Shown here in pieces: positions 1 through 64,000 of a stretch of DNA of 64,000 nt. Numbering within the stretch: position 1 is the stretch's first letter; every line of letters starts with the position of its first letter. Position numbers and translations under genes: made by a program. The notes below the pieces were generated by a model. It had not been told where the DNA came from and did not search any database. It was given only the letters and a program-made list of their open reading frames with translations. Source of the DNA: Desmonostoc muscorum LEGE 12446 (GTDB taxonomy: Bacteria > Cyanobacteriota > Cyanobacteriia > Cyanobacteriales > Nostocaceae); NCBI RefSeq assembly GCF_015207005.2, contig NZ_JADEXS020000001.1:2046001-2110000 (forward strand). The letters are read 5' to 3'.

Positions 1-166
1 CTGTAAATTAAACGTGCGGTAGTTGACTACACCACAATTTAAGCAAAAACCCTAATAGATGCGTAATTTGGGCGATAGTCTTTTAACACCTCTTTGAGTA
101 ACAATTCAATCAGCAAAAATTGACCTCGAAGTGCATCCTGTGTATCTTCCGATAAAATAAGAACTC

Positions 167-1315
167 ATGATCCAAAGCGTAAATCCCGTCCCTGCTTTTG
201 ATATCAAGCAACAATACACCAGCATCGAAGCAGAAGTAAGTGCAGCCGTTTTAGAAGTTCTAGCTTCTGGCCGTTATATCGGTGGTCCCTTAGTCGAAGG
301 CTTTGAGCAACAGTTTGCCACCTATCATGGTGTTAATCAATGTATAGCTTGTAATTCCGGTACTGATGCGCTCTATTTAGCTCTACGAGTCTTGGGAATT
401 GGTGCAGGCGATGAAGTGATTACAACGCCTTTCACTTTTATCGCTACTGCTGAAGTGATTAGCGCCGTGGGTGCCAAGCCTGTTTTCGTTGATATTGATG
501 CTACCACGTTTAACTTAGATGTAGAGCAAATAGCAGCGGCAATTACACCAAAAACCAAAGCGATTATCCCGGTTCACCTATTTGGGCAACCAGTGGATAT
601 GACATCATTGATGGCGATCGCACTTGCTCACAACTTGTCAGTCATTGAAGATTGCGCTCAATCTACAGGCGCAATTTGGGCTGATCAAAAAGTCGGAAGC
701 ATTGGACATATTGGTTGCTTTAGTTTCTACCCTACCAAAAATCTTGGTGGTTGCGGTGATGGCGGAGCAATCACAACTAACGATCCAGCGATCGCCACAA
801 AACTGCGAATCCTACGGGATCATGGAAGTAAAATTCGATATTTGCACGAAGAAATAGGTGTAAATAGCCGCTTGGATGCTCTACAAGCGGCTATTTTGCA
901 AATTAAACTGCGTTATTTAGATATTTGGAATGAACGGCGCCGAGAAATTGCCAATTATTACTATCAATTCCTGAGTCAAATTCCCGGAATTGTCCCGCCC
1001 CAAGAATTACCTGAGGGTATTGGGGTATGGAACCAATACACTATTCGCATATCAGGCGAACAACGAAATGGTGCCAGCGCCAAATATCGAGATTGGGTGC
1101 GTACTCAATTGCAAGAGCAAGGTGTCAGCTCAATGGTTTATTACCCCTACCCTTTACACTTGCAGCCAGTTTATCAAAGCCTGGGCTATCAAATTGGTGA
1201 CTTCCCATTGGCAGAACAAGCCTGCCACGAAGTCATATCCCTACCTATGTTCCCAGAACTGACACAAAAACAGCAAGATCAGGTGATTTATGCGCTGAAA
1301 GATTGTTTGAAGTGA
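167..1315 (+). CDS. DegT/DnrJ/EryC1/StrS-family PLP aminotransferase
   Basis: A 382-residue protein of the sugar aminotransferase family, which uses PLP to transaminate nucleotide-linked keto-sugars for surface polysaccharide or glycan synthesis. Family landmarks are visible: the cofactor-binding segment ACNSGTDALYLALR near residues 61-74, EDCAQSTGA around 161-169 (aspartate that contacts the pyridine nitrogen) and FYPTKNLGGCGDGGA around 187-201, where Lys191 is the expected Schiff-base lysine. Length is normal for the family, and the start at ATG 167 gives the usual N-terminus (PAFDIKQQY). No other sugar-nucleotide gene is adjacent; it is convergent with the ycf23-like gene and separated from it by a low-complexity spacer. 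The exact sugar substrate cannot be told from sequence. Confidence 0.93.
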   Translation: MIQSVNPVPAFDIKQQYTSIEAEVSAAVLEVLASGRYIGGPLVEGFEQQFATYHGVNQCIACNSGTDALYLALRVLGIGAGDEVITTPFTFIATAEVISAVGAKPVFVDIDATTFNLDVEQIAAAITPKTKAIIPVHLFGQPVDMTSLMAIALAHNLSVIEDCAQSTGAIWADQKVGSIGHIGCFSFYPTKNLGGCGDGGAITTNDPAIATKLRILRDHGSKIRYLHEEIGVNSRLDALQAAILQIKLRYLDIWNERRREIANYYYQFLSQIPGIVPPQELPEGIGVWNQYTIRISGEQRNGASAKYRDWVRTQLQEQGVSSMVYYPYPLHLQPVYQSLGYQIGDFPLAEQACHEVISLPMFPELTQKQQDQVIYALKDCLK

Positions 1316-1317
1316 GG

Positions 1318-1497
1318 GGAGTGGGGAGTGGGGAGTGGGGAGTAGGGGGATGAGGGGGATAAGGGGGATGAGGGAGATGAGGGGGATGAGGGAGATGAGG
1401 GGGATGAGGGAGACAAGAGGACAAGGAGAATAACTTCTCACTCCTCACTCCTCACTCCTCACTCCTCACTCCCCACTCCCTACTCCCTACTCCCTAT
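1318..1497. repeat. Low-complexity 7-9 nt tandem repeats between convergent genes
   Basis: The spacer is made of G-rich units (GGGGAGT, then GGGGGATGAGGGAGATGA-like units) followed by C-rich CTCCTCA/CTCCCTA units, so the left and right halves are partly complementary. This is the kind of short tandemly repeated sequence common in Nostoc intergenic DNA. Long open frames across it are repeat artefacts. It might also fold as a large hairpin between the two convergent transcripts. Confidence 0.8.
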
Positions 1498-2240
1498 TTC
1501 TCACTCAACACTCTTGCAGTTGCCAACGCTTCCACCAAACCACGCACAGCGGCAATCATTGCGACTTCGCTATTGAGTTGGTTGATGGCGGAACCAACAC
1601 CAACACCAGCAGCACCAGCAGCGATCGCTAATGGTGCGGTAACGCTAGAAATGCCTGAAGCACACAATACCGGTACTGTCACTGCACGAGAAATCTCAAA
1701 AGCTGCTGCCAAGGTGGGGGCGGCTTTTTCAATTAATCCTAAAGTTCCAGGGTGAACTGGATTACTGCTAGTACCGCCTTCGGTTTGGATAATGTCCGCT
1801 CCAGCTTTCACCAGTTCCTCTGCTAGTTGTACCTGTTGATCTAGTTCCAGGATGTGGGGAACGGTGACAGATAAGGTAATTTCTGGGAGGAGAGCGCGGG
1901 TTTGCTTAGTCAAGGCTAGAACTTCCAAAGCCTCGAAACGGCGTCCTTGAGCATAGAAAGAATCAAAATTCCCGATTTCAATTAAATCGGCACCAGCTGC
2001 CACAGCTTGTACAAATTTCTCTGGTTCTACTGCTGACACACAAACTGGCAAATTTGTCAAACTCTTAGCTAACTCCACTAAGGTGCGATCGGCGGCGATA
2101 TCAACAAAAGTAGCACCGCCAAATTCAGCAGCTTTGACAGTAGCGGCGACGCTAGCGGCATCGAAATTATTTAAGCCGCTGATCACTTTCAGAACGCGGC
2201 GGTTAGTAAATGCACGTTGGAGTGTGGAATGCATCGTCAT
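1494..2240 (-). CDS. ycf23: Ycf23/DUF561 family protein
   Basis: A 248-residue protein of the Ycf23 (DUF561) family, conserved in cyanobacteria and encoded in some algal plastids. The sequence has a TIM-barrel-like pattern: alternating strands and helices, IIQTEGGTSS near residue 150 and a glycine-rich phosphate-binding-like end, PVLCASGISSVTAP then AGAAGVGVGSAIN (about 190-220). This resembles phosphate-binding barrels, but no reaction is established for the family. The start at ATG 2240 (MTMHSTLQRAF) fits the family; the second ATG two codons on is equally possible. It stands alone and is convergent with the aminotransferase gene. I am confident of the family but cannot assign a function. 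Confidence 0.85.
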   Translation of the reverse strand: MTMHSTLQRAFTNRRVLKVISGLNNFDAASVAATVKAAEFGGATFVDIAADRTLVELAKSLTNLPVCVSAVEPEKFVQAVAAGADLIEIGNFDSFYAQGRRFEALEVLALTKQTRALLPEITLSVTVPHILELDQQVQLAEELVKAGADIIQTEGGTSSNPVHPGTLGLIEKAAPTLAAAFEISRAVTVPVLCASGISSVTAPLAIAAGAAGVGVGSAINQLNSEVAMIAAVRGLVEALATARVLSEK

Positions 2241-2567
2241 AGTTGGGCTTTGAAGCTACGAAAATTAGGTATATTCTACCGTCCCTTAGTCGATCGGGGA
2301 CTAAATCACTACGGCTGTTGTCAAATCTTGATAGTTTTATCCTACCTGCGACTAACCAAAGGTTGCCATCTGCACTCAAAGCGATCGCCTAAAGTTCGAC
2401 TGAATGTCTAATAAAAATTACGAATTAGGTTAGCGTTCGCGCCGCGTCTCGTAGAGAAGCGGGGCTTAGCCCATTACGAATTACAAATTACAAATTACGA
2501 ATTACGAATTACGAATTACGAATTATTTAAACATCGGTTCCGTTTTCCCTTCTTTTTCAACACTATC
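2241..2567. other. Intergenic region with 8-nt ATTACGAA tandem repeats
   Basis: No gene is seen. Positions about 2428-2472 hold a small dispersed palindromic element (GCGTTCGCGCC ... GAAGCGGGGCTTAGCCC). Positions 2473-2525 are an imperfect tandem array of ATTACGAA/ATTACAAA octamers. Such arrays are common noncoding elements in Nostocales. Confidence 0.7.
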
Positions 2568-3110
2568 TTAGTCAAACTCTGGAGGCCATAAATCTACAAT
2601 TGGTACTTCCCATCCTGGAAGCAATTCGGGAACTGTTAAAATATCGCCATCACGAAGTATTATTGCCTCTTGTCCAAAGTTGTAAACTTCAACAATCCGC
2701 TCATCTGGATTGAGCAAAATTCCTACCTTAGTTCCCAAACTCAGAAATTCTCGAATCTTGGCTCTGAGATCCTCTAAATTATCACTAGGGGACTTCACCT
2801 CTACAGTCAAATCGGGAGCTAATTGAGCAAAAGACTTGGGACTCCGACGCAAGCGCTCAGCTAAAACAAATGAGGCGTCGGGCGCACGCAAATCTGAATT
2901 TGGCAATCTGAAACCAGCGCTAGAAGCTGCTGTTCTTCCTAGTTTGCGCGGTCTAACCCAGTTACGTAACTGGGCTACCATTTCAGCTGCGACTTCATCT
3001 GATTCGTATCCTGATGGACTCATAACAATAATATTACCCTTGACTAGTTCCATGCGATAGTCGGGATGCTGTTGCTGCATTTTTTCCAAGTCTTCAAGCG
3101 TCAGAGACAT
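2568..3110 (-). CDS. Uma2-family (DUF820) putative endonuclease
   Basis: A 180-residue Uma2 protein, a PD-(D/E)XK-like fold that is greatly expanded in cyanobacteria. Visible landmarks: N-terminal MSLTLEDLEKMQQQHPDYRMELVKGNIIVMSPSG, with the substrate-facing E/G/MSP pattern (residues 1-34), then LRAPDASFVL (PD motif, about 73-82) and LTVEVKSPSDN (E-x-K motif, about 98-109). All catalytic-type residues are present, so the protein is probably folded and intact. Biological role is unproven for most members; links to mobile elements and repair have been proposed. It lies alone; GCGATCGC sites flank its 5' end. A second, more diverged Uma2 gene lies near 43 kb. Confidence 0.88.
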   Translation of the reverse strand: MSLTLEDLEKMQQQHPDYRMELVKGNIIVMSPSGYESDEVAAEMVAQLRNWVRPRKLGRTAASSAGFRLPNSDLRAPDASFVLAERLRRSPKSFAQLAPDLTVEVKSPSDNLEDLRAKIREFLSLGTKVGILLNPDERIVEVYNFGQEAIILRDGDILTVPELLPGWEVPIVDLWPPEFD

Positions 3111-3263
3111 AAAACCTCTCTAGGAGCGATCGCTTTATTTTGCCTAAAATTACTATATCGTAATACTTATAGACCTCTCCAGGAGCGATCGCCCCATAAA
3201 GTTACTCTAGTTGATGATGATATTGCAGAAAATGCTTCTTCTGCAATGTCAGAAGCATCTTCT

Positions 3264-3292
3264 TTGCTACCAGAATATGAGTCCTGTATAAT
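3264..3292 (+). promoter_or_regulatory. Sigma-70-type promoter upstream of the 3317 gene
   Basis: TTGCTA at 3264-3269 and TATAAT at 3287-3292 are separated by 17 nt, an almost ideal -35/-10 pair. The expected transcription start is near 3299, about 18 nt before the ATG at 3317, giving a very short leader with GAGG (3305-3308) as a possible ribosome site. Two mutually exclusive small hairpins lie just upstream (3223-3258). Confidence 0.5.
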
Positions 3293-3316
3293 CAGTCTAT
3301 TTACGAGGCAAACTCT

Positions 3317-4021
3317 ATGGCAATGGTTTTAGATAAAGTAGTTCCTTTTGGCAGGTCAATGGATGAATATATAAAAATCTTCAATTTAACAAACGCGGAT
3401 TTAAATAAAAGAATTATTGGGGTTGGTGATGGTCCCGCAAGCTTTAATGCTGAAATGACACGTCAGGGTAAAAGTGTAGTTTCTGTAGACCCACTGTACC
3501 AATTTTCCGGTGATGAAATATTGCAAAGATTTAATGACGTGGTAGATAATATTATTCACCAAGTCAAGGCTACACCCAACGATTGGGTATGGAGCTATCA
3601 TAAATCTCCAGATAACTTACGACACAATCGAGTGAAAGTAATTGAAGAATTCATATCTGATTATGATAATGGCAAAAAGACCAACAGATACATATTTGGT
3701 GAATTGCCAAACTTGGTATATCGTCATCAAGAATTTGACATAGCTCTTTGTTCACACTTATTGTTTTTATATTCAGACCATCTGGATTATGATTTTCACT
3801 TAAATTCCGTGGGCGAAATGCTGCGTATCGCTGAAGAAATCAGAATATTTCCCCTAATAACTTTAATGTCAAAGCCTTCGCAACATTTAGATAAAATAAT
3901 TAAATATTACACTGCAAAAGGTTACAACATAAATATTGAACAAGTGGAATATGAACTCCAACCGGGTGGAAATCAGATGTTGAAGATAACCAAAGATGCG
4001 AATAGAATTCAGAATATGTAA
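3317..4021 (+). CDS. SAM-dependent methyltransferase-like protein, unassigned
   Basis: A 234-residue protein. Residues around 33-58 (IIGVGDGPASFNAEM then VVSVDPLYQF) have the layout of a class I methyltransferase SAM-binding loop followed by the acidic end of strand 2. FDIALCSHLLFLYSDHLDY near 140-158 matches the strand-4 region of such enzymes, and the late segment LQPGGNQMLKI (about 215-226) resembles the end of the fold. I infer a methyltransferase-like protein; the substrate is unknown, and the first glycine loop is less classical (G-V-G-D-G-P). Base composition is AT-richer than its neighbours, which is compatible with transfer. ATG 3317 or 3323 are both possible starts. Confidence 0.7.
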   Translation: MAMVLDKVVPFGRSMDEYIKIFNLTNADLNKRIIGVGDGPASFNAEMTRQGKSVVSVDPLYQFSGDEILQRFNDVVDNIIHQVKATPNDWVWSYHKSPDNLRHNRVKVIEEFISDYDNGKKTNRYIFGELPNLVYRHQEFDIALCSHLLFLYSDHLDYDFHLNSVGEMLRIAEEIRIFPLITLMSKPSQHLDKIIKYYTAKGYNINIEQVEYELQPGGNQMLKITKDANRIQNM

Positions 4022-4185
4022 ACACTATAACCATAAAGACATAGAATTTTAATAAAAAACAATATTTAAACTTTGTTTCGCCCCCGATTAGGCTTGGTTT
4101 TAAACCAATATTCATCAAAGAATCGGACTCAAATTCATTCTGAATTCTGACTCCTGAGTTCTGAATTCTTCTTAATAAAGATACA

Positions 4186-5139
4186 ATGGCATTCAGTGTT
4201 AGTACTCTTTTTCACCCTATGCTGCCAGTCATCTATTCCGACGAATTTTTAGATCATAAGACTGGAAAATACCATCCGGAAAAACCAGAACGGTTGACGG
4301 CGATCGCTAACGCCCTCAAAGCAGCTACTTTTGCAGATAAAATTGCATGGCGATCGCCCACACCAGCACCAGAACAGCCACAGTTGATGTCTTTGTTAGT
4401 TAAGGCTCACAGCCCAGCCTACATCAAAAAACTCTCTTTAATCGCTTCTAGTGGTGGCGGCCCTTTGGATGGAGATACACCAGTTTCGCCACGCAGTTAT
4501 GATGTGGCATTATTGGCCGTGAGTGCTTGGTTAGATGGAGTTGAGGCTGTATTAAAATCCGGTAATCCGGCTTTTGTACTGGCGCGTCCACCAGGACACC
4601 ACGCTGAAAGTGATGCGGGTATGGGCTTTTGCCTATTTTCTAACGCTGCCATCGCCGCTTTTTTTGCCCTAGAACAACCCGGAATTAACCGCGTTGCCAT
4701 CCTCGATTGGGATGTGCATCACGGTAATGGTACTCAGGCGATCGTCGAAACTCATCCGCAAATTGCCTACTGTTCCCTACATCAGTATCCGTGCTATCCC
4801 GGTACTGGCAGAGCAACAGAACGCGGCTTTTATAATAATGTCTTGAATTTACCAGTACCCCCCGGTAGCGATATTACAGTCTATCAGCCGTTATTTGAAA
4901 ACAAGGTAGTACCGTTTTTAACTAGCTTTAATCCGGATTTACTGATTGTCAGTGCTGGTTATGATGCCAATGCGGCAGATCCTTTGGCAAGTATCAACTT
5001 GGAATCAGAAGATTATGGTTTGTTTACCGATTATTGTCTGGGGCTAACTCGTAAAATTCTCTTTGGCTTGGAAGGTGGCTACGATTTTGATGCACTTTCT
5101 CAATCGGTTCTAGCGACCATTGAACGTTGTTTACTTTAG
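4186..5139 (+). CDS. Histone deacetylase/AcuC-AphA family zinc hydrolase
   Basis: A 317-residue member of the arginase/deacetylase superfamily, bacterial histone-deacetylase-like branch. These enzymes remove acetyl or other acyl groups from amines or proteins. Visible active-site motifs: RPPGHHAESDAGMGFC (residues 134-149, the two histidines), ILDWDVHHGNGTQ (172-184, Asp176 and His178 as zinc ligands), SAGYDANAADPL (256-267, Asp260 as third ligand) and LEGGYD near 300, containing the catalytic glycine-tyrosine segment. All required residues are present, so an active enzyme is likely. ATG 4219 (MLPVIYSDEF) is an alternative start nearer the conserved region. The substrate cannot be predicted; small acetylated amines are typical for bacterial members. 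Confidence 0.93.
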   Translation: MAFSVSTLFHPMLPVIYSDEFLDHKTGKYHPEKPERLTAIANALKAATFADKIAWRSPTPAPEQPQLMSLLVKAHSPAYIKKLSLIASSGGGPLDGDTPVSPRSYDVALLAVSAWLDGVEAVLKSGNPAFVLARPPGHHAESDAGMGFCLFSNAAIAAFFALEQPGINRVAILDWDVHHGNGTQAIVETHPQIAYCSLHQYPCYPGTGRATERGFYNNVLNLPVPPGSDITVYQPLFENKVVPFLTSFNPDLLIVSAGYDANAADPLASINLESEDYGLFTDYCLGLTRKILFGLEGGYDFDALSQSVLATIERCLL

Positions 5140-5715
5140 GCTGCCTAAAAAATTGCAACATTTCTTTACATTTATCAGGGGCGTTCGCGTAGCCTGCCGG
5201 AGGCAATCGCCCATCAACAGCTTTTATCGGTCTGGGAAAAAATAACGTCTTATTATTTGAAACTTTTTTAGAGCTTTCTTTTTTCTCAGTATAAACTTGG
5301 GAGCATTGATTGTTCGGCTTTTGTATATGCACTGAGATAGATGCACATGACTAGTAATCTTATCAGTAAATTCTCTAGAATATTTTTTTGGAATTTCACA
5401 AAATAGCCTCTAAAAATAAGCTTTTTGTCGATATTTAGTTTATTTACTACTTGTAACTGAATTAACGAATTTCAGAATAATGTTTACGTAAGTTTCAGGT
5501 GTCACAACTTTTGTTTGAATTTCCGCCTCAGTAATTTCTTTTACAAGTTATCCCTAAAGTTCATCAAATCTTCAGAAATAAAAAGTTTGAGCAGTGTTCT
5601 GAAAGAGCTAAAGTTTTGTTAAGATGCAATTGCTAGCACTTTTTGAGCGAAATTCACCTATCACTATGTGGAGAAATAAAAAGTACTAGCGGCACAAAGT
5701 TTAGAGGGTGAAGCA
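5140..5715. other. Intergenic region, no confident gene
   Basis: About 575 nt without a clear gene. A small dispersed palindrome lies near 5178-5212 (GGGGCGTTCGCGTAGCC, then GGAGGCAATCGCCC). On the minus strand, 5440-5544 reads open for 35 codons with coding-like composition but has no start codon; see findings. Sequence close to 5700 supplies the ribosome site of the following small gene. Confidence 0.5.
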
Positions 5716-5853
5716 ATGACCACCTACATTTTTTTCGACGAAGCCCTGCGAATGCTGACCAACGCTTTTTTGCTATCAGCAATACTGTTAATAGCAGCTT
5801 CAGGTATAGGTTTGGCAGTAATTGAAACAATAGAAAAGACAGGAGAACGTTAA
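5716..5853 (+). CDS. Small single-span membrane protein (45 aa)
   Basis: A short gene starting with ATG at 5716 and ending with TAA at 5851-5853. The peptide begins MTTYIFFDEALRML, continues as a hydrophobic helix (about residues 16-38, NAFLLSAILLIAASGIGLAV) and ends in a charged tail ETIEKTGER. GAGG at 5704-5707 gives a ribosome site 8 nt before the ATG. It lies about 180 nt upstream of the TerB-family gene on the same strand, so the two may be co-transcribed. No family is recognised. Evidence for coding is the Shine-Dalgarno site, the neat membrane span and the charged cytoplasmic tail. A longer minus-strand frame over the same bases has no comparable features and is rejected. Confidence 0.55.
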   Translation: MTTYIFFDEALRMLTNAFLLSAILLIAASGIGLAVIETIEKTGER

Positions 5854-6030
5854 GTTCACGGTTAGCAGTGTACTTATTGTCAAAAACCATTGGGTACAAG
5901 TGTTCGCCGTGAAACAATCCTGGGAACACTAAACTATAAAAGTCTCACAGCGTTGCAGTCTCACCTGTAAGTCCAGCAAATACACAGGTAACTGTATCGC
6001 TATTGAGACCTTAACCAAGGAGCTACTACA

Positions 6031-6474
6031 ATGGGTCTACTCGATGCTGTGTTGGTTACAGAAAGTCAAACCCAACCAGTACTAAATTCAGCGGAAGCTT
6101 TTGCTGTTATAGTCTTGACGGCAACAGCCCCAGACGGTTACCTTTCCGTTGAGCAAGCAAATTCTATCACTTGTGTGCTATCTCGGACGAAACTTTTTAA
6201 AAGTTATCCCCAGCAAATGATCAAGAGCATGTTTGATCAAATATTATCTATTTTCCAGGGGGATCATTTTAATACTTTATTTAATGTCGCAAAAGATTCT
6301 CTATCTCAAGACTTGCGCGAAGCAGCCTTTGCAGTAGCCACAGATTTGGTCTTGGCTGAAGGCATAGTAGCTGAAGAAGAAAAAAACTTCTTAAATGATT
6401 TATATCAAGCTTTAGGCGTTTCCAGTGAGATAGCAATACAAATTATGCAAGTAATCTTGATTAAAAACCGGTGA
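6031..6474 (+). CDS. TerB-like (tellurite resistance B / COG3793) protein
   Basis: A 147-residue all-helical protein resembling the TerB family, which binds metal ions and occurs in stress-response systems. The acidic pattern at the start of each helical repeat is visible: LTATAPDGYLSVEQANSI (residues about 29-46) and ATDLVLAEGIVAEEEKNFLNDLYQALGV (about 109-136), the classic D-G-x-(I/L)-x-x-x-E type signature. A strong ribosome site, AGGAG, sits 8 nt before ATG 6031. It may be co-expressed with the small membrane peptide upstream. No other ter genes (terC, terD, terZ) are seen nearby, so a classical tellurite operon is not supported. Role is probably membrane-associated stress sensing, by inference. 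Confidence 0.82.
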   Translation: MGLLDAVLVTESQTQPVLNSAEAFAVIVLTATAPDGYLSVEQANSITCVLSRTKLFKSYPQQMIKSMFDQILSIFQGDHFNTLFNVAKDSLSQDLREAAFAVATDLVLAEGIVAEEEKNFLNDLYQALGVSSEIAIQIMQVILIKNR

Positions 6475-6665
6475 TAGGGTAGTAGAAAATATACCTCATT
6501 TAAACTATATAAATAGCCGATAAACAAAGTCTGTCAAATTTAATTAGGTGAAAAGATGCCTTACACCATAAGGGAAGGGTCAATAGATAACTAATTTTTC
6601 CCTATTGCCTCTTGCCTATTGCCTATATTAGAAAAATCCGTCAGATTCACAAATTGGTTGTTAGT

Positions 6666-7085
6666 TTAAGCGATATTATTTAACAACCGATCGCAAATTA
6701 TTTTGAGATGCTCTTGAGTCTTAATTGGATCTCGTGGTATTGGTAATTCGGTATTAGGCCAGTTAGGTAAATCATTGCAGGGACACAACAAAGGTGGCAT
6801 CCCAATGTTTCGCGCAGCTACTGGCATTGTGCAGCGACAGCAAGGCAGCATATCCCATGCCGATGTCAACAGTTCGGCAATGGTTTCCTGTGTACCTTCC
6901 AAATAACAGTCACCAGAATCTGGGGAGAGAATTTTTTCCCAGCACTCTTCAAATTCTTCGCTATAGCGATCGCCATCTAACACCCGTTGAGGCAAAAAGC
7001 TTGCCTGACTGTTGCCCACGATCACTTTTTTACCCAACTGAAACCAGTAGGCAAGATATGCTTTAACTTCTTGTTTGGTAGCCAT
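6666..7085 (-). CDS. Conserved unknown protein with a Cys-rich motif
   Basis: A 139-residue soluble protein that I do not recognise as a named family. The first 80 residues are helical and acidic. The centre contains C-C-R-C at residues 82-85 and C-P-C at 101-103 (LPCCRCTMP ... PLLCPCNDLPNW), a spacing that could bind zinc or another metal; Cys48 and Cys60 are further candidates. The C-terminus is again helical. It lies 57 nt downstream of cobU on the same strand and may be its operon partner. Start at ATG 7085 (MATKQEVKAYL). The composition and the compact fit between genes support a real gene; function is unknown. Confidence 0.65.
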   Translation of the reverse strand: MATKQEVKAYLAYWFQLGKKVIVGNSQASFLPQRVLDGDRYSEEFEECWEKILSPDSGDCYLEGTQETIAELLTSAWDMLPCCRCTMPVAARNIGMPPLLCPCNDLPNWPNTELPIPRDPIKTQEHLKIICDRLLNNIA

Positions 7086-7142
7086 AGCATAATTCTAGAT
7101 TTTAATTGAGGATATTTCGGAGATTGAATGTTTAATTTTGAA

Positions 7143-7691
7143 TTAAGACTTTGGCGCTGGTAATGGTGAACCAAGAAGACTGAGATTGAGAACGTGGCCG
7201 CCAGTTATTAGATAAACACTATCACACAGCGCACCCAGCTGACGTACTAAAGAACCCAGGCGATCGCGGAACGTCCTGCCAATGATATAAGCTGGCACTA
7301 CACCCCAACCCACTTCTTCTGCTACAAACAGCATATCAGCAGCCACCAGATCCACTGTCTCTAAGAACTCTGCGATAATATTTTCCCAGGTTTGGTCATC
7401 TTGTTCTAGGAAATTAGCAACCCAAGTTCCTAAAGAATCAACTAAAACACAGGTATGGGGTTTGGCATCAGCGAGGGTAGCAGACAATTCCACAGGTACA
7501 GACAGGGTAACCCAGTCTTGGGGACGACGCTTTTGGTGTTGTAAAATCCGTTTGTGCCATTCTTCATCGTCTGGGTTATCAGTAGCTGTTGCTACATAAA
7601 TAACTGCTTTCCCCGACTGTATGGCCAGAGTTTCTGCCCATTCACTTTTACCAGAACGGGCGGGGCCTGTTACTAAGATGACTTTACCCAA
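7143..7691 (-). CDS. cobU: Bifunctional adenosylcobinamide kinase/guanylyltransferase
   Basis: CobU/CobP phosphorylates adenosylcobinamide and then attaches GMP to give adenosyl-GDP-cobinamide in the late steps of coenzyme B12 synthesis. Landmarks are all present: the P-loop TGPARSGKSEWAE; the guanylylated histidine segment RILQHQKRRPQDW; VLVDSLGTWVANFL; EEVGWGVVPAY; and FRDRLGSLVRQLGALCDSVYLITGG at the end. Upstream in-frame codons run back to 7862, but that extension is translated from G-rich repeat DNA and is not credible. I choose TTG at 7691, which has AGGA six bases before it and places the protein start (LGKVILVTGP) where the family normally begins; GTG 7727 is the alternative. No other cob genes are nearby. 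Confidence 0.92.
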   Translation of the reverse strand: MGKVILVTGPARSGKSEWAETLAIQSGKAVIYVATATDNPDDEEWHKRILQHQKRRPQDWVTLSVPVELSATLADAKPHTCVLVDSLGTWVANFLEQDDQTWENIIAEFLETVDLVAADMLFVAEEVGWGVVPAYIIGRTFRDRLGSLVRQLGALCDSVYLITGGHVLNLSLLGSPLPAPKS

Positions 7692-7912
7692 AGTTATTTC
7701 CTGAGTATCTTCACAATATAGCCGCACTTGCAGTTTATCATCACAGCAGTGTCCAGTGGGGAGTGGGGAGTGGGGAGACAAGGGGATAAGGTGAAAACTT
7801 ACAACAAGTCTTTCCCCGCATCTTTGCGTCCCCGCGTCCCCGTGTCCTCTTCCTATGCCCATTATCTAAGGAATTTAACTTACAGCGTATTTCAGGTAAA
7901 TGAGGTACACGG

Positions 7913-7940
7913 GTAGGGGCGCACAGCTGTGCGCCCCTAC
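7913..7940. repeat. Perfect 28-nt palindrome (dispersed element)
   Basis: GTAGGGGCGCACAG followed immediately by its exact reverse complement. Close relatives with matching changes in both arms occur at 11839, 40036 and 47958. It lies in the noncoding region between cobU and the 8242 gene. Confidence 0.85.
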
Positions 7941-8241
7941 GATTATCTGTACCTCACCAACTTGCAATTTGCTGTAAGACTGGGCATTACTAAACGCAGT
8001 TTTTCATTTCAAAAGTAAGATTTTTGATTCTAAATAACTTTTAGGAGATAAAATTAGCACCAGCATCATTAAAAATTAATAATTACAGTAGATTTTCAGT
8101 TGGTGAAGTAGACAAACTAAGTCTGGTAGCCAGAGATAAAGCTTATTTTATTTCTGACTTTTGAGAATTCACCAATTCTGCTGTATGTTTCAAGTCGGGA
8201 TTCAAACCCCACCGATAACCGCACAGCAAACTTTAGGATAT

Positions 8242-9048
8242 ATGAAAACAGGCTTAAAACGTATTGAAGCAACTCTACACGATCTGAAGACTCGCGGCAG
8301 TGCTTCTGCTGGCGAAGCAGGAGATTCAACCAAACGGCCTTTCTCCTTTAGAATCAGCGTCACAGCTAACGAATCTACAGGAAGTACACAGACTTCATCT
8401 TCTGGGGATGGTGAAGCAAAGACACAAGAACAAACAGTTGGTCTTGGCGTCGATACTGAACAAAATTTATTTCCCCATCATGACTCTGTGCAAACCTTTC
8501 AAGCAGAAGATAATGGTAGCAAAACACCCAGCCTACCCAAGTTCAAAACTCCTAGCATCAGTAGCCATCGCCACGGAGCAAATCCGGGCTTGGCGATGAA
8601 TCTACTGCAAGAAATTCAGGAAAGTGTCGCTGGTTGGCAAACAGAACTACAAAATATTTTGCAGGAAATTCAGGATATTTACTTAGAAGGTCCAATTGTC
8701 AATGGCTGGTTAGAATGCAATCCCACCGAACCAGAACCAGGAGGAACTGCAACACTCCGCCATGCAGAAATTGACCGCCTCATGAACTATGTGGAAGAAA
8801 TTTGTGCCAATGGTGGGAAAGTATCCTACCAATCGTCTGCTACTAGCTATCGCCTCTGCGGTGTGGACGATTCTGGTAAAGTTTGGTCGCGCCCATGTCC
8901 AGCAGATCAGGTTCCTACTGTTAGCATAGCGATCGCCCGTTACCAAAAGTTACGTCAGCTGTTGGGGCGTAAGCAAACTTTAGAAACCCGTCTGGCTCAA
9001 CTTGCTCAAAGTCTTGTAGTTTTACATAGTCATATTCAACAAACGTGA
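8242..9048 (+). CDS. Unknown protein, cyanobacterial, with helical C-terminus
   Basis: Reading from ATG 8242 (MKTGLKRIEATLHDLKTRG) gives 268 residues; AGGA at 8235-8238 is close upstream. A start further upstream at TTG 8161 is open but gives an unconvincing N-terminus. The protein has an N-terminal short helix, a low-complexity Ser/Thr/Gln-rich linker (about residues 25-120), then a helical and mixed region (LLQEIQESVAGWQTELQNIL; GGTATLRHAEIDRLMNYVEE; VSYQSSATSYRLCGVDDSGKVWSRPCP) and a C-terminal coiled-coil-like segment (LRQLLGRKQTLETRLAQLAQ). I do not recognise a family. The region around YRLCGVDDSGKVWSRPC looks like a small folded core. Function is unknown. Confidence 0.68.
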   Translation: MKTGLKRIEATLHDLKTRGSASAGEAGDSTKRPFSFRISVTANESTGSTQTSSSGDGEAKTQEQTVGLGVDTEQNLFPHHDSVQTFQAEDNGSKTPSLPKFKTPSISSHRHGANPGLAMNLLQEIQESVAGWQTELQNILQEIQDIYLEGPIVNGWLECNPTEPEPGGTATLRHAEIDRLMNYVEEICANGGKVSYQSSATSYRLCGVDDSGKVWSRPCPADQVPTVSIAIARYQKLRQLLGRKQTLETRLAQLAQSLVVLHSHIQQT

Positions 9049-9229
9049 AGTTTTAAAGATTATTTCCGAAAAAACTCGGTTGGTGGGTGGATCAATTTTG
9101 GTTTAGATTAACGAAGAGTAAATGTGCATTAGATTTAAGATTTTAATCTAAAATCCCAAATCTGTCTTAGAAAGTTCTGATCTAAGGAAGCCTGAGCTCA
9201 GACTTTCCGCAAAATCCCAAATTAAATCT

Positions 9230-10162
9230 ATGCCAGATATCCAAATCTCTGCCATTATCTGTACCCACAATCGAGATACCTACTTAGGGGCTGCAATTGA
9301 TAGTCTTTTAGCGCAGGATTTTGCTGCTAATTTTGAAGTTGTAGTAGTTGATAATGGGTCTAGCGATCGCACCCGTGAAGTAGTAGAACAAAGGGCTGAC
9401 AATCCTCGCCTGAAGTATGTCTTTGAACCCACCATCGGTTTATCTGTTGCCCGCAACACCGGGGCAAAAGTGGCTAGTGGTGATATTCTGGCTTATCTAG
9501 ATGACGATGCCGTTGCGAGCCAGGGCTGGCTACAAGTTTTATATTTTGCCTATTACAATAACTCTAAACTAGCGATCGCAGGCGGCAAAGTCACTCTCAT
9601 CTGGCCCGAAGGAATCCAACAACCAAGGTGGCTATCCTCAGGACTAACTGAAAATCTGGGTGCATACGACTTGGGCGATGATATCGTTTACATTCAGCAA
9701 CCTGGCTCAACACCGAGAGGCTTAAATTACTCCATCCGTCGCAGTTTCTTAGAAGAAATTGGAGGTTTCGATCGTCATCTTGGTCGAGTGGGGAAAAATT
9801 TATTATCTAACGAAGAACTACAAATGACCGAATTTGCCCTACAACGTGGTTGGCAAGTCGCTTATCTTCCCGAAGCACTAGTCGCTCACAATGTTGCTCC
9901 AGAACGCCTGCAACGCTCTTGGTTTTTAAACCGAGGCTGGTGGCAAGGTATCAGCGAGTGCTATCGAGAACAACTCGCTGGCAAAGCTGGTATCGCTCAA
10001 TTGCAGCGAGGTAGCGAACGATTTGTGCGCGGCTTGTACAAATCATTGCAATATTTTTGGGACCCAGCAGAACGGTTTGATAAATTTGTGTATGCTTATG
10101 GTCAAATTGGCTACTTAAATGCCGCTATTCAAGGCCTTTTATCCACATCAAATAAGAAGTAA
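9230..10162 (+). CDS. Glycosyltransferase family 2 (GT-A fold)
   Basis: A 310-residue inverting GT-2 enzyme that transfers a sugar from a nucleotide donor. The nucleotide-binding start ISAIICTHNRDTYLGAAIDSLL (residues 6-27), VVVVDNGSSDRTREV (37-51), the metal-binding acidic motif ILAYLDDDAVAS (about 86-97) and the acceptor-side segment LSNEELQMTEFALQRGW (about 198-214) match the family. No membrane helices are evident. It begins a three-gene plus-strand cluster (second GT-2 after 23 nt, then a WcaF-like acetyltransferase), so it probably acts in exopolysaccharide assembly, perhaps the hormogonium polysaccharide. The specific sugar is unknown. Confidence 0.9.
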   Translation: MPDIQISAIICTHNRDTYLGAAIDSLLAQDFAANFEVVVVDNGSSDRTREVVEQRADNPRLKYVFEPTIGLSVARNTGAKVASGDILAYLDDDAVASQGWLQVLYFAYYNNSKLAIAGGKVTLIWPEGIQQPRWLSSGLTENLGAYDLGDDIVYIQQPGSTPRGLNYSIRRSFLEEIGGFDRHLGRVGKNLLSNEELQMTEFALQRGWQVAYLPEALVAHNVAPERLQRSWFLNRGWWQGISECYREQLAGKAGIAQLQRGSERFVRGLYKSLQYFWDPAERFDKFVYAYGQIGYLNAAIQGLLSTSNKK

Positions 10163-10185
10163 CGAATATCATAAATTATACTCAT

Positions 10186-11142
10186 ATGTCATCTAAAATA
10201 CCAGTTTCCGTATTAATTCCAGCAAAAAACGAACAAGTCAACTTGCCAGCTTGTCTCACTAGTCTCAGCAGAGCAGATGAAATATTTGTAGTCGATTCTC
10301 AAAGTACAGATAATAGTGTTGAAATTGCTAAAAGTTATGGTGCAAATGTCGTCCAATTTAAATTCAATGGACACTGGCCTAAAAAGAAAAATTGGTCTTT
10401 AGATAATCTACCTTTTCGCAACGAATGGGTGCTAATCGTAGATTGCGATGAACGCATCACTCCCGAACTTTGGCAAGAAATTGAGCAAGCAATTCATGAC
10501 CAGGAATATACTGGTTATTACCTCAATCGCCGGGTATTTTTCTTAGGAAAATGGATTCGCTATGGTGGTAAATATCCCGATTGGAATCTGCGTTTATTTA
10601 AGCATCAAAAAGGGCGCTACGAAAACCTACATACAGAAGATATTCCCAACACTGGTGACAACGAAGTTCACGAACATGTAATTTTGCAGGGAAAAGTTGG
10701 GTATCTCAAAAATGATATGCTCCACGAAGACTTCCGCGACCTTTATCATTGGTTAGAACGGCACAACCGCTATTCAAACTGGGAAGCCCGGGTTTATTTT
10801 AATATTCTCACAGGTCAAGATGATAGCGGCACCATTGGGGCAAATTTATTTGGTGATGCAGTGCAACGCAAGCGCTTTTTGAAAAAAGTATGGGTACATT
10901 TGCCATTTAAACCCATTTTGCGATTTGTGTTATTTTATATCATCCAACGCGGTTTTTTGGATGGCAAAGCCGGATATATATATGCACGTTTGTTGAGTCA
11001 ATATGAATATCAAATTGGCGTTAAACTTTACGAATTACGGAGCTGTGGTGGTCATCTAAATACTGCAAGTACACCAAAGCAGGAAGTTCTTGAGCAGGGG
11101 AGCAGAGGGGTAGAGGGAAAGCTATTGACCATTGACTCCTAA
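10186..11142 (+). CDS. Glycosyltransferase family 2, WaaE/KdtX-like
   Basis: A 318-residue GT-2 protein. Motifs: VSVLIPAKNEQVNLPACLTSL (residues 7-27), EIFVVDSQSTDNSVEIAKSYG (33-53), KKKNWSLDNL with the conserved lysine/asparagine used for acceptor orientation, and LIVDCDERITPEL (83-96), the D-x-D/E-R motif typical of the lipopolysaccharide core WaaE branch. The following GGKYPDWNLRLFKHQKGRYEN and HEDFRDLYHWLERHNRYS segments are also characteristic of that branch. The gene lies 23 nt after the previous GT gene and 96 nt before the acetyltransferase gene. The last ~25 residues run into repeat-like DNA (GGGGAGCAGAGGGG) and may be a recent extension of the C-terminus. Function in capsule/exopolysaccharide synthesis is inferred from context. 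Confidence 0.9.
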   Translation: MSSKIPVSVLIPAKNEQVNLPACLTSLSRADEIFVVDSQSTDNSVEIAKSYGANVVQFKFNGHWPKKKNWSLDNLPFRNEWVLIVDCDERITPELWQEIEQAIHDQEYTGYYLNRRVFFLGKWIRYGGKYPDWNLRLFKHQKGRYENLHTEDIPNTGDNEVHEHVILQGKVGYLKNDMLHEDFRDLYHWLERHNRYSNWEARVYFNILTGQDDSGTIGANLFGDAVQRKRFLKKVWVHLPFKPILRFVLFYIIQRGFLDGKAGYIYARLLSQYEYQIGVKLYELRSCGGHLNTASTPKQEVLEQGSRGVEGKLLTIDS

Positions 11143-11238
11143 TTCTGGCAATTTTAGATTTTGAATTTTGAATTTTGGATTGAAGGAAAAATTGAAAATC
11201 TAAAATCTTAAAATCTAAAATCTAAAATCTAAAATTGA

Positions 11239-11820
11239 ATGACTAATGACAAACCTTTCGTAGATTTACGCAAATATGACCAATCTTGGTTCCATCGCGG
11301 GCGTCCAGGTTGGTACATTTTATTATGGTGGTTTGTACAAGCGATCGCCTTTCCCCTGACTCCTCAACCGTTAAATATTCTACGTTGTACTCTACTACGA
11401 TTATTTGGCGCTCGTATCGGCAAAGGCGTATTAATTCGACCCACCGCCCGTTTTACTTATCCTTGGAAAGTTACCATAGGCAACTACAGTTGGATTGGAG
11501 ATAACGTAGTTTTATACAGCCTCGATCAAATTAACATCGGTGAACATTGCGTAATTTCCCAGAAAAGTTACCTATGTACTGGTAGTCATGATATCCAAGA
11601 CCCTACCTTTGGCTTGAAAACTGCGAGTATCACCATTGAGAATGGCGCATGGGTGGCGACAGATTGTTTCATTGGACCGGGAGTCAAAATTGGGGCTAAT
11701 GCCGTTATTGGCGCTCGTAGTAGTGTTTTTAGTAGTATGCCCTCTGGGCAAGTTTGTTGGGGAAGCCCTTGTCGTCCCAATAAAATCCGGATAAAACTCG
11801 ATCCTGTCACAACTCCGTGA
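11239..11820 (+). CDS. WcaF-like acetyltransferase, possibly HpsU
   Basis: A 193-residue left-handed beta-helix acetyltransferase of the colanic-acid WcaF group. Family signatures: SWFHRGRPGWYILLWWFVQ (residues 15-33), LTPQPLNILRCTLLRLFGA, IGKGVLIRPTARFTYPWKV and the hexapeptide-repeat run IGDNVVLYSLDQINIG, VISQKSYLCTGSHDIQDPTF, IENGAWVATDCFIGPGVKIG, AVIGARSSVF, which includes the conserved catalytic-type histidine in TGSHD. It O-acetylates sugar residues of an exported polysaccharide. It is the last gene of the two-GT cluster. Nostocales have an acetyltransferase of this type called HpsU linked to hormogonium polysaccharide; that identity is plausible but unproven here. The upstream 90 nt are AAAATCTA-type repeats, and the start at ATG 11239 (MTNDKPFVDLRKYD) fits the family. 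Confidence 0.9.
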   Translation: MTNDKPFVDLRKYDQSWFHRGRPGWYILLWWFVQAIAFPLTPQPLNILRCTLLRLFGARIGKGVLIRPTARFTYPWKVTIGNYSWIGDNVVLYSLDQINIGEHCVISQKSYLCTGSHDIQDPTFGLKTASITIENGAWVATDCFIGPGVKIGANAVIGARSSVFSSMPSGQVCWGSPCRPNKIRIKLDPVTTP

Positions 11821-11838
11821 TTTATTTAAATAGACATT

Positions 11839-11870
11839 GTAGGGTAGCACAGCTAGTTGTGCTACCCTAC
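11839..11870. repeat. 32-nt inverted repeat, terminator-like
   Basis: Arms GTAGGGTAGCACA and TGTGCTACCCTAC with a 6-nt centre GCTAGT, 18 nt after the acetyltransferase stop codon. It is a member of the palindrome family seen at 7913, 40036 and 47958, and may also end transcription here, although no T-run follows. Confidence 0.75.
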
Positions 11871-12648
11871 AGGTTAAAGTAAGACACTCGATAAATCGCC
11901 GTCTGTACGAAAGATTGATTATTGTAGAGACGGCGATTTATCGCGTCTGGGGACGGCGATTTATCGCGTCTGGGAATTTATTTAAATTTTAATCCCTAGT
12001 TTGGATTGAATATTAATCGCAAATATTTTATTTATTCTGACAGTGTTATAGCCAGGAAAATTGACAAATAAATTTAGATATATATTTGGAGTGCTGGCTT
12101 ACACACTTCGTTAAACATTCGTCAAATTGCTAATCATCAAACTCAAAAGATTTTTATTAAGCAGTTATAGGTAAAATCGGCGAGCTAAAATTGCAAGTAG
12201 TGTGATCTGACCCAGACATCGCCTACTATTGAATTCTAAACTTGCAGTTCTTTAACTTAGAGAGTATGTACTTTTTATACACATAAAGTTAATAAAGTAC
12301 AGCAACTGTGTTAGTACTTACGCGCTCAGATCCCCCAACCCCCTTAAAAAATGGGGCTTTGTAAGTTCCATCCTTTTTAAGCACAGTAAGATCTAGGCTT
12401 CAGTGCGTAAGTCCTATATGTTTCAAAACTAGGCATAAAACCTGTTTTAATTACCAATTATGACTTGGAGAATTCCCTTTTAACTAATGGATGTATTTTA
12501 TACAAAGTCTGCTTGAAATATGTAGGCATTTTCTGGAGAGAGTTTACTTTTAATTAAATCTTTTAACTTTCAAGTACACAATTCGTGCATATCTCAAAAA
12601 TTTGGCAGAAGATGTGATATCCAAAATTAGCAATAATCATAAGTAACT
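11871..12648. other. Intergenic region with dispersed GATTTATCGC repeats
   Basis: About 780 nt with no convincing gene. Around 11888-11971, GATAAATCGCCGTCT is followed by two direct copies of AGACGGCGATTTATCGCGTCT-like sequence (21-mer with a self-complementary part). A GATCCCCCAACCCCCTTAAA fragment sits near 12330. The remainder is AT-rich and probably holds the promoter of the hybrid kinase gene. Confidence 0.6.
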
Positions 12649-15045
12649 ATGAATTTTAATAAAAATGAAAATAATGTCATTTTAATAGTGGATGATATTC
12701 CTACTAATTTAAAAATATTGTGCGACTTGTTAGAAAATTCTGGCTTTAAAGTTTTAGTAGCTGAAGATGGAGAAAGTACAGTAAAAATCGCAGAATATGC
12801 TTTACCTGACTTGATTTTATTGGATGTAATATTGCCAGGAATCGACGGTTTTGAAACTTGTCGAATTTTGAAAAACAATCCAGCTACTCAAGATATTCCC
12901 GTAATATTCATCAGTGCCCTTACTGATAAGATAGATAAAGTCAAAGGTTTGAATATTGGTGCAGTAGATTACATCACAAAACCCCTAGAAAATCAAGAGG
13001 TATTAGCTAGGGTAAATATCCATTTAAGCTTACGAAACCTGACAAAAAAACTCACAGAACAAAATGACCGTTTGGAGGTGGAAATCTTTGAGCGCCAGCG
13101 AGTGGAGGAGAAACTGCGATGTCATTCAGCAGCATTAGGCGAATGGAATAATCGTTATCAGGCACTAATTCAGGCAAGTGGTCAGATTCTCTACGATTGG
13201 AACTTGGATACAAACGATATCAAATATGGTGGAAATGTAGAGGGAATATTAGGTTATTCCATGTCTGAGATTTCGGGAGGTTTAAACCGTTGGTTAGAGT
13301 TAGTTCATCCTGAAGATAGAAACGTATTTAATGAAGAGATTGACCGCGTTTTATCTACAAAAGATCGATTCCACCTAGAATTTCGCGTATGTCGCAAAGA
13401 TAGCACTTACATCACAATTGAGGACAACGGATATATCTTTTTAGACTCTACAGGCAAAGTTACTCGGATGGCAGGCTTTGTCATTGATATTAGTGAACAG
13501 CAAGTCGCGCTGCGGGAACGGAAGCACGCAGAACAAAAAATTCGTGAGCAAGCTGCTTTACTTGACATCACTACAGATGCGATTCTCGTTCAAGATTTGG
13601 GTAACCAAATTCAATTTTGGAATAAAGGAGCTGAACATTTCTACGGTTGGATGGCAGAAGAAGCTTTGGGTAAGAATGCTAATCAGCTTTTATATCGTAA
13701 ACAAAGCTTTTGCCAACTGAAAAATATTCAGAAAACTTTAGCTGACAGTGGTTCGTGGGAAGGTGAGCTACATCAAGTCACAAAACAAGGCCAAGAGATG
13801 ATAGTTGCTAGCCGCTGGACACTTGTAAATGATGAAGAAGGGCAAGCTAAATCTATTCTCATTGTCAACTCTGACATTACAGAAAAAAAACAACTCGAAG
13901 CCCAATTTCTCCGCGCTCAGCGGATGGAAAGTCTGGGCACATTAGCAAGTGGTATCGCCCATGACCTCAACAATGCACTGACACCCATCATGATGACAAT
14001 GCAACTTATAGAAGCAAAACTTCCGGATGAAAAAAGTCATCAATGGCTGGGAATTATGGAAACAAATGTCAAGCGTGCAGCAGATTTAGTTAAACAAGTG
14101 CTGTGGTTTTCACGCGGTTCTGTAGGTAATTTTAAAACATTACAGGTGCGGAATTTAATTTCGGAAATAGAAAATATTGTTAAACAAACATTTTCCAGAG
14201 CTATTGAAATTCGCATTGATATTCCTACACAAAACTTGTGGAATATCTTTGGTGATGCTACTCAGCTGCACCAAGTTTTGATGAACCTGTGTATTAATGC
14301 CCGTGATGCTATGCCTGATGGGGGTATTCTGGGGATTTCTGCAAAGAATTTTTGGGTTGATAGCCACTATGCTCGGATGAATATTGATGCTAAGGTGGGT
14401 TCTTATGTGATGATTACCGTCTCTGATACAGGTACAGGAATACCCAGAGAAATAGTAGATAGAATTTTTGAACCATTTTTCACGACCAAAGAAGTGGGTA
14501 AAGGCACAGGGCTTGGTCTTTCAACAGTGCTTGGGATCATCAAAAGCCACAGCGGTTTCGTAAATGTAGTTACTGAAGTCAGCAAAGGCACAGAATTTCA
14601 AGTTTGCTTACCCGTCACTCAAACAATCGAAACAGATAGTAAATTATCTCGAGAAAGTGAATTACCTCCAGGGCATGGAGAATTGATTTTGGTTGTTGAT
14701 GATGAAGATTCAATTCGAGAAATTACTAAAACCTGGTTGGAACAAAATGGCTATAAAGTTATAGTGGCTAATGATGGTATTGATGCGATCGCACTTTACA
14801 CAAAACATCAACAAGATATTAGTGTGCTGTTGATTGATATGATGATGCCATGCATGGATGGACCAACAACTGTCAATGTCTTGAAAAAAATTAATCCAGA
14901 CATCAAAATTATTGGTGTTAGTGGCCTAGCCTCCAACCATGAAATGATTAAAACCCTTGGTAAAAGCGTCAAAACCTTTTTATCCAAGCCCTACACTTCA
15001 TATGACTTGTTAAGAAATTTACAGATGGTGCTTAATACAAAGTAG
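12649..15045 (+). CDS. Hybrid histidine kinase: REC-PAS-PAS-HisKA-HATPase-REC
   Basis: A 798-residue soluble sensor kinase with receivers at both ends. REC1 (about residues 9-125) has the acidic pocket IVDDIPTN and phospho-acceptor Asp59 (LLDVILPG). A coiled coil (130-165) follows. PAS1 is at about 170-285 (YDWNLDTNDIKYGGNVEGILG, then PEDRNVFNEEI), and PAS2 at about 300-415 (LLDITTDAILVQDLG). HisKA carries SGIAHDLNNALTP with phospho-His438; the ATPase has NLCINARDAM, DTGTGIPREI and GKGTGLGLST. REC2 (about 675-798) has VVDDED and Asp730. No membrane segment is present, so the stimulus is cytoplasmic or arrives through REC1 phosphorylation. The gene stands alone with no partner regulator nearby. 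All catalytic residues are intact. Confidence 0.95.
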   Translation: MNFNKNENNVILIVDDIPTNLKILCDLLENSGFKVLVAEDGESTVKIAEYALPDLILLDVILPGIDGFETCRILKNNPATQDIPVIFISALTDKIDKVKGLNIGAVDYITKPLENQEVLARVNIHLSLRNLTKKLTEQNDRLEVEIFERQRVEEKLRCHSAALGEWNNRYQALIQASGQILYDWNLDTNDIKYGGNVEGILGYSMSEISGGLNRWLELVHPEDRNVFNEEIDRVLSTKDRFHLEFRVCRKDSTYITIEDNGYIFLDSTGKVTRMAGFVIDISEQQVALRERKHAEQKIREQAALLDITTDAILVQDLGNQIQFWNKGAEHFYGWMAEEALGKNANQLLYRKQSFCQLKNIQKTLADSGSWEGELHQVTKQGQEMIVASRWTLVNDEEGQAKSILIVNSDITEKKQLEAQFLRAQRMESLGTLASGIAHDLNNALTPIMMTMQLIEAKLPDEKSHQWLGIMETNVKRAADLVKQVLWFSRGSVGNFKTLQVRNLISEIENIVKQTFSRAIEIRIDIPTQNLWNIFGDATQLHQVLMNLCINARDAMPDGGILGISAKNFWVDSHYARMNIDAKVGSYVMITVSDTGTGIPREIVDRIFEPFFTTKEVGKGTGLGLSTVLGIIKSHSGFVNVVTEVSKGTEFQVCLPVTQTIETDSKLSRESELPPGHGELILVVDDEDSIREITKTWLEQNGYKVIVANDGIDAIALYTKHQQDISVLLIDMMMPCMDGPTTVNVLKKINPDIKIIGVSGLASNHEMIKTLGKSVKTFLSKPYTSYDLLRNLQMVLNTK

Positions 15046-15090
15046 ATTGGGCATTGGGCATTGGGCATAAGTCAATAATCAATAGTTCTT

Positions 15091-15174
15091 CTTCCCCTGC
15101 TCCCCCTGCTCCCCCTGCTCCCCCTGCCCCATGCCCCATGCCCCATGCCCCATACCCCATCTCCCTCATCCCCC
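15091..15174. repeat. C-rich short tandem repeats
   Basis: Tandem CTCCCCCTG (9-mer) units followed by CCCCATG (7-mer) units, then CTCCCTCATC. Noncoding low-complexity DNA between the kinase and the 15221 gene; typical of Nostoc spacers. Confidence 0.8.
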
Positions 15175-15220
15175 AATGAGTGGTAATATGTTCTCATGGC
15201 TGCTCTAATCCTTGCTATTG

Positions 15221-15709
15221 ATGAACAAATTATTGGATGAAACGCTGTCAATCAAAATTGCTCAACGCATAAACAGCAGAGCTAGCACCCCGTTTGATAA
15301 TGCTTACAAAGCAGCATTGTCTACCGAGGGAGCAAGATATGTTCAAGGATTTTTAACTTTTGCTGGAAAGCCATACAGACCAATTGAACACAGTTGGATT
15401 GAGGTAGGTGATACTTCCAGCAATGACTCTTTTATACGCATTATCGATCCCACATTACCGCACCTGAACAAAAATCCTCAAGAACTTTGGTACTTTGCTG
15501 CACAAAAGCTGACGGTGAAAAAACTGAAAGCCATTATTGAAGAATCAAAAGAAGATTATCCAGAAGACGATCCGTTACCTATTTATGGTGACCCACCTTA
15601 TGAATATTACGGTGATGTGATGTTAGGTGGTCAAGACTATTTAGCAGCATATCAAGCAGCGGCAGCTAAATGTAAAGAAATTAATGAACTTAACCCTGAG
15701 AGAAACTAA
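15221..15709 (+). CDS. Unknown 162-aa protein
   Basis: Starting from ATG 15221 (MNKLLDETLSIKIAQRIN) the protein has 162 residues. It shows a mixed fold: a helix at the N-terminus, LSTEGARYVQGFLTFAGKPYRPIEHSWIEVGD (about residues 31-62), in which His and Trp follow a beta region, a strongly acidic section near 110-125 (EESKEDYPEDDPLPIYGDPPYEYYGDVMLGG) and a C-terminal helix (DYLAAYQAAAAKCKEI). The Y-x-x-G-F and E-H-S-W-I-E pattern recalls small proteins that are predicted to have a cysteine-peptidase-like fold, but I cannot assign a family. The coding composition is normal for the host. No close neighbours share its strand or suggest a role. Confidence 0.65.
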   Translation: MNKLLDETLSIKIAQRINSRASTPFDNAYKAALSTEGARYVQGFLTFAGKPYRPIEHSWIEVGDTSSNDSFIRIIDPTLPHLNKNPQELWYFAAQKLTVKKLKAIIEESKEDYPEDDPLPIYGDPPYEYYGDVMLGGQDYLAAYQAAAAKCKEINELNPERN

Positions 15710-15882
15710 TACAATTTTGAATTTTAGATTTTAGATTTTGGATTATAGGACTTACGCAATACTAAGCTAAACCACATCTAGTTTGCATAATTTGAAATTG
15801 TACATTTCTTGTGGGGTGGGCGTCTCGCCCGCCCAGTATATGCAAGTTAAATGTGGAACAGCTTACTCGGTTAAGAATATTT

Positions 15883-15957
15883 GTAGGTTGGGTTGAGGCA
15901 ATGCGTTACCCAACAAATCCCGCAAAATGTTGGGTTTCGTTCCTCAACCCAACCTAC
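15883..15957. repeat. 75-nt inverted repeat, 16-bp arms
   Basis: Perfect arms GTAGGTTGGGTTGAGG and CCTCAACCCAACCTAC surround an inner pair TTACCCAACA/TGTTGGGTTT. The whole can fold as a two-part hairpin. A MITE- or REP-like dispersed element; fragments of the same GTTGGGTTTCG sequence recur near 52840. Confidence 0.8.
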
Positions 15958-16044
15958 ATATTTTTATTTTTTCGGCAAAACTTACGCAGTATTGAGGACT
16001 TACGCATCGACAATAAAGATAAAATATGGGTCATTGTAAAAACC

Positions 16045-16090
16045 ACATCTGTCGTAGGGACAATTCATGAATTGCCCCTACGACAGATGT
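16045..16090. repeat. 46-nt inverted repeat
   Basis: ACATCTGTCGTAGGG pairs with CCCTACGACAGATGT around a central CAATTCATGAATTG palindrome with one mismatch pair (A against C at the junction). Located 39 nt beyond the stop of the SnoaL-like gene on the minus strand, so it may serve as its terminator. Confidence 0.8.
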
Positions 16091-16128
16091 ATTTACCAAA
16101 TTCATAATTCTGAATTCTGAACTCTCTT

Positions 16129-16524
16129 TTAATATGATTTTCCATCACTACCAAAATATTCCCGATAGCCACAAATTTTGTCTCCACGCACATCAAAGGA
16201 AACTGCTACTCGATTTTTGTAAGGTTGTCCGAACAAAAGTCCTTCATCACGAAATTCAAAGACAGCGGTTGTTTCATTGCTGGTAACACGGTCTAGGCCA
16301 GTTAGCTTCAAACCACTGAAGGATTCAGAAACATACTCAAAAAATTCTCTTGCTCGGTCTTTTCCCACATTCAAACCGTGGAATTTTCCCATAGGAAACC
16401 AAAGGGTAAAATCTTCTGAGAGCATATCTAATAATGCTTCCCATTCACCTGTTGCTATACCGTGTGTCAGATTCTCAAATGCCTGGTGAGCAACTTTTAA
16501 AGTATTTTCTGAATTTTGTGTCAT
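16129..16524 (-). CDS. SnoaL-like / NTF2-fold family protein
   Basis: A 131-residue protein with the cone-shaped NTF2/SnoaL fold pattern: helix AHQAFENLTHGIATGEWEALLDMLSEDF (about residues 12-39), strand FTLWFPMGKFHG, helix DRAREFFEYVSESF, then strands LTGLDRVTSNETTAVFEFRDEGL and RVAVSFDVRGDKICGYREYFG. This fold covers polyketide cyclases, isomerases and binding proteins; no catalytic set can be assigned, so the reaction is open. It is divergent from the DUF4437 cupin gene, with a 120-nt shared promoter region (16525-16644). The pairing with that gene and the maleate-isomerase-like gene suggests small-molecule metabolism or detoxification. Confidence 0.85.
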   Translation of the reverse strand: MTQNSENTLKVAHQAFENLTHGIATGEWEALLDMLSEDFTLWFPMGKFHGLNVGKDRAREFFEYVSESFSGLKLTGLDRVTSNETTAVFEFRDEGLLFGQPYKNRVAVSFDVRGDKICGYREYFGSDGKSY

Positions 16525-16644
16525 TGTAGTTCCCGTTTAATATCTAACTCTTATACAATTTTGGTTTTTATGTTTTAAAATTACTAGCAGTAGTTACCTT
16601 GAAATAGTTACATATATTGCATAATTTACACATAATTTAATGAA

Positions 16645-17550
16645 ATGAACAAGAATATCTTTACAGGGCGCAAACATGTAGAAACTGAAGAGTCACTTAA
16701 CTCAGTTCTCAACTTTCCACAAGTGCCTTTTGATGTAAAAAACTTTGTTATCGCTCAAGATGGTACTGCCCAAGTTCTATCTGTCAACGAAAGTACGGGT
16801 GAATCTACGCAGCGAGTAGTGCTGAAAAAGGGTTGGAGCGCACCTGTTGGTCATTTTACTACCAATGTGGAAATTTTTGTTTTAACCGGCGCACTTTGTC
16901 AGGGTGGGTTTGTATTACGCAATCTCAGTTATTCTTTCATCCCGGCTGGTATACCTACTGGCCCTTGGAAAACCCAAGAAGACACTATTCTGTTGTGGAT
17001 GCCGGATGCTACGCCCACTTATGTGACTGAAGACTACGCAAATCTTCCGCAAATCCCGGAAACTTCTGTATATCATACAAATATGCAGACCCATGAACGG
17101 ATGACTGAGTATGTTCCATTGCAAGAACTCCACGCAATGAAATGGGAAAGTACAACTTTTTTGCCTGCTGGTTCAGCGCGTAAAAGTTTGTATACCAATA
17201 AAAAAACTGGACGTGCTACGTGGATTCTTGGTTTAGTACCTATGTGGATTGAAGGCAATTTCTATGCTGGTCATCCTACTACTGAGGAGGCGTATGTTAT
17301 TTCTGGAGATGTGCTTGGACATTGGTCTATGAGCGATGATCCTTTTAATAGACGCTATACAGCAATGTGCAAAGATGGCTATTACTGGCGACCTGCACAC
17401 ATTCCACACGGGCCGTTTTGGACAGAAAGTGGGGCACTACTTTTGTTTCGCACTAACGATCGCCTAGATTGTTATTGGATATTGCATAACCCAGATATTA
17501 CTCAGCAAGATCAGGCACGTCTGGAGGCTGCAATTGATAAGGACAAGTAA
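16645..17550 (+). CDS. DUF4437 bicupin family protein
   Basis: A 301-residue protein with two cupin halves. The first (about residues 48-118) has GWSAPVGHFTTNVEIFVLTGALCQGG and SYSFIPAGIPTGPWKT. The second (about 195-285) has GNFYAGHPTTEEAYVISGDVLGH and YYWRPAHIPHGPFWTESGALLLFR, where His, Glu and His residues fit cupin metal binding. DUF4437 proteins are putative metal-dependent dioxygenases or isomerases without an established substrate. Starting at ATG 16645 gives the full length. It is followed after 57 nt by the maleate-isomerase-like gene on the same strand, so the two probably form an operon and may act on the same metabolite, such as an aromatic or keto acid; that is inference. Confidence 0.8.
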   Translation: MNKNIFTGRKHVETEESLNSVLNFPQVPFDVKNFVIAQDGTAQVLSVNESTGESTQRVVLKKGWSAPVGHFTTNVEIFVLTGALCQGGFVLRNLSYSFIPAGIPTGPWKTQEDTILLWMPDATPTYVTEDYANLPQIPETSVYHTNMQTHERMTEYVPLQELHAMKWESTTFLPAGSARKSLYTNKKTGRATWILGLVPMWIEGNFYAGHPTTEEAYVISGDVLGHWSMSDDPFNRRYTAMCKDGYYWRPAHIPHGPFWTESGALLLFRTNDRLDCYWILHNPDITQQDQARLEAAIDKDK

Positions 17551-17607
17551 AATCGCACTTATCAAAGCACAACTACCAAAGATAACGTTATCCAGGGGAA
17601 TTTCACA

Positions 17608-18351
17608 ATGACGGACGCCTTAGGATGGCGAAAAAAATTCGGAGTGCTTGCACCTAGCACAAATACCATCGTCGAACCAGATTTTCACGCGATGGCTGTA
17701 CCAGGTGTTACGTCCCACATGTCTCGGATTCATATTCGCGATCAGGATTTGAGTAGCGATGAAAAGATGCTGCGTATTTTGCAGGAAATCGACAACGAAA
17801 TTCTTTTCGCAGTCGATCGCGTCATGACTGCGGGTATCGACTACCTAATTATGGGAATGAGTGCTGAGACTTTTTGGGGAGGAATCGAAGGGAATATAGC
17901 GTTCACCAAACGGCTTGAAGAGTATACTGGACTGCAAGTGGCTACCGGCGCTTCGGCATGTCAGGCTGCTTTGGAAGCGTTCAAAATAAACAAGATTGCC
18001 GTCATCACCCCTTATCAGGCTGTGGCTGATGATAAGTTACGCAGCTTTTTCAGTGACATCGGGGTGGAAGTTGTGCGGCTAAAAGGACTGCGTTGTTCCA
18101 CTGCAATAGCGATCGCTGAAGTCTCTGAAGATACTCTTCGCAACTATCTAATGGAAATCGATGGTGATGATGTAGATGGTATCGTACAAATGGGTACTAA
18201 TTTGAGTATGCTCCGGCTCGCTGACGAAGCAGAACGATGGCTGAAAAAGCCCGTGATTGCTATCAATGCAGCAACTTGGTGGTATGCCTTACGACATAAT
18301 AATATTGGCGATCGAGTGTACGACTGTGGCAGACTTCTGAGAGAATTTTGA
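17608..18351 (+). CDS. Maleate isomerase / Asp-Glu racemase superfamily protein
   Basis: A 247-residue protein with the signature FGVLAPSTNTIVEPDFHAM (residues 11-29) of the maleate cis-trans isomerase/arylmalonate decarboxylase group. The two catalytic cysteines expected in true isomerases appear to be replaced: the first site reads LIMGMSAETFWGG (80-92, Met84 where Cys is expected) and the second IVQMGTNLSM (192-201, Gly196). This subfamily with GMSxETFW is nevertheless self-consistent, so it may have a different chemistry or act on other acids. AGGGG lies about 10 nt before ATG 17608. It is co-directional with the DUF4437 gene. The family is confident; the reaction is unknown. Confidence 0.85.
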   Translation: MTDALGWRKKFGVLAPSTNTIVEPDFHAMAVPGVTSHMSRIHIRDQDLSSDEKMLRILQEIDNEILFAVDRVMTAGIDYLIMGMSAETFWGGIEGNIAFTKRLEEYTGLQVATGASACQAALEAFKINKIAVITPYQAVADDKLRSFFSDIGVEVVRLKGLRCSTAIAIAEVSEDTLRNYLMEIDGDDVDGIVQMGTNLSMLRLADEAERWLKKPVIAINAATWWYALRHNNIGDRVYDCGRLLREF

Positions 18352-18420
18352 AAACTGCGAAATTTAAAAATTCTCCGAATCAAGATAAAGCTGACGAACT
18401 CAGGTTAATTAATTACGAAG

Positions 18421-18449
18421 CCTACACCCTACCGTCAGATCGGTGTAGG
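18421..18449. terminator. Hairpin between convergent genes
   Basis: CCTACACC (18421-18428) pairs with GGTGTAGG (18442-18449), with extra pairing of CTACC in the loop. It sits between the convergent isomerase-like gene (ends 18351) and the CHAT gene (ends 18458) and could stop both transcripts, although there is no T-run. Confidence 0.4.
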
Positions 18450-18457
18450 TAGGTAGT

Positions 18458-21178
18458 TCACAACCAATTTCCTACTAAAACAAAAGCAGCCCAGTAATAT
18501 GGATGAGAAAATCTACTATCTTGTAAAACAGTTTGTTGAGCGCGACGAAGAGCTTCAACTTTCATGATTTCTGGGTTGGCTAATTCTTGATAGAATGTAG
18601 ACATAAACAAGGCAGTGGCTTCATCATTAACAGACCAAAGAGATGCTACAGTCGTGCGTGTACCAGCTCTGACAGCTATCCCAGCTAATCCTAAAGCAGC
18701 TCGCTGATCTCCTGATGCTGTTCTACAAGCACTCAAAACAAGTAATTCAATTGGTTGCATTTGCCGTGAATCACTACGTAGAAGAGTGTCTAATTCCTTG
18801 GCATTAATCTTTTTATCCCAAGTCAGAATAAAAGTGTTTTCAGCTTGAGAACTGAATTCTCCATGAGTTGCCAAATGAACCACTGGGAAAGAAAAATTTT
18901 TAACTTTTGTTTGAAAATTAGAATTAGTAAAAGATTGATTAAGTATTATTTGTGTAGGAATAGAATTCTTGATGCGCTGCAATTCTAATTCTACGTTAGG
19001 AAGTCCAGCAAAACCTTGGCGAGGTTCAGTTAATCCAGCAGTAAGAGCTTGAATTTTCCGCCATTTTAAAGGTTTCGGTTCTAGCAGTTGCAGACCAGGC
19101 GTCAGAGCAATGCTATACTTTTTCATGAGATATTGTTGACCATCGTGCAAAGCAGCAATTGGAATGTTTCGCAATGCACCATCTAATACAAATACTAAGG
19201 TTTTTACTTGGCTGCTAGCAAGTTCTAATTCTATAGGTTTGATTAACCAGTTGTAAACTTTTTCCAAGGATTCCAGAGATGGTTTGCGTATCCTGTTCGT
19301 GACAACAGCTTGAAACTGATTGAGAGATGCTTCTATTTCCTGCTGGCTGATAGGGTGAGAGTAATGACGCAGAGATTGTCCAGGTAGTGCAACTATTATT
19401 TCTAAACTACGGGGCAAAATGATTGTATAGAATACTGCTGATGTTGGATCTAATTGGTCGATTTTGACTGGTTTGGCATTTAAACAGGCATCGCGGAAAA
19501 AGTTATCTAGTTCAGCTAATTGCAGAGATTCAATTAAATTTCTAGCTTGAATTAAAACAGATTGTTCTACATCCTTACCTGATGGCAACAGTAACTCTAC
19601 TAGCTCTCGATAAACAGGTTCAACACTCTCTTTAAAAGAGTATTGGACTTTGGAACTGACTGCTAATAAATCCTGACGCATAGATTGAAGAAGATTCACA
19701 GCTTCAGTATAGTTAGCGATCGCAGTTTTAATATCTCCTGTACTTTTATAAATACGTCCTAGCTGCCAAAATAGCTCATAGCTGACATCTGGTGCCTTCA
19801 AGTTTGAGACTAATACATTTAAAGCTTGCTTCGTCAAGTCTGCTGCTTGAGGCCACAGTTGATTATTTTCGTACAGTTTACCCCGTACTCCCAAAGCATA
19901 AGCATAAGTTCGCCGATCGCCTAAACGCTGTGCTTGTTCTGTAGCTGTGATTAATATTTGGTCAATGTCTTGAAAAGTCGGTAGTTGCGAATTGGGGACT
20001 TTTTTACTTACCAGTTTCAGCAGACTATGAACTAAGTTAATCTGGGCATAAATTCCTTGTTTACTCAGAGGTAGATCATTTAACTTTGATCTTAAGGGCA
20101 ACCATAATTGTTCAGCTTCTGACCATTTCTCACTTTCCAAAAACAAACTTAGTTGATTGACTTGGGCAAAAAGTTGCGTAGTTGGTGATGTGGAAATCTT
20201 GGCGGCTTCACTATAATAATATAACCCTGCTTCTCTGTACTTGGTTTGTTTACCAGAATCAAAGGCTTCTGTAAAAGCTTTAGCTCGTGCTGCATTGCCT
20301 AAACTTATATAGGCAGCTTCAATATCTGGAGGAGAGTTCAATTGTTTGGCTAAATTCAAACTTTCTGACAAGATTTCTTGCGATTGTTCGCTGTTACCAA
20401 CTACTTGCAAAACATTACCAAGGCTACGTAGGCTGACAACTTTGAGAAAAGAAGGTGGTTGTCCTTTGAGGCTTTGCAAATCAGCATCGGATAGTTTGCA
20501 GTCTTGATAGTCCAGCTCTAAAGTTTGCAATAATATCTTGCAAGCCCTTGGGTAAAGTCCCAAATCTTGCATTACTTGGGCTTGGTTAATCCGGCTTTGA
20601 GTCAGCCCCTGTTTATTACCAATTCGAGCATAGTTATCAGCAGCTTGCTGCCAAGTATCGATGGCCTCTTCGGCTTGTCCCACTGCTAGTTGTAATTGCC
20701 CTTCAATATCTTTGGTTTGAGCCAGGATTCGCAATTGTTCTGGCGTACTTTTTTGGGTTTCCAGTAGGTTCAAACTTTGAGTGATGGCGGTGCGTGCTTG
20801 CTCCCATAATCCTACTTGCTGAAGAGTTGATGAAAGATTACTCAACGCCATTGCTTGGTTGAGATCATCCCCAAGGGTAGCAAAAGCAGAAGCTACTTGT
20901 TGCCAAACTCGTGCTGCTTCCTGAAAACGTCCGGCTTCATAGAGTATTTTGCCTTGTTTTACCAGTTCGTAAGGTGGCTGTTGATTGTGAATAACAGGGC
21001 TAGATACCGTAACCTTGGCAATCGCTGGCTGGATTGTCATGGAGAAGACAAATAACAAGGCGAATAAAATTAGCGACCGCCTCCAACTGGGTATAGCCCA
21101 TCGCACAGCAGGCTGTTTGTTAGTATTTTGCCACAAATTTGGGAATACATGAGCAAATTTCTGCTGTTTTCTGGCCAT
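18458..21178 (-). CDS. TPR-CHAT peptidase (caspase-like)
   Basis: A 906-residue protein. An N-terminal hydrophobic segment (about residues 30-53, RRSLILFALLFVFSMTI) is a signal anchor or signal peptide. TPR-type helical repeats fill about residues 70-520 (LVKQGKILYEAGRFQEAARVWQQVA, ELFWQLGRIYKSTGDIKTAIANYTEAVNLL), and a CHAT domain occupies about 600-906. The catalytic His is in VVHLATHGEFSS (near 770) and the Cys in LLVLSACRTASG (near 816), followed by GLAGIAVRAGTRTTVASLWSVND. Both are intact, so a cysteine peptidase is expected. It is the last gene of a same-strand run with two FHA-type exoproteins, an MBL hydrolase, a CHASE2 cyclase and DUF928. CHAT genes commonly sit beside such exoprotein genes in cyanobacteria; processing of the exoproteins is a hypothesis. 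Confidence 0.92.
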   Translation of the reverse strand: MARKQQKFAHVFPNLWQNTNKQPAVRWAIPSWRRSLILFALLFVFSMTIQPAIAKVTVSSPVIHNQQPPYELVKQGKILYEAGRFQEAARVWQQVASAFATLGDDLNQAMALSNLSSTLQQVGLWEQARTAITQSLNLLETQKSTPEQLRILAQTKDIEGQLQLAVGQAEEAIDTWQQAADNYARIGNKQGLTQSRINQAQVMQDLGLYPRACKILLQTLELDYQDCKLSDADLQSLKGQPPSFLKVVSLRSLGNVLQVVGNSEQSQEILSESLNLAKQLNSPPDIEAAYISLGNAARAKAFTEAFDSGKQTKYREAGLYYYSEAAKISTSPTTQLFAQVNQLSLFLESEKWSEAEQLWLPLRSKLNDLPLSKQGIYAQINLVHSLLKLVSKKVPNSQLPTFQDIDQILITATEQAQRLGDRRTYAYALGVRGKLYENNQLWPQAADLTKQALNVLVSNLKAPDVSYELFWQLGRIYKSTGDIKTAIANYTEAVNLLQSMRQDLLAVSSKVQYSFKESVEPVYRELVELLLPSGKDVEQSVLIQARNLIESLQLAELDNFFRDACLNAKPVKIDQLDPTSAVFYTIILPRSLEIIVALPGQSLRHYSHPISQQEIEASLNQFQAVVTNRIRKPSLESLEKVYNWLIKPIELELASSQVKTLVFVLDGALRNIPIAALHDGQQYLMKKYSIALTPGLQLLEPKPLKWRKIQALTAGLTEPRQGFAGLPNVELELQRIKNSIPTQIILNQSFTNSNFQTKVKNFSFPVVHLATHGEFSSQAENTFILTWDKKINAKELDTLLRSDSRQMQPIELLVLSACRTASGDQRAALGLAGIAVRAGTRTTVASLWSVNDEATALFMSTFYQELANPEIMKVEALRRAQQTVLQDSRFSHPYYWAAFVLVGNWL

Positions 21179-21218
21179 ATTAGTCGCTTTTGTTCATTTA
21201 AGACTATTTTGATTTGAT

Positions 21219-23819
21219 TTAAGACCCAGAGCAACTAGTAGGCGATCGCCAATAATTCTGGTAATTTGTAGCTGTAGAATTGTACGCAGTCAGCATAATT
21301 TCGCCTTTGTCATTAATCACCCACCCTTGAGCCTCCACAATTGGATTAGTCATTTTGGCTTTTTCCTCAGTTGGTGTTTGCGGTTGATTTACAACAGAAT
21401 ATTTAATTGTTGATTGTGCTTGAGTCGTGAGTGAAGTAGGTTCTACTAAACCAACTCTTACCCCTGATGGTGTCAGGGCAAGGCTTGGATTTGTCGGTAA
21501 GCCACCGTGTCCAGTAATCACAAACCTACTGCCCGCAACCTTTTGGCAAGGATTTTGAGCGATGATAGTGGCAGGATCAATCATAATCTCTGGCAATGGT
21601 GTTAACCCTTGGCTAGGGTCAACATCAGGTGTGTTAATTTGTACCGTACCATTTAACTGTGAATTTGCTCCGGTGGCCGTGATATCACTTTCTGTTGTTG
21701 GTGTATTACTAAATCGAATCCCAAAAATACCCTGAGCATTGATTGTTACCCGACCTCCACGAAAGTCAGTAGAATTAGCACTAATATCGCTGTTTCCAGC
21801 TGCGCCTAGAATGTCGGTGTCAATGTTGATGTTGCCACCAATGAGATTGCTGCCTGTGGCGTTGGTGGTGATTCTACTGCCACCAAGTAAGAACAAATAT
21901 TTGGCGCTTAAGGTGATAGTTGCTTGTTGTTGACTGGTATCAGTGTTGCTACTAATGGTTGTAGCGTCTAGGCTAGCATTATTGTCTAAACGGATAGAGC
22001 GAGCATGGATTTCTAGGTTCCCTGCATTGCCTTTGCCCGCAGCACCCACTAAGATACTAGCGCCGTCTTGCACAAGCAACTCACCAGTTTTAATTCTGAT
22101 GTTTCCCCCATCGCCTGTGGTGTTTGGATAATTTCTAAGTAAGCCAATACCGGATGTAGTAGACAAACGGCTGCTTAATTGACCATCGGCAAATTTCCCG
22201 ATTATTTGCACAGAGTCAGCATCAATGAGTAAATCTCCTGCTTTGCCTGCATTTGTAGTACTAGAGGTAACAACGCCCCCATCTAAAACGAGCAGTTGTT
22301 GAGCTTTAATCGTTAAAGTTCCGCCATTGCCCCCAGCCTGAGTTTGAGCATTAATAACTCCCACATCTCGAACGACCAATTTTTGAGCATTAATTGTCAG
22401 ATTTCCAGCTTTTCCTGTTGCATTTCGCTGGGATGCACTATACAAACCGCTAGTATATGTATTTTCACCGATAATCTGCAATAGACCAATTACTTCCACA
22501 GAGTCAGCATTGACTGTGAGATCCCCACCCTTACCTGAACCAGAAGTGCCAGTACTGATCTGTGCTCCATCTTGCACTAACAATGTACCCGTATTAATAA
22601 TTAAGTTTCCCGCATTTCCTGTTGAGCCTGGTTCAGTTTGAGCAGACAAGGCCGTATATTTGACAGAGCCATCAATCAGTTGCACGGAGTCGGCATTGAT
22701 GATTACATTCCCTCCCTTACCTGTACCAAAAGTGCTAGCATCAACGACTGCCCCATCCTGCACAACTAACTGACCAGTATTAATCCTCAACTGTCCCCCA
22801 TCCCCTGTTGAGCCTGGGTTAACCAGAGTAAACAAGCCACTGGGATTATCTCTTGCAGAAACACCAATTACTTGCACTGACTCTTTTGCCGTAACATTTA
22901 TACCTCCTCCGGGTTGCGCTCCCAAAGTATTCGCCTCTATTTGGGAACCATCTTTAAGAGTGAGGCGGTTGCTCCAAACTTGCACATCACCGCCCGCACC
23001 ACTAGCATCAACGGCTGCCTCTTGGGATAATTGGATGTTTTTGAAAGTAGAAATGGCTTCATATCCTAAGGAAAAACCTTTATTTATCGAAGTGAAGCTG
23101 ACGAGACTGTTTTCTCCCACACTGCCCAATTCTATCCTTCCTCCTGCTGTCTTGATGGTTGCCCCTTCTAAGAAGATGTCACCACCTACTAAGGCCAAAG
23201 TTTGATTGAGTTGCACCCGTAAGCCAGATGTCGTATCAATTACATCACTGTTTTCAGTTGTTGCTCTAATTCCTTGGCCATCACCCTTTACCTGAATGGA
23301 ACCAGGATTTCCTCCAAATTGCAATCCTATAGGAACATTAATAGTTAACAGTGGTGTCGTTGGGATATCATTGGCACTAAAATCAAAACCATCCGCAAAC
23401 TTTACCGCACTAGCTGTACTGGCAATAAATGAACCACTAATATCTAAACGTGCATTCTTACCAAAGATAATTCCGTTGGGATTGATGAGAAATAGATTAG
23501 CTGTACCTTGAGTTTTAATCAAACCATCAATCTGAGAAATTGACTGACCTGTAACCCGACTGATAATGTTTTGAATATGTGCGGCATTTTGAAAGACAGC
23601 CTCAGTACTAGTGGGAATAGAAAACTCTGAAAAACTGTGAAACAAATTTGTTCCTGCTTGAGTTCCGCCTGTGATATTTAACCTGTTACCGTCTCGTGTG
23701 ATATCGGAATTATTCGCTAGAGTTGCATCTGGGCTGATTTGGGCATAAGCTTCATTTAACCTGGATATATATAAGCTGGCGATCGCTACACCAAACCACC
23801 ACACCCAACGATTACTCAT
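21219..23819 (-). CDS. FHA N-domain exoprotein (TPS-type) A
   Basis: A large beta-helical exoprotein (866 residues from ATG 23819; an in-frame GTG at 23843 adds 8). The signal peptide is MSNRWVWWFGVAIASLYISRL...AYA. The two-partner secretion (filamentous hemagglutinin N-terminal) domain follows (about 30-150, with NLFHSFSEFSIP, IISRVTGQSISQIDGLI, ANLFLINPNGIIFG). The rest is a regular parallel beta-helix with repeats of LxVQDGAxISxxTxGxGKGGN type. The C-terminal ~90 residues are almost identical to those of the next gene (LTAYNSTATNYQNYWRSPTS, then CSGS). It should be exported to the surface by a TpsB transporter, but none is encoded in this window. It follows its paralogue after 47 nt (from its ATG to the paralogue's stop codon). 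Confidence 0.93.
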   Translation of the reverse strand: MSNRWVWWFGVAIASLYISRLNEAYAQISPDATLANNSDITRDGNRLNITGGTQAGTNLFHSFSEFSIPTSTEAVFQNAAHIQNIISRVTGQSISQIDGLIKTQGTANLFLINPNGIIFGKNARLDISGSFIASTASAVKFADGFDFSANDIPTTPLLTINVPIGLQFGGNPGSIQVKGDGQGIRATTENSDVIDTTSGLRVQLNQTLALVGGDIFLEGATIKTAGGRIELGSVGENSLVSFTSINKGFSLGYEAISTFKNIQLSQEAAVDASGAGGDVQVWSNRLTLKDGSQIEANTLGAQPGGGINVTAKESVQVIGVSARDNPSGLFTLVNPGSTGDGGQLRINTGQLVVQDGAVVDASTFGTGKGGNVIINADSVQLIDGSVKYTALSAQTEPGSTGNAGNLIINTGTLLVQDGAQISTGTSGSGKGGDLTVNADSVEVIGLLQIIGENTYTSGLYSASQRNATGKAGNLTINAQKLVVRDVGVINAQTQAGGNGGTLTIKAQQLLVLDGGVVTSSTTNAGKAGDLLIDADSVQIIGKFADGQLSSRLSTTSGIGLLRNYPNTTGDGGNIRIKTGELLVQDGASILVGAAGKGNAGNLEIHARSIRLDNNASLDATTISSNTDTSQQQATITLSAKYLFLLGGSRITTNATGSNLIGGNINIDTDILGAAGNSDISANSTDFRGGRVTINAQGIFGIRFSNTPTTESDITATGANSQLNGTVQINTPDVDPSQGLTPLPEIMIDPATIIAQNPCQKVAGSRFVITGHGGLPTNPSLALTPSGVRVGLVEPTSLTTQAQSTIKYSVVNQPQTPTEEKAKMTNPIVEAQGWVINDKGEIMLTAYNSTATNYQNYWRSPTSCSGS
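21223..21310. repeat. 88-nt identical sequence shared by the two FHA genes
   Basis: Positions 21223-21310 and 23871-23958 are identical over 88 nt by direct reading. The block runs from just before the stop codon into the coding region and encodes the shared C-terminus, while flanking parts of the genes differ. This points to recent duplication or gene conversion. Confidence 0.85.
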
Positions 23820-23866
23820 ACCAGATATTTCATCCTGATACACTGATGTGACATCAGGCTACCATG

Positions 23867-26800
23867 TTATGACCCAGAGCAACTAGTAGGCGATCGCCAA
23901 TAATTCTGGTAATTTGTAGCTGTAGAATTGTACGCAGTCAGCATAATTTCGCCTTTGTGGTTAATTTCCCACCCTTGCGCCTCCACAATTGGATTGGTCA
24001 TTTTGGCTTTTTCCCCAGTTGGTGTTTGAGGATGATTTGAAACAGAATATTTATTTGTTGATTGTGCCTGAGTGATAGTTGATGAAGTTGGTTCCACTAA
24101 ACCAACTCTTACCCCTGGTGGTGTCAGGGCAAGGCTTGGGTTTGTCGGTAAGCCACCCCGTCCAGTGACAACGAATGTGCTGCCTACACTCTGTTGACAA
24201 AGATTTTGAGTAATCTGCTCCGAAGCGTCTATAACTGTGCTAGGAAGCTCGACTAGTCCGCCTCCAGGGTCAATATCTGGAGTATTAATGCTGATTTGTC
24301 CTGCTACTCCAAATTGAGAACTAGCGGTAATATCGCTTAAAGAGGTTTTTTGATTGCGTGGTTCAATGCCAAAAATGCCTTGAGTCAAAATATTGATGTT
24401 GCCACCATTTCCTTCAAATGCATCGGCGGTAATGTCACTGTTTTCTTGAGGAACAGCCACAATAAAAGGAGTATTGATAAAGATGTTGCCACCATCTCCA
24501 CCTGCTCCTGCTGTACCCGCAGTGGTTGATATTTGGCTGCCATTACGCAATAGTAATAAGTCCTGCGCGTTCAGAGTAATGTCACCGCCTCTAGTGCTGG
24601 CTGTTGTTGCCGAAATCGTTCCATTATTGAGAGTAACGTCGCTGGCTGCAATCTCAATGTTGCCACCTCTACCATTTCCCTGACTATTCACCAAAATCTG
24701 AGCGCCATTCTGGATTATGAGTTTTTGGGAGTCGATGAATATATTGCCACTATTGCCTATGGAACCCTTCCTACTGTTAGCACTCAGTCCAGTATCTTTG
24801 CCTGATAAGGTAATGCGATTTTGGACGTTCAAGTTTATATTACCTGCATCACCATTACCTACAGTTGTGGTTTGAATTGTAGCCCCATCAATAACCGACA
24901 GCAATGGGGTATTTATGTTTATCTGACCTCCCTTACCCGTTGCTTCTTGTAGTGCAACCCGAGCATACAAGCCAGTTAGTCTTTCCCCTACTGGGGGTTT
25001 TCCACTGAGTTCTACAGCCTCGGAAGCATGAATAATTAAATTGCCTGCATTACCTTTACCACCTGTAGTCACTGAAATTTGCCCTCCATTTTGGAGAATG
25101 AGGGTTCCTGTATTAATCGTCAAATCTCCTGCATTTCCTTTGCCAATCGTTAATGCTCCCAAACGACTGGTAAAGAAACCATTTGGCGAAACTCCGGCTA
25201 CCTTGACAAACTCTGTTGCTTTAACTGTTAAATTTCCACCTTTACCATCTGCATAAGTCTCAGCAGAAGCTTGCCCTCCATCTTCAACAATTAACCGACG
25301 AGTTGAGATTGTCAAATCTCCAGCCGGCTGAGAGCCTATCTCATTGATGGTAAACAAGCCACTAGAGATGTAGACACCTGCCCTAAACATTCTCGTTCCC
25401 AGGAGTTCTACAGATTCTGTGGTCTTGACACTTAAATTGCCTGCCTGTCCTTGTCCGGAGCTGATGGTGGATATATATGCGCCCTGACGAATTACTAATT
25501 TTTCCGCATTAATAGTTATATTTCCTGCTTTGCCTGTTGCTGTCGTTTCGCTAAATATCCCAGTATTGAATTGACCGTCGATGCCAACTAACTCAATCAG
25601 TTTTGCAACATTCATAGTGATGTCGCCACCTTTCCCCTGACCAAAGGTTGTTGCATCAATGAAAGCTCTATCTGTCAGAAAAAAGTTGCTAGCTTGGATA
25701 TTAACATTTCCAGAATCCTTAGAACTAAAGGAAGTTGTTGCGATCTGAGCATTATTCCCAGAAATTGTATTCTTAGCTAATAAACGAATATCTCCTGATT
25801 TCCCACTGCGAGAAGATGTGTTAATTGTCCCAAAGCTGGGAATATTGATGTCACCGCGAGAGTCTATAACTACATCACCGCTATTACCAGAAAATCCATT
25901 AGAGAAGTCGTTGGTAGAAATTGTTTTCACCCGAATGTTGCCACTGGCTGAAGGGTGAGACTGGTATTGATTGGTTAAAATAACTAAACCGTTAGCTTGA
26001 GTAATGTTAATACTATCGATATCAATATTGGCAGTTGGCACTGTATAAGAGTTGCTATCATCAAATGAGTTACTTGTCATTCCTAAAGCGCTACCCACAG
26101 CAGTTGTTCCAGCACGAATATCGAGAGTTGGTTGTGTACTTCCATTAACTTCGGCTTGGGTCTTGCCATCGGATAGCGTAATGGTTTCACTAACATTATT
26201 TGTGGGATTGGTTCCGTTAATCACAACTGTATCAATGTTGACACTACCACCAGCGAAAATTTGCAATGATGTTCCTGTATAACTGTTAAAGCTGACATCC
26301 CCACTCGCTTGAATAATGGGGACAGAAACACTCTCTAAATTGCCTAAAGTCCCATCTAAACTTTCAACCCGAAAATCTTTTCCACTCCAAAAGTGTGCAT
26401 TGCCTACTACAGAACTAGGCGATCGCAATATCAAATCTTTCCGAGCAAAGAGTCCACTTTGGGGATGATTCAACGTCAAAATATCAATGCCTTGATTTCC
26501 CTGGACTAGCAGTTGTCCCTGAGTTCTTGCTATGAAAGGATGACTCTGGTTGTCTCTGAGTTGCACTGTATCTAATGCCTTGAGAATTAAATTTTCTCCT
26601 GAGAATAGTTGTCCTTGTAATTTTAAATTATGTGCAGCTAAAGTTAAACTTTTTCCAACGGCTAAGTTGCCTTGATTAATAATTTCTGTTTGATGATTTG
26701 GCAGGGCATTAAAGAATAAAGCACCTGGTTGTATTGAAAGTAATTGACTATTTTGAGGTGCAGTAACACTAAACAAGTCAAAATTTTCCAACTGAATGGC

Positions 26801-27232
26801 GTTAGCAGTTGTGGCGACAAATGAACCTTTAATATCTAAACGAGCGTTACGTCCGAAAACAATGCCATTGGGATTGAGCAAAAATAAATTGGCATTACCG
26901 CTTACACCAAGAGTGCCTTGAATTTGAGAAATATTATTGCCGGTGACGCGAGTGAAAATGTTTTCTACACCGTTGGGGTTAGCAAAATAGACACTACCAC
27001 CGTCTTCGATATTGAAGGATCGAAAACTGTGGAATAAGTTGGCTCCTCGTCTGCTTCCGCCTTCAATATTAAAATCGATGGGGCTGCGTTGGATCGGGAT
27101 GGAGCCTTCCCCAGCCAAGGTTTCATCTGGGGCAATTTGGGCAAAACTAGGGGTTGTGAATGTAGCGATCGCCCCTGTTTGTAATGCCAATATTCCCAGC
27201 CTCATAATAACCTGCCATTTTGCAATCATCAT
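23867..27232 (-). CDS. FHA N-domain exoprotein (TPS-type) B
   Basis: A 1121-residue paralogue of the preceding gene. ATG 27232 starts a signal peptide (MMIAKWQVIMRLGILALQTG...SFAQ), then the TPS domain (GANLFHSFRSFNIEDG, IFTRVTGNNISQIQGTLGV, NANLFLLNPNGIVFGRNARLDI), and a very long beta-helix with regularly spaced GNAGNLxIxA and GGQISVTTGGKGNAGN-type turns. The C-terminus ends ATNYQNYWRSPTSCSGS, as in its neighbour. Both proteins should be secreted and displayed as adhesin-like fibres. No TpsB pore gene (ShlB/FhaC type) is found here, so export must rely on a transporter encoded elsewhere. The gene lies first of the two FHA genes in transcription order. Confidence 0.93.
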   Translation of the reverse strand: MMIAKWQVIMRLGILALQTGAIATFTTPSFAQIAPDETLAGEGSIPIQRSPIDFNIEGGSRRGANLFHSFRSFNIEDGGSVYFANPNGVENIFTRVTGNNISQIQGTLGVSGNANLFLLNPNGIVFGRNARLDIKGSFVATTANAIQLENFDLFSVTAPQNSQLLSIQPGALFFNALPNHQTEIINQGNLAVGKSLTLAAHNLKLQGQLFSGENLILKALDTVQLRDNQSHPFIARTQGQLLVQGNQGIDILTLNHPQSGLFARKDLILRSPSSVVGNAHFWSGKDFRVESLDGTLGNLESVSVPIIQASGDVSFNSYTGTSLQIFAGGSVNIDTVVINGTNPTNNVSETITLSDGKTQAEVNGSTQPTLDIRAGTTAVGSALGMTSNSFDDSNSYTVPTANIDIDSINITQANGLVILTNQYQSHPSASGNIRVKTISTNDFSNGFSGNSGDVVIDSRGDINIPSFGTINTSSRSGKSGDIRLLAKNTISGNNAQIATTSFSSKDSGNVNIQASNFFLTDRAFIDATTFGQGKGGDITMNVAKLIELVGIDGQFNTGIFSETTATGKAGNITINAEKLVIRQGAYISTISSGQGQAGNLSVKTTESVELLGTRMFRAGVYISSGLFTINEIGSQPAGDLTISTRRLIVEDGGQASAETYADGKGGNLTVKATEFVKVAGVSPNGFFTSRLGALTIGKGNAGDLTINTGTLILQNGGQISVTTGGKGNAGNLIIHASEAVELSGKPPVGERLTGLYARVALQEATGKGGQININTPLLSVIDGATIQTTTVGNGDAGNINLNVQNRITLSGKDTGLSANSRKGSIGNSGNIFIDSQKLIIQNGAQILVNSQGNGRGGNIEIAASDVTLNNGTISATTASTRGGDITLNAQDLLLLRNGSQISTTAGTAGAGGDGGNIFINTPFIVAVPQENSDITADAFEGNGGNINILTQGIFGIEPRNQKTSLSDITASSQFGVAGQISINTPDIDPGGGLVELPSTVIDASEQITQNLCQQSVGSTFVVTGRGGLPTNPSLALTPPGVRVGLVEPTSSTITQAQSTNKYSVSNHPQTPTGEKAKMTNPIVEAQGWEINHKGEIMLTAYNSTATNYQNYWRSPTSCSGS

Positions 27233-27361
27233 AATTTACCTTTTTTGCGAACTGATTTTACTATTAGGGATACCCAAAATGCAATTCAATTTCAGCAATT
27301 GTTTTTGGGCTGAAAACATCTAAATTTTACAAAAAAAGTAAAAATTTTGATAAATAAATAT

Positions 27362-28135
27362 TTATTTTGAGCAAAAATCAAAAATCTGACCGCGCTTTAT
27401 AAAACCACAAAATCCATCTTTTTGGGCATCAGGAAGTAGTCCAGGTTGATAACCATACAACCACATTTTATTTTTTAATTCTGCTGGTAATGTCAATAAT
27501 TTATTATAATGAGCATGGATAGAAGTAGGAAATTGTGAAGTCTCACAATCTTGAAAAATTATGTCTGCTTGCTCATAATATTTGCCAATTTGCTCTAAAC
27601 ATAATTGAGTATCTGTAGTTATAAATATTTTTTTTCCGTTGATTTCAAAAAATAATCCATAGCTGGGCATGACAAAGTACCCATTATTCACATGGATAAC
27701 TTTTACTAAAATAAATTTAGTTTCTGCCCATGTAAAACAACCGTTGCGTTCAATTTGATTCACATCAAAATAAGTTTCTAAACTAGCAATATCACCCTGT
27801 ATAGACTTCATTCCGCCAGATAAAGTATTTTCCCAAATTGCACTGGCTAATTCTTTGCTTAAGTAAAGCTTTGGTTTCTGGCATCTGGAATCAAACTTGG
27901 TACTAAATCCAATATATTCAAGCCCACCAACATGATCGGCATGGAGATGACTAATATAAATATCGGTAATATCGAGATAGGAAAAATCAGCCGAATGTAA
28001 TGAAAATCTTATGTCTGAGCCACAATCAATCAAAAGTTTCTTCTCTTGGCCGTTAACTAACAGTATATTGGATTGAAAATTATCTGCTCCAACAGTGAAA
28101 GCAGAACCTGAACCTAGAAAAATTAGTTTTATCAT
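27362..28135 (-). CDS. MBL-fold metallo-hydrolase (RNase Z/arylsulfatase-like)
   Basis: A 257-residue metallo-beta-lactamase-fold enzyme. MIKLIFLGSGSAFTVG starts the protein and leads to DITDIYISHLHADHVGGLEYIG (about residues 55-76), which contains the H-x-H-x-D-H zinc site. Further zinc-type segments are FITTDTQ (about 169-175, Asp as bridging ligand) and SIHAHYNKL (about 205-213, terminal His). The overall layout resembles RNase Z/cyclic-nucleotide phosphodiesterase members. Its position directly before the CHASE2 cyclase gene on the same strand (81 nt) makes a role in cyclic-nucleotide degradation attractive, but this is inference and other hydrolase functions are equally possible. Confidence 0.86.
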   Translation of the reverse strand: MIKLIFLGSGSAFTVGADNFQSNILLVNGQEKKLLIDCGSDIRFSLHSADFSYLDITDIYISHLHADHVGGLEYIGFSTKFDSRCQKPKLYLSKELASAIWENTLSGGMKSIQGDIASLETYFDVNQIERNGCFTWAETKFILVKVIHVNNGYFVMPSYGLFFEINGKKIFITTDTQLCLEQIGKYYEQADIIFQDCETSQFPTSIHAHYNKLLTLPAELKNKMWLYGYQPGLLPDAQKDGFCGFIKRGQIFDFCSK

Positions 28136-28216
28136 GATATCATAAATTTAATTGGGTGATATTATTTATTTTCATATTGATGAACTTTATAAGTATAAAA
28201 AAGATATAAATAAAAC

Positions 28217-30469
28217 CTATACAGTTACCTTGATAGCTTGATAAAGTTCGCTAAAAATTGCTTCTATATCAGAGTTTTTCGTGGTAAAATAAATATAAAA
28301 TGTTCCCTTTTGGACTGATTTTTCTAACACTTTAGCATAAATATCAACGCTTAATTTTTTTGGAGAATTTGACGACATAGTTAATTTAATATTACTTAAT
28401 AAAGAGGGGATAATGTCCTCTTCTAGATCGTTGGGACGTACTAGGGCGCCTTTAGTGGACAGTTTAACTAAACTGCCTTTAAAAAGGGTTTCACCAATGT
28501 GCTTTTCATCGAGAATTGCATATTCTATTGGTATTTCTTCAGCTAACGGTAAAAATATTTCTTCTTCTGGAGTCAGAAAGAGATTGTATTGTCCACTAAT
28601 CCCGCTAATTTCATAAATGTTTATCGGCTGTTTAATTCCTTTTGGTTGTACTTCCTGTTGTCCACAGACTCTGACGATTGACCCTACTTCTGTGAATGTC
28701 GATTCTGAAATAAAAATTTGACCTCCAATTGTATAAGATTCAATGCGATAGGTGAGATTTACCTGGCTACCAACTACACCATATTTAGTTCGTATATGAG
28801 AACCAATATTTCCAACAACAACTTCGCCTGTGTTAATAGCTATGCCCATTTCTAGTGGCGGCAGATTCCACTGCTTCATTTTTTCATTTACACTTCTCAT
28901 TGCTAACTGCATAGCAATAGCACAAGCACTAGCCCTTGTAGTGTCGTCTTCTCTGGCAGTAGGCGCACCAAACAACACTAAAATACCATCACCTGTAAAC
29001 TCATCAATGGTTCCTTGATACTGAGTAATGATATCTGCCATTGATGCCAAATAAAAGTTGAGAATTTGAACAACTTTTTCCGGGGGTAATTGTTCAGAAA
29101 TACTGGTAAATCCTCTTAAATCAGAGACGAGTATGGTGATTTTGCGCCGTTCGCCGCCAAGTTTTAAACCTTGTGGACTTTCTAATAAGGTAGTAACTAC
29201 TTCCTTGCTTAAGTAACGCCCAAATGTATAACGAATTTCTCCAGCAGTGCGGGCGATGTGGGCTGTAATAGCGATCGCAGATCCCAACAAAGTTAATAAT
29301 GGTGGTATTACAGGTATCCACCAACTAATGAGAAAGGCAGCATAGGTACTAGCTAATAGGACGCCTGCTGCCAAAATTGGGCTAGTTATCCTCTGGAAAG
29401 ATAAAAATGTTACCCCGCCTGCATATCGCCACTGCCAAGTTAAACTTGCGCCAACAAAAGACCACAGCAAAATCCATCCCATTTCCATTGGCTGCGACCA
29501 ACTCTTAATTAGTGGACGACCTTCTTTAGCTGCACTGATAATTTGGCTAGCAATATTTGCATGAATTTCTACCCCAGCCATAGGTTCTGGGGAAGTCAAC
29601 AAATCACTACTATGGGGAGTGAAGAATAAATCCTCAAAACTTTCGCTGACGTTACCAATTAAAATAATGCGATCGCGTCCCCATTCTGGTGGTATTTTAT
29701 CTTCCAAAATATCTGTCATCGAGACTGTGGAAAAGTGCTTGGCTGCTCCCCGGTAATTAATTAAAATTTGGTAGCCACGGTCATCAGATCTCACATAGCC
29801 ACCATCATTGGCTGCAAAGGGGATAAATCTTGTTTTTCCTAACTGCCAATTTTTTGTTTGTCCAACAGTTTCTGGAGTAATACCTTCAGCATCAAGATAA
29901 AGTAAAGCTAAATATAATGCGAAACTGTAGACCGTTTTGCCATTTTTATCTGTTAAGTAAAGCAAACCGCGTCGCACCTTTTTATCTGCATCCAAAATCA
30001 AATCATTTGTACCTACTTGCCCTTTATTTTTGAGTACTGGTGGCGGGTCAATTGGCTCACGTTGGTTATCCCCCACCACTCTTTGAATCCCAATTAAATT
30101 GGGCGTAGATGCAAATACTTTGACTAATTCTTGATGTCCTGGTTCTACAGGTAAATCGCGGTAGATATCTAAACCGATAGCTCGTGGTTTTCTAGCTTTT
30201 AATTTTTGCAATAATTTAGCATACACATCATCTGAAATAATTGGCTGACGAATTTTTTTGATATCTGCAAGATTTATCCCCACAATGACAATCCGTTCAT
30301 CAGGTGGTTCCTGGGGTCGTAGACGCATATATTGATCAAAAGCCGCCCACTCCCAAGGCTGCATTAAACCAGCAAGACGTAATAAGATAACTACACCAGC
30401 CACACTAGGAGTAGTAATCAAAACACTGCGCCATTGCCACAACAGCCTTTTCCACTTTCCCCACATCAT
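28217..30469 (-). CDS. CHASE2-domain adenylate/guanylate cyclase
   Basis: A 750-residue membrane cyclase. One N-terminal helix (about residues 15-32) precedes an extracytoplasmic CHASE2 sensor domain (about 40-320; MRLRPQEPPDERIVIVGIN, ARKPRAIGLDIYRDLP, GRDRIILIGNVSESFEDLFFTPHS). Three transmembrane helices follow (about 333-402), then the class III cyclase domain (about 430-610). Catalytic features: VSDLRGFTSI and GDGILVLFGAP (the two metal-binding Asp) and VNLTYRIES (Asn and Arg of the transition state). After residue 620 a C-terminal segment, FKGSLVKLSTKGALV, resembles a PilZ domain but lacks an RxxxR motif. It should sense an external signal and make cAMP or cGMP. It lies between DUF928 and MBL genes on the same strand. 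Confidence 0.93.
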   Translation of the reverse strand: MMWGKWKRLLWQWRSVLITTPSVAGVVILLRLAGLMQPWEWAAFDQYMRLRPQEPPDERIVIVGINLADIKKIRQPIISDDVYAKLLQKLKARKPRAIGLDIYRDLPVEPGHQELVKVFASTPNLIGIQRVVGDNQREPIDPPPVLKNKGQVGTNDLILDADKKVRRGLLYLTDKNGKTVYSFALYLALLYLDAEGITPETVGQTKNWQLGKTRFIPFAANDGGYVRSDDRGYQILINYRGAAKHFSTVSMTDILEDKIPPEWGRDRIILIGNVSESFEDLFFTPHSSDLLTSPEPMAGVEIHANIASQIISAAKEGRPLIKSWSQPMEMGWILLWSFVGASLTWQWRYAGGVTFLSFQRITSPILAAGVLLASTYAAFLISWWIPVIPPLLTLLGSAIAITAHIARTAGEIRYTFGRYLSKEVVTTLLESPQGLKLGGERRKITILVSDLRGFTSISEQLPPEKVVQILNFYLASMADIITQYQGTIDEFTGDGILVLFGAPTAREDDTTRASACAIAMQLAMRSVNEKMKQWNLPPLEMGIAINTGEVVVGNIGSHIRTKYGVVGSQVNLTYRIESYTIGGQIFISESTFTEVGSIVRVCGQQEVQPKGIKQPINIYEISGISGQYNLFLTPEEEIFLPLAEEIPIEYAILDEKHIGETLFKGSLVKLSTKGALVRPNDLEEDIIPSLLSNIKLTMSSNSPKKLSVDIYAKVLEKSVQKGTFYIYFTTKNSDIEAIFSELYQAIKVTV

Positions 30470-30546
30470 CTTTGCACCAACATTAATTTTTAAGCGTAGC
30501 TGAACTTAAATAATAATAAGAATCACATAAACACTCCCTCTATTTT

Positions 30547-31287
30547 CTACGGTGTGTCATTAACAAAAGGTTGTTGAGCAATATCTTTTAAACCTACTGA
30601 ATTTAAGAGTTCTTCCCATTGCCTTGATTGAGAACTTTGCAAAGTGGCAAGGGTAGCGATCGCCTCAAACCAAACTTTAGCTTGTGCATAAATTTGCGCT
30701 TTTTCTAAAGGGGAAAGTGCTTGCTGTAGCTTGGTTTTTAGTTCTGAACTCAGTTCATTTCGGCGGATAATTCCCTCAACTAACTCATCCCGACTGCGGT
30801 CTACATTGTTGCAAATCAACGCCAAACCCCATGTATAATCTTGGCCTACTTGTAGAGATACAGTTGTTGGCAGGGTAAATTTAACTATACCCGCAGTGCT
30901 GGGAATAGCAAGATTTGTGACGTAAACTTCATTATCTTGCTCGTCTTTAACCACAAATTCTGCTGACTTGGCTGTTGTTTTCGGAACATACCAAAAAAAA
31001 GTAGGATTGGCGGTGACTGTTGTTCCCACATTGTCGCGTGTTGGCATTAAAGCCGTTAAAGGAGTAGTGTTTGGCTCAGTACAAAAATGCTCAGGCGATC
31101 GCCTTCCCCCCCCTGCTGTGCGCCCTGGTGCGCTGCGATCCTCGGTAGGAGGGAATTTTACACTGATTCTCAACTCTCGATCGGGCTGTGCAGATACCTG
31201 TTCTGACATACCAGGAAAAATTAGCACTGCTGGAGACAGCAAACTCGCAAACATTCCCAACCCACGAATAGTCTTTAGCAAAAGCAT
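30547..31287 (-). CDS. DUF928 domain protein (exported)
   Basis: A 246-residue protein with a signal peptide (MLLLKTIRGLGMFASLLSPAVLIFPGM..VSAQ) and a DUF928 domain. Recognisable family pieces are GRTAGGGRRSPEHFC (about residues 59-73), the DNVGTTVTANPTFFWYVPKTTAKSAEFVVKD beta-region (about 85-115) and SLQVGQDYTWGLALICNNVDRSRDELVEGII (about 145-175). DUF928 proteins are usually coded next to CHAT and CHASE2 genes in cyanobacteria and are periplasmic or outer-membrane associated; a biochemical function is not known. The gene is 77 nt upstream of the cyclase gene and shares its strand, so it is likely in one unit with it. Confidence 0.87.
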   Translation of the reverse strand: MLLLKTIRGLGMFASLLSPAVLIFPGMSEQVSAQPDRELRISVKFPPTEDRSAPGRTAGGGRRSPEHFCTEPNTTPLTALMPTRDNVGTTVTANPTFFWYVPKTTAKSAEFVVKDEQDNEVYVTNLAIPSTAGIVKFTLPTTVSLQVGQDYTWGLALICNNVDRSRDELVEGIIRRNELSSELKTKLQQALSPLEKAQIYAQAKVWFEAIATLATLQSSQSRQWEELLNSVGLKDIAQQPFVNDTP

Positions 31288-31365
31288 AGTTTCATTATCC
31301 TTTCCCTTAATTTAATCACTGAACCGCCTCTAAGGGAACGTTACTAATTATCTCAATTTATCTCA

Positions 31366-31402
31366 GTAGAGACGTAGAGACCTAGCATTGCTACGTCTCT
31401 AC
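31366..31402. repeat. Inverted repeat, 12-bp arms, possible terminator
   Basis: GTAGAGACGTAG (31366-31377) and CTACGTCTCTAC (31391-31402) are perfect arms around a 13-nt loop, 43 nt downstream of the subtilase stop on the minus strand. No T-run follows on that strand, so it may be a dispersed GTAGAGACG element. If it does terminate, the protease would be transcribed separately from DUF928. Confidence 0.6.
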
Positions 31403-31444
31403 ATCTGGTGGAAAATGATTTGTCAGCTGTATCCTTGCAGGGGA

Positions 31445-34150
31445 TTAAGCATTCACAAAAACATCAGCACTAGTTAAACTTAGTCCGGTACTAAGAGTAG
31501 CAATTTGGACTTTTGCAATTGCTCCTGTGCCATCTTGATCAAAGAACAGAGCGCCATTGCTGCGATCGTACATAAATCTATGACTAGCCGTAGTGGCTGC
31601 TGTACCGAGAATAAATTGACTAGCAGCGATCGCCACACCAGCAACCAACCCACCACCAAAACCAGCCGCAGACACAGCAATGGTATCATCAACCACACTA
31701 AAATCAGCAATCCTGTCAATGCCTTCACTGCGGGAATTGAAAGTAAAGCGATCGACTCCTGTACCACCTGTGAGTGTATCATTGCCAATTCCGCCTACGA
31801 GAATGTCATTGCCATTCCCACCTAAAAGGTTATCATTTCCGGCACCACCATTCAGGGTATCATTACCATCTTTGCCGTCCAGGGTATTGTTCCCACTATT
31901 ACCTGTAATATTGTTGTTGAGAGTGTTGCCTGTGCCGTTGATGGCAGATGTACCAGTGAGAATCAAATTATCTAAGTTACTGCCTAGTACATAGCTAATA
32001 GATGACTGAATTGTGTCCGTGCCTTCGTTAATATTTTCTACAACAACATCCGCAGAACTATCAACTATATAGATATCGTTACCTGCTGCACCAACCATCC
32101 TGTCATTACCAGTATTGCCATTGAGCGTGTCATTACCCGCGCCACCATTGAGGGTATCATTACCCCCACCGCCATCGAGGGTATTGTTGCCGCTATTACC
32201 TGTAATAGTGTTGTTGAGACTATTGCCTGTACCATTGATGGCAGCTGTACCAGTGAGAGTTAGATTCTCTACATTTGCACTCAGGGTATAAGTAACAGAT
32301 GACTGAACCGTATCTGTGCCTTCATTAGGGTTTTCTATAACGACATCCCCAGCACTATCAACTATATAGATGTCGTTACCTCTGCCACCTCTAAGAGTAT
32401 CATTACCCGCGCCACCATTGAGAGTATCATTACCCCTACCACTAGACAAAGCATTAGCAGCACTATTACCGATAATTGTGTCATTGCCATCGCCAGTAAA
32501 GGCATTTTCAATGACTGTTCCTGCACTGATAGCTAAGGTGGTTCCATTCAGAATACTTGTAGAACCTGGATTCAGATTGAGGTAAGAGCTGGAAGTAATC
32601 GCCGCAGCGTTAATTGTATCAGCACCAGAAGTATCAGTCAGCGTAGTATCGCCATAAATGCCATACTCATTGGTAAAGAAATAAGTGTCGTTGACAGTAT
32701 CTTTATCGCCGTATAAATTTAATTTCCAACTATTGAAAATGCCGACATCTCCAGGACCAAAATCTTTTATTGTGAGCGTCCAATTGCCAGCACTGTTTTC
32801 TCCCCAGTGTTGAGTACTAGAGAATTTAAACACGATATTGTCTCCCTCATCTTCCCCATTACCAGGTCGATAAACCAACACACTCTCAGTTCCACTGGGA
32901 GAGGTCAAGTACACAACCAAATCACCCCGATAGGAATGAGTCAAATTGAGTTCTACCTCCACAAAATCAATTTCTAAGCCAGCAGCGACGGTAAAAGTAT
33001 GACTAATTCCCGTGGCATTGTTATCTGGAATAGTCCGGCCTAAAGAACCTGAATTATAGGAAAGAGACTGCTCGTTGTTCAATACACTCTGTTTTTGCCA
33101 AGTCTCCGCTAAACGCACAGCAGCAAGAGCATCTACCAACCCAAATCCATAGTTGTGGCTGACGTGTAAACCTCCGCCATTCCAATTGTTAGCGCCGTTA
33201 TATTGCCAAATGTATGGCTGCCCCCCGTAGTTATAAGGATCGTTTTGACGAGCAGAATAGGCCAGAATTTCCTGTATATCTCGATAACCTAAATTACGAT
33301 TGGCTTCCAACATTAAGGCAACTACTCCAGAAATCATCGGGGCTGCTGCTGAAGTGCCATTAAACTCGCCAGTGTAGTCTCCAGAAGTATCTCCTTCCGA
33401 TCCTTGACGATCTGTAGTCACAATACTGCCAGGAGTCCCACTGCCAAAACCGGAAACGAGAATAGAAGCCCCAGGAGTGCTGTAAGCAGATGCTGTACCA
33501 TCATCTTGCAGTGCTGCTACAGTAATGCCGTAGCGAGAGTTGGTAAGGTTAGAGTAATTGGTATTCAAACCTTCTTCTCTGTTATTTCCAGCAGACCAGA
33601 CCACCGCAGTCCCTAATCCATTACGTCCATACTGAGCAGCATCTCGAATAGCTTGGCTTATTGGGGCAAACGCAGGATTGAGAAAATTAAGTCCAAAGAT
33701 TGATGTGCTAGCCCAGCTATTGTTGGCCACATCAACGTTGCGTAGGCGCTGCAACGCTCGAATCGTGCTATCAGCATTCCCGTAATTAAACCGGAAGGAA
33801 GCTAAGGTAGAGTCATAGGCTACACCCACACCACCAATGCCGTTTCCAGCAGCTGCACCAATAACGCCTGCAACACCAGTGGCATGATAGCTTTCTCCAG
33901 GTAGAGGGTAGGGATTACCACTGTTGGTAACGCCATCATAGTCGATCGCAGTATTATAATTGGGAGCTAAATCAGGATGATCGTATTCAACTCCACCGCC
34001 TTCAAAAACACCAACTGTAACACCGCGTCCTGTGTAGTTATCCCAAACATTAACTACGTTGAGATCCATACCAGGAACGCCGCCGAGTTGGCCTTCGTTG
34101 TAGAGATACCATTGATAAGGAAATAAGGGATCGGAAGGAAAAGTAGGCAT
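31445..34150 (-). CDS. S8 (kexin-like) subtilase with P-domain, RTX repeats and bluetail domain
   Basis: A 901-residue secreted peptidase. The catalytic domain (about residues 1-360) has His89 (ESYHATGVAGVIG), Asn189 (WSAGNN) and Ser267 (NGTSAAAPMISG). The usual catalytic aspartate region reads VGVFEGGGVEYDHPDL, with Glu50 where Asp is expected. A P/proprotein-convertase domain (about 375-485: SHTFTVAAGLEIDFVEVELNLTHSY; WTLTIKDFGPGDVGIFNSWKL) follows, then RTX GGxGNDTL repeats (about 560-800) and a C-terminal bluetail-type domain (RFTFNSRSEGIDRIADFSVVDDTI...ALFFDQDGTG). There is no classical signal peptide, which fits type I secretion of RTX proteins. It sits upstream of DUF928 on the same strand. 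Confidence 0.92.
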   Translation of the reverse strand: MPTFPSDPLFPYQWYLYNEGQLGGVPGMDLNVVNVWDNYTGRGVTVGVFEGGGVEYDHPDLAPNYNTAIDYDGVTNSGNPYPLPGESYHATGVAGVIGAAAGNGIGGVGVAYDSTLASFRFNYGNADSTIRALQRLRNVDVANNSWASTSIFGLNFLNPAFAPISQAIRDAAQYGRNGLGTAVVWSAGNNREEGLNTNYSNLTNSRYGITVAALQDDGTASAYSTPGASILVSGFGSGTPGSIVTTDRQGSEGDTSGDYTGEFNGTSAAAPMISGVVALMLEANRNLGYRDIQEILAYSARQNDPYNYGGQPYIWQYNGANNWNGGGLHVSHNYGFGLVDALAAVRLAETWQKQSVLNNEQSLSYNSGSLGRTIPDNNATGISHTFTVAAGLEIDFVEVELNLTHSYRGDLVVYLTSPSGTESVLVYRPGNGEDEGDNIVFKFSSTQHWGENSAGNWTLTIKDFGPGDVGIFNSWKLNLYGDKDTVNDTYFFTNEYGIYGDTTLTDTSGADTINAAAITSSSYLNLNPGSTSILNGTTLAISAGTVIENAFTGDGNDTIIGNSAANALSSGRGNDTLNGGAGNDTLRGGRGNDIYIVDSAGDVVIENPNEGTDTVQSSVTYTLSANVENLTLTGTAAINGTGNSLNNTITGNSGNNTLDGGGGNDTLNGGAGNDTLNGNTGNDRMVGAAGNDIYIVDSSADVVVENINEGTDTIQSSISYVLGSNLDNLILTGTSAINGTGNTLNNNITGNSGNNTLDGKDGNDTLNGGAGNDNLLGGNGNDILVGGIGNDTLTGGTGVDRFTFNSRSEGIDRIADFSVVDDTIAVSAAGFGGGLVAGVAIAASQFILGTAATTASHRFMYDRSNGALFFDQDGTGAIAKVQIATLSTGLSLTSADVFVNA

Positions 34151-35039
34151 AAGTTTGTCTCTTTATTTGTGAAAATATTTTGATACTGAAAACGATTGCT
34201 GCACGAATGGGAAAAAAGTTAAATGTTACTTATTCGTTTTTCTCTGGCATTTTTGTACTCCTTTAATTGTTGGGAAAAGTAAGTTTTCAGCTAGTGCTGA
34301 AGCTAGTCATTAATCTATTAGGGGCTAGTTAGCTTGAGTGTTTGAGTTGAGGTTTACTTAACTCATGCCTATAGTTTCTGAGATCAAGCCTTGAGAATCT
34401 ATAGATAAAGTTCGTTTACCAAGGTGATTACACATAGTTAAACTTCGTATTCCTTGCCAATCTGCTTTAGAACTGTTGATTTATCAGCAACACAGGCTAG
34501 AAAGTCATATCAATCCCAAAGCGAAACGGGCGGTTAGAAACCGCGTCTACACTAAACTTTACCTGCCTATCGCGCTTGCGCTGCGCTTGGCGCACCACGC
34601 AGGTTTCAAAACCCTTCATTTTCTGTTATGACAAGGTAGGTCGACTTTGCCTGTGTAGCCGCGAATTCCATTCGCCCAGGCAAAAGTAGACACGTATAGC
34701 TGTGCTAGCGTACCCTATGGTTTAACTACCTGAAAATTGCTGTAATGATGTTGTTTGTCATTTCACGAAAATTGAGCTGTGAGCGATCGCCACAATAAAA
34801 ATATTCACGAAGTTTATCTCTTGACAAACTAACAAAAACGTGAATCATACACTAATTTTGCCTGAAGTTACTGTTGATGTGCGTATTATTTAGGCTCACA
34901 AATTCACCAATTATCTGCTAATGGCAGCATACGAACTTTATCTATGCGTTAGCACAATGACGACACGAAGTTTATTTATGGACTCTCAAGAGTCAATCCA
35001 TAACACTAAAGATGACCTTTCTACTGCACTAGAAAGTAT
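34151..35039. other. Intergenic region, no gene seen
   Basis: About 890 nt between the subtilase start and the WD40 gene end. It contains small dispersed palindromes (CGGTTAGAAACCG near 34532; GCGCTTGCGCTGCGC near 34568; a decayed GTAGGGTAGCACA-type element near 34693). A weak hairpin, TTATGG..GACTC/GAGTC..CCATAA, lies at about 34976-35003 just downstream of the WD40 gene and could be its terminator. Confidence 0.5.
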
Positions 35040-38000
35040 TTAATCTTCAACTGCTCCCAACAATTTTAATGTTGCAATAGTTGCGTCTGTTAAACCTGTA
35101 ATCCCAGTGATATTCATACCTTCATAAGTCCTATCAAACCTTAAAGTTTTTAGACATTCTTCTGTGTTGATATCCCAAAACTTTATTGTTTCGTCATGGC
35201 TACCAGTTGCCAGAATTTGCCTATGATGCCAACTCATATCATCAGATGTGTCTGTAGTCAATTCAAGAGAAACAGGACTAAAAGCAATGGAAGACACTAT
35301 ATTTGTATGTCCTTGTAATGTTTTTAGACATTCCCCTGTAGCCAAATTCCATACTTTGACTGTTTGATCGCTACTAGCACTAGCTACGATATTTCCTTGA
35401 GGACTAAAAGTGACTGCATATATATGTGACGAATGTCCCTGCAAAATCTTCAAGCATTCACCAGTCTGAACATTCCATAAGCGAATGGTTTGATCAAAAC
35501 TCCCACTGGCAAGTATTTGCCCATCAGGACTAAAAGCAACTGCACGAACCCGATTCATGTGTCCTGTGAAAGTTTTCAGACATTCTCCGGTGCTTGCGTC
35601 CCATAGCTTCACTGATGAGTCCCCGCTACCACTGGCTAGAATTGTACCTTGAGGGCTGAAAGCGACTGACCAAACAGCATAAGTATGACCAGACAAAGTT
35701 TTCCAGCATTGTCCAGTGCGGATATCCCATAAGCGTATAGAAGAATCAAAGCTTCCACTTGCCAAGGTATTACCATCTGGACTGTAAGCTACCGTAGCTA
35801 CCCAATTATGATGACCATTCAAAGTCTTGAAGCACTGTCCGGTGCGGATATCCCATAAACGTATGGAAGAATCAAAGTTTCCACTTGCCAAGGTATTACC
35901 ATCTGGACTGTAAGCTACTGACCAAACCCAACTGGTGCGACCTTGCAAGGTTTTCAGACATTGGCCTGTCTTTACATCCCATATTCTCAAAGCTTGGTCA
36001 ACACAACTTCCACTAGCTATAGTGTCACCCTGGGGACTGTAAGCAATTGAATGTAACCAGTCAATACGCCCTTGCCATGTTCTGATGCAGTTTCCTGTTT
36101 TAGCATCCCATAATTTAACTGTTTGGTCGCCACTGCCACTAACTATGGTTTGGCCATCTGGACTACAAGCTACTGACCAAATCAAGCTGGTATGTCCTTG
36201 TAAGGTTTTTAAGCATTCACTAGTGTGAAGATCCCAGAGTTTAACGGTTTTATCTTCTCCGGCACTAACTAGGATATTACTTTGGGGAATCAAAGCGAGC
36301 GATCGCACTAAACTATTATGTCCTGGCAATGTATTCAAACATTCTCCTGTTTTAGCATCCCAAATTTTGATCGTTTGGTCTTCACTGCCACTCACCAAAA
36401 TGTCTTGAAAACTAAAAACTATTGACCAAATCCGGCGAGTATGTCCCTGTAAGGTTGTTAAGATGCTTCCTGCGACAAAATCCCAAATAATAACTGTACA
36501 ATCATCGCTGCTACTAGCTAGAGTTGCACCATCCGGACTGTAAGCGACTGCATAGACATGACTTGTATGCCCCTGCAAGGTTTTTAAGGTGCTTCCTGTT
36601 GCAACATCCCAGATGATGATTGAAAAGTCATCACTAGCACTAGCCAAAACATTACCTTGAGGATTGAAAGCCACTGACCAAACACTAGCAGTATGTCCTT
36701 GACAGACTTGGAGACATTCACCTGTGGACACATCCCAAAGCCTAACTGAACAGTCAACACTGCCACTAGCCAGTATTGTACCTTCAGGATTGAAAGCCAC
36801 TGACCAAACCCAACTGGTATGACCTTGGAAGCTGAGTAATTGTTCACCAGTTGCCAGTAACCACAGGCAAATCCCACCATTGAGATCGCCTGTTGCTAAC
36901 AGTTTCCCATTGGGGCTAATAGCAACTGATGCTACACCACCAAGAGTTTCTGCAAAAACTGTTTTAGCTAAATCTGTATAAGCAAAGTTAACAGAATGCA
37001 GTGTCACGTCTCGAAGATAGGCTTGCCAGACACTGAGGTGGGAAAAGTCGTAACCTGCTAAATTTACTTTCAGTTGACGCAACAAATTAATAATATTTCC
37101 ACCACCGTAACCTGGTGTATTGGCATACTTTGCTTGTAGTTTTAAAAGTATTCGCTGAAGTTGATGTTCCAGTTCAGATTTTGATTTAAAGTGAGCTAGT
37201 AGCTTATTAGTCAGGGGTTCTAATATCAGCCTGACTTGGGTTTCCCGAATATCATCTTTGACAATCGCTTTCACTAAAGCATGGCTTTGCAGTAAATCAA
37301 TTTCTGAATTGACAATTTCTTGATCGACTTGTTGAATTAACTGTTCAGTTATATACTCCATCACCACAGCTTGCTGGGTAAACCGAGCTGCACCTGTATT
37401 CATTTGTGTAGCTTTTTCGATTAGAGATCGCCGCATTAGCGACTCTAGTATTTCTAGTAGTTTCTGTCTTGATAACGGTGGAGATATATCTGCGGACAAC
37501 TCGGCAACAGTTACCCATTCACGATTGATAGCTAGCCAGTACATCACCTGTAATTCCTGCGCTGATAAGCGCTCGCATTGTTGATTTAATAGGTTACGAA
37601 TGCCATTAAAAACGATAGTCCCTTCTTGTAAAAAATCAGCTATATTCCCATTAAATAATTCTCGAATTGATGTAGAAACAATCTTTAATGCTAGAGGGCT
37701 ACCACCATAGTGATTAATTAATTTTTGGCAATCGCTCTCTAATCCTGAAAGACCTTTTATCTGTAAAATGCCTGTACCTTCTACTTCTTTTAAACCTGTA
37801 AGCTGTAAAGTTCTAACAGGCATATTTTCACCTTCTAGTACGGCTATAACTTCAGGTTTTTCTCGGCTAGTAATTACTAAACAACTTTGATGAAAGATTT
37901 CTCCCAGTAGGCGCAACATCTCACCATAATTTTCATATCCTTCTCGAAAATACCCGGCGCTATGACCGCTTTGCAGGATAGATTCAAAATTATCTAGCAC

Positions 38001-38762
38001 CAGTAAACAACGATATTCACGCAAATGATCGATCAGTCGGGAAATTTTACCATCTATGGTTTGAGGTAAATCAGTCTGTTGTTGACTACATAGAAACTGT
38101 AATATTTGTGTCAAAATATCTTCCAAGGATGGGGCGTTACGTAGCGATCGCCAAACAATGAAGGAAAATTCTTTTTGTATCTGTTGTGCTAACTTTACAG
38201 ACAACGCTGTTTTCCCAATGCCACCCATACCCAATAATGCCACTAGACGGCAATGATCTGTTGCAATCCACTGAGTTAAGGTAGACAGTTCCGTTGTCCG
38301 ACCGTAGAAAACTGAGACATCAATTGCTTCACCCCAGTTACACTCAGGATTCAAAGAATTTTCTAAGGTGTTGACAATGGGGCTAGTAGCTAGGGTTTGT
38401 CTTGGAGATATACCACTGTCCAATTCAACAATAGAATCAGCTTGATGATTTTGCAGATGCTGACCTGGAAATTCCCATGTATTTAAGGCTATCGTTTCCT
38501 GCTGCCCTATGTGTTCCAAACAGGAGCGAAAACTTTTTTTACTTACAGGTTCACCGAGAGCATCGGATAATAATTGCCACAACTGCGGACAAAAAGTGCG
38601 GCTCAGGTAGCTTACCGAGTAGTTTGTAGTTTGTGCAATCTGTTCATAAGTCTGCCCTAACCAGGTACCTTGCAAGACAGCAATTTCTACTGCATTCAGT
38701 TTTCTGCTGATTTTTGAGAATACTGCTTGATTGGCGATCGCAAGTCCTTGCTCAAACTCCAT
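35040..38762 (-). CDS. STAND NTPase with HTH-like N-domain, NB-ARC and 14 WD40 repeats
   Basis: A 1240-residue signal-transduction ATPase. The N-terminus (about residues 20-85, [36 protein letters not shown]) is a helix-turn-helix-like domain common on cyanobacterial STAND proteins. NB-ARC: Walker [19 protein letters not shown] (176-193), Walker [13 protein letters not shown] (about 252-263) and [12 protein letters not shown] helical region (about 400-600) follows, then 14 WD40 repeats (about 605-1225), each ending in (L/I)WD(x)xTGECL, consistent with two seven-bladed propellers. No effector domain is obvious, so output may be through the N-terminal domain. Two adjacent repeats are nearly identical in DNA, indicating recent duplication. 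Signalling or immune-sensor roles are possible. Confidence 0.92.
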
Positions 38763-38963
38763 GATTTTTGATGGGCAGTAATGATACGTAAACAGGTTTA
38801 AAGTTGTAACAATTTTAATTATTCAAGAGTTTATCAGAATTTTTCCGAATTTTGCCTAAAGTCTTAAAAATTACTAAATGCCTCAGTATTAATGTTCGGC
38901 GATCCACAACTGGCCCAAAATGACCGAAAATAATTGAGTCAAACCAACAGGAGTAAATTGATC

Positions 38964-39461
38964 ATGTCTCGTCTGCTAACAGCAATGCCTAAGTTGGGCT
39001 ACGCCTACGCCAAGCAACTCTTGTGCAGTCTCACTCTTACAATACTCCTAACTTTAATACTTCCTAGTGCTACTTGGGCTGCTTCTAGCTTGGGAGTTGA
39101 CAATGGTAATCTGAGTTCTTGTCCAGCTTCAAACAACTGTGTTGTCAGTCAAAACGCAGATGCCAAACACGCCATTGACCCCATTGCTTATCATGTAGAC
39201 CGGGATGCAGCAAAAAAAACCTTACTCAAAGTTCTCACTGTTGTTCCCCGTACAGAGGTTATCGAACAAACAGATAATTACATCCACGCTCTTTCTAAAA
39301 GCCGCATCTTTCAATTTACTGATGATGTGGAGTTTTATTTCCCTCCCAATGAATCAGTAATTCATGTGCGATCGGCATCTCGCGTCGGAGAGTCCGATCT
39401 CGGCGTTAACCACAGACGTGTGGAACAAATTCGTTTAGCTCTACGCGATTTAAATATTTGA
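38964..39461 (+). CDS. DUF1499 domain protein (exported)
   Basis: Starting at ATG 38964 (AGGAG is 10 nt upstream) gives 165 residues. The N-terminus is a signal peptide (MSRLLTAMPKLGYAYAKQLL, then CSLTLTILLTLILPSATWA). After a variable segment comes the DUF1499 core: DPIAYHVDRDAAKKTLLKVL, TDNYIHALSKSRIFQFTDDVEFYFPPNESVIHVRSASRVGESDLGVNHRRVEQIR (about 95-155), the conserved D-V-E-F-x-x... S-R-S/A-S-R-x-G-x-x-D-x-G-V-N-R signature. DUF1499 proteins are widespread in cyanobacteria and plastids, without an established function. A TTG start at 38934 would add 10 residues and is less likely. Confidence 0.82.
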   Translation: MSRLLTAMPKLGYAYAKQLLCSLTLTILLTLILPSATWAASSLGVDNGNLSSCPASNNCVVSQNADAKHAIDPIAYHVDRDAAKKTLLKVLTVVPRTEVIEQTDNYIHALSKSRIFQFTDDVEFYFPPNESVIHVRSASRVGESDLGVNHRRVEQIRLALRDLNI

Positions 39462-39477
39462 TTTTAGCGATTTCTGA

Positions 39478-39690
39478 TTACTGATATCGTTTAGTTGTTT
39501 GAGTTGGTGAACGTTGAGTTTTGCCTTCGCTGTAACCTAAGTCATACATACTCGCCGCTTGAGAATGTTGTTCTGGTGACATTTTAGACCGTCCAGCCCA
39601 AGCATCAGATTTGCCTAAGCTAAACCAATCTTCATCAGTCATCTCAGAGGCAAATATGTTAAAAGTTGTTTTTTTGATGTAGGTATCCAT
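39478..39690 (-). CDS. Small conserved-looking protein (70 aa)
   Basis: A 70-residue hydrophilic peptide starting at ATG 39690 (MDTYIKKTTFNIF) and ending at 39478. The centre, MTDEDWFSLGKSDAWAGRSKMSPEQHSQAASMYDLGYSEGK, is rich in Trp, Asp and Gly in a pattern of two related G-x-x-D/E-A-W-x-G and Y-x-x-G-Y-x-E-G motifs that occurs in small proteins of cyanobacteria. It is convergent with the DUF1499 gene (16 nt between stops). Coding is supported by composition and lack of overlap. I assign no function. Confidence 0.55.
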   Translation of the reverse strand: MDTYIKKTTFNIFASEMTDEDWFSLGKSDAWAGRSKMSPEQHSQAASMYDLGYSEGKTQRSPTQTTKRYQ

Positions 39691-40196
39691 ATAACTATCC
39701 CAGAGTGCTACAAAGAGGGCTTGTACATTACCCTATTGCCATAATGACAATTATCTTGGTGAAGATTACCTCTTCCCCAAGTATGAAAAGATATATGACT
39801 CCTATTTGATTTTTGGGCTTATATCATGTCCCGGCAATTAAGCATAATACTCGAAACCCCACCCCCCTAAAGCTGTGCTTTAGCTCCCCTCCCCTTATTC
39901 TTGGGGAGGGGTTGGGGGTGGGGTAAAGCGTATGTGGGACAAGCATTTGAGCTTAAGTTTACACCAATGGCAGGATGCCCACCCCACAAGATTTATTATC
40001 TTAGGGACTTCCAAGGAAAAAAATATTCCATAGTAGGGTAGCACAGCTGTGCTACCCGAAAAATGTACAAATAATTTGGGATAATTTATTTTCTGGAAGT
40101 CCCTTAAGATGTCTACTTTATTGACTTACAAAGTGCTTTATTTGGAATCTCTAATTCTTATAAATTCACCGATTCTCGATTAGAGGATTCTAAATT
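39691..40196. other. Intergenic region with REP-like inverted repeats
   Basis: About 505 nt without a gene. An imperfect hairpin of C-rich and G-rich arms (CCCCACCCCCCTAAAG ... GGGGAGGGGTTGGGGGTGGGG) spans about 39855-39923. A 22-nt perfect palindrome, GGGTAGCACAG plus its complement, lies at 40036-40057. AGGGACTTCCA motifs flank the latter on both sides. Confidence 0.65.
40036..40057. repeat. 22-nt perfect palindrome (dispersed family)
   Basis: GGGTAGCACAG joined to its reverse complement CTGTGCTACCC. It belongs to the same family as 47958-47985 and 11839-11870; the outer GTA.../...TAC ends are only half conserved here. AGGGACTTCC and GGAAGTCCCTT flank it as an outer inverted pair (about 40002-40105). 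Confidence 0.8.
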
Positions 40197-40619
40197 TTAC
40201 GAAAACCGATATAAAATATTTCCATTTTCACCCACTTCAAAAGAAGCATTGAGTTCCTTCGCTTTATCATCTAAATATTCTTTAGCTTTCTCAGTTGATA
40301 TCTCGGCATTTTTCGCCATTCGCAATACCGTTATCGTTCCAGAATTGCTCTCAACTAATTCTAAAAACACCACCTGAAGATGCTTTTGTTCTGATTCAAC
40401 AAGTAACGCTTTTTCTTTTTTGCTTTGCTGCACTAAAGACCAACTCAACCAACCTCCTATGAGTGTTGAGGGAACAGTTAAAATAGTTAAAGCAGCTACA
40501 GCATTTTCTTTATCTTTCGGGGGAGTTTTGGGATTAATAACTTCCCAGAACATTGCCGCAGACAATGGAACGCCAAATAAGAGAAAACAAAATGCTAAAA
40601 ACTTCTTAATTAGTTTCAT
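40197..40619 (-). CDS. Two-span membrane protein with winged-helix-like tail
   Basis: Using ATG 40619 (AAGG four bases upstream) gives 140 residues. Residues about 5-25 (FLAFCFLLFGVPLSAAMFWEVI) and 38-63 (VAALTILTVPSTLIGGWLSWSLV) are transmembrane helices, so a short loop is outside. The cytoplasmic tail begins with a charged coiled region (QQSKKEKALLVESEQKHLQ) and continues VVFLELVESNSGTITVLRMAKNAEISTEKAKEYLDDKAKEL, which looks like a winged-helix fold, then a hairpin FEVGENGNILYRFS. Such proteins are found in cyanobacteria with no known role. A GTG at 40634 is an alternative start. Confidence 0.7.
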   Translation of the reverse strand: MKLIKKFLAFCFLLFGVPLSAAMFWEVINPKTPPKDKENAVAALTILTVPSTLIGGWLSWSLVQQSKKEKALLVESEQKHLQVVFLELVESNSGTITVLRMAKNAEISTEKAKEYLDDKAKELNASFEVGENGNILYRFS

Positions 40620-40844
40620 ATAACCTTGACTCACTTACTCATAAATATTCAATCTCTGAACTAATCAAAACTATTTTACTCGGTCATCTTTCTTGATCTT
40701 CTCCATCACCAGTTATCACTCCTTGGAATCTGCATAGAGAAAATTAAAATTGACAAAGAGCTTTAGCCTGAACTCTATTCATCTATATTATACAACGTAT
40801 AATCTAATACGTCTCGCTTTCAAATTTAGCCCAACCTGGTTTTG

Positions 40845-41723
40845 CTAGTTTTCCTGAACCAGTAAAACTGATTTCACGGGTCGCTTAATGGAATTTCCCT
40901 CCAAATCAATTTTTCCGTAAAAGGTTTTACCCTTGTAGTAGACGGAAGACGAACTACCCCCATCTAAATTCATTGCTTTTTGAATACCAAGGGTTTTCAT
41001 GAAATCTGCCAACGCTGGTAAGGATATACCAGAGTTAGTCCTAGCTGAAGGTTTTTGAGCCACCATGACTAAAACAATACTGCCATCATGGGTAATTCCT
41101 ACAGCAGTTCTAGCATTGGGTTGATTGCTACCAAGTGCATCTCGTTTATTGGCATTATCCACAAAAGCTTCTTGTACTAAGGTGAGTTTTGGTAATAGGC
41201 GCGGCCCAGCACCTATAGCATCCACCAACTGACAACCAGTTGGTGCTGATTGATTGTGTAAAGCAATATCATATTTGATAGTTTGCCCGCATAGGTAGCG
41301 ACGGAATTCTGTACGGTTGAAAATTTGACCCAGGTAAGGTTTTAAGTTGGGATTGTTTACTAAGCGATCGTTTTGTTTGGGGTCAGCTACCAATTTTCCT
41401 TGTATGATGACATAGGATGTAGATTTTTGGTTAGCTGGGTCAAAAAAGCCTGCATTGAAAATGGCGATCGCTCCATACTTCTGGGCAAATTCTTCTACAG
41501 TCCCTACCTTCTCTGATAATGCAGGAGTTACCAAAAATCGGCTATTAGCTGGAATCAATAGGATATGCGCTATACTTTCGGGCAAGTTGCGCTGTTCATA
41601 GAGGATAGGTTTTGGTGGTGGAGCTGCAACAGTTGGTATTAACCTTGGCAAAGAACGCACATTAAACCACAACACGATCGCCAAAGTAACCAATGTCAAA
41701 CCCAGTAGCCAAATTTTCCTCAC
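40845..41723 (-). CDS. Phosphodiester glycosidase family protein (NAGPA-like)
   Basis: A 292-residue protein with an N-terminal membrane anchor (MRKIWLLGLTLVTLAIVLWFNV). The domain matches the phosphodiester glycosidase (NAGPA) family, which cleaves phosphodiester-linked sugars: AIFNAGFFDPANQKSTSYVIIQGKLV (about residues 86-111), GPRLLPKL, ARTAVGITHDGSIVLVMVA (about 205-223) and the conserved MNLDGGSSSSVYYKGKTF (about 252-269). It probably acts outside the cytoplasm on cell-surface glycans. The 5' region contains a nine-copy 21-nt repeat array (41797-41977), starting 74 nt before the start codon. The family is clear; the substrate is unknown. Confidence 0.88.
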   Translation of the reverse strand: MRKIWLLGLTLVTLAIVLWFNVRSLPRLIPTVAAPPPKPILYEQRNLPESIAHILLIPANSRFLVTPALSEKVGTVEEFAQKYGAIAIFNAGFFDPANQKSTSYVIIQGKLVADPKQNDRLVNNPNLKPYLGQIFNRTEFRRYLCGQTIKYDIALHNQSAPTGCQLVDAIGAGPRLLPKLTLVQEAFVDNANKRDALGSNQPNARTAVGITHDGSIVLVMVAQKPSARTNSGISLPALADFMKTLGIQKAMNLDGGSSSSVYYKGKTFYGKIDLEGNSIKRPVKSVLLVQEN

Positions 41724-42162
41724 TTTTTACCCCCAAACATAGCTGGCATATTTTTATGGATGGTAGCTTATAAACGTGTTTAAGTTTCCTGGCTTGAAAA
41801 GCTGCTTTTGCGACATGAAAAGCTGCTTTTGCGACATGAAAAGCAGCTTTTGTGACATGAAAAGCAGCTTTTGTGACATGAAAAGCTGCTTTTGCGACAT
41901 GAAAAGCTGCTTTTGCGACATGAAAAGCTGCTTTTGCGACATGAAAAGCTGCTTTTGCGACATGAAAAGCTGCTTTTCTCAATAAATTTCAGCAAATATA
42001 CTCACATCTATCAACTTAACTAATCCCATCCAATGCTCTCAAAATTCTGTAACATCACTGTGGCTACTACATCTGCTAATTGCGTATTTTGATGATATAT
42101 AAATAACTCAGTGTTTGGCATCATCAGGGTTATTTATAAATTAATCAAAACAGGAAAACCAT
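41724..42162. other. Intergenic region with 21-nt repeat array
   Basis: The 440-nt spacer between divergent genes. It holds the 9 x 21-nt palindromic array (41797-41977) close to the glycosidase gene. The rest, to 42162, is AT-rich and likely carries the promoter of the 42163 gene. Confidence 0.6.
41797..41977. repeat. Nine tandem 21-nt repeats with palindromic cores
   Basis: Each unit is a palindrome AAAAGC-N-GCTTTT followed by G(C/T)GACATG. First hairpin starts at 41797 and the ninth at 41965, exactly 8 x 21 nt apart. Units 1, 2 and 5-9 have T at the centre and GCGACAT; units 3 and 4 have A and GTGACAT. The array is open in several frames on both strands, so translated frames here (SCFCDMK-type or FMSQKQL-type repeats) are not genes. 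It lies 74 nt upstream of the phosphodiester glycosidase start codon. Confidence 0.9.
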
Positions 42163-42531
42163 ATGACGCAGCGGAAACGAAACTCCATCGCACTGACTAA
42201 AGCTGAACGACGGATTGAAGGAATGCAGACAATTAACCCTGAATTAGACTTTGGTAATGGGTTTTCCATTGCTACTTACAACACCAAAGTCATTCAGTTA
42301 CGAGAGAAACTAGCCGCCTATAACCAAGCTCAAACAATAGTAGACAAGACACATAATGCATTAGTAGAAGCAGAACGTGAGTTGAATGCTTATTCCGAAC
42401 AGATGCTACTGAATGTTGCATCTCACCACGGTAGAAATAGTGATGAATACGAGATGGCTGGTGGAACACGCAGATCAGTCCGCAGGAAAGCACGCCCAGT
42501 GGTCAACCAAACGGTGAAGTCTACGGAGTGA
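42163..42531 (+). CDS. Unknown 122-aa coiled-coil protein
   Basis: A 122-residue soluble protein beginning MTQRKRNSIALTKAERRIEGMQTI at ATG 42163. The central part, TYNTKVIQLREKLAAYNQAQTIVDKTHNALVEAERELNAYSEQMLLNVA (about residues 39-87), is a predicted coiled coil; it is followed by YEMAGGTRRSVRRKARP, a basic tail. The composition is normal for the host. I do not recognise a family. Small proteins like this, with a central helix-helix and the segment GRNSDEYEMAGGTRRSxRxR, appear in Nostocales, but without function. Confidence 0.68.
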   Translation: MTQRKRNSIALTKAERRIEGMQTINPELDFGNGFSIATYNTKVIQLREKLAAYNQAQTIVDKTHNALVEAERELNAYSEQMLLNVASHHGRNSDEYEMAGGTRRSVRRKARPVVNQTVKSTE

Positions 42532-42564
42532 TTGTCTTAAGTCGCCTACGCATCCATTCTGTAG

Positions 42565-42592
42565 GGTGCGTTGTCGCAAAGCGCAACGCACC
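42565..42592. repeat. Hairpin after the 42163 gene
   Basis: GGTGCGTTG (42565-42573) pairs with CAACGCACC (42584-42592) around a 10-nt loop. It is a common dispersed GTAGGGTGCGTTG-type element in cyanobacteria and may end the upstream transcript, 34 nt after the stop codon. Confidence 0.6.
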
Positions 42593-42649
42593 ATTTATAT
42601 TGATATAAAACTAATCAAACTCTTTTTTGCAAGAAAAGCCAGAGCTTTT

Positions 42650-43222
42650 TTATTCAAAAACAACGCTGCGATAAATTTCTGTCAACGGTAATTCCATCCC
42701 AACTGACTCCAAGGAAATAGATTGCTCTAAGCCGTTAAAATCACTGAGCAACCAACCTTGTTGACTCTGCTTGCTATAGTGTTCAACAAAAGGTTCATCC
42801 TGTTCCACTAATAAATATTCACGAAAACTCGGAATTGATCGATACATCCGAAATTTACTTTGTCGGTCGTAATCTGCGGTGGAAGGGGATAAGACTTCAA
42901 CAATCAAAATGGGGTTCAATACTTCATCCAAGCGATCGCCATTCAGTTGCGGTTCGCCATCAAAAATCATCACATCTGGATATACTCCGCGTCGATGTTC
43001 CGGAATCCACAACCGTAAATCGCTATTAATCGGCTCAAATTGAGTATCGCGCAGCAGAAACTTGAGAAAGGCAAAAATATTACCACCGATGCGGCTATGT
43101 TTAAGCGTTCCTCCTGGCATAGGTACAATTTCTCCATCTCGATATTCGCTGCGTCCTTCTGCTTTTTCTTCGATCGCGCGATATTCATCCAAAGTGTAGC
43201 GGCGCTTGATGGCAGAAATCAT
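42650..43222 (-). CDS. Uma2-family (DUF820) putative endonuclease
   Basis: From ATG 43222 (MISAIKRRYTLDEYRAIEEK) it has 190 residues; a further ATG at 43258 would add 12. Uma2 family signatures are visible: RRYTLDEYRAIEEKAEGRSEYRDGEIVPMPGGT (residues about 6-38), VYPDVMIFDGEP (about 80-91, the D of PD) and LIVEVLSPSTADYD (about 105-118, E-x-L-S form), then SFREYLLVEQDEPFVEHY. This is a typical cyanobacterial Uma2, with E-V-L instead of E-V-K, which is common in the family. It is divergent from the nucleotidyltransferase gene, with 116 nt between the starts. Role is uncertain. Confidence 0.87.
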   Translation of the reverse strand: MISAIKRRYTLDEYRAIEEKAEGRSEYRDGEIVPMPGGTLKHSRIGGNIFAFLKFLLRDTQFEPINSDLRLWIPEHRRGVYPDVMIFDGEPQLNGDRLDEVLNPILIVEVLSPSTADYDRQSKFRMYRSIPSFREYLLVEQDEPFVEHYSKQSQQGWLLSDFNGLEQSISLESVGMELPLTEIYRSVVFE

Positions 43223-43338
43223 AGGCCGTGGCTGATTACATTGTTTTGAGGACAACAATATTATTTTGTCACAGATTTAATCAGTCCAGCGATCGCACCA
43301 AGTACGATGGAGATGCTGAGAGCGATCATAAATGTACT

Positions 43339-44427
43339 ATGAAAAGAATAGAAGTTGAACAAAGAACTATTTTTATTGGTTTGGCAGGTAGCCACGGCTA
43401 TGGTTTAAATCGTCCAGATTCAGACTTGGATTATCGGGGAGTGTTTATCGCACCCAAAAGATACTATTTGGGATTCGACCACATAGAACAAAAAGATGCT
43501 GGTTGGGATGAGCCAGGAATATTTCCATTTATAGATAACAACAAAGATACAGTTATATATGAATTAAAGAAAATCCTCCATTTATTATCGGGAGCCAACC
43601 CCAATGTTTTAGAATTACTGTGGTTAAATAACTATCCTTTTCTAACTCCAGTAGGACAGCATTTAATTAACCATAAACAATTATTTTTGAGCAAAAAGGT
43701 AAAGCATACTTACACTGGTTATGCCTTCGCTCAAATCAAAAAAATGGAAAGTCATCGCAAGTGGTTATTAAAGCCACCGCAAAAAAAGCCAATACCATCT
43801 GACTTTGGCATAGAAGACGAACCAGCGCTAACCAAAGATGAGCTAAATGCTTTTTTGGAATATCTTTATAACTTAATCAGAGGGCGGATTGAGTTTTTGG
43901 AAGAAGCTGAGCAATTATACAAATTGCTGACAGCAGATATTGATTTTAAGGGAGTATTAAAACAATATACTTTACCCGATGAGACTTTAGAATATACCCA
44001 AAAGTTAACTAATAGCCGTAAAGATTTTATCCGCCTGCTTCAGAAAAGTCAAAGTTATCAAACAGCCCTAAGAGAATGGAAGGCTTACTTATCTTGGCAG
44101 GAAAATAGAAATCCAGCTAGAGCAGAAATGGAACTCAAGTCTGGTTTTGACCTCAAACATGGGATGCACTGCATTAGATTGTTACGCAGTGGATTAGAAA
44201 TATTGCGTCAAGGGGAAGTGATTGTAGATAGAAGAATAGCTGGTGATGTTGATGATTTAAAAGCTATCCTCAAGGGTGAGTATTCTTATGAACAGGTGAT
44301 GAAAATGGCAGAAGATTTAGTTGCCGAAATGGAAATTGTTTACGAACAATCTGCCCTACCTCACAAACCCGATTTAGAGCAAATTAATGATTTGTGCATG
44401 GAATTAGTAGAAATGCAAAATTGGTAA
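43339..44427 (+). CDS. Nucleotidyltransferase-fold protein (DNA pol beta superfamily)
   Basis: Using ATG 43339 (MKRIEVEQRTIFIGLAGSHG) gives 362 residues; the open frame extends further upstream into the Uma2 promoter region but has no credible N-terminus. The nucleotidyltransferase motif is GLAGSHGYGLNRPDSDLDYRGV (about residues 14-35), with G-S and D-S-D-L-D matching the active-site pattern. The C-terminal half is helical (substrate-binding or HEPN-like; RAEMELKSGFDLKHGMHCIRLLRSGLEILRQG). It may modify RNA, nucleotides or proteins, but the target is unknown. The divergent Uma2 neighbour makes a simple toxin-antitoxin reading unlikely but not impossible. Confidence 0.85.
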   Translation: MKRIEVEQRTIFIGLAGSHGYGLNRPDSDLDYRGVFIAPKRYYLGFDHIEQKDAGWDEPGIFPFIDNNKDTVIYELKKILHLLSGANPNVLELLWLNNYPFLTPVGQHLINHKQLFLSKKVKHTYTGYAFAQIKKMESHRKWLLKPPQKKPIPSDFGIEDEPALTKDELNAFLEYLYNLIRGRIEFLEEAEQLYKLLTADIDFKGVLKQYTLPDETLEYTQKLTNSRKDFIRLLQKSQSYQTALREWKAYLSWQENRNPARAEMELKSGFDLKHGMHCIRLLRSGLEILRQGEVIVDRRIAGDVDDLKAILKGEYSYEQVMKMAEDLVAEMEIVYEQSALPHKPDLEQINDLCMELVEMQNW

Positions 44428-44533
44428 GTCATTAGGCATTGGGCATTTGGACTTCGGAGTTATTATTCTCCCTGAGTCCCCACTCCCTCATCTCCCTCAT
44501 CTCCCTCATCTCCCTCATTTTCCCCACGCCCCA

Positions 44534-44830
44534 TTAGAGAGTGTGCATTAAATCAGCAAAGCCATAAAGGCTAATAATCAGTAATAGTAATGCTGTGACT
44601 TGGGTAATTCGTGTTTGGGGTGAGGGGGCGATCGCTTCCCGCACTAAAATCGAAATAGATGCCCCAACTACTAAGCTCAAACCTAAAATTAAATATGGTC
44701 TCTCGGGTAAAATAGTCGCTATTGCCAACATAGCGATCGCTAAAAACAGCATCAATAATTCTACAAACCGGGGCGGGTTGTATTGGCTAGATAAAATAAA
44801 GCTGTTGAACCAAAAATACCAAAATCTCAT
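44534..44830 (-). CDS. Small three-span membrane protein (98 aa)
   Basis: A 98-residue hydrophobic protein from ATG 44830 (MRFWYFWFNSFIL). Three membrane segments are visible: about residues 23-41 (VELLMLFLAIAMLAIATIL), 45-63 (YLILGLSLVVGASISILV) and 76-94 (ITQVTALLLLIISLYGFAD). The loop after the second helix is short and basic-poor. No family is recognised. The gene is flanked by repeat-rich DNA on both sides (44470-44520 and 44860-44990), which leaves its limits clear. Composition and helix spacing support it. Confidence 0.6.
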   Translation of the reverse strand: MRFWYFWFNSFILSSQYNPPRFVELLMLFLAIAMLAIATILPERPYLILGLSLVVGASISILVREAIAPSPQTRITQVTALLLLIISLYGFADLMHTL

Positions 44831-44859
44831 AGTCAGTATTGAGTGCTGAGTGCCCAGTG

Positions 44860-44990
44860 CTGAGTCAAGAGTTAGGAGTTAAGAGTTAGGAGTTAAGATT
44901 TTGGAGTTAAGAGTTATAATAATTCTCCTCATCCCCCTCATCTTCCACTCCTAACTCCTCACTCCTAACTCCTAACTCCTAACTTCTGAC
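44860..44990. repeat. GAGTTAGGAGTTAA short tandem repeats
   Basis: Imperfect GAGTTAGGAGTTAA and complementary CTCCTAACTCC units flank the space between the membrane protein gene and the chlI stop codon. The last units reach into the 3' end of chlI, so its extreme C-terminus (TGQKLGVRS) may be a repeat-driven variation. Confidence 0.7.
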
Positions 44991-46089
44991 CCGTACCATT
45001 TTTTTGTGCAGTATCATCTTCCTGGAGTTCGACACCAAAGACGCGGCTAAAAGCTTTGGCGACTTTGTAGCCAGAGTCAATTGATTCTAACGGGTCTTTC
45101 CGCAGTCTGTGACGCAAACATAGTGTAATCACGCGGCGGATATCATCAACTGTAACTTCAGTGCGTGCTTCAAATGCCGTTAAGGCTTTGGCGGCGCGGT
45201 TACTTACAATGTCACCCCGTAAACCATCTACATCCAGTTCAGAGCAGACTTCAGAAATTTTCACCCGCAAATCATACTCGATTTTTACTTCTGGTAATAG
45301 TTGCTGGGCATTGACAATTTTCTCTTGTAATGCTTCTTGCTCAGGTTTGTACTTTTCGAGAAATCCGGGCGGATTTTGGTCAAATTCCGCTCGTTGTTCG
45401 ACGATTTGTACTCGTAAGGCGGGTTCTTTGACTGTATGAATTTCTGCGTGCATCCCAAAGCGATCGAGTAGTTGGGGACGCAGTTCGCCTTCTTCTGGGT
45501 TTCCAGAACCCACAAGAACAAAACGTGCTGGGTGACGAATTGAAATGCCTTCCCGTTCTACAGTGTTCCAACCACTAGCGGCGGAATCGAGTAGTACGTC
45601 TACAAGGTGGTCATCTAGTAAGTTGACTTCATCCACATAAAGAATGCCCCGGTTAGCCTTTGCCAGCAATCCTGGTTCAAAAGCTTTGACACCCTCAGAT
45701 AAAGCCTTTTCGATGTCGATGGTGCCGCAAACCCGGTCTTCTGTGGCTCCTAAGGGCAGGTCTACCATTTGGACTTTTTTGTGAGCTACGGGAATTTCTG
45801 CCCCTTGTTCTAACAGTTGGCGGACTTCATCGCTCATCAAGTCAGGGTCACTAGGATCGCTACTAAACGGGTCATTGGCAACCACAGAGATTTCTGGCAG
45901 CAGATCCGCCAGCGCCCGGATAGTTGTGGATTTACCGGTACCGCGATCGCCCATAATCATGACACCACCAATTTTGGGGTCAATCACGTTCAACAGCAGC
46001 GCCAGTTTCATCTCTTCCTGGCCGACAATTGCCGTAAAAGGAAACACCACGCGACGCGCACTTGCCGTAGATTGAGCAGTTGGACTCAC
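44965..46089 (-). CDS. chlI: Magnesium chelatase ATPase subunit I
   Basis: ChlI/BchI is the AAA+ ATPase subunit of Mg-chelatase, which inserts Mg2+ into protoporphyrin IX, the first committed step of chlorophyll synthesis. The 374 residues include the Walker A motif MIMGDRGTGKSTTIRALADLLP (about 45-66), the ChlI-type insertion AGAEIPVAHKKVQMVDLPLGATEDRVCGTIDIEKAL, Walker B ILYVDEVNLLDDHLVDVLLDSAASGWNTVEREGIS (about 149-183), ARFVLVGSGNPEEGELRPQLLDRFGMH and the sensor-2 helix region. Everything is intact. Start is ATG 46089 (MSPTAQSTASARRVVFPFTAIVGQ). It is a single gene; chlH and chlD are not in the window. Confidence 0.97.
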   Translation of the reverse strand: MSPTAQSTASARRVVFPFTAIVGQEEMKLALLLNVIDPKIGGVMIMGDRGTGKSTTIRALADLLPEISVVANDPFSSDPSDPDLMSDEVRQLLEQGAEIPVAHKKVQMVDLPLGATEDRVCGTIDIEKALSEGVKAFEPGLLAKANRGILYVDEVNLLDDHLVDVLLDSAASGWNTVEREGISIRHPARFVLVGSGNPEEGELRPQLLDRFGMHAEIHTVKEPALRVQIVEQRAEFDQNPPGFLEKYKPEQEALQEKIVNAQQLLPEVKIEYDLRVKISEVCSELDVDGLRGDIVSNRAAKALTAFEARTEVTVDDIRRVITLCLRHRLRKDPLESIDSGYKVAKAFSRVFGVELQEDDTAQKNGTGQKLGVRS

Positions 46090-46139
46090 TAAATTACCTA
46101 AAAATATTTTTCTGATTACAGTTCTTTATTGTGACACAG

Positions 46140-46280
46140 GTGGGGACTGGGGAATAGGGAGTGGGGAGATGAGGGAGATGAGGGGGATGAGGGAGATGAG
46201 GGAGCGGGAAGTAGGGAGTGGGGCAATACATTTCATAAAAATCCAAAACCCTCATGTAGAGACGCGATTTATCGCGTCTT
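46140..46280. repeat. GATGAGGGA tandem repeats and a GCGATTTATCGC hairpin
   Basis: GAGGGAGATGAGGGGGATGAG-type nonamer units cover about 46155-46202. AGACGCGATTTATCGCGTCT (46260-46279), a nearly perfect hairpin, is a relative of the element near 11930-11970. Low-complexity noncoding DNA between chlI and the following gene. Confidence 0.7.
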
Positions 46281-46473
46281 CTTATCCCAATGCCCCATGC
46301 CCCATACCCCATGCCCCGCCCCAGATACATTGGGCACTAATGCCTACTTGCTACGTCAAGTTTCTTAACGTGCATAAGTTTGATTTAGTTTTTCTGGTGC
46401 AAAAGTTCCATACACAAGGAACCAACAACTACCAATCTGTCAATTTTTTAGTAAGTATAAATGCTTGTAATAT

Positions 46474-47739
46474 ATGACTAGTAGATTGAATCACAAAAGC
46501 AAGCAATGGCGTGTGTGGGTAGCTAATGCATCATTCAAACCTATGAAATCAACTTTTTTTGTTCAAGGTTGGCGACGAAAACTTAAATATATTTTCCCGC
46601 TCCTGATTTTAATATCGTTTGTTACGGTATTGTTGCTAGATAGCTTCACGCCTGCCGTTGCCCAGCTACCCCGTCAGGAAATTCGCGGGGTTTGGATGAC
46701 CAACAATGATTTTGACACTCTGAAGAATCGTGCCAAAGTGCAAGATGCCATGAATCATCTGCGGCGGCTGAATTTCAACACAATCTATCCTGTAGTTTGG
46801 AATTCTGGCTATGTGATGTATCCTAGCGCCACGGCACAACGGGCAGGTATTCAACCTTTTGTGTATAGAGGTTCAGATGGACATGATATTCTCGCCGATC
46901 TCATTAACCAAGCCCATCGCAAGGGACTGCTAGCAATTCCCTGGTTTGAGTTTGGATTTATGGCTCCCCCAACATCGGAACTAGCACTGAATTATCCAGA
47001 TTGGTTCACACAAAAGCGCGATGGTAGCCAAACTTCCATCAGCGCGGCTGGTGAGGTGATGTGGCTCAATCCCTTCCATCCACAAGTCCAACAATTCATC
47101 ACCAATCTCGTGCTGGAAATTGTCACTCAATATGATGCCGATGGCATTCAGTTTGACGATCACATGAGTTTGCCCCGCGAATTTGGCTACGATAAATACA
47201 CAGTTGCCCTGTACACCCAAGAAACCAAGAGCAATCCACCAGCCAATGCAGAAGATCCGGCATGGTTACAGTGGCGGGCAGATAAAATTACCGCCTTCAT
47301 GGTAAAACTTAACCAAGCTGTGAAGCAGAGAAAACCCCAGGCGATTTTCTCCGTTGCCCCTAATTACTATGACTTTGCTTACAAGTTCCACCTGCAAGAC
47401 TGGCTGAATTGGATGCGGAAAGATATTGTGGACGAGTTAATTGTGCAAATTTATCGTCCAAATCTGCAAAGTTTCATCGCCAATATTTCCCGCCCAGAAA
47501 TTCAAGAAGCGCAACAAAAAATTCCTACTGGAGTTGGGATTATGACAGGGTTACGAAATAACCCAGTTCCGATGCAACAAATTAAGTCTCAGGTGCGAGC
47601 TGCCCAAGAACGGGGTTTGGGTGTAACCTTCTTTTATTATGAAAGTCTTTGGAATTCTGCTCCAGAAACTTTAAACGAGCGTCAAGCAGCATTTGAAAAT
47701 CTTTTTCCATCTCCCGCACTCCGCGCCAGAGTTGAATAA
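46474..47739 (+). CDS. Family 10-like glycosyl hydrolase (GHL10, DUF187-type)
   Basis: A 421-residue exported protein. An N-terminal membrane segment (KYIFPLLILISFVTVLLLDS) serves as signal or anchor. The hydrolase domain shows RGVWMTNNDFDTL (about residues 71-83), HLRRLNFNTIYPVVWNSGYVMYPS (about 91-114), GLLAIPWFEFGFMAPP, MWLNPFHPQVQQFITNLVLEIV and YDADGIQFDDHMSLP (about 225-239), where the acidic residues are in catalytic-like positions, then FSVAPNYYDFAY. This group is related to GH10 hydrolases and is common in cyanobacteria. Glycan hydrolysis in the envelope is inferred. ATG 46474 opens the frame; ATG 46543 is an alternative closer to the membrane segment. Confidence 0.87.
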   Translation: MTSRLNHKSKQWRVWVANASFKPMKSTFFVQGWRRKLKYIFPLLILISFVTVLLLDSFTPAVAQLPRQEIRGVWMTNNDFDTLKNRAKVQDAMNHLRRLNFNTIYPVVWNSGYVMYPSATAQRAGIQPFVYRGSDGHDILADLINQAHRKGLLAIPWFEFGFMAPPTSELALNYPDWFTQKRDGSQTSISAAGEVMWLNPFHPQVQQFITNLVLEIVTQYDADGIQFDDHMSLPREFGYDKYTVALYTQETKSNPPANAEDPAWLQWRADKITAFMVKLNQAVKQRKPQAIFSVAPNYYDFAYKFHLQDWLNWMRKDIVDELIVQIYRPNLQSFIANISRPEIQEAQQKIPTGVGIMTGLRNNPVPMQQIKSQVRAAQERGLGVTFFYYESLWNSAPETLNERQAAFENLFPSPALRARVE

Positions 47740-47837
47740 CTTTTTTAATGGGATGTTTAGTAGATTTCATCATTAATATCGTTTGGAAATAGTAACTGTA
47801 GTTGAGTTCGATAGATTTTGAAGAACCCCTCTCTAAA

Positions 47838-47883
47838 CCTCTCCCCGTTGGCGTTAGCCTGCCGTTAGGCAAGCGGGGAGAGG
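47838..47883. terminator. Strong hairpin after the GHL10 gene
   Basis: CCTCTCCCCG (47838-47847) pairs with CGGGGAGAGG (47874-47883), with a second small palindrome (GGCGTTAGCC...) in the loop. It sits about 100 nt after the stop codon. There is no T-run, so it may be a mobile REP-like sequence as well as a stop signal. Confidence 0.5.
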
Positions 47884-47957
47884 CTGAAAAACACTATTAT
47901 TTCCTACTAAAGCGGTTTTCAATTGAATGAAATACACTCTTTAAAAATTAAGTCATT

Positions 47958-47985
47958 GTAGGGTAGCACAGCTGTGCTACCCTAC
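47958..47985. repeat. Perfect 28-nt palindrome (dispersed family)
   Basis: GTAGGGTAGCACAG followed by its exact reverse complement. It is the reference member of the small palindrome family with relatives at 7913, 11839 and 40036, each still symmetrical. Confidence 0.9.
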
Positions 47986-48019
47986 GTTTATATCAACTGG
48001 AAATTGCTGTAAGTTGTAG

Positions 48020-48589
48020 ATTTTTTGCCTCAATGCTAATCGCCGCTACACTCAACCAGAGCAAATACCAACACAGCGCGTTGCCATCGTCTTTGGTGCA
48101 GGAGTTTACCTTGATGGTACACCAACACCGATGCTCGGCGATCGCGTTTCTGCTGCTGTAGAACTTTACAAATTGGGCCGAGTCCAAAAGTTATTGATGA
48201 CGGGTGACAATAGCCGCGATGACTACAACCAAGTCCTAGCAATGCAGAGTTACGCAGTGGAACGGGGCGTACCTGTCCAAAATATTACCTTAGATTATGC
48301 TGGATTCAGCACTTATGAAAGTTGCTATCGATCTAAAGATATTTTCGGACTCAAGGAAGCAGTTTTAATTACCTAGAAATTCCATTTACCCCACGCAGTT
48401 TATACTTGCGATCAACTTGGTGTCAAAGCGATCGGCTTGGGAACACCAGATTGGCAAAGCTACAGTTTTCAAACTGTTATGTACTCCACACTGCGGGAGC
48501 AGTTGTCTACTTTCAAAGCGTTGTGGGAGGTTCATATTACTCAACCTCAGCCAACTTTCCTCGGCTCATTTGAAGGAATAAGGGAATAG
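48020..48589 (+). pseudogene. sanA/ydcF-like (DUF218) pseudogene
   Basis: In one frame the sequence reads NRRYTQPEQIPTQRVAIVFG, then AGVYLDGTPTPMLGDRVSAAVELYKLG, RVQKLLMTGDNSRDDYN, YAGFSTYESCYRSKDIFG and LIT, then TAG at 48374-48376, and continues in the same frame (KFHLPHAVYTCDQLGVKAIG, LGTPDWQSYSFQTVMYSTLR, ALWEVHITQPQPTFLGSFEGI) to TAG at 48587-48589. Related SanA/YdcF proteins have ITQ at the stop position, so a single CAG to TAG change is likely. The N-terminal part, including membrane segment and start codon, is missing. It is therefore doubly broken. The intact protein family affects envelope barrier function. Confidence 0.85.
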
Positions 48590-48726
48590 GGAATGGGGAG
48601 TAGTGTAATTCAAAGTAATTCTGACTTCTGACTTCTGAATTCTTCTTCAAAAATTTTAAATTTACAAAAACTACATTTGCAGTATTGTATAAAAATAATT
48701 CTCATACCACAGCAATATTGACAATA

Positions 48727-49725
48727 ATGCTTAACTGGAAAACAACACTCCTAACTACTGCTTCATTGTGGCTAGTTTTGTTATCTACAACGCAGCCAGT
48801 CCAGGCTAAACCAACCCAACAAAAAAAACCAGCTTCTACAACCACAACAATCTACCAGCAAGCTAAAAAAGAATTACCTGAAGACTTTTATAGCCTTTAT
48901 CGCGTCATAGATAGAATTGCCCGTGCCAACGGATTAGATGATCGTCCTTGGCGGGTTATGGCTGTTCCCGAATATAATGTCAATGCATTTGCAAGCGATG
49001 TGAATCTAGTCGCCATTTACGATGGCATACTTGATCAGTTAGCTGGTGATTCTTCAGCATTGGCTTGCGTGGTTGCCCATGAAATGGGACACCACACCAA
49101 ACGTCACATCGCTGTTGGCGCAGCTCAAAGAACTGAATTAATTGCAAAAATTCAGGAAGAAGCAACCAAAGAAGTACTGGGAGAAAAAGAAGCTGCTAAC
49201 CAAGAAGCAACAGCCGCTACCGTTGGTGGTGTCGTTGTCAATAATGTAATCGGGGGACGTGTTGGTGGTTTGATCGGTTCAGTTCTTGGCAATCAAGGCG
49301 CTAAACGACAAGCGGATTCACAAAGACGCATCAATGAGATTGTCGAGAAAAAGAAAAAAGAGTTAGAGGAACGTCTGGCAGCGCAAGAACGACAACAAGA
49401 GTTTGAAGCCGATGAAATTGGCTACATAGCTTCTGTGAAAGCAGGCTTTGAAGCAGAAGGATGTTTGAGAGTAATGCAGGTTTTGGCTCAAACTCCTGGT
49501 TCTGAATTTGATACAACTCATCCAGCAGTACCCAAACGAATTGAGGCGATTAAAGCTTTACTTATTAAGTATCGACCTGAAACTTTGGCGAAAGAGGGTC
49601 AAGCGCGGATATCTAAAACGAAACCTTTAACTTATAACATTTCTAAAGATAAAACCTCGTTACGGATTAACTCTGTTCGCGGTGGTTCCCAAGCAGATGA
49701 TATCGAGCGTCGGTTTGGTAAATAA
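48727..49725 (+). CDS. M48-family metallopeptidase (exported)
   Basis: Starting at ATG 48727 gives 332 residues with a signal peptide (MLNWKTTLLTTASLWLVLLS, then TTQPVQA). The zinc site is HEMGHH at residues 118-123 (ACVVAHEMGHHTKRH), with a later glutamate ligand in QQEFEADEIGY (about 214-224). Typical M48 landmarks are NAFASDVNLVAIYDGILDQL and AHPAV-like TTHPAVPKRIEAIK near residue 260. A glycine-zipper segment (GGVVVNNVIGGRVGGLIGSVLG, about 155-177) may insert in a membrane. It is likely an envelope quality-control protease of the BepA/LoiP kind, by similarity. The gene is convergent with hetF, with a shared hairpin between them. Confidence 0.92.
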   Translation: MLNWKTTLLTTASLWLVLLSTTQPVQAKPTQQKKPASTTTTIYQQAKKELPEDFYSLYRVIDRIARANGLDDRPWRVMAVPEYNVNAFASDVNLVAIYDGILDQLAGDSSALACVVAHEMGHHTKRHIAVGAAQRTELIAKIQEEATKEVLGEKEAANQEATAATVGGVVVNNVIGGRVGGLIGSVLGNQGAKRQADSQRRINEIVEKKKKELEERLAAQERQQEFEADEIGYIASVKAGFEAEGCLRVMQVLAQTPGSEFDTTHPAVPKRIEAIKALLIKYRPETLAKEGQARISKTKPLTYNISKDKTSLRINSVRGGSQADDIERRFGK

Positions 49726-49793
49726 AATCCGTAGGAGTACTACTAATATCAGGTTCGGTTAAAGACTTATCATTAGTCAACAATCAAAACGAA

Positions 49794-49820
49794 ATCCCAT
49801 CCCCTTTTAGGGGATGGGAT
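49794..49820 (-). terminator. Terminator of hetF
   Basis: A perfect 11-bp stem: ATCCCATCCCC (49794-49804) against GGGGATGGGAT (49810-49820), loop TTTTA. On the minus strand it is followed by TTTCGTTTTG, and it begins just 5 nt after the hetF stop codon. It may also act on the converging M48 transcript. Confidence 0.65.
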
Positions 49821-49824
49821 GAGC

Positions 49825-52356
49825 TTAATCTTCTCGACTTTTCTCCTGAAGAAGCGATCGCCAATCTGCAATTGCTTCTTCTGTCCATAGCCAATTTTTA
49901 GCTAATTTATCTACCTGGAAATTTACGCGATCGGACTTCATTACCATTTGTCGCAACTTTATCGCTTCATTCATATATTGTGCTTGTTTAGCACTAGATT
50001 CATCTAGTGCAGATTTATACAGTCCCAGAGCTAAACCAGCATAGGAAGTTAAAGCATCCTGAGGTAGTGCTGTGTTTGTGGATGCTGTGCTAGAAGCTGT
50101 ATTCTGTGGTTTGAGAGCTAAATTTAAAGCCTTGAACCAAGAATCATTAGCTCGATTCAAATTACCTTCTGCGTAGTAAGCAAATCCTAAAGCGTTATTA
50201 TACAAAAGCGAATCTGGTTTAGCTTTGGCGGCAGTTTCCCAGTAACGACGAGCATCATCAACGCTATAGTTATTGTCTCCAGTTTGGATCGATTGCCATG
50301 CTAATCGCCCCTTTAAAAAGTTGACAGATGGATCGTCAGCTTGCTTGTTTATAACTAGTTTCAAAGCAGTTTCAGCCGCAGCAAAGGCGCCACGATTGAG
50401 TAATTCTTCCACAGCAAACAACCCACCTTGCAAATCGCCTTGGCTCAATTTTTCAGTGGCGGTGGCGGTGACGATTCCAGTTGGTGCTGTTTCCAAATCG
50501 ATATTCGGTTGCTTTTCGATGGGTAAAGACTCGGAGGGAATTGGTGGTATCTTCGGTACAGTTGCCTGGGGTCGATTTTGCCACCACAAATTTAAACCGA
50601 TCGCAATTGCGATCGCACTCATTCCTACAATGCCAACAATCGGCGACAGCTTGCGCCGCCGGGTACGATTTCTAGATGGAGATGGGGTTGGTTGCGGCCG
50701 GAAAAAATCAGAATTTTCCCGATCTCTTTCTAAATTCCCAATAGTTTGAGGAGGTGGTGCTGGGACTTCTCCCCACAAATCTGCTTCTTCAAAAGAAGAA
50801 GTCATCTCTTCTGAAACCTGCCTATTTTGAAGACTATTTTCGTGATTTTGTTGCTCGGTTCCCGTGGAGCTTTTTTGCTCATCTAGTCGCCGAAACAAAT
50901 CGGAAACGATCGCAGAATCTTCTGCATAACTTGGGTCATCATACTCGATTTCATCAACGAGATCGCCCCAAGTATCTTCGCCTAGCCAATCCAAGCCAGA
51001 AGAGTCACGCCCCAAATCAGCAGGAATCATTTCCTCAATTCCTAAGGGCATCTCGGTATCATCTGCCATAGCAGCATACATGGAAGTGGGAATTGCTCCT
51101 AAAGGCGAACTATACTGATTGAGCGACTCTGGACTTTGGGGTAAACCAGTTTCGTGGCTAAGAAAACCGTCAAATTCGGGCTGGAGATACAAAATTGGTA
51201 ATGCCCAGTACATTTGGTGAGAACCATAGGCAGAAATTAATCCTTGGCGCACCCGACTCACGCATAAATCTACTGGATATCCCTGACTCAAGTTGCGGTA
51301 AAATAATTGCGTGAGTGTCAGTGCCACTTCATCAGGAATACGCTCTGACATAGCCAAAACACTGGCAATTCCTCGTTTCACCAGACTTTCTGCCAGGTTG
51401 CGTTCCCCAGTATCTCCAGAAGCTCCCAAGGCAGCTGTGTAAGCCCCTAAGCAGGAATTAAACACTGCCATCTGAATGTTATTGTTGACCAGCAAACCCG
51501 CCAAATCATCTCCAGTCAGAACTTCCGTTAACCCAGTTCTGCGACTAGCGAGATAAATTTCTCCGCCATTTGGGCCTAAGTTACTATGGCCAGAGTAGTG
51601 TAGAACCTGATATCTGCCTTGTTCTAGAGCCTGGGTTAGTTCTTCCCGTCCTGGTTGGTCTAACACAGTCAGTTCAATTTCTGGGAGATGATTGCTACCT
51701 TCAGCAAATCTTGGTACTGGACGCCCAAGTTCCGCTTGCAGTTTGATAGCTTCCTGTTTGAGCAAGTCAAGGCGGACTTGATCTAAAGGTGAAGCAATTA
51801 CCATCAATACTTTGACACCACTTTCTTCTAGTGGTGTGGGCATATTTGCCGTAGGCGTAGCCCCCCGCAGGGATCGCAAACGAGAACCGCCCAAAATTCC
51901 ACTTTGAAACCGAGAAAAAGCGACATAAGGTCCAGTGGCCAAAGGGCGATCGCCTGCGTGCATCACTTCCCAAGGCAAACGAGCTAACCTCGTCTCTTTC
52001 AGCCCCAAGCGTAAGCGGAGTACTTGTTGGTGATTTTGGGCAATACCTTGGGCAGTAATCCAACTATCTCTGAGAGTGCCTTGAAATAGTGCATTATATA
52101 ATTGTTGACCCAACGCCACCAAGTTCACAGAATTTCTCGCGATATCGCTTTCCCGCCCGCTAGAGGCGAATACATCTCCCTGTAACACCGACTTCAACGG
52201 GTCATTCATCAAATGCCCAGCAGCCATTAACCAATCAGCTACAGGCCAAGTTACCAATTCTTCTGCCAATGGCACCCCAGGCGCGACTTGTTCCGTCCGC
52301 ACCAAGTAGTCGTTTTGCCCTACTGGAGTTACGGATATGTGGAATTCCTGGGTCAC
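49825..52356 (-). CDS. hetF: HetF, CHAT-domain protein for heterocyst differentiation
   Basis: An 843-residue CHAT peptidase-like protein. The CHAT domain is N-terminal (about residues 80-420): His257 in LHYSGHSNLG and Cys302 in VFNSCLGAY. A variable acidic linker (about 430-590) leads to a transmembrane helix (about 602-618, LSPIVGIVGMSAIAIAIGLNLW) and C-terminal TPR-like repeats (about 660-800). This order matches HetF of Anabaena/Nostoc, which is required for heterocyst formation and controls the level of the regulator HetR. The start is GTG 52356 with GGAG 7-8 nt before it. The strongest support is the array of NsiR1-type RNA genes directly upstream, the known genomic setting of hetF. Confidence 0.92.
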   Translation of the reverse strand: MTQEFHISVTPVGQNDYLVRTEQVAPGVPLAEELVTWPVADWLMAAGHLMNDPLKSVLQGDVFASSGRESDIARNSVNLVALGQQLYNALFQGTLRDSWITAQGIAQNHQQVLRLRLGLKETRLARLPWEVMHAGDRPLATGPYVAFSRFQSGILGGSRLRSLRGATPTANMPTPLEESGVKVLMVIASPLDQVRLDLLKQEAIKLQAELGRPVPRFAEGSNHLPEIELTVLDQPGREELTQALEQGRYQVLHYSGHSNLGPNGGEIYLASRRTGLTEVLTGDDLAGLLVNNNIQMAVFNSCLGAYTAALGASGDTGERNLAESLVKRGIASVLAMSERIPDEVALTLTQLFYRNLSQGYPVDLCVSRVRQGLISAYGSHQMYWALPILYLQPEFDGFLSHETGLPQSPESLNQYSSPLGAIPTSMYAAMADDTEMPLGIEEMIPADLGRDSSGLDWLGEDTWGDLVDEIEYDDPSYAEDSAIVSDLFRRLDEQKSSTGTEQQNHENSLQNRQVSEEMTSSFEEADLWGEVPAPPPQTIGNLERDRENSDFFRPQPTPSPSRNRTRRRKLSPIVGIVGMSAIAIAIGLNLWWQNRPQATVPKIPPIPSESLPIEKQPNIDLETAPTGIVTATATEKLSQGDLQGGLFAVEELLNRGAFAAAETALKLVINKQADDPSVNFLKGRLAWQSIQTGDNNYSVDDARRYWETAAKAKPDSLLYNNALGFAYYAEGNLNRANDSWFKALNLALKPQNTASSTASTNTALPQDALTSYAGLALGLYKSALDESSAKQAQYMNEAIKLRQMVMKSDRVNFQVDKLAKNWLWTEEAIADWRSLLQEKSRED

Positions 52357-52501
52357 AGCTTCTCCTGTTCGCCTCCTAAATTCGGATTGAAACGCGAAAG
52401 TTTCAAGTCGATTTTTCGCTCCCTCTGATAACTTAGATGCATCCCACCCCTGAATGTTTCTGATTTTTAGTTGTTTTGCTTTTTCTACCTTTACAACTTT
52501 A

Positions 52502-52529
52502 TCCGGATTGGATTACTTGGGTCTAGAAC
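52502..52529 (+). promoter_or_regulatory. NsiR1 promoter, copy 1 (TCCGGA / TAGAAC)
   Basis: TCCGGA (52502-52507) and TAGAAC (52524-52529). The first box starts exactly 33 nt before the ATTGG start of the RNA gene, as in the other intact copies. It matches the TCCGGA -35 element of the promoter class active in differentiating cells (DIF+ class) described for Nostoc. Confidence 0.7.
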
Positions 52530-52534
52530 AGTTT

Positions 52535-52597
52535 ATTGGTAGATGCACCTTGATCTTCAACTCCCCTAGTCGGCTAACACCCACTGGGGGTTTTTTT
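52535..52597 (+). ncRNA. nsiR1: NsiR1-like small RNA, copy 1
   Basis: A 63-nt unit from ATTGGTAGATGCACC to the T-run. The terminator stem is CCCCTAGT against ACTGGGGG with seven T residues after it (52591-52597). Promoter boxes lie upstream at 52502 and 52524. It is the copy nearest to hetF and is read away from it, so it could overlap the hetF leader in antisense. NsiR1 is a nitrogen-stress-induced small RNA in Nostoc 7120; identity here is by sequence pattern and genome context. Confidence 0.85.
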
Positions 52598-53027
52598 ATT
52601 TTGGCAAACAACAGCAACTTCTAATATCAAGTTCGTGTGAACACTTATACTTAAAGCTAACACCCAGACACAAAGAAAAGTCGAAGAACCGACTTTCCGC
52701 CATCGGAACATCAGGAAATGTTCTGACGTAGAAAGTTTAAAACTATCAGTAATTAACCCTCTTTAATCACTTTTGGTAGATAAAAATCTAAAAGCCTTAT
52801 TTTTACGGACTTTTATGAATTTAGGTGTAGTAGGGGTTGAAGAACGAAACCCAACACCTAAAACCATTGGTTTTGTTCGGTTTCACTTCGTACCCCTGGG
52901 GGGAAGCAAGCTACAACCCAAACTACATTCATTTTTATTTTCCCAGACTGACACAAGAGGGTTAAACGAACTTGACATAACGCAGATATTCTCCACCAGA
53001 AAATAGTGCTTAACTTTAGAATACTTG

Positions 53028-53086
53028 ATTGGCAGATGGATGTACCTCGATCTTTAACTCCCTTAATTCCCTCAATATCCACTAGT
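53028..53086 (+). pseudogene. Decayed NsiR1-like copy 2
   Basis: ATTGGCAGATGGATGTACC and CTTTAACTCCCTTAATTCC match the RNA unit, but the terminator stem and T-run are lost and the -35 position reads TCCACC instead of TCCGGA (52992-52997). The -10 box TAGAAT (53017-53022) remains. Probably not expressed as a defined RNA. Confidence 0.7.
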
Positions 53087-53228
53087 ACAGCACGGCAAAA
53101 ATCTAAGTAGCATCTTTAATTAACCACATAAGCGGCTTCAGCCCCCGTCTTCAAGATAGGCAAACTTCCACGAAGGTGTACTAGTTTTTTCTTGAGACAA
53201 AACAATAATCAACTTTCTCGGAAATTTA

Positions 53229-53256
53229 TCCGGAGCATGATGATTAAACCTAGAAC
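53229..53256 (+). promoter_or_regulatory. NsiR1 promoter, copy 3 (TCCGGA / TAGAAC)
   Basis: TCCGGA at 53229-53234 and TAGAAC at 53251-53256, preceded by TTTA as in other copies (TTTATCCGGA). The RNA start ATTGG is at 53262. Confidence 0.7.
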
Positions 53257-53261
53257 ATTTA

Positions 53262-53325
53262 ATTGGTAGATGCACCCTGATAACTAGCTCCCCTGGTAAG
53301 CTAATAGCCACTGGGGGTTTTTTTT
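53262..53325 (+). ncRNA. nsiR1: NsiR1-like small RNA, copy 3
   Basis: A 64-nt unit with the shared 5' part ATTGGTAGATGCACCCTGAT. Stem CCCCTGGT/ACTGGGGG is followed by eight T. The loop differs from other copies (AAGCTAATAGCC). Confidence 0.85.
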
Positions 53326-53646
53326 ACTCATCAAACACCTATTTTTCAGGTAGCGCACTCATCATTGAATAATTGGTAGGTTTGACCGTACCGATTTGAG
53401 ATTTGAGATTTGAGATTTGAGATTAAAAATTATTTCAGTTCATGCCCGCGGTATTGGGCCGAACAAATCCAAAATTTAAAATCCGACCCTCCCAAGCGTT
53501 GCGTTAGGGACGCAGGAGCCTCTGATTCACTAACGCTGCGCTATCAGCCACATAACCTTGTGGTCTCTTTCAATCCAAAATCGGTAATCCTTGTTGAAAA
53601 GTTCGATCTAAGGCTTCCTTAGATCAAACTTTTCGCAAAATTCAAA

Positions 53647-53705
53647 ATTGCTTGACCTGATAACTAACCCCTCTGATTGGCTAACACCTGTTGAGAGTTT
53701 TTTTT
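53647..53705 (+). pseudogene. Decayed NsiR1-like copy 4
   Basis: CCTGATAACTAACCCCTCTG and ATTGGCTAACACCTGTTGAG follow the family, but the 5' part is short, the stem now reads CTCT/AGAG in a shifted register, and neither TCCGGA nor TAGAA is present upstream (CAAAAT at the -10 position). A run of T residues is kept. Confidence 0.7.
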
Positions 53706-53747
53706 CTGGTAAACAAACAACAACAATCTCAACTTCTGCATAATTTA

Positions 53748-53775
53748 TCCGGTCGATAGCCATTAACTTGAGAAA
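53748..53775 (+). promoter_or_regulatory. NsiR1 promoter, copy 5 (TCCGGT / GAGAAA)
   Basis: TCCGGT at 53748-53753, a one-base variant of TCCGGA, and GAGAAA at 53770-53775. Spacing is 33 nt to the RNA start at 53781, as in the other intact copies. Confidence 0.6.
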
Positions 53776-53780
53776 ACATA

Positions 53781-53845
53781 ATTGGTAGATGCACCCTGAT
53801 AACTCAACTCCCCTGGTTGGCTAACACCCACTGGGGGTTTTTTTT
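53781..53845 (+). ncRNA. nsiR1: NsiR1-like small RNA, copy 5
   Basis: A 65-nt unit, ATTGGTAGATGCACCCTGAT at the 5' end, stem CCCCTGGT/ACTGGGGG, then eight T. It differs from copy 7 mainly by CTCAACTC for CTAACTC. Confidence 0.85.
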
Positions 53846-54063
53846 AGTTGGAAGCATTGAACAATTTTAGATTTTAGATTTTGGATTAGGGTTTTCCGGT
53901 TGAGAGCAACATCGCTTGTGGATAAAAGACATCTCAAACCGACAATCTAAAATCCTCAGGGTACAATTACCATTGTGCTTGGAGTGAATCTAAAAGACGC
54001 TCGCCAAATCCCTAACGCTACGCTGTCGGCAATTCGAAATCTTGTTAGAGCTTGAGCATTTTC

Positions 54064-54091
54064 TCCGGAAAATAGTGGCTGCCCCTAGAAA
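54064..54091 (+). promoter_or_regulatory. NsiR1 promoter, copy 6 (TCCGGA / TAGAAA)
   Basis: TCCGGA at 54064-54069 and TAGAAA at 54086-54091, again 33 nt from the first box to the RNA start at 54097. Confidence 0.7.
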
Positions 54092-54096
54092 ACATA

Positions 54097-54158
54097 ATTG
54101 GTAGATGCACCCTGATAACTCACTCCCCTAGTAGGCTAACACCAACTGGGGTTTTTTT
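54097..54158 (+). ncRNA. nsiR1: NsiR1-like small RNA, copy 6
   Basis: A 62-nt unit; stem CCCCTAGT against ACTGGGG with one G fewer, followed by seven T. Other parts match the family (AATTGGTAGATGCACCCTGA). Confidence 0.83.
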
Positions 54159-54192
54159 ATTTTAAAAAATAACTGACCTTTGTACAAATTTA

Positions 54193-54220
54193 TCCGGAGT
54201 ATGGTGTTCAACGTCAGAAC
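54193..54220 (+). promoter_or_regulatory. NsiR1 promoter, copy 7 (TCCGGA / CAGAAC)
   Basis: TTTATCCGGA ends at 54198 with TCCGGA at 54193-54198; CAGAAC at 54215-54220. The RNA start is at 54226, 33 nt from the first base of TCCGGA. Confidence 0.7.
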
Positions 54221-54225
54221 ATTTA

Positions 54226-54288
54226 ATTGGTAGATGCACCCTGATAACTAACTCCCCTGGTTGGCTAACACCCACTGGGGGTTTTTTT
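54226..54288 (+). ncRNA. nsiR1: NsiR1-like small RNA, copy 7
   Basis: A 63-nt unit, the most distant from hetF. Stem CCCCTGGT/ACTGGGGG with seven T. It can be taken as the consensus form of the array. Confidence 0.85.
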
Positions 54289-54863
54289 ATGCCTAGATGC
54301 GTCGGAGCTTGTTGTTAGACATCACTAGTCTCTATAATCTGCCTACATAGCCAGAATGCACCTTGTTACTACTGGTGGTAGACCTTGAGTATCTCCTTGT
54401 TGCCAGTATAGAGCAAAACCTGGTCACTCAATCCCTGAATCGCTTTCTTTTTATTGTCACGTACAGAGGCAACTCTAAAATGATTGCTATGATATTTAAT
54501 CACATTCTTAAGTTTTTTTCTAGATTCCTACTTTCTCATTCCTAGACTAGTAAAGAATTGGGCATGGGGCACGATGCAGGGGAGAAGACTCTGTTCCCTG
54601 TTTCCTGCTCCTCTGCCTCCCCTACCCTCACAAGTGTAGGTTTTTCACATTCAGTCTGAAAAAGCCCATTTTTTCGTTCCGAAATCTTTCCCCGCGTCTC
54701 CCCGTCTTTGCGTCGATCAAAACGCGAAATCTAAAAAACCTACACCTGTCAGTCTCCCCTACCTCCCTCATCCCCTTTTTGTTGACATTAATAACACGCT
54801 ATATGGTATATTTCATGGCGTTATGCTAAGATGTCTAGCCTAAAACCAAAGAGTTGCCAACCG
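54289..54863. other. Region between NsiR1 array and thioredoxin-like gene
   Basis: About 575 nt. A 60-codon plus-strand frame (54363-54545) has no ribosome site or recognisable content. From about 54550 to 54780 there is low-complexity C/T-rich DNA with a distant inverted pair (AAGTGTAGGTTTTTCA / AAAAAACCTACACCTG). TATGGTATAT near 54802 could be a -10 region for the thioredoxin-like gene. Confidence 0.5.
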
Positions 54864-55187
54864 ATGAGTTTAGCTGTAATTAAGTTCTCTTCTGAAGAGT
54901 GCGGCATCTGCCACAAAATGTCTTTTTATGACAAAAAGGTGGCGGAAGAACTGGGTTTAGAATTTATCGACGTGAAAATGCAGGATACAGCTGCTTACCG
55001 CAAGTATCGCAAGATTTTATTGACTCAGTATCCTGATAAATCAGAAATGGGATGGCCTACCTACATCGTTTGCAATTCTCCAGAAGGAGAATTTCAGATT
55101 GTGGGTGAGGTGAAAGGAGGTCATCCCAAAGGGGAATTTAGAAGCCGTCTCCAAGAGGTTCTAGATTCTGCATCTAGTCAGAATTAA
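54864..55187 (+). CDS. Thioredoxin-like protein (CGIC motif)
   Basis: From ATG 54864 (MSLAVIKFSSEECGICHKMS) it has 107 residues; ATG 54831 would add 11. The thioredoxin-fold active site is C-G-I-C at residues 13-16, at the end of the first strand (LAVIKFSSEE). Downstream come VKMQDTAAYRKYRKILLTQY and the cis-proline strand GWPTYIVCNSPEGEFQIVGEVKGGHPKGEF. It is likely a cytoplasmic redox or disulfide-exchange protein. The stop codon region overlaps the convergent 77-residue gene by 14 nt. No partner is evident. Confidence 0.85.
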   Translation: MSLAVIKFSSEECGICHKMSFYDKKVAEELGLEFIDVKMQDTAAYRKYRKILLTQYPDKSEMGWPTYIVCNSPEGEFQIVGEVKGGHPKGEFRSRLQEVLDSASSQN

Positions 55188-55407
55188 TTACCTCAAAAGA
55201 TTTAACCTCCAGGACAGGGCCAATCATGGCAGCTGTCATGACATCTTCACGCACCTGTCCTTTAACTTTTGCTTTTTGTCCAGCTTTAAGTAATTCTTTA
55301 TCAGCCCCTCTGAGGATTTCGTAAGTATCGCCGTCTTCTGTAACTAATGCCCATGCACCCGGGCCAATATCACGGTGTTGAATTGTACCTGTAAGTGTAA
55401 TGCTCAT
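55174..55407 (-). CDS. Small conserved beta-rich protein (77 aa)
   Basis: A 77-residue protein from ATG 55407 (MSITLTGTIQHRDIGPGAWALVTEDGDTYEILRGADKELLKAGQKAKVKGQVREDVMTAAMIGPVLEVKSFEVI). Alternating strands and GxW/GxK turns suggest an OB-like or small beta-barrel fold. Similar small proteins are common in cyanobacteria, with no known function. It converges on the thioredoxin-like gene with a 14-nt overlap of coding regions (55174-55187). Confidence 0.72.
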   Translation of the reverse strand: MSITLTGTIQHRDIGPGAWALVTEDGDTYEILRGADKELLKAGQKAKVKGQVREDVMTAAMIGPVLEVKSFEVINSD

Positions 55408-55415
55408 AAGTAGTA

Positions 55416-55512
55416 GTGCTGAGTACTGAGTAGGGGAGTGGGAAGTAGGGAGTGGGAAGTAGGGAGTAGGGAGTTATAAGACTTCTTCCCTCATTCCCCA
55501 CTCCCCACTCCC
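55416..55512. repeat. GGGAGTGGGAAGTAG short tandem repeats
   Basis: GGGAGTGGGAAGTAGGGAGT units followed by complementary CACTCCCCACTCCCC. Noncoding DNA between the 77-aa gene and the subtilase gene. Confidence 0.75.
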
Positions 55513-55515
55513 CTT

Positions 55516-57366
55516 CTATGCTGCTTTTTCTTCGTTTTGCAATGCTAAACGAGCAAGTCCAAAACAAAGTATGGCGTTGGCGACGAGGAACAGACGTGCT
55601 AAGTTAACATTTCCGAATCCCCAAACTGCTGGGTCGTAAATAGCACTTACTGCCAAGCAGGCTGCCACTCCTAGTGTTGAACCAATGGCAAACCATTTCC
55701 AACTAGGATGTCCTAACAGTAATGCCATTAACACAATGGGAATCAATACGCTGGCAAACAGGGGATTCAATGCATCAGTTCCTTGGAGGGTATTGCCCAG
55801 TTCCGGAATTGAACTGCCCAAAACCCTGAAAGGCCACTGGGGAAGGTCAAAGATATAGATTCCCTTGAGGAAAAATAACCCAGAACTGCCAGCAATTAAA
55901 CCGCTGAATAAAGACCAACTCCAAGTAAAGGGGAAGTAAACCCGTAAAAACCAAGCCAGCAGATAGGAACCAATTACCATTAAAATCTTAGGTAACAGTG
56001 CTATCGCACCACCGTCAATCCAAAAGCCGGGATTAAGATAGCCATTATCCCGTAACCACCGGAAGAAATCTTGGAAATTGATTTGCCCTTGAACAGCTAG
56101 TTTGACTGCTGCTTCTGCATTGAGTTGTCCAGCGCCATAATAGTTCAAACCATCATCCTGGATAACTCGTGCTGACTGTTTGAGGATTTTTAAAACTTCA
56201 TCTGGTTCTTTAATACCAGTAGCTCTGATTAATGCTGCAACACCAGCAACGTGGGGAGAGGCCATGCTTGTACCTTGGAAGCCAAGAAATACGCCTTCGC
56301 CTTTTTCGTTGATAGTTTCTTGGAGAATTTTACCAGCTTCACTACCACCAGGAGCAGAGATATCAACCCCTGCACCAAAGTTAGAATAAGGTGCTTTTTC
56401 TCCGTCTGGGCCGATTGCTGAAACGCCAATGACGTGAGGATAGCGGGCTGGATAGCCTGCCCCATTGGTACTTTCATTGCCAGCTGCGGCAACGATGACT
56501 ACACCTTTTCTATGGGCATAGTCGATCGCTTCTTTCATCAATTTACTTTCACCACTACCACCCAAGCTCATATTAATCACATCTGCGCCTTTATCAGCAG
56601 CAAATTTAATCGCTTCGGCAATATCGGCTACGGTACCGCCTCCATATGAACTCAGTACCTTCAACGGCATCAGACTGGCTTCATAAGCAATTCCAGCTAC
56701 GCCATATTTGTTATTTGTAGCTTGGGCAATGGTTCCGGCAACGTGAGTGCCGTGACCGTTATCGTCTTTGGCTTCTTCTGTGTCGTTTACAAAATCATAT
56801 CCTTTGACGAATTTTGTCTCATACAAGTCCCGCACCTTAGTAATCCCAGTGTCAATTACCGCAACGGTGACGCCACTGCCTTTGGTTTGAGTCCATGCGC
56901 TCTCGATGCCGATTGTGTGTAAGTTCCACTGCTTGCTGTAATATTGGTCATTGGGACCAGTTAATGAGAGATTTACCTCATCATTTTCCTGGGGTCGCAA
57001 AAATTCTCCTAGCCAAGCGGCTTCACCTGGTTGTGGAATTTTTCTGTAGATATAATTTGGCTCTATGAATTCTGTAGCTTGGGCAAACTGAGATTTTTTC
57101 AGTTCTTGGAGTCGCTGGCCATCGCCCTTGATAATATACACATGATCTTTTTCGGAAAACTTGTTGTCTAATTGGGGTGTAACGTTGTATTGTTTGGCGA
57201 TCGCTTGTAAATTCTCTTGCACTACAGTTGATGCAATATCTTCCCGAAAATCAAGCAAAATCGTCTCAAACTCACCTTTAGCTGCCAGTCCCTGGAAATT
57301 CAGGAAACCAAATACGGCAGCTAACAGCCCAATGACAAACAAGCACAATAATATAAGCTTTCTCAT
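55516..57366 (-). CDS. Subtilase (S8) with C-terminal membrane region
   Basis: A 616-residue serine peptidase. An N-terminal signal anchor (MRKLILLCLFVIGLLAAVFG) is followed by an inhibitor-like propeptide (about 30-110; FETILLDFREDIASTVVQEN). The catalytic domain has Asp172 (VAVIDTGI), His205 (DDNGHGTHVAGTIA), oxyanion Asn297 (AAAGNEST) and Ser367 (GFQGTSMASPHVAG), all intact. After residue 420 the chain has several hydrophobic helices (IALLPKILMVIGSYLLAWFL; SGLIAGSSGLFFLKGIYIF; ASVLIPIVLMALLLG; TLGVAACLAVSAI; LFLVANAILCFGLARLAL), so it should sit in the inner membrane with the protease outside. Its substrate is unknown. Length and motifs fit cyanobacterial membrane subtilases. Confidence 0.94.
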   Translation of the reverse strand: MRKLILLCLFVIGLLAAVFGFLNFQGLAAKGEFETILLDFREDIASTVVQENLQAIAKQYNVTPQLDNKFSEKDHVYIIKGDGQRLQELKKSQFAQATEFIEPNYIYRKIPQPGEAAWLGEFLRPQENDEVNLSLTGPNDQYYSKQWNLHTIGIESAWTQTKGSGVTVAVIDTGITKVRDLYETKFVKGYDFVNDTEEAKDDNGHGTHVAGTIAQATNNKYGVAGIAYEASLMPLKVLSSYGGGTVADIAEAIKFAADKGADVINMSLGGSGESKLMKEAIDYAHRKGVVIVAAAGNESTNGAGYPARYPHVIGVSAIGPDGEKAPYSNFGAGVDISAPGGSEAGKILQETINEKGEGVFLGFQGTSMASPHVAGVAALIRATGIKEPDEVLKILKQSARVIQDDGLNYYGAGQLNAEAAVKLAVQGQINFQDFFRWLRDNGYLNPGFWIDGGAIALLPKILMVIGSYLLAWFLRVYFPFTWSWSLFSGLIAGSSGLFFLKGIYIFDLPQWPFRVLGSSIPELGNTLQGTDALNPLFASVLIPIVLMALLLGHPSWKWFAIGSTLGVAACLAVSAIYDPAVWGFGNVNLARLFLVANAILCFGLARLALQNEEKAA

Positions 57367-57483
57367 ATTAACTCATCACCGCTTTTTGCCAGTTTGCTCA
57401 CTACCATAACTTATCTTGATACCTTGTTGGTGGATTTTGCACTTTAGTTTACCTTCACTTCATTACTCAGGACTGTTGAAACA

Positions 57484-57918
57484 ATGGAACATGGTCTTTT
57501 GTGGTTACCTCTGTTAGCAATGTTTTTCTGGCTAGCTTGGCAAGGCTCTAAGGAGTATCAAAAAGTGGAAGCCTATCGTGTCTGGGCAGAACAATTTGAA
57601 CGAGCTAAGTATGATATTTATTCAGTATTGGGTCAAAAAGGCAACTCTATAACCTGGGGTAAACCCACGCCTCAAGGACCAATTAAATTAGAAACATTTT
57701 CTTTAGTTAATGTCCAAGAAATATCTCTTCTGGTAGATGGCAAATCAGTAAATATAGAATCACCACCTGAGAAAGGTCGTTCTATAGAGTTAGAATTTGT
57801 ATTTTCCGAATCCGCTGATTCAGTGCGCGTTCCGTTTACAGAAATTCCTTTAGCGGCCCAATGGGCAAAGTATTTGCACTCAGCATTAGAAAATTGGCGA
57901 TCGCCACAAAATCAGTAA
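57484..57918 (+). CDS. Unknown protein with N-terminal membrane anchor
   Basis: A 144-residue protein from ATG 57484. Residues about 3-20 (HGLLWLPLLAMFFWLAWQG) form a membrane span; the rest is soluble: YQKVEAYRVWAEQFERAKYDIYSVLGQKGNSITWGKPTPQGPIKLETFSLVNVQEISLLVDGKSV (about 25-89), then EFVFSESADSVRVPFTEIPLAAQWAKYLHSAL. The pattern Q-K-G-N-x-I-T-W-G-x-P-T-P-x-G-P looks conserved rather than random. I do not recognise a family. It is upstream of a large beta-helix protein on the other strand. Confidence 0.68.
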   Translation: MEHGLLWLPLLAMFFWLAWQGSKEYQKVEAYRVWAEQFERAKYDIYSVLGQKGNSITWGKPTPQGPIKLETFSLVNVQEISLLVDGKSVNIESPPEKGRSIELEFVFSESADSVRVPFTEIPLAAQWAKYLHSALENWRSPQNQ

Positions 57919-57936
57919 TTATAAGCAGGAAAATTC

Positions 57937-57966
57937 TAGAGGCACAATAAATAGATTGTGCCTCTA
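57937..57966. terminator. Perfect 12-bp hairpin between convergent genes
   Basis: TAGAGGCACAAT (57937-57948) and ATTGTGCCTCTA (57955-57966) with a 6-nt loop, 18 nt after the stop of the 57484 gene and 87 nt beyond the stop of the beta-helix gene. Likely a bidirectional terminator; on the minus strand it is followed by GAATTTTCC. Confidence 0.55.
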
Positions 57967-58053
57967 TGCGTGTGGTCTATTTAATTCAAAACCGCATTGA
58001 AAGTGGATTCATGTTTGCGTTACACTTGCACTTTCAATTGAACCATTAACCAA

Positions 58054-61000
58054 CTATGCTTGAATGATGAAGTCTGAGGCTTTAAGAGTGGGGGCACCAG
58101 TCAGTTGTGCAAATTGACCACCACTGCCCAAACCAGCAGCGCTACCATTTTGATTGTATAGTAACTGCCCAGTCACAGGATCGTAGACTATCACAGCACT
58201 GCTAACTGCCCCTAAGGTAGTGATTTGAAAATTAGTGGCGTTACTGAAACCTGTTCCTGCAACAGAAGTAATGGCAGTGAAGGTGGTCTTATCCAAGATA
58301 ATCTTGTCACCAGCAGAACTATTGAAGTCAGCGATGGTATCAATACCCACAGCAGCGCTGCTAAAAGCAGCGTTGGTGTTGTAGAGGAAAGCATCAGCAC
58401 CCCCATCACCGACGAGAATATCATTGCCTGCCCCACCGATGAGAGTATCATTGCCGCTACCGCCCCGCAGCAGATCATCACCACTTTTACCATCGATAAT
58501 GTCATTACCCCCTAGAGCATTAATCACATCGTTGGAGTTATCAAAACCTGCAACGTTATTGTTTAAGTAATTGAGGAAAGTAACGGTGTTTCTGTTGAAG
58601 ATACTAGTTTGGGTCGATCTACTATCAATCACATCAAAGCTCTCGGTAACACTGCTTTGTCCGTCAAATATGATATTACCGATGCCTGGCCTTGTTCCTG
58701 ATGCAGCTAAGTTTTCGAGGTTCTCTAACTTAAAGTTTTCCAAGGTGACTTTAGTATTAGCCACACTTAGAAAAGTGATTTCTAAATTGTCGCCACTTTG
58801 AGATAATTGCATATTTTTCGCAGTTAAGCCAGCCCCAACAAATTGCAAGGTGTCTATTTGAGCAATGACCTCGGCTGAAGGATCTAAGCTAGTACCTGCA
58901 CCACCAAAATTTGTGATGATGTCATGGCCATTCCCTAGCGGGGTAATAAAAGTGTCATTGCCTGTTGTACCATTGATAATTTTGGGTTCAACTTTGCCAG
59001 TGATGGCAAAGTCAAAGGGGCTTTCGTCGCTGTCGTTGTTGCTTAAACTGAAGTTGCCACTATAGGTACCGATTCTACTAGTGTTGAGTGCCACTGTAAT
59101 ATTTGTGGAGGCATTAGCTGCAACACTAGTAGGCAGAATTCCAACTAGGCTAAATCCGCTAGGAAGTTTGAGATTAGTTAGCTTGAGTGGGGCTGTACCG
59201 ATATTCTTAATCGTAAAAGTTTTAGTCCGGGCCACACCACCAGTGGTACTGCCAAAGTCAATGGCGGTCGTACTCCCATCTGTAATGTCTACTGTGCCGT
59301 TGAGAATTTGAATTTCCGGAGTAGTAACTTTGCCAGTAATAGCAAAGTCAAAAGGACTTTCGTCACTGTCGTTGTTGCTTAAACTGAGTCTGCCACTATA
59401 GGTACCGACTGTAGTGGTGTTGAGTGCCATCGTTATGGTAGTGGAAGCATTAGGAGCCACACTAGTGGGTACAGTTCCTACTAAACTAAAGCCATTGGGG
59501 AGTTGGAGATTACTCAAATTGAGTGCTGCCGTACCAGTGTTCTTAATCGTAAAGGCTTTGGTCAGAGTATTGCCAACATTGGCCTCACCAAAGTTAATGG
59601 CAGTCGTACTCCCATCTACAATATCAACTGTACCGTTGAGAACTTGAATTTCGGGACTAATAACTTTGCCAGTAATAGCAAAGTCAAACTCACTTTCATT
59701 ACTATCGTTGTTGCTTAAAATCAGAGTGCCACCATAAGTGCCTGGTGTAGTAGTATTGAGTGCCACCGTTATAGTAGTGGAAGCATTGGCAGCCACACTT
59801 GTGGGGACAGTTCCTACTAAACTAAAGCCATTGGGAAGTTTAAGATTACTCAGATTAAGTGCGGCTATACCGGTGTTCTTAATCGTAAAGGTTTTAGTCA
59901 GAGTCTGACCAAGAATGATCTCACCAAAGTTAATGGCAGTCGTACTCCCATCTACAATATCAACTGTACCGTTGAGAACTTGAATTTCGGGAGTAGGAGT
60001 CTCATCTGTTGGAGCTTCGTAGGCACCAATATCGATGACTGCGGTGCCATTACCATCGCCATCCAGAGGAACATTTTTAGTGATGCTATTGAAGGCATTA
60101 GAACCAGCATCGATGGCAGCACTTCCAGCTTTGAGGGCAAAATTGCCTTTAGCTGGATCAACAAACAACGGATTTTTACCCAAAATATTCTGCAAAGTAA
60201 GAATAGCTTTTGGATCGTCCGAAGCTTGAAATATATTCGAGTTATAAACAAGGTTGTGATCGAAAGCTACATTTGTGGAGTATTTGACAAGATTGGCATT
60301 TTGATTGTCACTTGCATACATTATGTTGTTATATACATCTACATTGTCCGAGTAAGTGACAGCAATCTCTCCATGAGTTGTAAGAACAGTAGCATTTTGG
60401 TAAGTTGTATTGTTGATAACATCTACATTTTTGGCTTTAAAAACGTGAATCCCAGAGCCACCATTGTTGTAGGAGATGTTATTTTCAATTAAAGCCTTAC
60501 CTGTATAGGCCACGCCTTCCCTAGATTTAGAAGTCATATCAAGCATAATCCCATGCCCTTCAGAAATACCACCAGTATTCCAAACAGGAACTAGGCTTTG
60601 ATTGTCGTAGACAATGTTATCTCGAAAAATCATCCTGTAGTCAGTAGTGTTGTTATCGTAGTTAGAACCGTAAAGAGCAGTAATAGCTTGACATCCATAA
60701 GGAGAATACCAAGCGTTTCCAGACACAGTATTTTTCTCAACAGTGATGTAATCTGCATTAGTCAATCCAATACCTGCACCTGGAAAGTTACGGATTGTGT
60801 TGCCACTGATGACGATGTGATGAGGGTTACTAGGGGCTAGACCTTCGCTAGTTTTTGAAGGTGAGGGGGTCACCATAATTCCATAGGCAGTAATCTTAGT
60901 ATCAGATTTACCTTTATCCGAAGTAGAATTAATGCTATTCAATGCATATTGTAAAGTGACATTTTCTCGATCGCCTTCTATATCAAGTCCTTCAATCCGT

Positions 61001-61281
61001 ACATAAGATGAACTAAATACAGTAATGCCACTAACACCCGCAGGAAGGTTTAGTTTTGGTTGATGTCCTGGATAGGCTTTGATAGTTGTCCAGTTGTCTG
61101 GAGAACCGTTTTTGTCAACAATGTTAGCTCCTTTTTCATAAGTGCCATTCATCACATAGAGGGTGTCGCCTGTTTCCATCTGCCACACGGCTCGACCCAG
61201 AGTGCGAAATGCACTTGTTTCTTTCAAGCCATTATTGTTATCGCTACCTGTTCCAGAAACGTAGTATACTTGGCCAGCCAT
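58054..61281 (-). CDS. Beta-helix surface protein with three choice-of-anchor-type repeats and RTX tail
   Basis: A 1075-residue protein. Residues about 5-420 form a right-handed beta-helix (GQVYYVSGTGSDNNNGLKETSAFRTLGRAVWQMETGDTLYV; PHHIVISGNTIRNFPGAGIGLTNADYITVEKNTVSGN), as in polysaccharide lyases and pectate-lyase-like proteins. Three tandem 112-residue domains (about 433-765) repeat EIQVLNGTVDIVDGSTTAINFGE, TKTFTIKNTG and SNNDSDESPFDFAITGKV (an Ig-like choice-of-anchor D pattern). The C-terminus has RTX calcium motifs (GGNDIIDGKSGDDLLRGGSGNDTLIGGAGNDILVGDGGAD) and a terminal domain near 1000-1075. There is no signal peptide, compatible with type I secretion. A surface or biofilm role is likely. 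Confidence 0.88.
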   Translation of the reverse strand: MAGQVYYVSGTGSDNNNGLKETSAFRTLGRAVWQMETGDTLYVMNGTYEKGANIVDKNGSPDNWTTIKAYPGHQPKLNLPAGVSGITVFSSSYVRIEGLDIEGDRENVTLQYALNSINSTSDKGKSDTKITAYGIMVTPSPSKTSEGLAPSNPHHIVISGNTIRNFPGAGIGLTNADYITVEKNTVSGNAWYSPYGCQAITALYGSNYDNNTTDYRMIFRDNIVYDNQSLVPVWNTGGISEGHGIMLDMTSKSREGVAYTGKALIENNISYNNGGSGIHVFKAKNVDVINNTTYQNATVLTTHGEIAVTYSDNVDVYNNIMYASDNQNANLVKYSTNVAFDHNLVYNSNIFQASDDPKAILTLQNILGKNPLFVDPAKGNFALKAGSAAIDAGSNAFNSITKNVPLDGDGNGTAVIDIGAYEAPTDETPTPEIQVLNGTVDIVDGSTTAINFGEIILGQTLTKTFTIKNTGIAALNLSNLKLPNGFSLVGTVPTSVAANASTTITVALNTTTPGTYGGTLILSNNDSNESEFDFAITGKVISPEIQVLNGTVDIVDGSTTAINFGEANVGNTLTKAFTIKNTGTAALNLSNLQLPNGFSLVGTVPTSVAPNASTTITMALNTTTVGTYSGRLSLSNNDSDESPFDFAITGKVTTPEIQILNGTVDITDGSTTAIDFGSTTGGVARTKTFTIKNIGTAPLKLTNLKLPSGFSLVGILPTSVAANASTNITVALNTSRIGTYSGNFSLSNNDSDESPFDFAITGKVEPKIINGTTGNDTFITPLGNGHDIITNFGGAGTSLDPSAEVIAQIDTLQFVGAGLTAKNMQLSQSGDNLEITFLSVANTKVTLENFKLENLENLAASGTRPGIGNIIFDGQSSVTESFDVIDSRSTQTSIFNRNTVTFLNYLNNNVAGFDNSNDVINALGGNDIIDGKSGDDLLRGGSGNDTLIGGAGNDILVGDGGADAFLYNTNAAFSSAAVGIDTIADFNSSAGDKIILDKTTFTAITSVAGTGFSNATNFQITTLGAVSSAVIVYDPVTGQLLYNQNGSAAGLGSGGQFAQLTGAPTLKASDFIIQA
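58991..59998. repeat. Three tandem 336-nt repeats inside the beta-helix gene
   Basis: Equivalent points (ACTTTGCCAGT) lie at 58991, 59327 and 59663, exactly 336 nt (112 codons) apart. Copies 2 and 3 are the most alike, which suggests recent duplication by unequal recombination. Copy number may vary among strains. Confidence 0.85.
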
Positions 61282-62151
61282 AGGTTTACTCCGAATATAT
61301 ATAAGGGAATTGCTCGTGGACTCTTAGCAACTGTGTTAATTGCTAAGTAGTTAGTAGAAGGGTGATTTGTCTTGAGTCTGAAGGACAGTCACAGTTGTCC
61401 GATCGCAACTTCAAATTGCCTCGGTTCTAGAAACGCTGTTGTCAAACTGGAAATTTTTTCTCCTGTCAACCGCTGATGGTTAAACCAGGAATGTAAATAC
61501 CGTCAATCGTCAGGCTGTTGTTGGGAGTAATCGGACGATTAGCGTCTGCATCTGATTGATCGCCTGGGAGTGGAATTAAATCCGATCTCCACCGCGTAGG
61601 CGCAGCCTGCCGTAGGCATCGCTGTTACTATATTTCGATACGGTGATCATATTTGGTATATAATTCCTCTGAACTTTATCCGTTGTCTGAGGTCAGAAGC
61701 TGCCAAATCGGCATGGTAAAGGGCACCCCTGGCTGATAACTGGGGACTTAAAGTTACAGTGGTCAAAGCTGAATTGTTTCAAACTTTAGTAGGTTGACCC
61801 CTTAATTTAAAGGGACTAATGTAACAACTTAGTCAAACCTGTTTTAATCTGTGTAAGCGAGTTTTGTGAACTAAATTTAGACTAACCTTCACAAACAGTG
61901 ATTGATATCAGTGAATACTCAGAATTTTGTTAGATTTTTTACAACAATAGGCAAAAAAACTATGGAAGTTTTGTGGTGATTCCTATTAATTTGTAGTCTG
62001 AAGAAGGCTTGATACAAGGATTTGATGAAGTTTGTCTCAATTAAGTCGGCGTGGTTCACAAGGCATTAGTTATAGTCAAGTCGCACTGGACGCTAAAATC
62101 AATTGGAAGCGATCGCCAAGCAACTAACATCTCGCCAGTAATCTTCATAAT
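61282..62151. other. Intergenic region with a coding-like remnant
   Basis: About 870 nt. Minus-strand positions 61466-61587 read as an open tail (DLIPLPGDQSDADANRPITP, NNSLTIDGIYIPGLTISG, then stop), just below a small dispersed repeat (GCGTAGGCGCAGCCTGCC). No start codon or full gene is present, so it is probably the end of a decayed gene. The rest is AT-rich and likely holds the promoter of thiD. Confidence 0.5.
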
Positions 62152-62985
62152 ATGAACGCCCAAATAAACTCCAGAGTACCTGTTGCTTTAACCATTGCTG
62201 GTTCAGATAGCGGTGGCGGTGCAGGAATTCAAGCTGATTTACGCACCTTTGCTTTTCACTGTGTCCACGGTACTAGCGCTATAACCTGCGTCACTGCACA
62301 AAACACTCTCGGAGTTAACAGGGTTGATGCCATGCCAACAGAAGCTGTTGTAGCGCAAATTCAGGCAGTAGTTGAAGATATTGGCGTACAAGCAGCCAAA
62401 ACAGGAATGTTGCTGAATCAGGAAATTATATTTGCTGTTGCCCAGCAAGTAGAAGCTTTACAAATCCATAACCTGGTAGTCGATCCAGTGATGGTGTCAC
62501 GTACCGGGGCACAATTGATTGATAATGATGCTGTGAAGACTCTGTGCCATGCTCTTATCCCCAAGGCAGCTATTATCACGCCCAATCGCTACGAAGCCCA
62601 GATTTTGAGCGGTTTAGAAATTAATTCCTTGGAAGATATGCAAGCCGCTGCTGAAATTATTCACAAGATTTTACGGACAAAGGCTGTTTTGGTCAAGGGT
62701 GGAGGTATGCAAGGAAATTTGCGTGGCGTTGATATTTGGTTTGATGGGGAAAAGTTGGAAGTTTTGACTTGCCAGCAAGTAGAGACAACAAACACCCACG
62801 GTACTGGTTGTACACTATCAGCTGCGATCGCAGCTAATCTGGCAAAGGGAAAAAACTTGTGGCAGGCGGTGCAACAGGCAAAGGAATATGTAACCACTGC
62901 CCTGACTTACGCTTTAGATATTGGCGAAGGGCAAGGTCCTGTGGGACACTTCTTTCCATTGTGGGGACTGGGGGCTGGGGACTAG
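62152..62985 (+). CDS. thiD: Hydroxymethylpyrimidine/phosphomethylpyrimidine kinase
   Basis: ThiD phosphorylates HMP and then HMP-phosphate to the diphosphate used in thiamine synthesis. The 277 residues show the ribokinase-fold signatures ALTIAGSDSGGGAGIQADLRTF (about 12-33), SAITCVTAQNTLGV (about 43-56), VVDPVMVSRTGAQL, LVKGGGMQGNLRGVDIWFDGE and the ATP/anion-hole motif NTHGTGCTLSAAIAANLAKG (about 212-231), with the catalytic-region Cys. It starts at ATG 62152 and is complete. A rho-independent terminator (63054-63071) follows. There is no TPP riboswitch evident upstream and no other thi genes in the window. Confidence 0.96.
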   Translation: MNAQINSRVPVALTIAGSDSGGGAGIQADLRTFAFHCVHGTSAITCVTAQNTLGVNRVDAMPTEAVVAQIQAVVEDIGVQAAKTGMLLNQEIIFAVAQQVEALQIHNLVVDPVMVSRTGAQLIDNDAVKTLCHALIPKAAIITPNRYEAQILSGLEINSLEDMQAAAEIIHKILRTKAVLVKGGGMQGNLRGVDIWFDGEKLEVLTCQQVETTNTHGTGCTLSAAIAANLAKGKNLWQAVQQAKEYVTTALTYALDIGEGQGPVGHFFPLWGLGAGD

Positions 62986-63053
62986 GGACTAGGGACTGTT
63001 TTCCCAGTAGCCAATACCCAGTCCCTAATACTTAGCCCCCAATAAAAAATCTT

Positions 63054-63071
63054 TGCCGTCTCGGCATTTTT
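63054..63071 (+). terminator. Rho-independent terminator of thiD
   Basis: TGCCG (63054-63058), loop TCT, CGGCA (63062-63066), then five T residues (63067-63071). It lies about 70 nt after the thiD stop codon. Confidence 0.75.
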
Positions 63072-63161
63072 CTATTATTCTTGGGCATAGTTTCAGGGCT
63101 GACTTTCTCTGTTAGCATCTCTGTACGATCTAATCACTTTGATTTTTAATACCAAGCCCCA

Positions 63162-63746
63162 ATGCGAACAACCACAGGTTCTGTTCACAGGAATTCGTCA
63201 ACACGGACTAGTCAAGCGTACCCTCCCTCTGTACCACTATCTGTATACCGGGAATTGTCAATGGAGTTGCAAGCAACTCAGGCGAGGCTAGATGCAATCA
63301 CCACTAAAAATCACGAATTAACCCAAGAAAATCAACTATTACGCCAAGAAATCACCAAAGTTGTTGAGTCTTTTTCACACTTGCAAAATTTTGTAGATTC
63401 CTATGGAATGTTTACTGAACATCAAGCTTCCCAAGTTTCTAGCAACGTTAAAAGCTCCGCCAAGCAGCCAGTAACACAAGCGCCTCCACCTCAACAAGTT
63501 TCTCGTCCGCGTCCACCTCAAAAAAACCGCCAGGAGTTTTCTACACCTATAAGGGAAATGAAGTTTCCGATACCAGACCCAGTTTTTATAGAAGAACAAG
63601 AAGTAACTTACTATTCTACTGCAAAGCCAGATGCCAAGGAACTTAGTGGCTGGTGGTTAATTATTACCATCTTGTTAATTATGCTTACTGCCTTCACTGC
63701 TGGGTATTTAATTGTGCGTCCCTTGTTTGAACATCAAAAACGTTAG
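63162..63746 (+). CDS. Coiled-coil protein with C-terminal membrane span
   Basis: A 194-residue protein. After a Ser/Thr-rich start, residues about 27-75 form a coiled coil (YRELSMELQATQARLDAITTKNHELTQENQLLRQEITKVVESFSHLQ). Then comes a Pro/Gln-rich linker (SSAKQPVTQAPPPQQVSRPRPPQKNRQE) and a C-terminal transmembrane helix (about 168-187, WWLIITILLIMLTAFTAGYLI) with a short basic end. The layout is that of a tail-anchored scaffold or envelope-associated protein. I do not recognise a named family. Downstream (63747-64000) only a noncoding, repeat-like stretch is seen. Confidence 0.72.
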   Translation: MRTTTGSVHRNSSTRTSQAYPPSVPLSVYRELSMELQATQARLDAITTKNHELTQENQLLRQEITKVVESFSHLQNFVDSYGMFTEHQASQVSSNVKSSAKQPVTQAPPPQQVSRPRPPQKNRQEFSTPIREMKFPIPDPVFIEEQEVTYYSTAKPDAKELSGWWLIITILLIMLTAFTAGYLIVRPLFEHQKR

Positions 63747-64000
63747 TTGACCAGAAATAAAAAGGTACAAGCCCCTAAATTTATTTATGGAAAATAAAAA
63801 AATGTATTTCGAGACACGTAGTGCAAGAAATACTACGTCAGTTGACTCAGAGCAACTGAATTTATTTATGGGCTTGGTAAATTTTTGACTTTTGACTTCC
63901 CCGAACGCGAGTGCGTCTCGCTCCAGAAGGGGCTGACATTCCCACAGTCAGCAGCAATATTTAGGGCTATCGTACCATTTCTGTTTCATCACTGTTTTGA

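Follow-up and report, generated by a model that had tools for sequence, protein, structure and literature searches.

Introduction

NsiR1 arrays are small-RNA gene clusters of a known type that assist nitrogen-starved cyanobacteria in forming nitrogen-fixing cells. The closest described counterpart of the locus reported here is the NsiR1 system of Nostoc sp. PCC 7120. As far as the excerpted text of the main report goes, 12 nsiR1 copies, seven of which are identical, lie upstream of hetF under DIF1 promoters, and NsiR1 is HetR-dependent (PMC9045159). NsiR1.1 is antisense to the hetF leader, NsiR1.1 and NsiR1.4 repress hetF and alr3234, with NsiR1.4 acting on alr3234 in trans, and an antisense RNA has been used to deplete NsiR1 (PMC9045159). 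The DIF1 element is a TCCGGA box at -35 (PMC6133370). A dependence on HetZ, direct or indirect, has been reported for DIF1 promoters (PMC11298460), including those of hetR and patS (PMC7377430). An array of this type has also been published for Nodularia (PMC3610870), and the role of HetR and PatX in filamentous cyanobacteria without heterocysts has been called a mystery (PMC11298460).

Results

An NsiR1 Array Divergent from hetF

The region 51800-55200 of the window, i.e., the whole 64 kb stretch of DNA analysed, was read, and direct-repeat, ORF and Rfam covariance-model searches were run on and around the array, which gave the following features.

49825..52356, minus strand: hetF, CHAT-domain protein of 843 aa with a GTG start (ORF; Pfam CHAT, 2.9e-26)
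52502..52598, plus strand: nsiR1 copy 1; TCCGGA box 52502-52507, RNA ~52537-52598 (65.7 bits, pattern match)
~52996..53075, plus strand: nsiR1 copy 2, decayed; CCAG box, no T-run (repeat only, no Rfam match)
53229..53325, plus strand: nsiR1 copy 3; TCCGGA box 53229-53234, RNA ~53264-53325 (64.9 bits, pattern match)
53653..53705, plus strand: nsiR1 copy 4, decayed; terminator kept, box and 5' end gone (26.8 bits, E 0.021, below the cut-off of 39)
53748..53845, plus strand: nsiR1 copy 5; TCCGGT box (one change), RNA ~53783-53845 (74.7 bits, pattern match)
54064..54160, plus strand: nsiR1 copy 6; TCCGGA box, RNA ~54099-54160 (67.8 bits, pattern match)
54193..54289, plus strand: nsiR1 copy 7; TCCGGA box, RNA ~54228-54289 (75.3 bits, pattern match)
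54831..55187, plus strand: small ORF of 118 aa beyond the array, no Pfam match

The Rfam NsiR1 model RF02399 (gathering cut-off, 39 bits) gave five full-length matches above the cut-off in the window, all on the plus strand, with scores of 64.9-75.3 bits and unit lengths of 62-63 nt. Together with the repeats and the two decayed copies, these matches bear out the initial annotation, which had described seven ~63-nt units (five intact, two decaying) in one orientation, divergent from hetF, and had called them NsiR1-like. Its view that each intact unit has its own promoter and terminator also holds: the terminators are in place, and a TCCGG box stands at near-fixed spacing in all five intact copies, as TCCGGA in four and as TCCGGT in the copy starting at 53783. 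The combined promoter and RNA pattern TCCGG-N30..32-TGGTAGATGCACC had exactly five matches in the 64 kb and none in 100 shuffles. Generic tools were less telling in the window. A terminator scan flagged none of the five unit terminators and a sigma-70 scan placed one site adjoining a unit, neither count being clearly above that in shuffles, and the folding energy of four of the five units was no better than that of shuffled sequences.

We regard it as near certain that the array is an NsiR1 locus. Since its five intact units score as NsiR1, it adds one more case to a system already in the literature, as expected in a Nostoc. It resembles the NsiR1 locus of PCC 7120 in covariance-model family, unit length, divergent position by hetF and a DIF1-type promoter and terminator for each copy, and it differs in holding five intact and two decayed copies at uneven spacing, as against 12 copies. 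The five intact copies are all mutually different in sequence, whereas seven are identical in the reported PCC 7120 array (PMC9045159). The shortest spacing between units is 129 nt (copy 6 at 54099 to copy 7 at 54228), and the larger gaps contain decayed copies and other DNA. Because spacings of 128-129 nt recur in relatives, e.g., G001 and G009, among the matches listed, the wider gaps here probably arose by decay and inserted DNA.

Copy 1 occupies the stretch 181-242 nt ahead of the start codon of hetF. A hetF start site in PCC 7120 is reported at -256, inside nsiR1.2 (PMC8406250), so copy 1, falling in the expected leader region, likely overlaps the hetF leader in antisense. When the leader was assumed to span -256 to +13, as in PCC 7120, all ten host-genome RNAs tested paired through their 5' 24 nt better with it than with any of 200 shuffled leaders, a result that their similarity to copy 1 implies and that is no independent evidence. 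No listed ORF of at least 80 aa overlaps the later copies of the array.

The neighbourhood recurs in relatives, where hetF matches of 59-100% identity lie beside NsiR1 units. Among the matches listed, hetF adjoins the array in most same-genus loci, these loci have 4 to 7 units spread over some 3 kb next to hetF, and CCGG lies 33-37 nt upstream in 126 of the 136 units at 29 loci (L035-L063) found by Rfam score alone. Relatives, including some outside the host family, also have a homologue of the 118-aa ORF near NsiR1 units (L059, L060, L357 and L366).

NsiR1-Type Units at Other Sites in the Host Genome

The RF02399 search of the host genome gave one further match above the cut-off (51.5 bits), at C1:4953899, between lgt and cobM. 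Below the cut-off of 39 bits, we found a three-unit array beside an exoD-like gene at C1:5155604-5155965 (36.6, 31.9 and 23.2 bits; locus B) and a weak single unit between gatB and argJ at C1:5203281 (26.6 bits; locus C); gene names at all three sites are our reading of ORF translations. The remaining lower matches were taken for chance, and sub-cut-off matches were also present in 13 of 14 control genomes. NsiR1, the lgt-cobM RNA and the units of loci B and C have a 5' box in common, GUAGAUGCAC. A CCGG box at the NsiR1 spacing precedes the lgt-cobM unit and two of the three locus B units, and their terminators differ; locus C has the 5' box and no clear CCGG box. Other GTAGATGCAC sites of the host genome (from L013-L034) were rejected as RNA genes, since they lack the combination of a CCGG box at the distance seen in NsiR1 and a terminator downstream.

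Since the lgt-cobM RNA passes the covariance score and does not lie by hetF, we filed it as an NsiR1-type paralogue rather than as the hetF-side NsiR1. The host lgt and cobM are 100% and 99% identical to those of Nostoc sp. FACHB-973 (locus L154), which identifies the host as a Nostoc relative. At the DNA level, locus B was matched in 22/22 same-genus relatives and in none of 16 genomes of other genera. The lgt-cobM RNA was likewise found by BLAST in 22/22 same-genus relatives, with weaker matches in other genera.

Spread and Synteny of the lgt-cobM RNA

A strict pattern, consisting of the CCGG box and a fixed 16-nt 5' end, was used to follow the lgt-cobM RNA further. It gave one match per genome in 141 of 145 host-family genomes, covering 56/56 genera, and the reversed pattern gave no match in the same 145 genomes; the conservation of the 5' box in this set is partly by construction, because the box is fixed by the search pattern. 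In the host class, 29 of 388 genomes carried the pattern, all of them in the host order. It was also present in at least 117 stretches of named GTDB contigs, and carriers include Planktothrix, Microcoleus, Moorena, Coleofasciculus, Laspinema, Symplocastrum, Microseira, Lyngbya aestuarii and Spirulina subsalsa, all of which are non-heterocystous.

Synteny was assessed at 105 loci, comprising 80 of the GTDB stretches and 25 loci found by BLAST; two carriers of the pattern labelled Alphaproteobacteria and Lewinella (L218, L234) were left out. Both lgt and cobM were present at 89 loci, one of the two at 12, some of which lie at a contig or stretch end, and neither at four. These four had more than 4 kb readable on one side, which suggests that the synteny is truly broken there or that the unit is a different one. 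The RNA stands head-to-head with cobM, whose match starts about 72-196 nt upstream, with one exception at 581 nt (L197). Tandem copies, four and five, occur between cobM and lgt in two non-family genomes (L289 and L290), one of which is Coleofasciculus sp. LEGE 07092. When 14 sources outside the host family were scored with Rfam, all 14 had at least one unit above the cut-off, the best units reaching 41.1-56.4 bits; among these sources, L284 has lgt without a cobM match, and L153 and L145 have cobM only.

The terminator stem was aligned for 39 of the 93 distinct sequences. Paired cells made up 90.9% of the stem, above both shuffled and slid versions of the 39 sequences, and changes on both sides were seen in 7/9 pairs, with 32 such cells as against 10.0 in shuffles. 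Covariation of this kind would be expected from terminator hairpins alone. We conclude with high confidence that the lgt-cobM RNA is a real and ancient gene.

Co-Occurrence with HetR

HetR, scored as a match to HetR_C (PF18460), was found in 163 of 291 genomes of the host order. The strict lgt-cobM pattern occurred in 105 of the 291, of which 104 have HetR and one, an incomplete genome (89%), does not; 59 of the 163 HetR-bearing genomes were without the pattern. A search with a 15-nt RNA core, made with no promoter demand, detected the core in 178 of the 291 genomes, namely in 157/163 with HetR and in 21/128 without it (Fisher p 1e-49, not phylogeny-corrected). As a control, the reversed core was found in two of the 291 genomes.

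The exceptions, i.e., 21 core carriers without HetR and six HetR genomes without the core, were read off the table by eye, and their sum fits the tally of 178. One of the 21, G672, has no terminator and is perhaps a chance match, and 17 belong to two families. In those two families, CCGG was seen in 2 of the 26 units read (L337 and L338), most of the others having TCCCGAT, TCCTGAT or GCGGAA in that position. Since 21 of 128 HetR-less genomes keep the core, with CCGG in few of the units read in these two families, the NsiR1-type RNA does not strictly need HetR.

hetF-Side Units and Copy Number Outside the Host Family

Thirty genomes outside the host family were picked by hand, including four known beforehand to be positive (G026, G030, G033 and G036). 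A HetF match was obtained in 29, and the upstream DNA was read at the 25 hetF loci having at least 600 nt of it, four being left out. Divergent NsiR1 units were located upstream of hetF at 14 of these 25 loci, or at 10/21 without the four pre-known positives, and the other 11 readable loci had no NsiR1 unit upstream. A CCGG box was present at 12 of the 14 loci; one exception, G030, has no HetR_C match.

The 14 positives include Oscillatoria acuminata PCC 6304, Crinalium epipsammum PCC 9333 and Allocoleopsis franciscana PCC 7113, all three named from identical plasmid stretches, and the first two also carry lgt-cobM copies. Oscillatoria acuminata PCC 6304 and Crinalium epipsammum PCC 9333 are non-heterocystous. 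The initial annotation had taken the array to mark its host strongly as heterocyst-forming; with hetF-linked units and lgt-cobM copies in these two strains, that claim falls.

Outside the host family, the hetF loci mostly have one or two units, with four in G030. Whole-genome counts of the RNA core reached 9-11 in some non-family genomes (G610, G677, G721, G724 and G726), and 3/29 host-family genomes had a single exact core match. Multiplication beside hetF is thus typical of the host family in the loci examined and not unique to it as a process, and a large number of copies does not set heterocyst formers apart.

Discussion

Taken together, we consider it quite probable that the array is the NsiR1 locus and one branch of an older RNA family, which was linked to HetR before heterocysts arose and whose hetF-side copies multiplied in heterocyst formers. 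We also lean, with moderate confidence, toward a wider proposal, in which NsiR1 is no invention peculiar to heterocysts and is instead a dispersed family that was already part of the HetR-HetF circuit in filamentous cyanobacteria when heterocysts did not yet exist, with two ancient homes, one divergent from hetF and one between lgt and cobM. According to this proposal, the hetF-side copies multiplied in heterocyst formers, and the lgt-cobM RNA is an overlooked sibling, single-copy in nearly all sampled heterocyst formers and present as 4-5 tandem copies in some non-family genomes. Sequence, structure, promoter boxes, synteny and distribution were computed here; expression, HetR dependence and the repression of hetF and alr3234 are taken from the published work on PCC 7120. 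We infer, rather than observe, the transcription and like action of the host copies, of the lgt-cobM RNA and of the non-heterocystous copies, as well as the order of events.

Each intact copy would be a short transcription unit, fired by its own DIF1-type promoter in nitrogen-starved cells becoming heterocysts, and would yield one ~62-nt RNA, with a terminator of its own to end it. Copy 1, which faces the expected hetF leader in antisense, would repress hetF translation in cis, and the other copies, which have the 5' box UGGUAGAUGCACC in common, could pair with the same stretch of the hetF leader and with other mRNAs in trans. The orthologous NsiR1-type RNA between lgt and cobM, found across heterocystous and several non-heterocystous cyanobacteria, would form a separate branch of the family; hetF-side copies, mostly one or two, are present outside the host family as well. 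The RNA family would most likely have been part of a HetR-linked circuit before heterocysts, the multiplication of the hetF-side copies in heterocyst formers coming later. Judged from distribution alone, service of the NsiR1 family in the HetR circuit before heterocysts is likely.

One could read the array as a standard NsiR1 locus from which the lgt-cobM unit and the remaining ones arose as recent stray duplicates, having no role of their own. The units do have the 5' box, and most of them also the promoter box, in common with the array, and the exoD-side locus B was, among 39 genomes, limited to those of the genus, with Rfam scores short of the cut-off, which would suit young or drifting copies. 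However, the promoter box of the lgt-cobM RNA is kept in 56/56 host-family genera, and this RNA has retained its position among the genes and a stem of its own both inside and beyond the host family, neither of which is expected of a recent duplicate. The stray-duplicate reading is already disfavoured for the lgt-cobM RNA, and as a whole we hold it to be very unlikely. Somewhat less improbable, and still unlikely, is that the units are solely cis antisense RNAs on a head-to-head neighbour (hetF or cobM), as the position of copy 1 against the expected hetF leader and of the lgt-cobM RNA ahead of cobM (match ~72-196 nt upstream, 581 nt in L197) would allow. Against this stand the reported repression of alr3234 in trans by NsiR1.4 of PCC 7120 (PMC9045159), the farther array copies that overlap no listed ORF of at least 80 aa, and a 5' box common to loci with different neighbours.

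A more serious rival, which we rate as doubtful, is that the TCCGGA box does not mark the HetR circuit and instead serves some sigma factor as a general -35 element, and that the co-occurrence with HetR reflects the shared ancestry of filamentous lineages. HetR-less genomes that keep the RNA fit this explanation, with two CCGG units (L337 and L338) and mostly TCCCGAT, TCCTGAT or GCGGAA in the others there. So do the co-occurrence figures, given without phylogenetic correction, and the reported HetZ dependence of DIF1 promoters (PMC11298460, PMC7377430), owing to which HetR may act indirectly. The same explanation is at odds with the HetR dependence reported for NsiR1 of PCC 7120 (PMC9045159) and with the split of the RNA core between genomes with and without HetR in the host order (157/163 vs 21/128). 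We prefer the hypothesis of an older, HetR-linked NsiR1 family.

Given NsiR1-type RNAs in non-heterocystous genomes and their HetR-linked spread, NsiR1 cannot safely be taken to mark heterocyst formation and probably predates heterocysts, so its use as a marker of cell differentiation would change. If the preferred hypothesis is true, the lgt-cobM RNA would offer a ready readout of HetR action in cyanobacteria without heterocysts: an RNA resembling that of the HetR circuit, at a fixed gene place in non-heterocystous strains, would be a direct and cheap reporter as well as a candidate effector. The 5' box that it has in common with NsiR1 suggests hetF-type targets as a first guess. Having the same box, it would also be a further player to weigh in experiments that deplete NsiR1 by antisense RNA.

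In the papers covered by our literature search, we saw neither an NsiR1-type RNA described between lgt and cobM nor the present spread; core NsiR1 papers lay outside the scope of that search, so absence from print is not established. Two published RNAs come near. RNA162 of Limnospira indica PCC 8005, a strain without heterocysts, is 57 nt long and NsiR1-like according to its authors, and the excerpted text of that report does not connect it with lgt-cobM or with any broader family (PMC8400943). The predicted sRNA 4547237r of PCC 7120, conserved in heterocystous strains and not termed NsiR1-like in the excerpted text, is 51 nt long, near the length of the lgt-cobM RNA (~50 nt), to which we liken it by description and not by sequence (PMC4734099). 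Since the NsiR1 covariance model recognises the RNAs described here, databases may already list many of them as NsiR1.

NsiR1-Type Units in the Desmonostoc Genome

Two loci outside the window carry NsiR1-like units in the genome of the same strain:
L010 1501-1554 (C1:5203281-5203334): lone weak unit between gatB and argJ
L011 1501-1905 (C1:5155604-5155965): second small tandem array, adjoining an exoD-like gene

The exoD-side array has a period of 148 nt, and was present in 22/22 same-genus relatives and in none of the 16 genomes of other genera. The gatB-argJ unit has the 5′ box common to NsiR1 units, but its hairpin differs, and no clear CCGG box, the DIF1-type -35 promoter element, was found in its upstream sequence.

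Within the window, a repeat search of the array region detected imperfect inverted ends of 35 nt (77% complementary), which delimit one further feature:
52753-52965: mobile-element-like stretch between nsiR1 copies 1 and 2

The widened spacing of the array may be partly due to this stretch.

NsiR1-Type Units in Other Genomes

Three Nostocaceae genomes (G051, G072 and G519) each gave one exact match to the 15-nt RNA core, identified by the pattern search as the lgt-cobM type of the RNA. These genomes retained the lgt-cobM copy, and their hetF-side array may have been lost or have diverged. The lgt-cobM pattern was also present on contigs titled Alphaproteobacteria (L218) and Lewinella (L234), probably mis-binned or mis-titled draft genomes.

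An additional unit with a CCGG box was plasmid-borne:
L297 6019, strand -: NsiR1-type unit, plasmid of Allocoleopsis franciscana PCC 7113

The RNA was retained in two families without a HetR_C match (L328-L344), where CCGG was absent from 24 of the 26 units. These families provide natural test cases for which factor reads the promoter box; in place of CCGG, one mostly carried TCCCGAT or TCCTGAT, and the other mostly GCGGAA.
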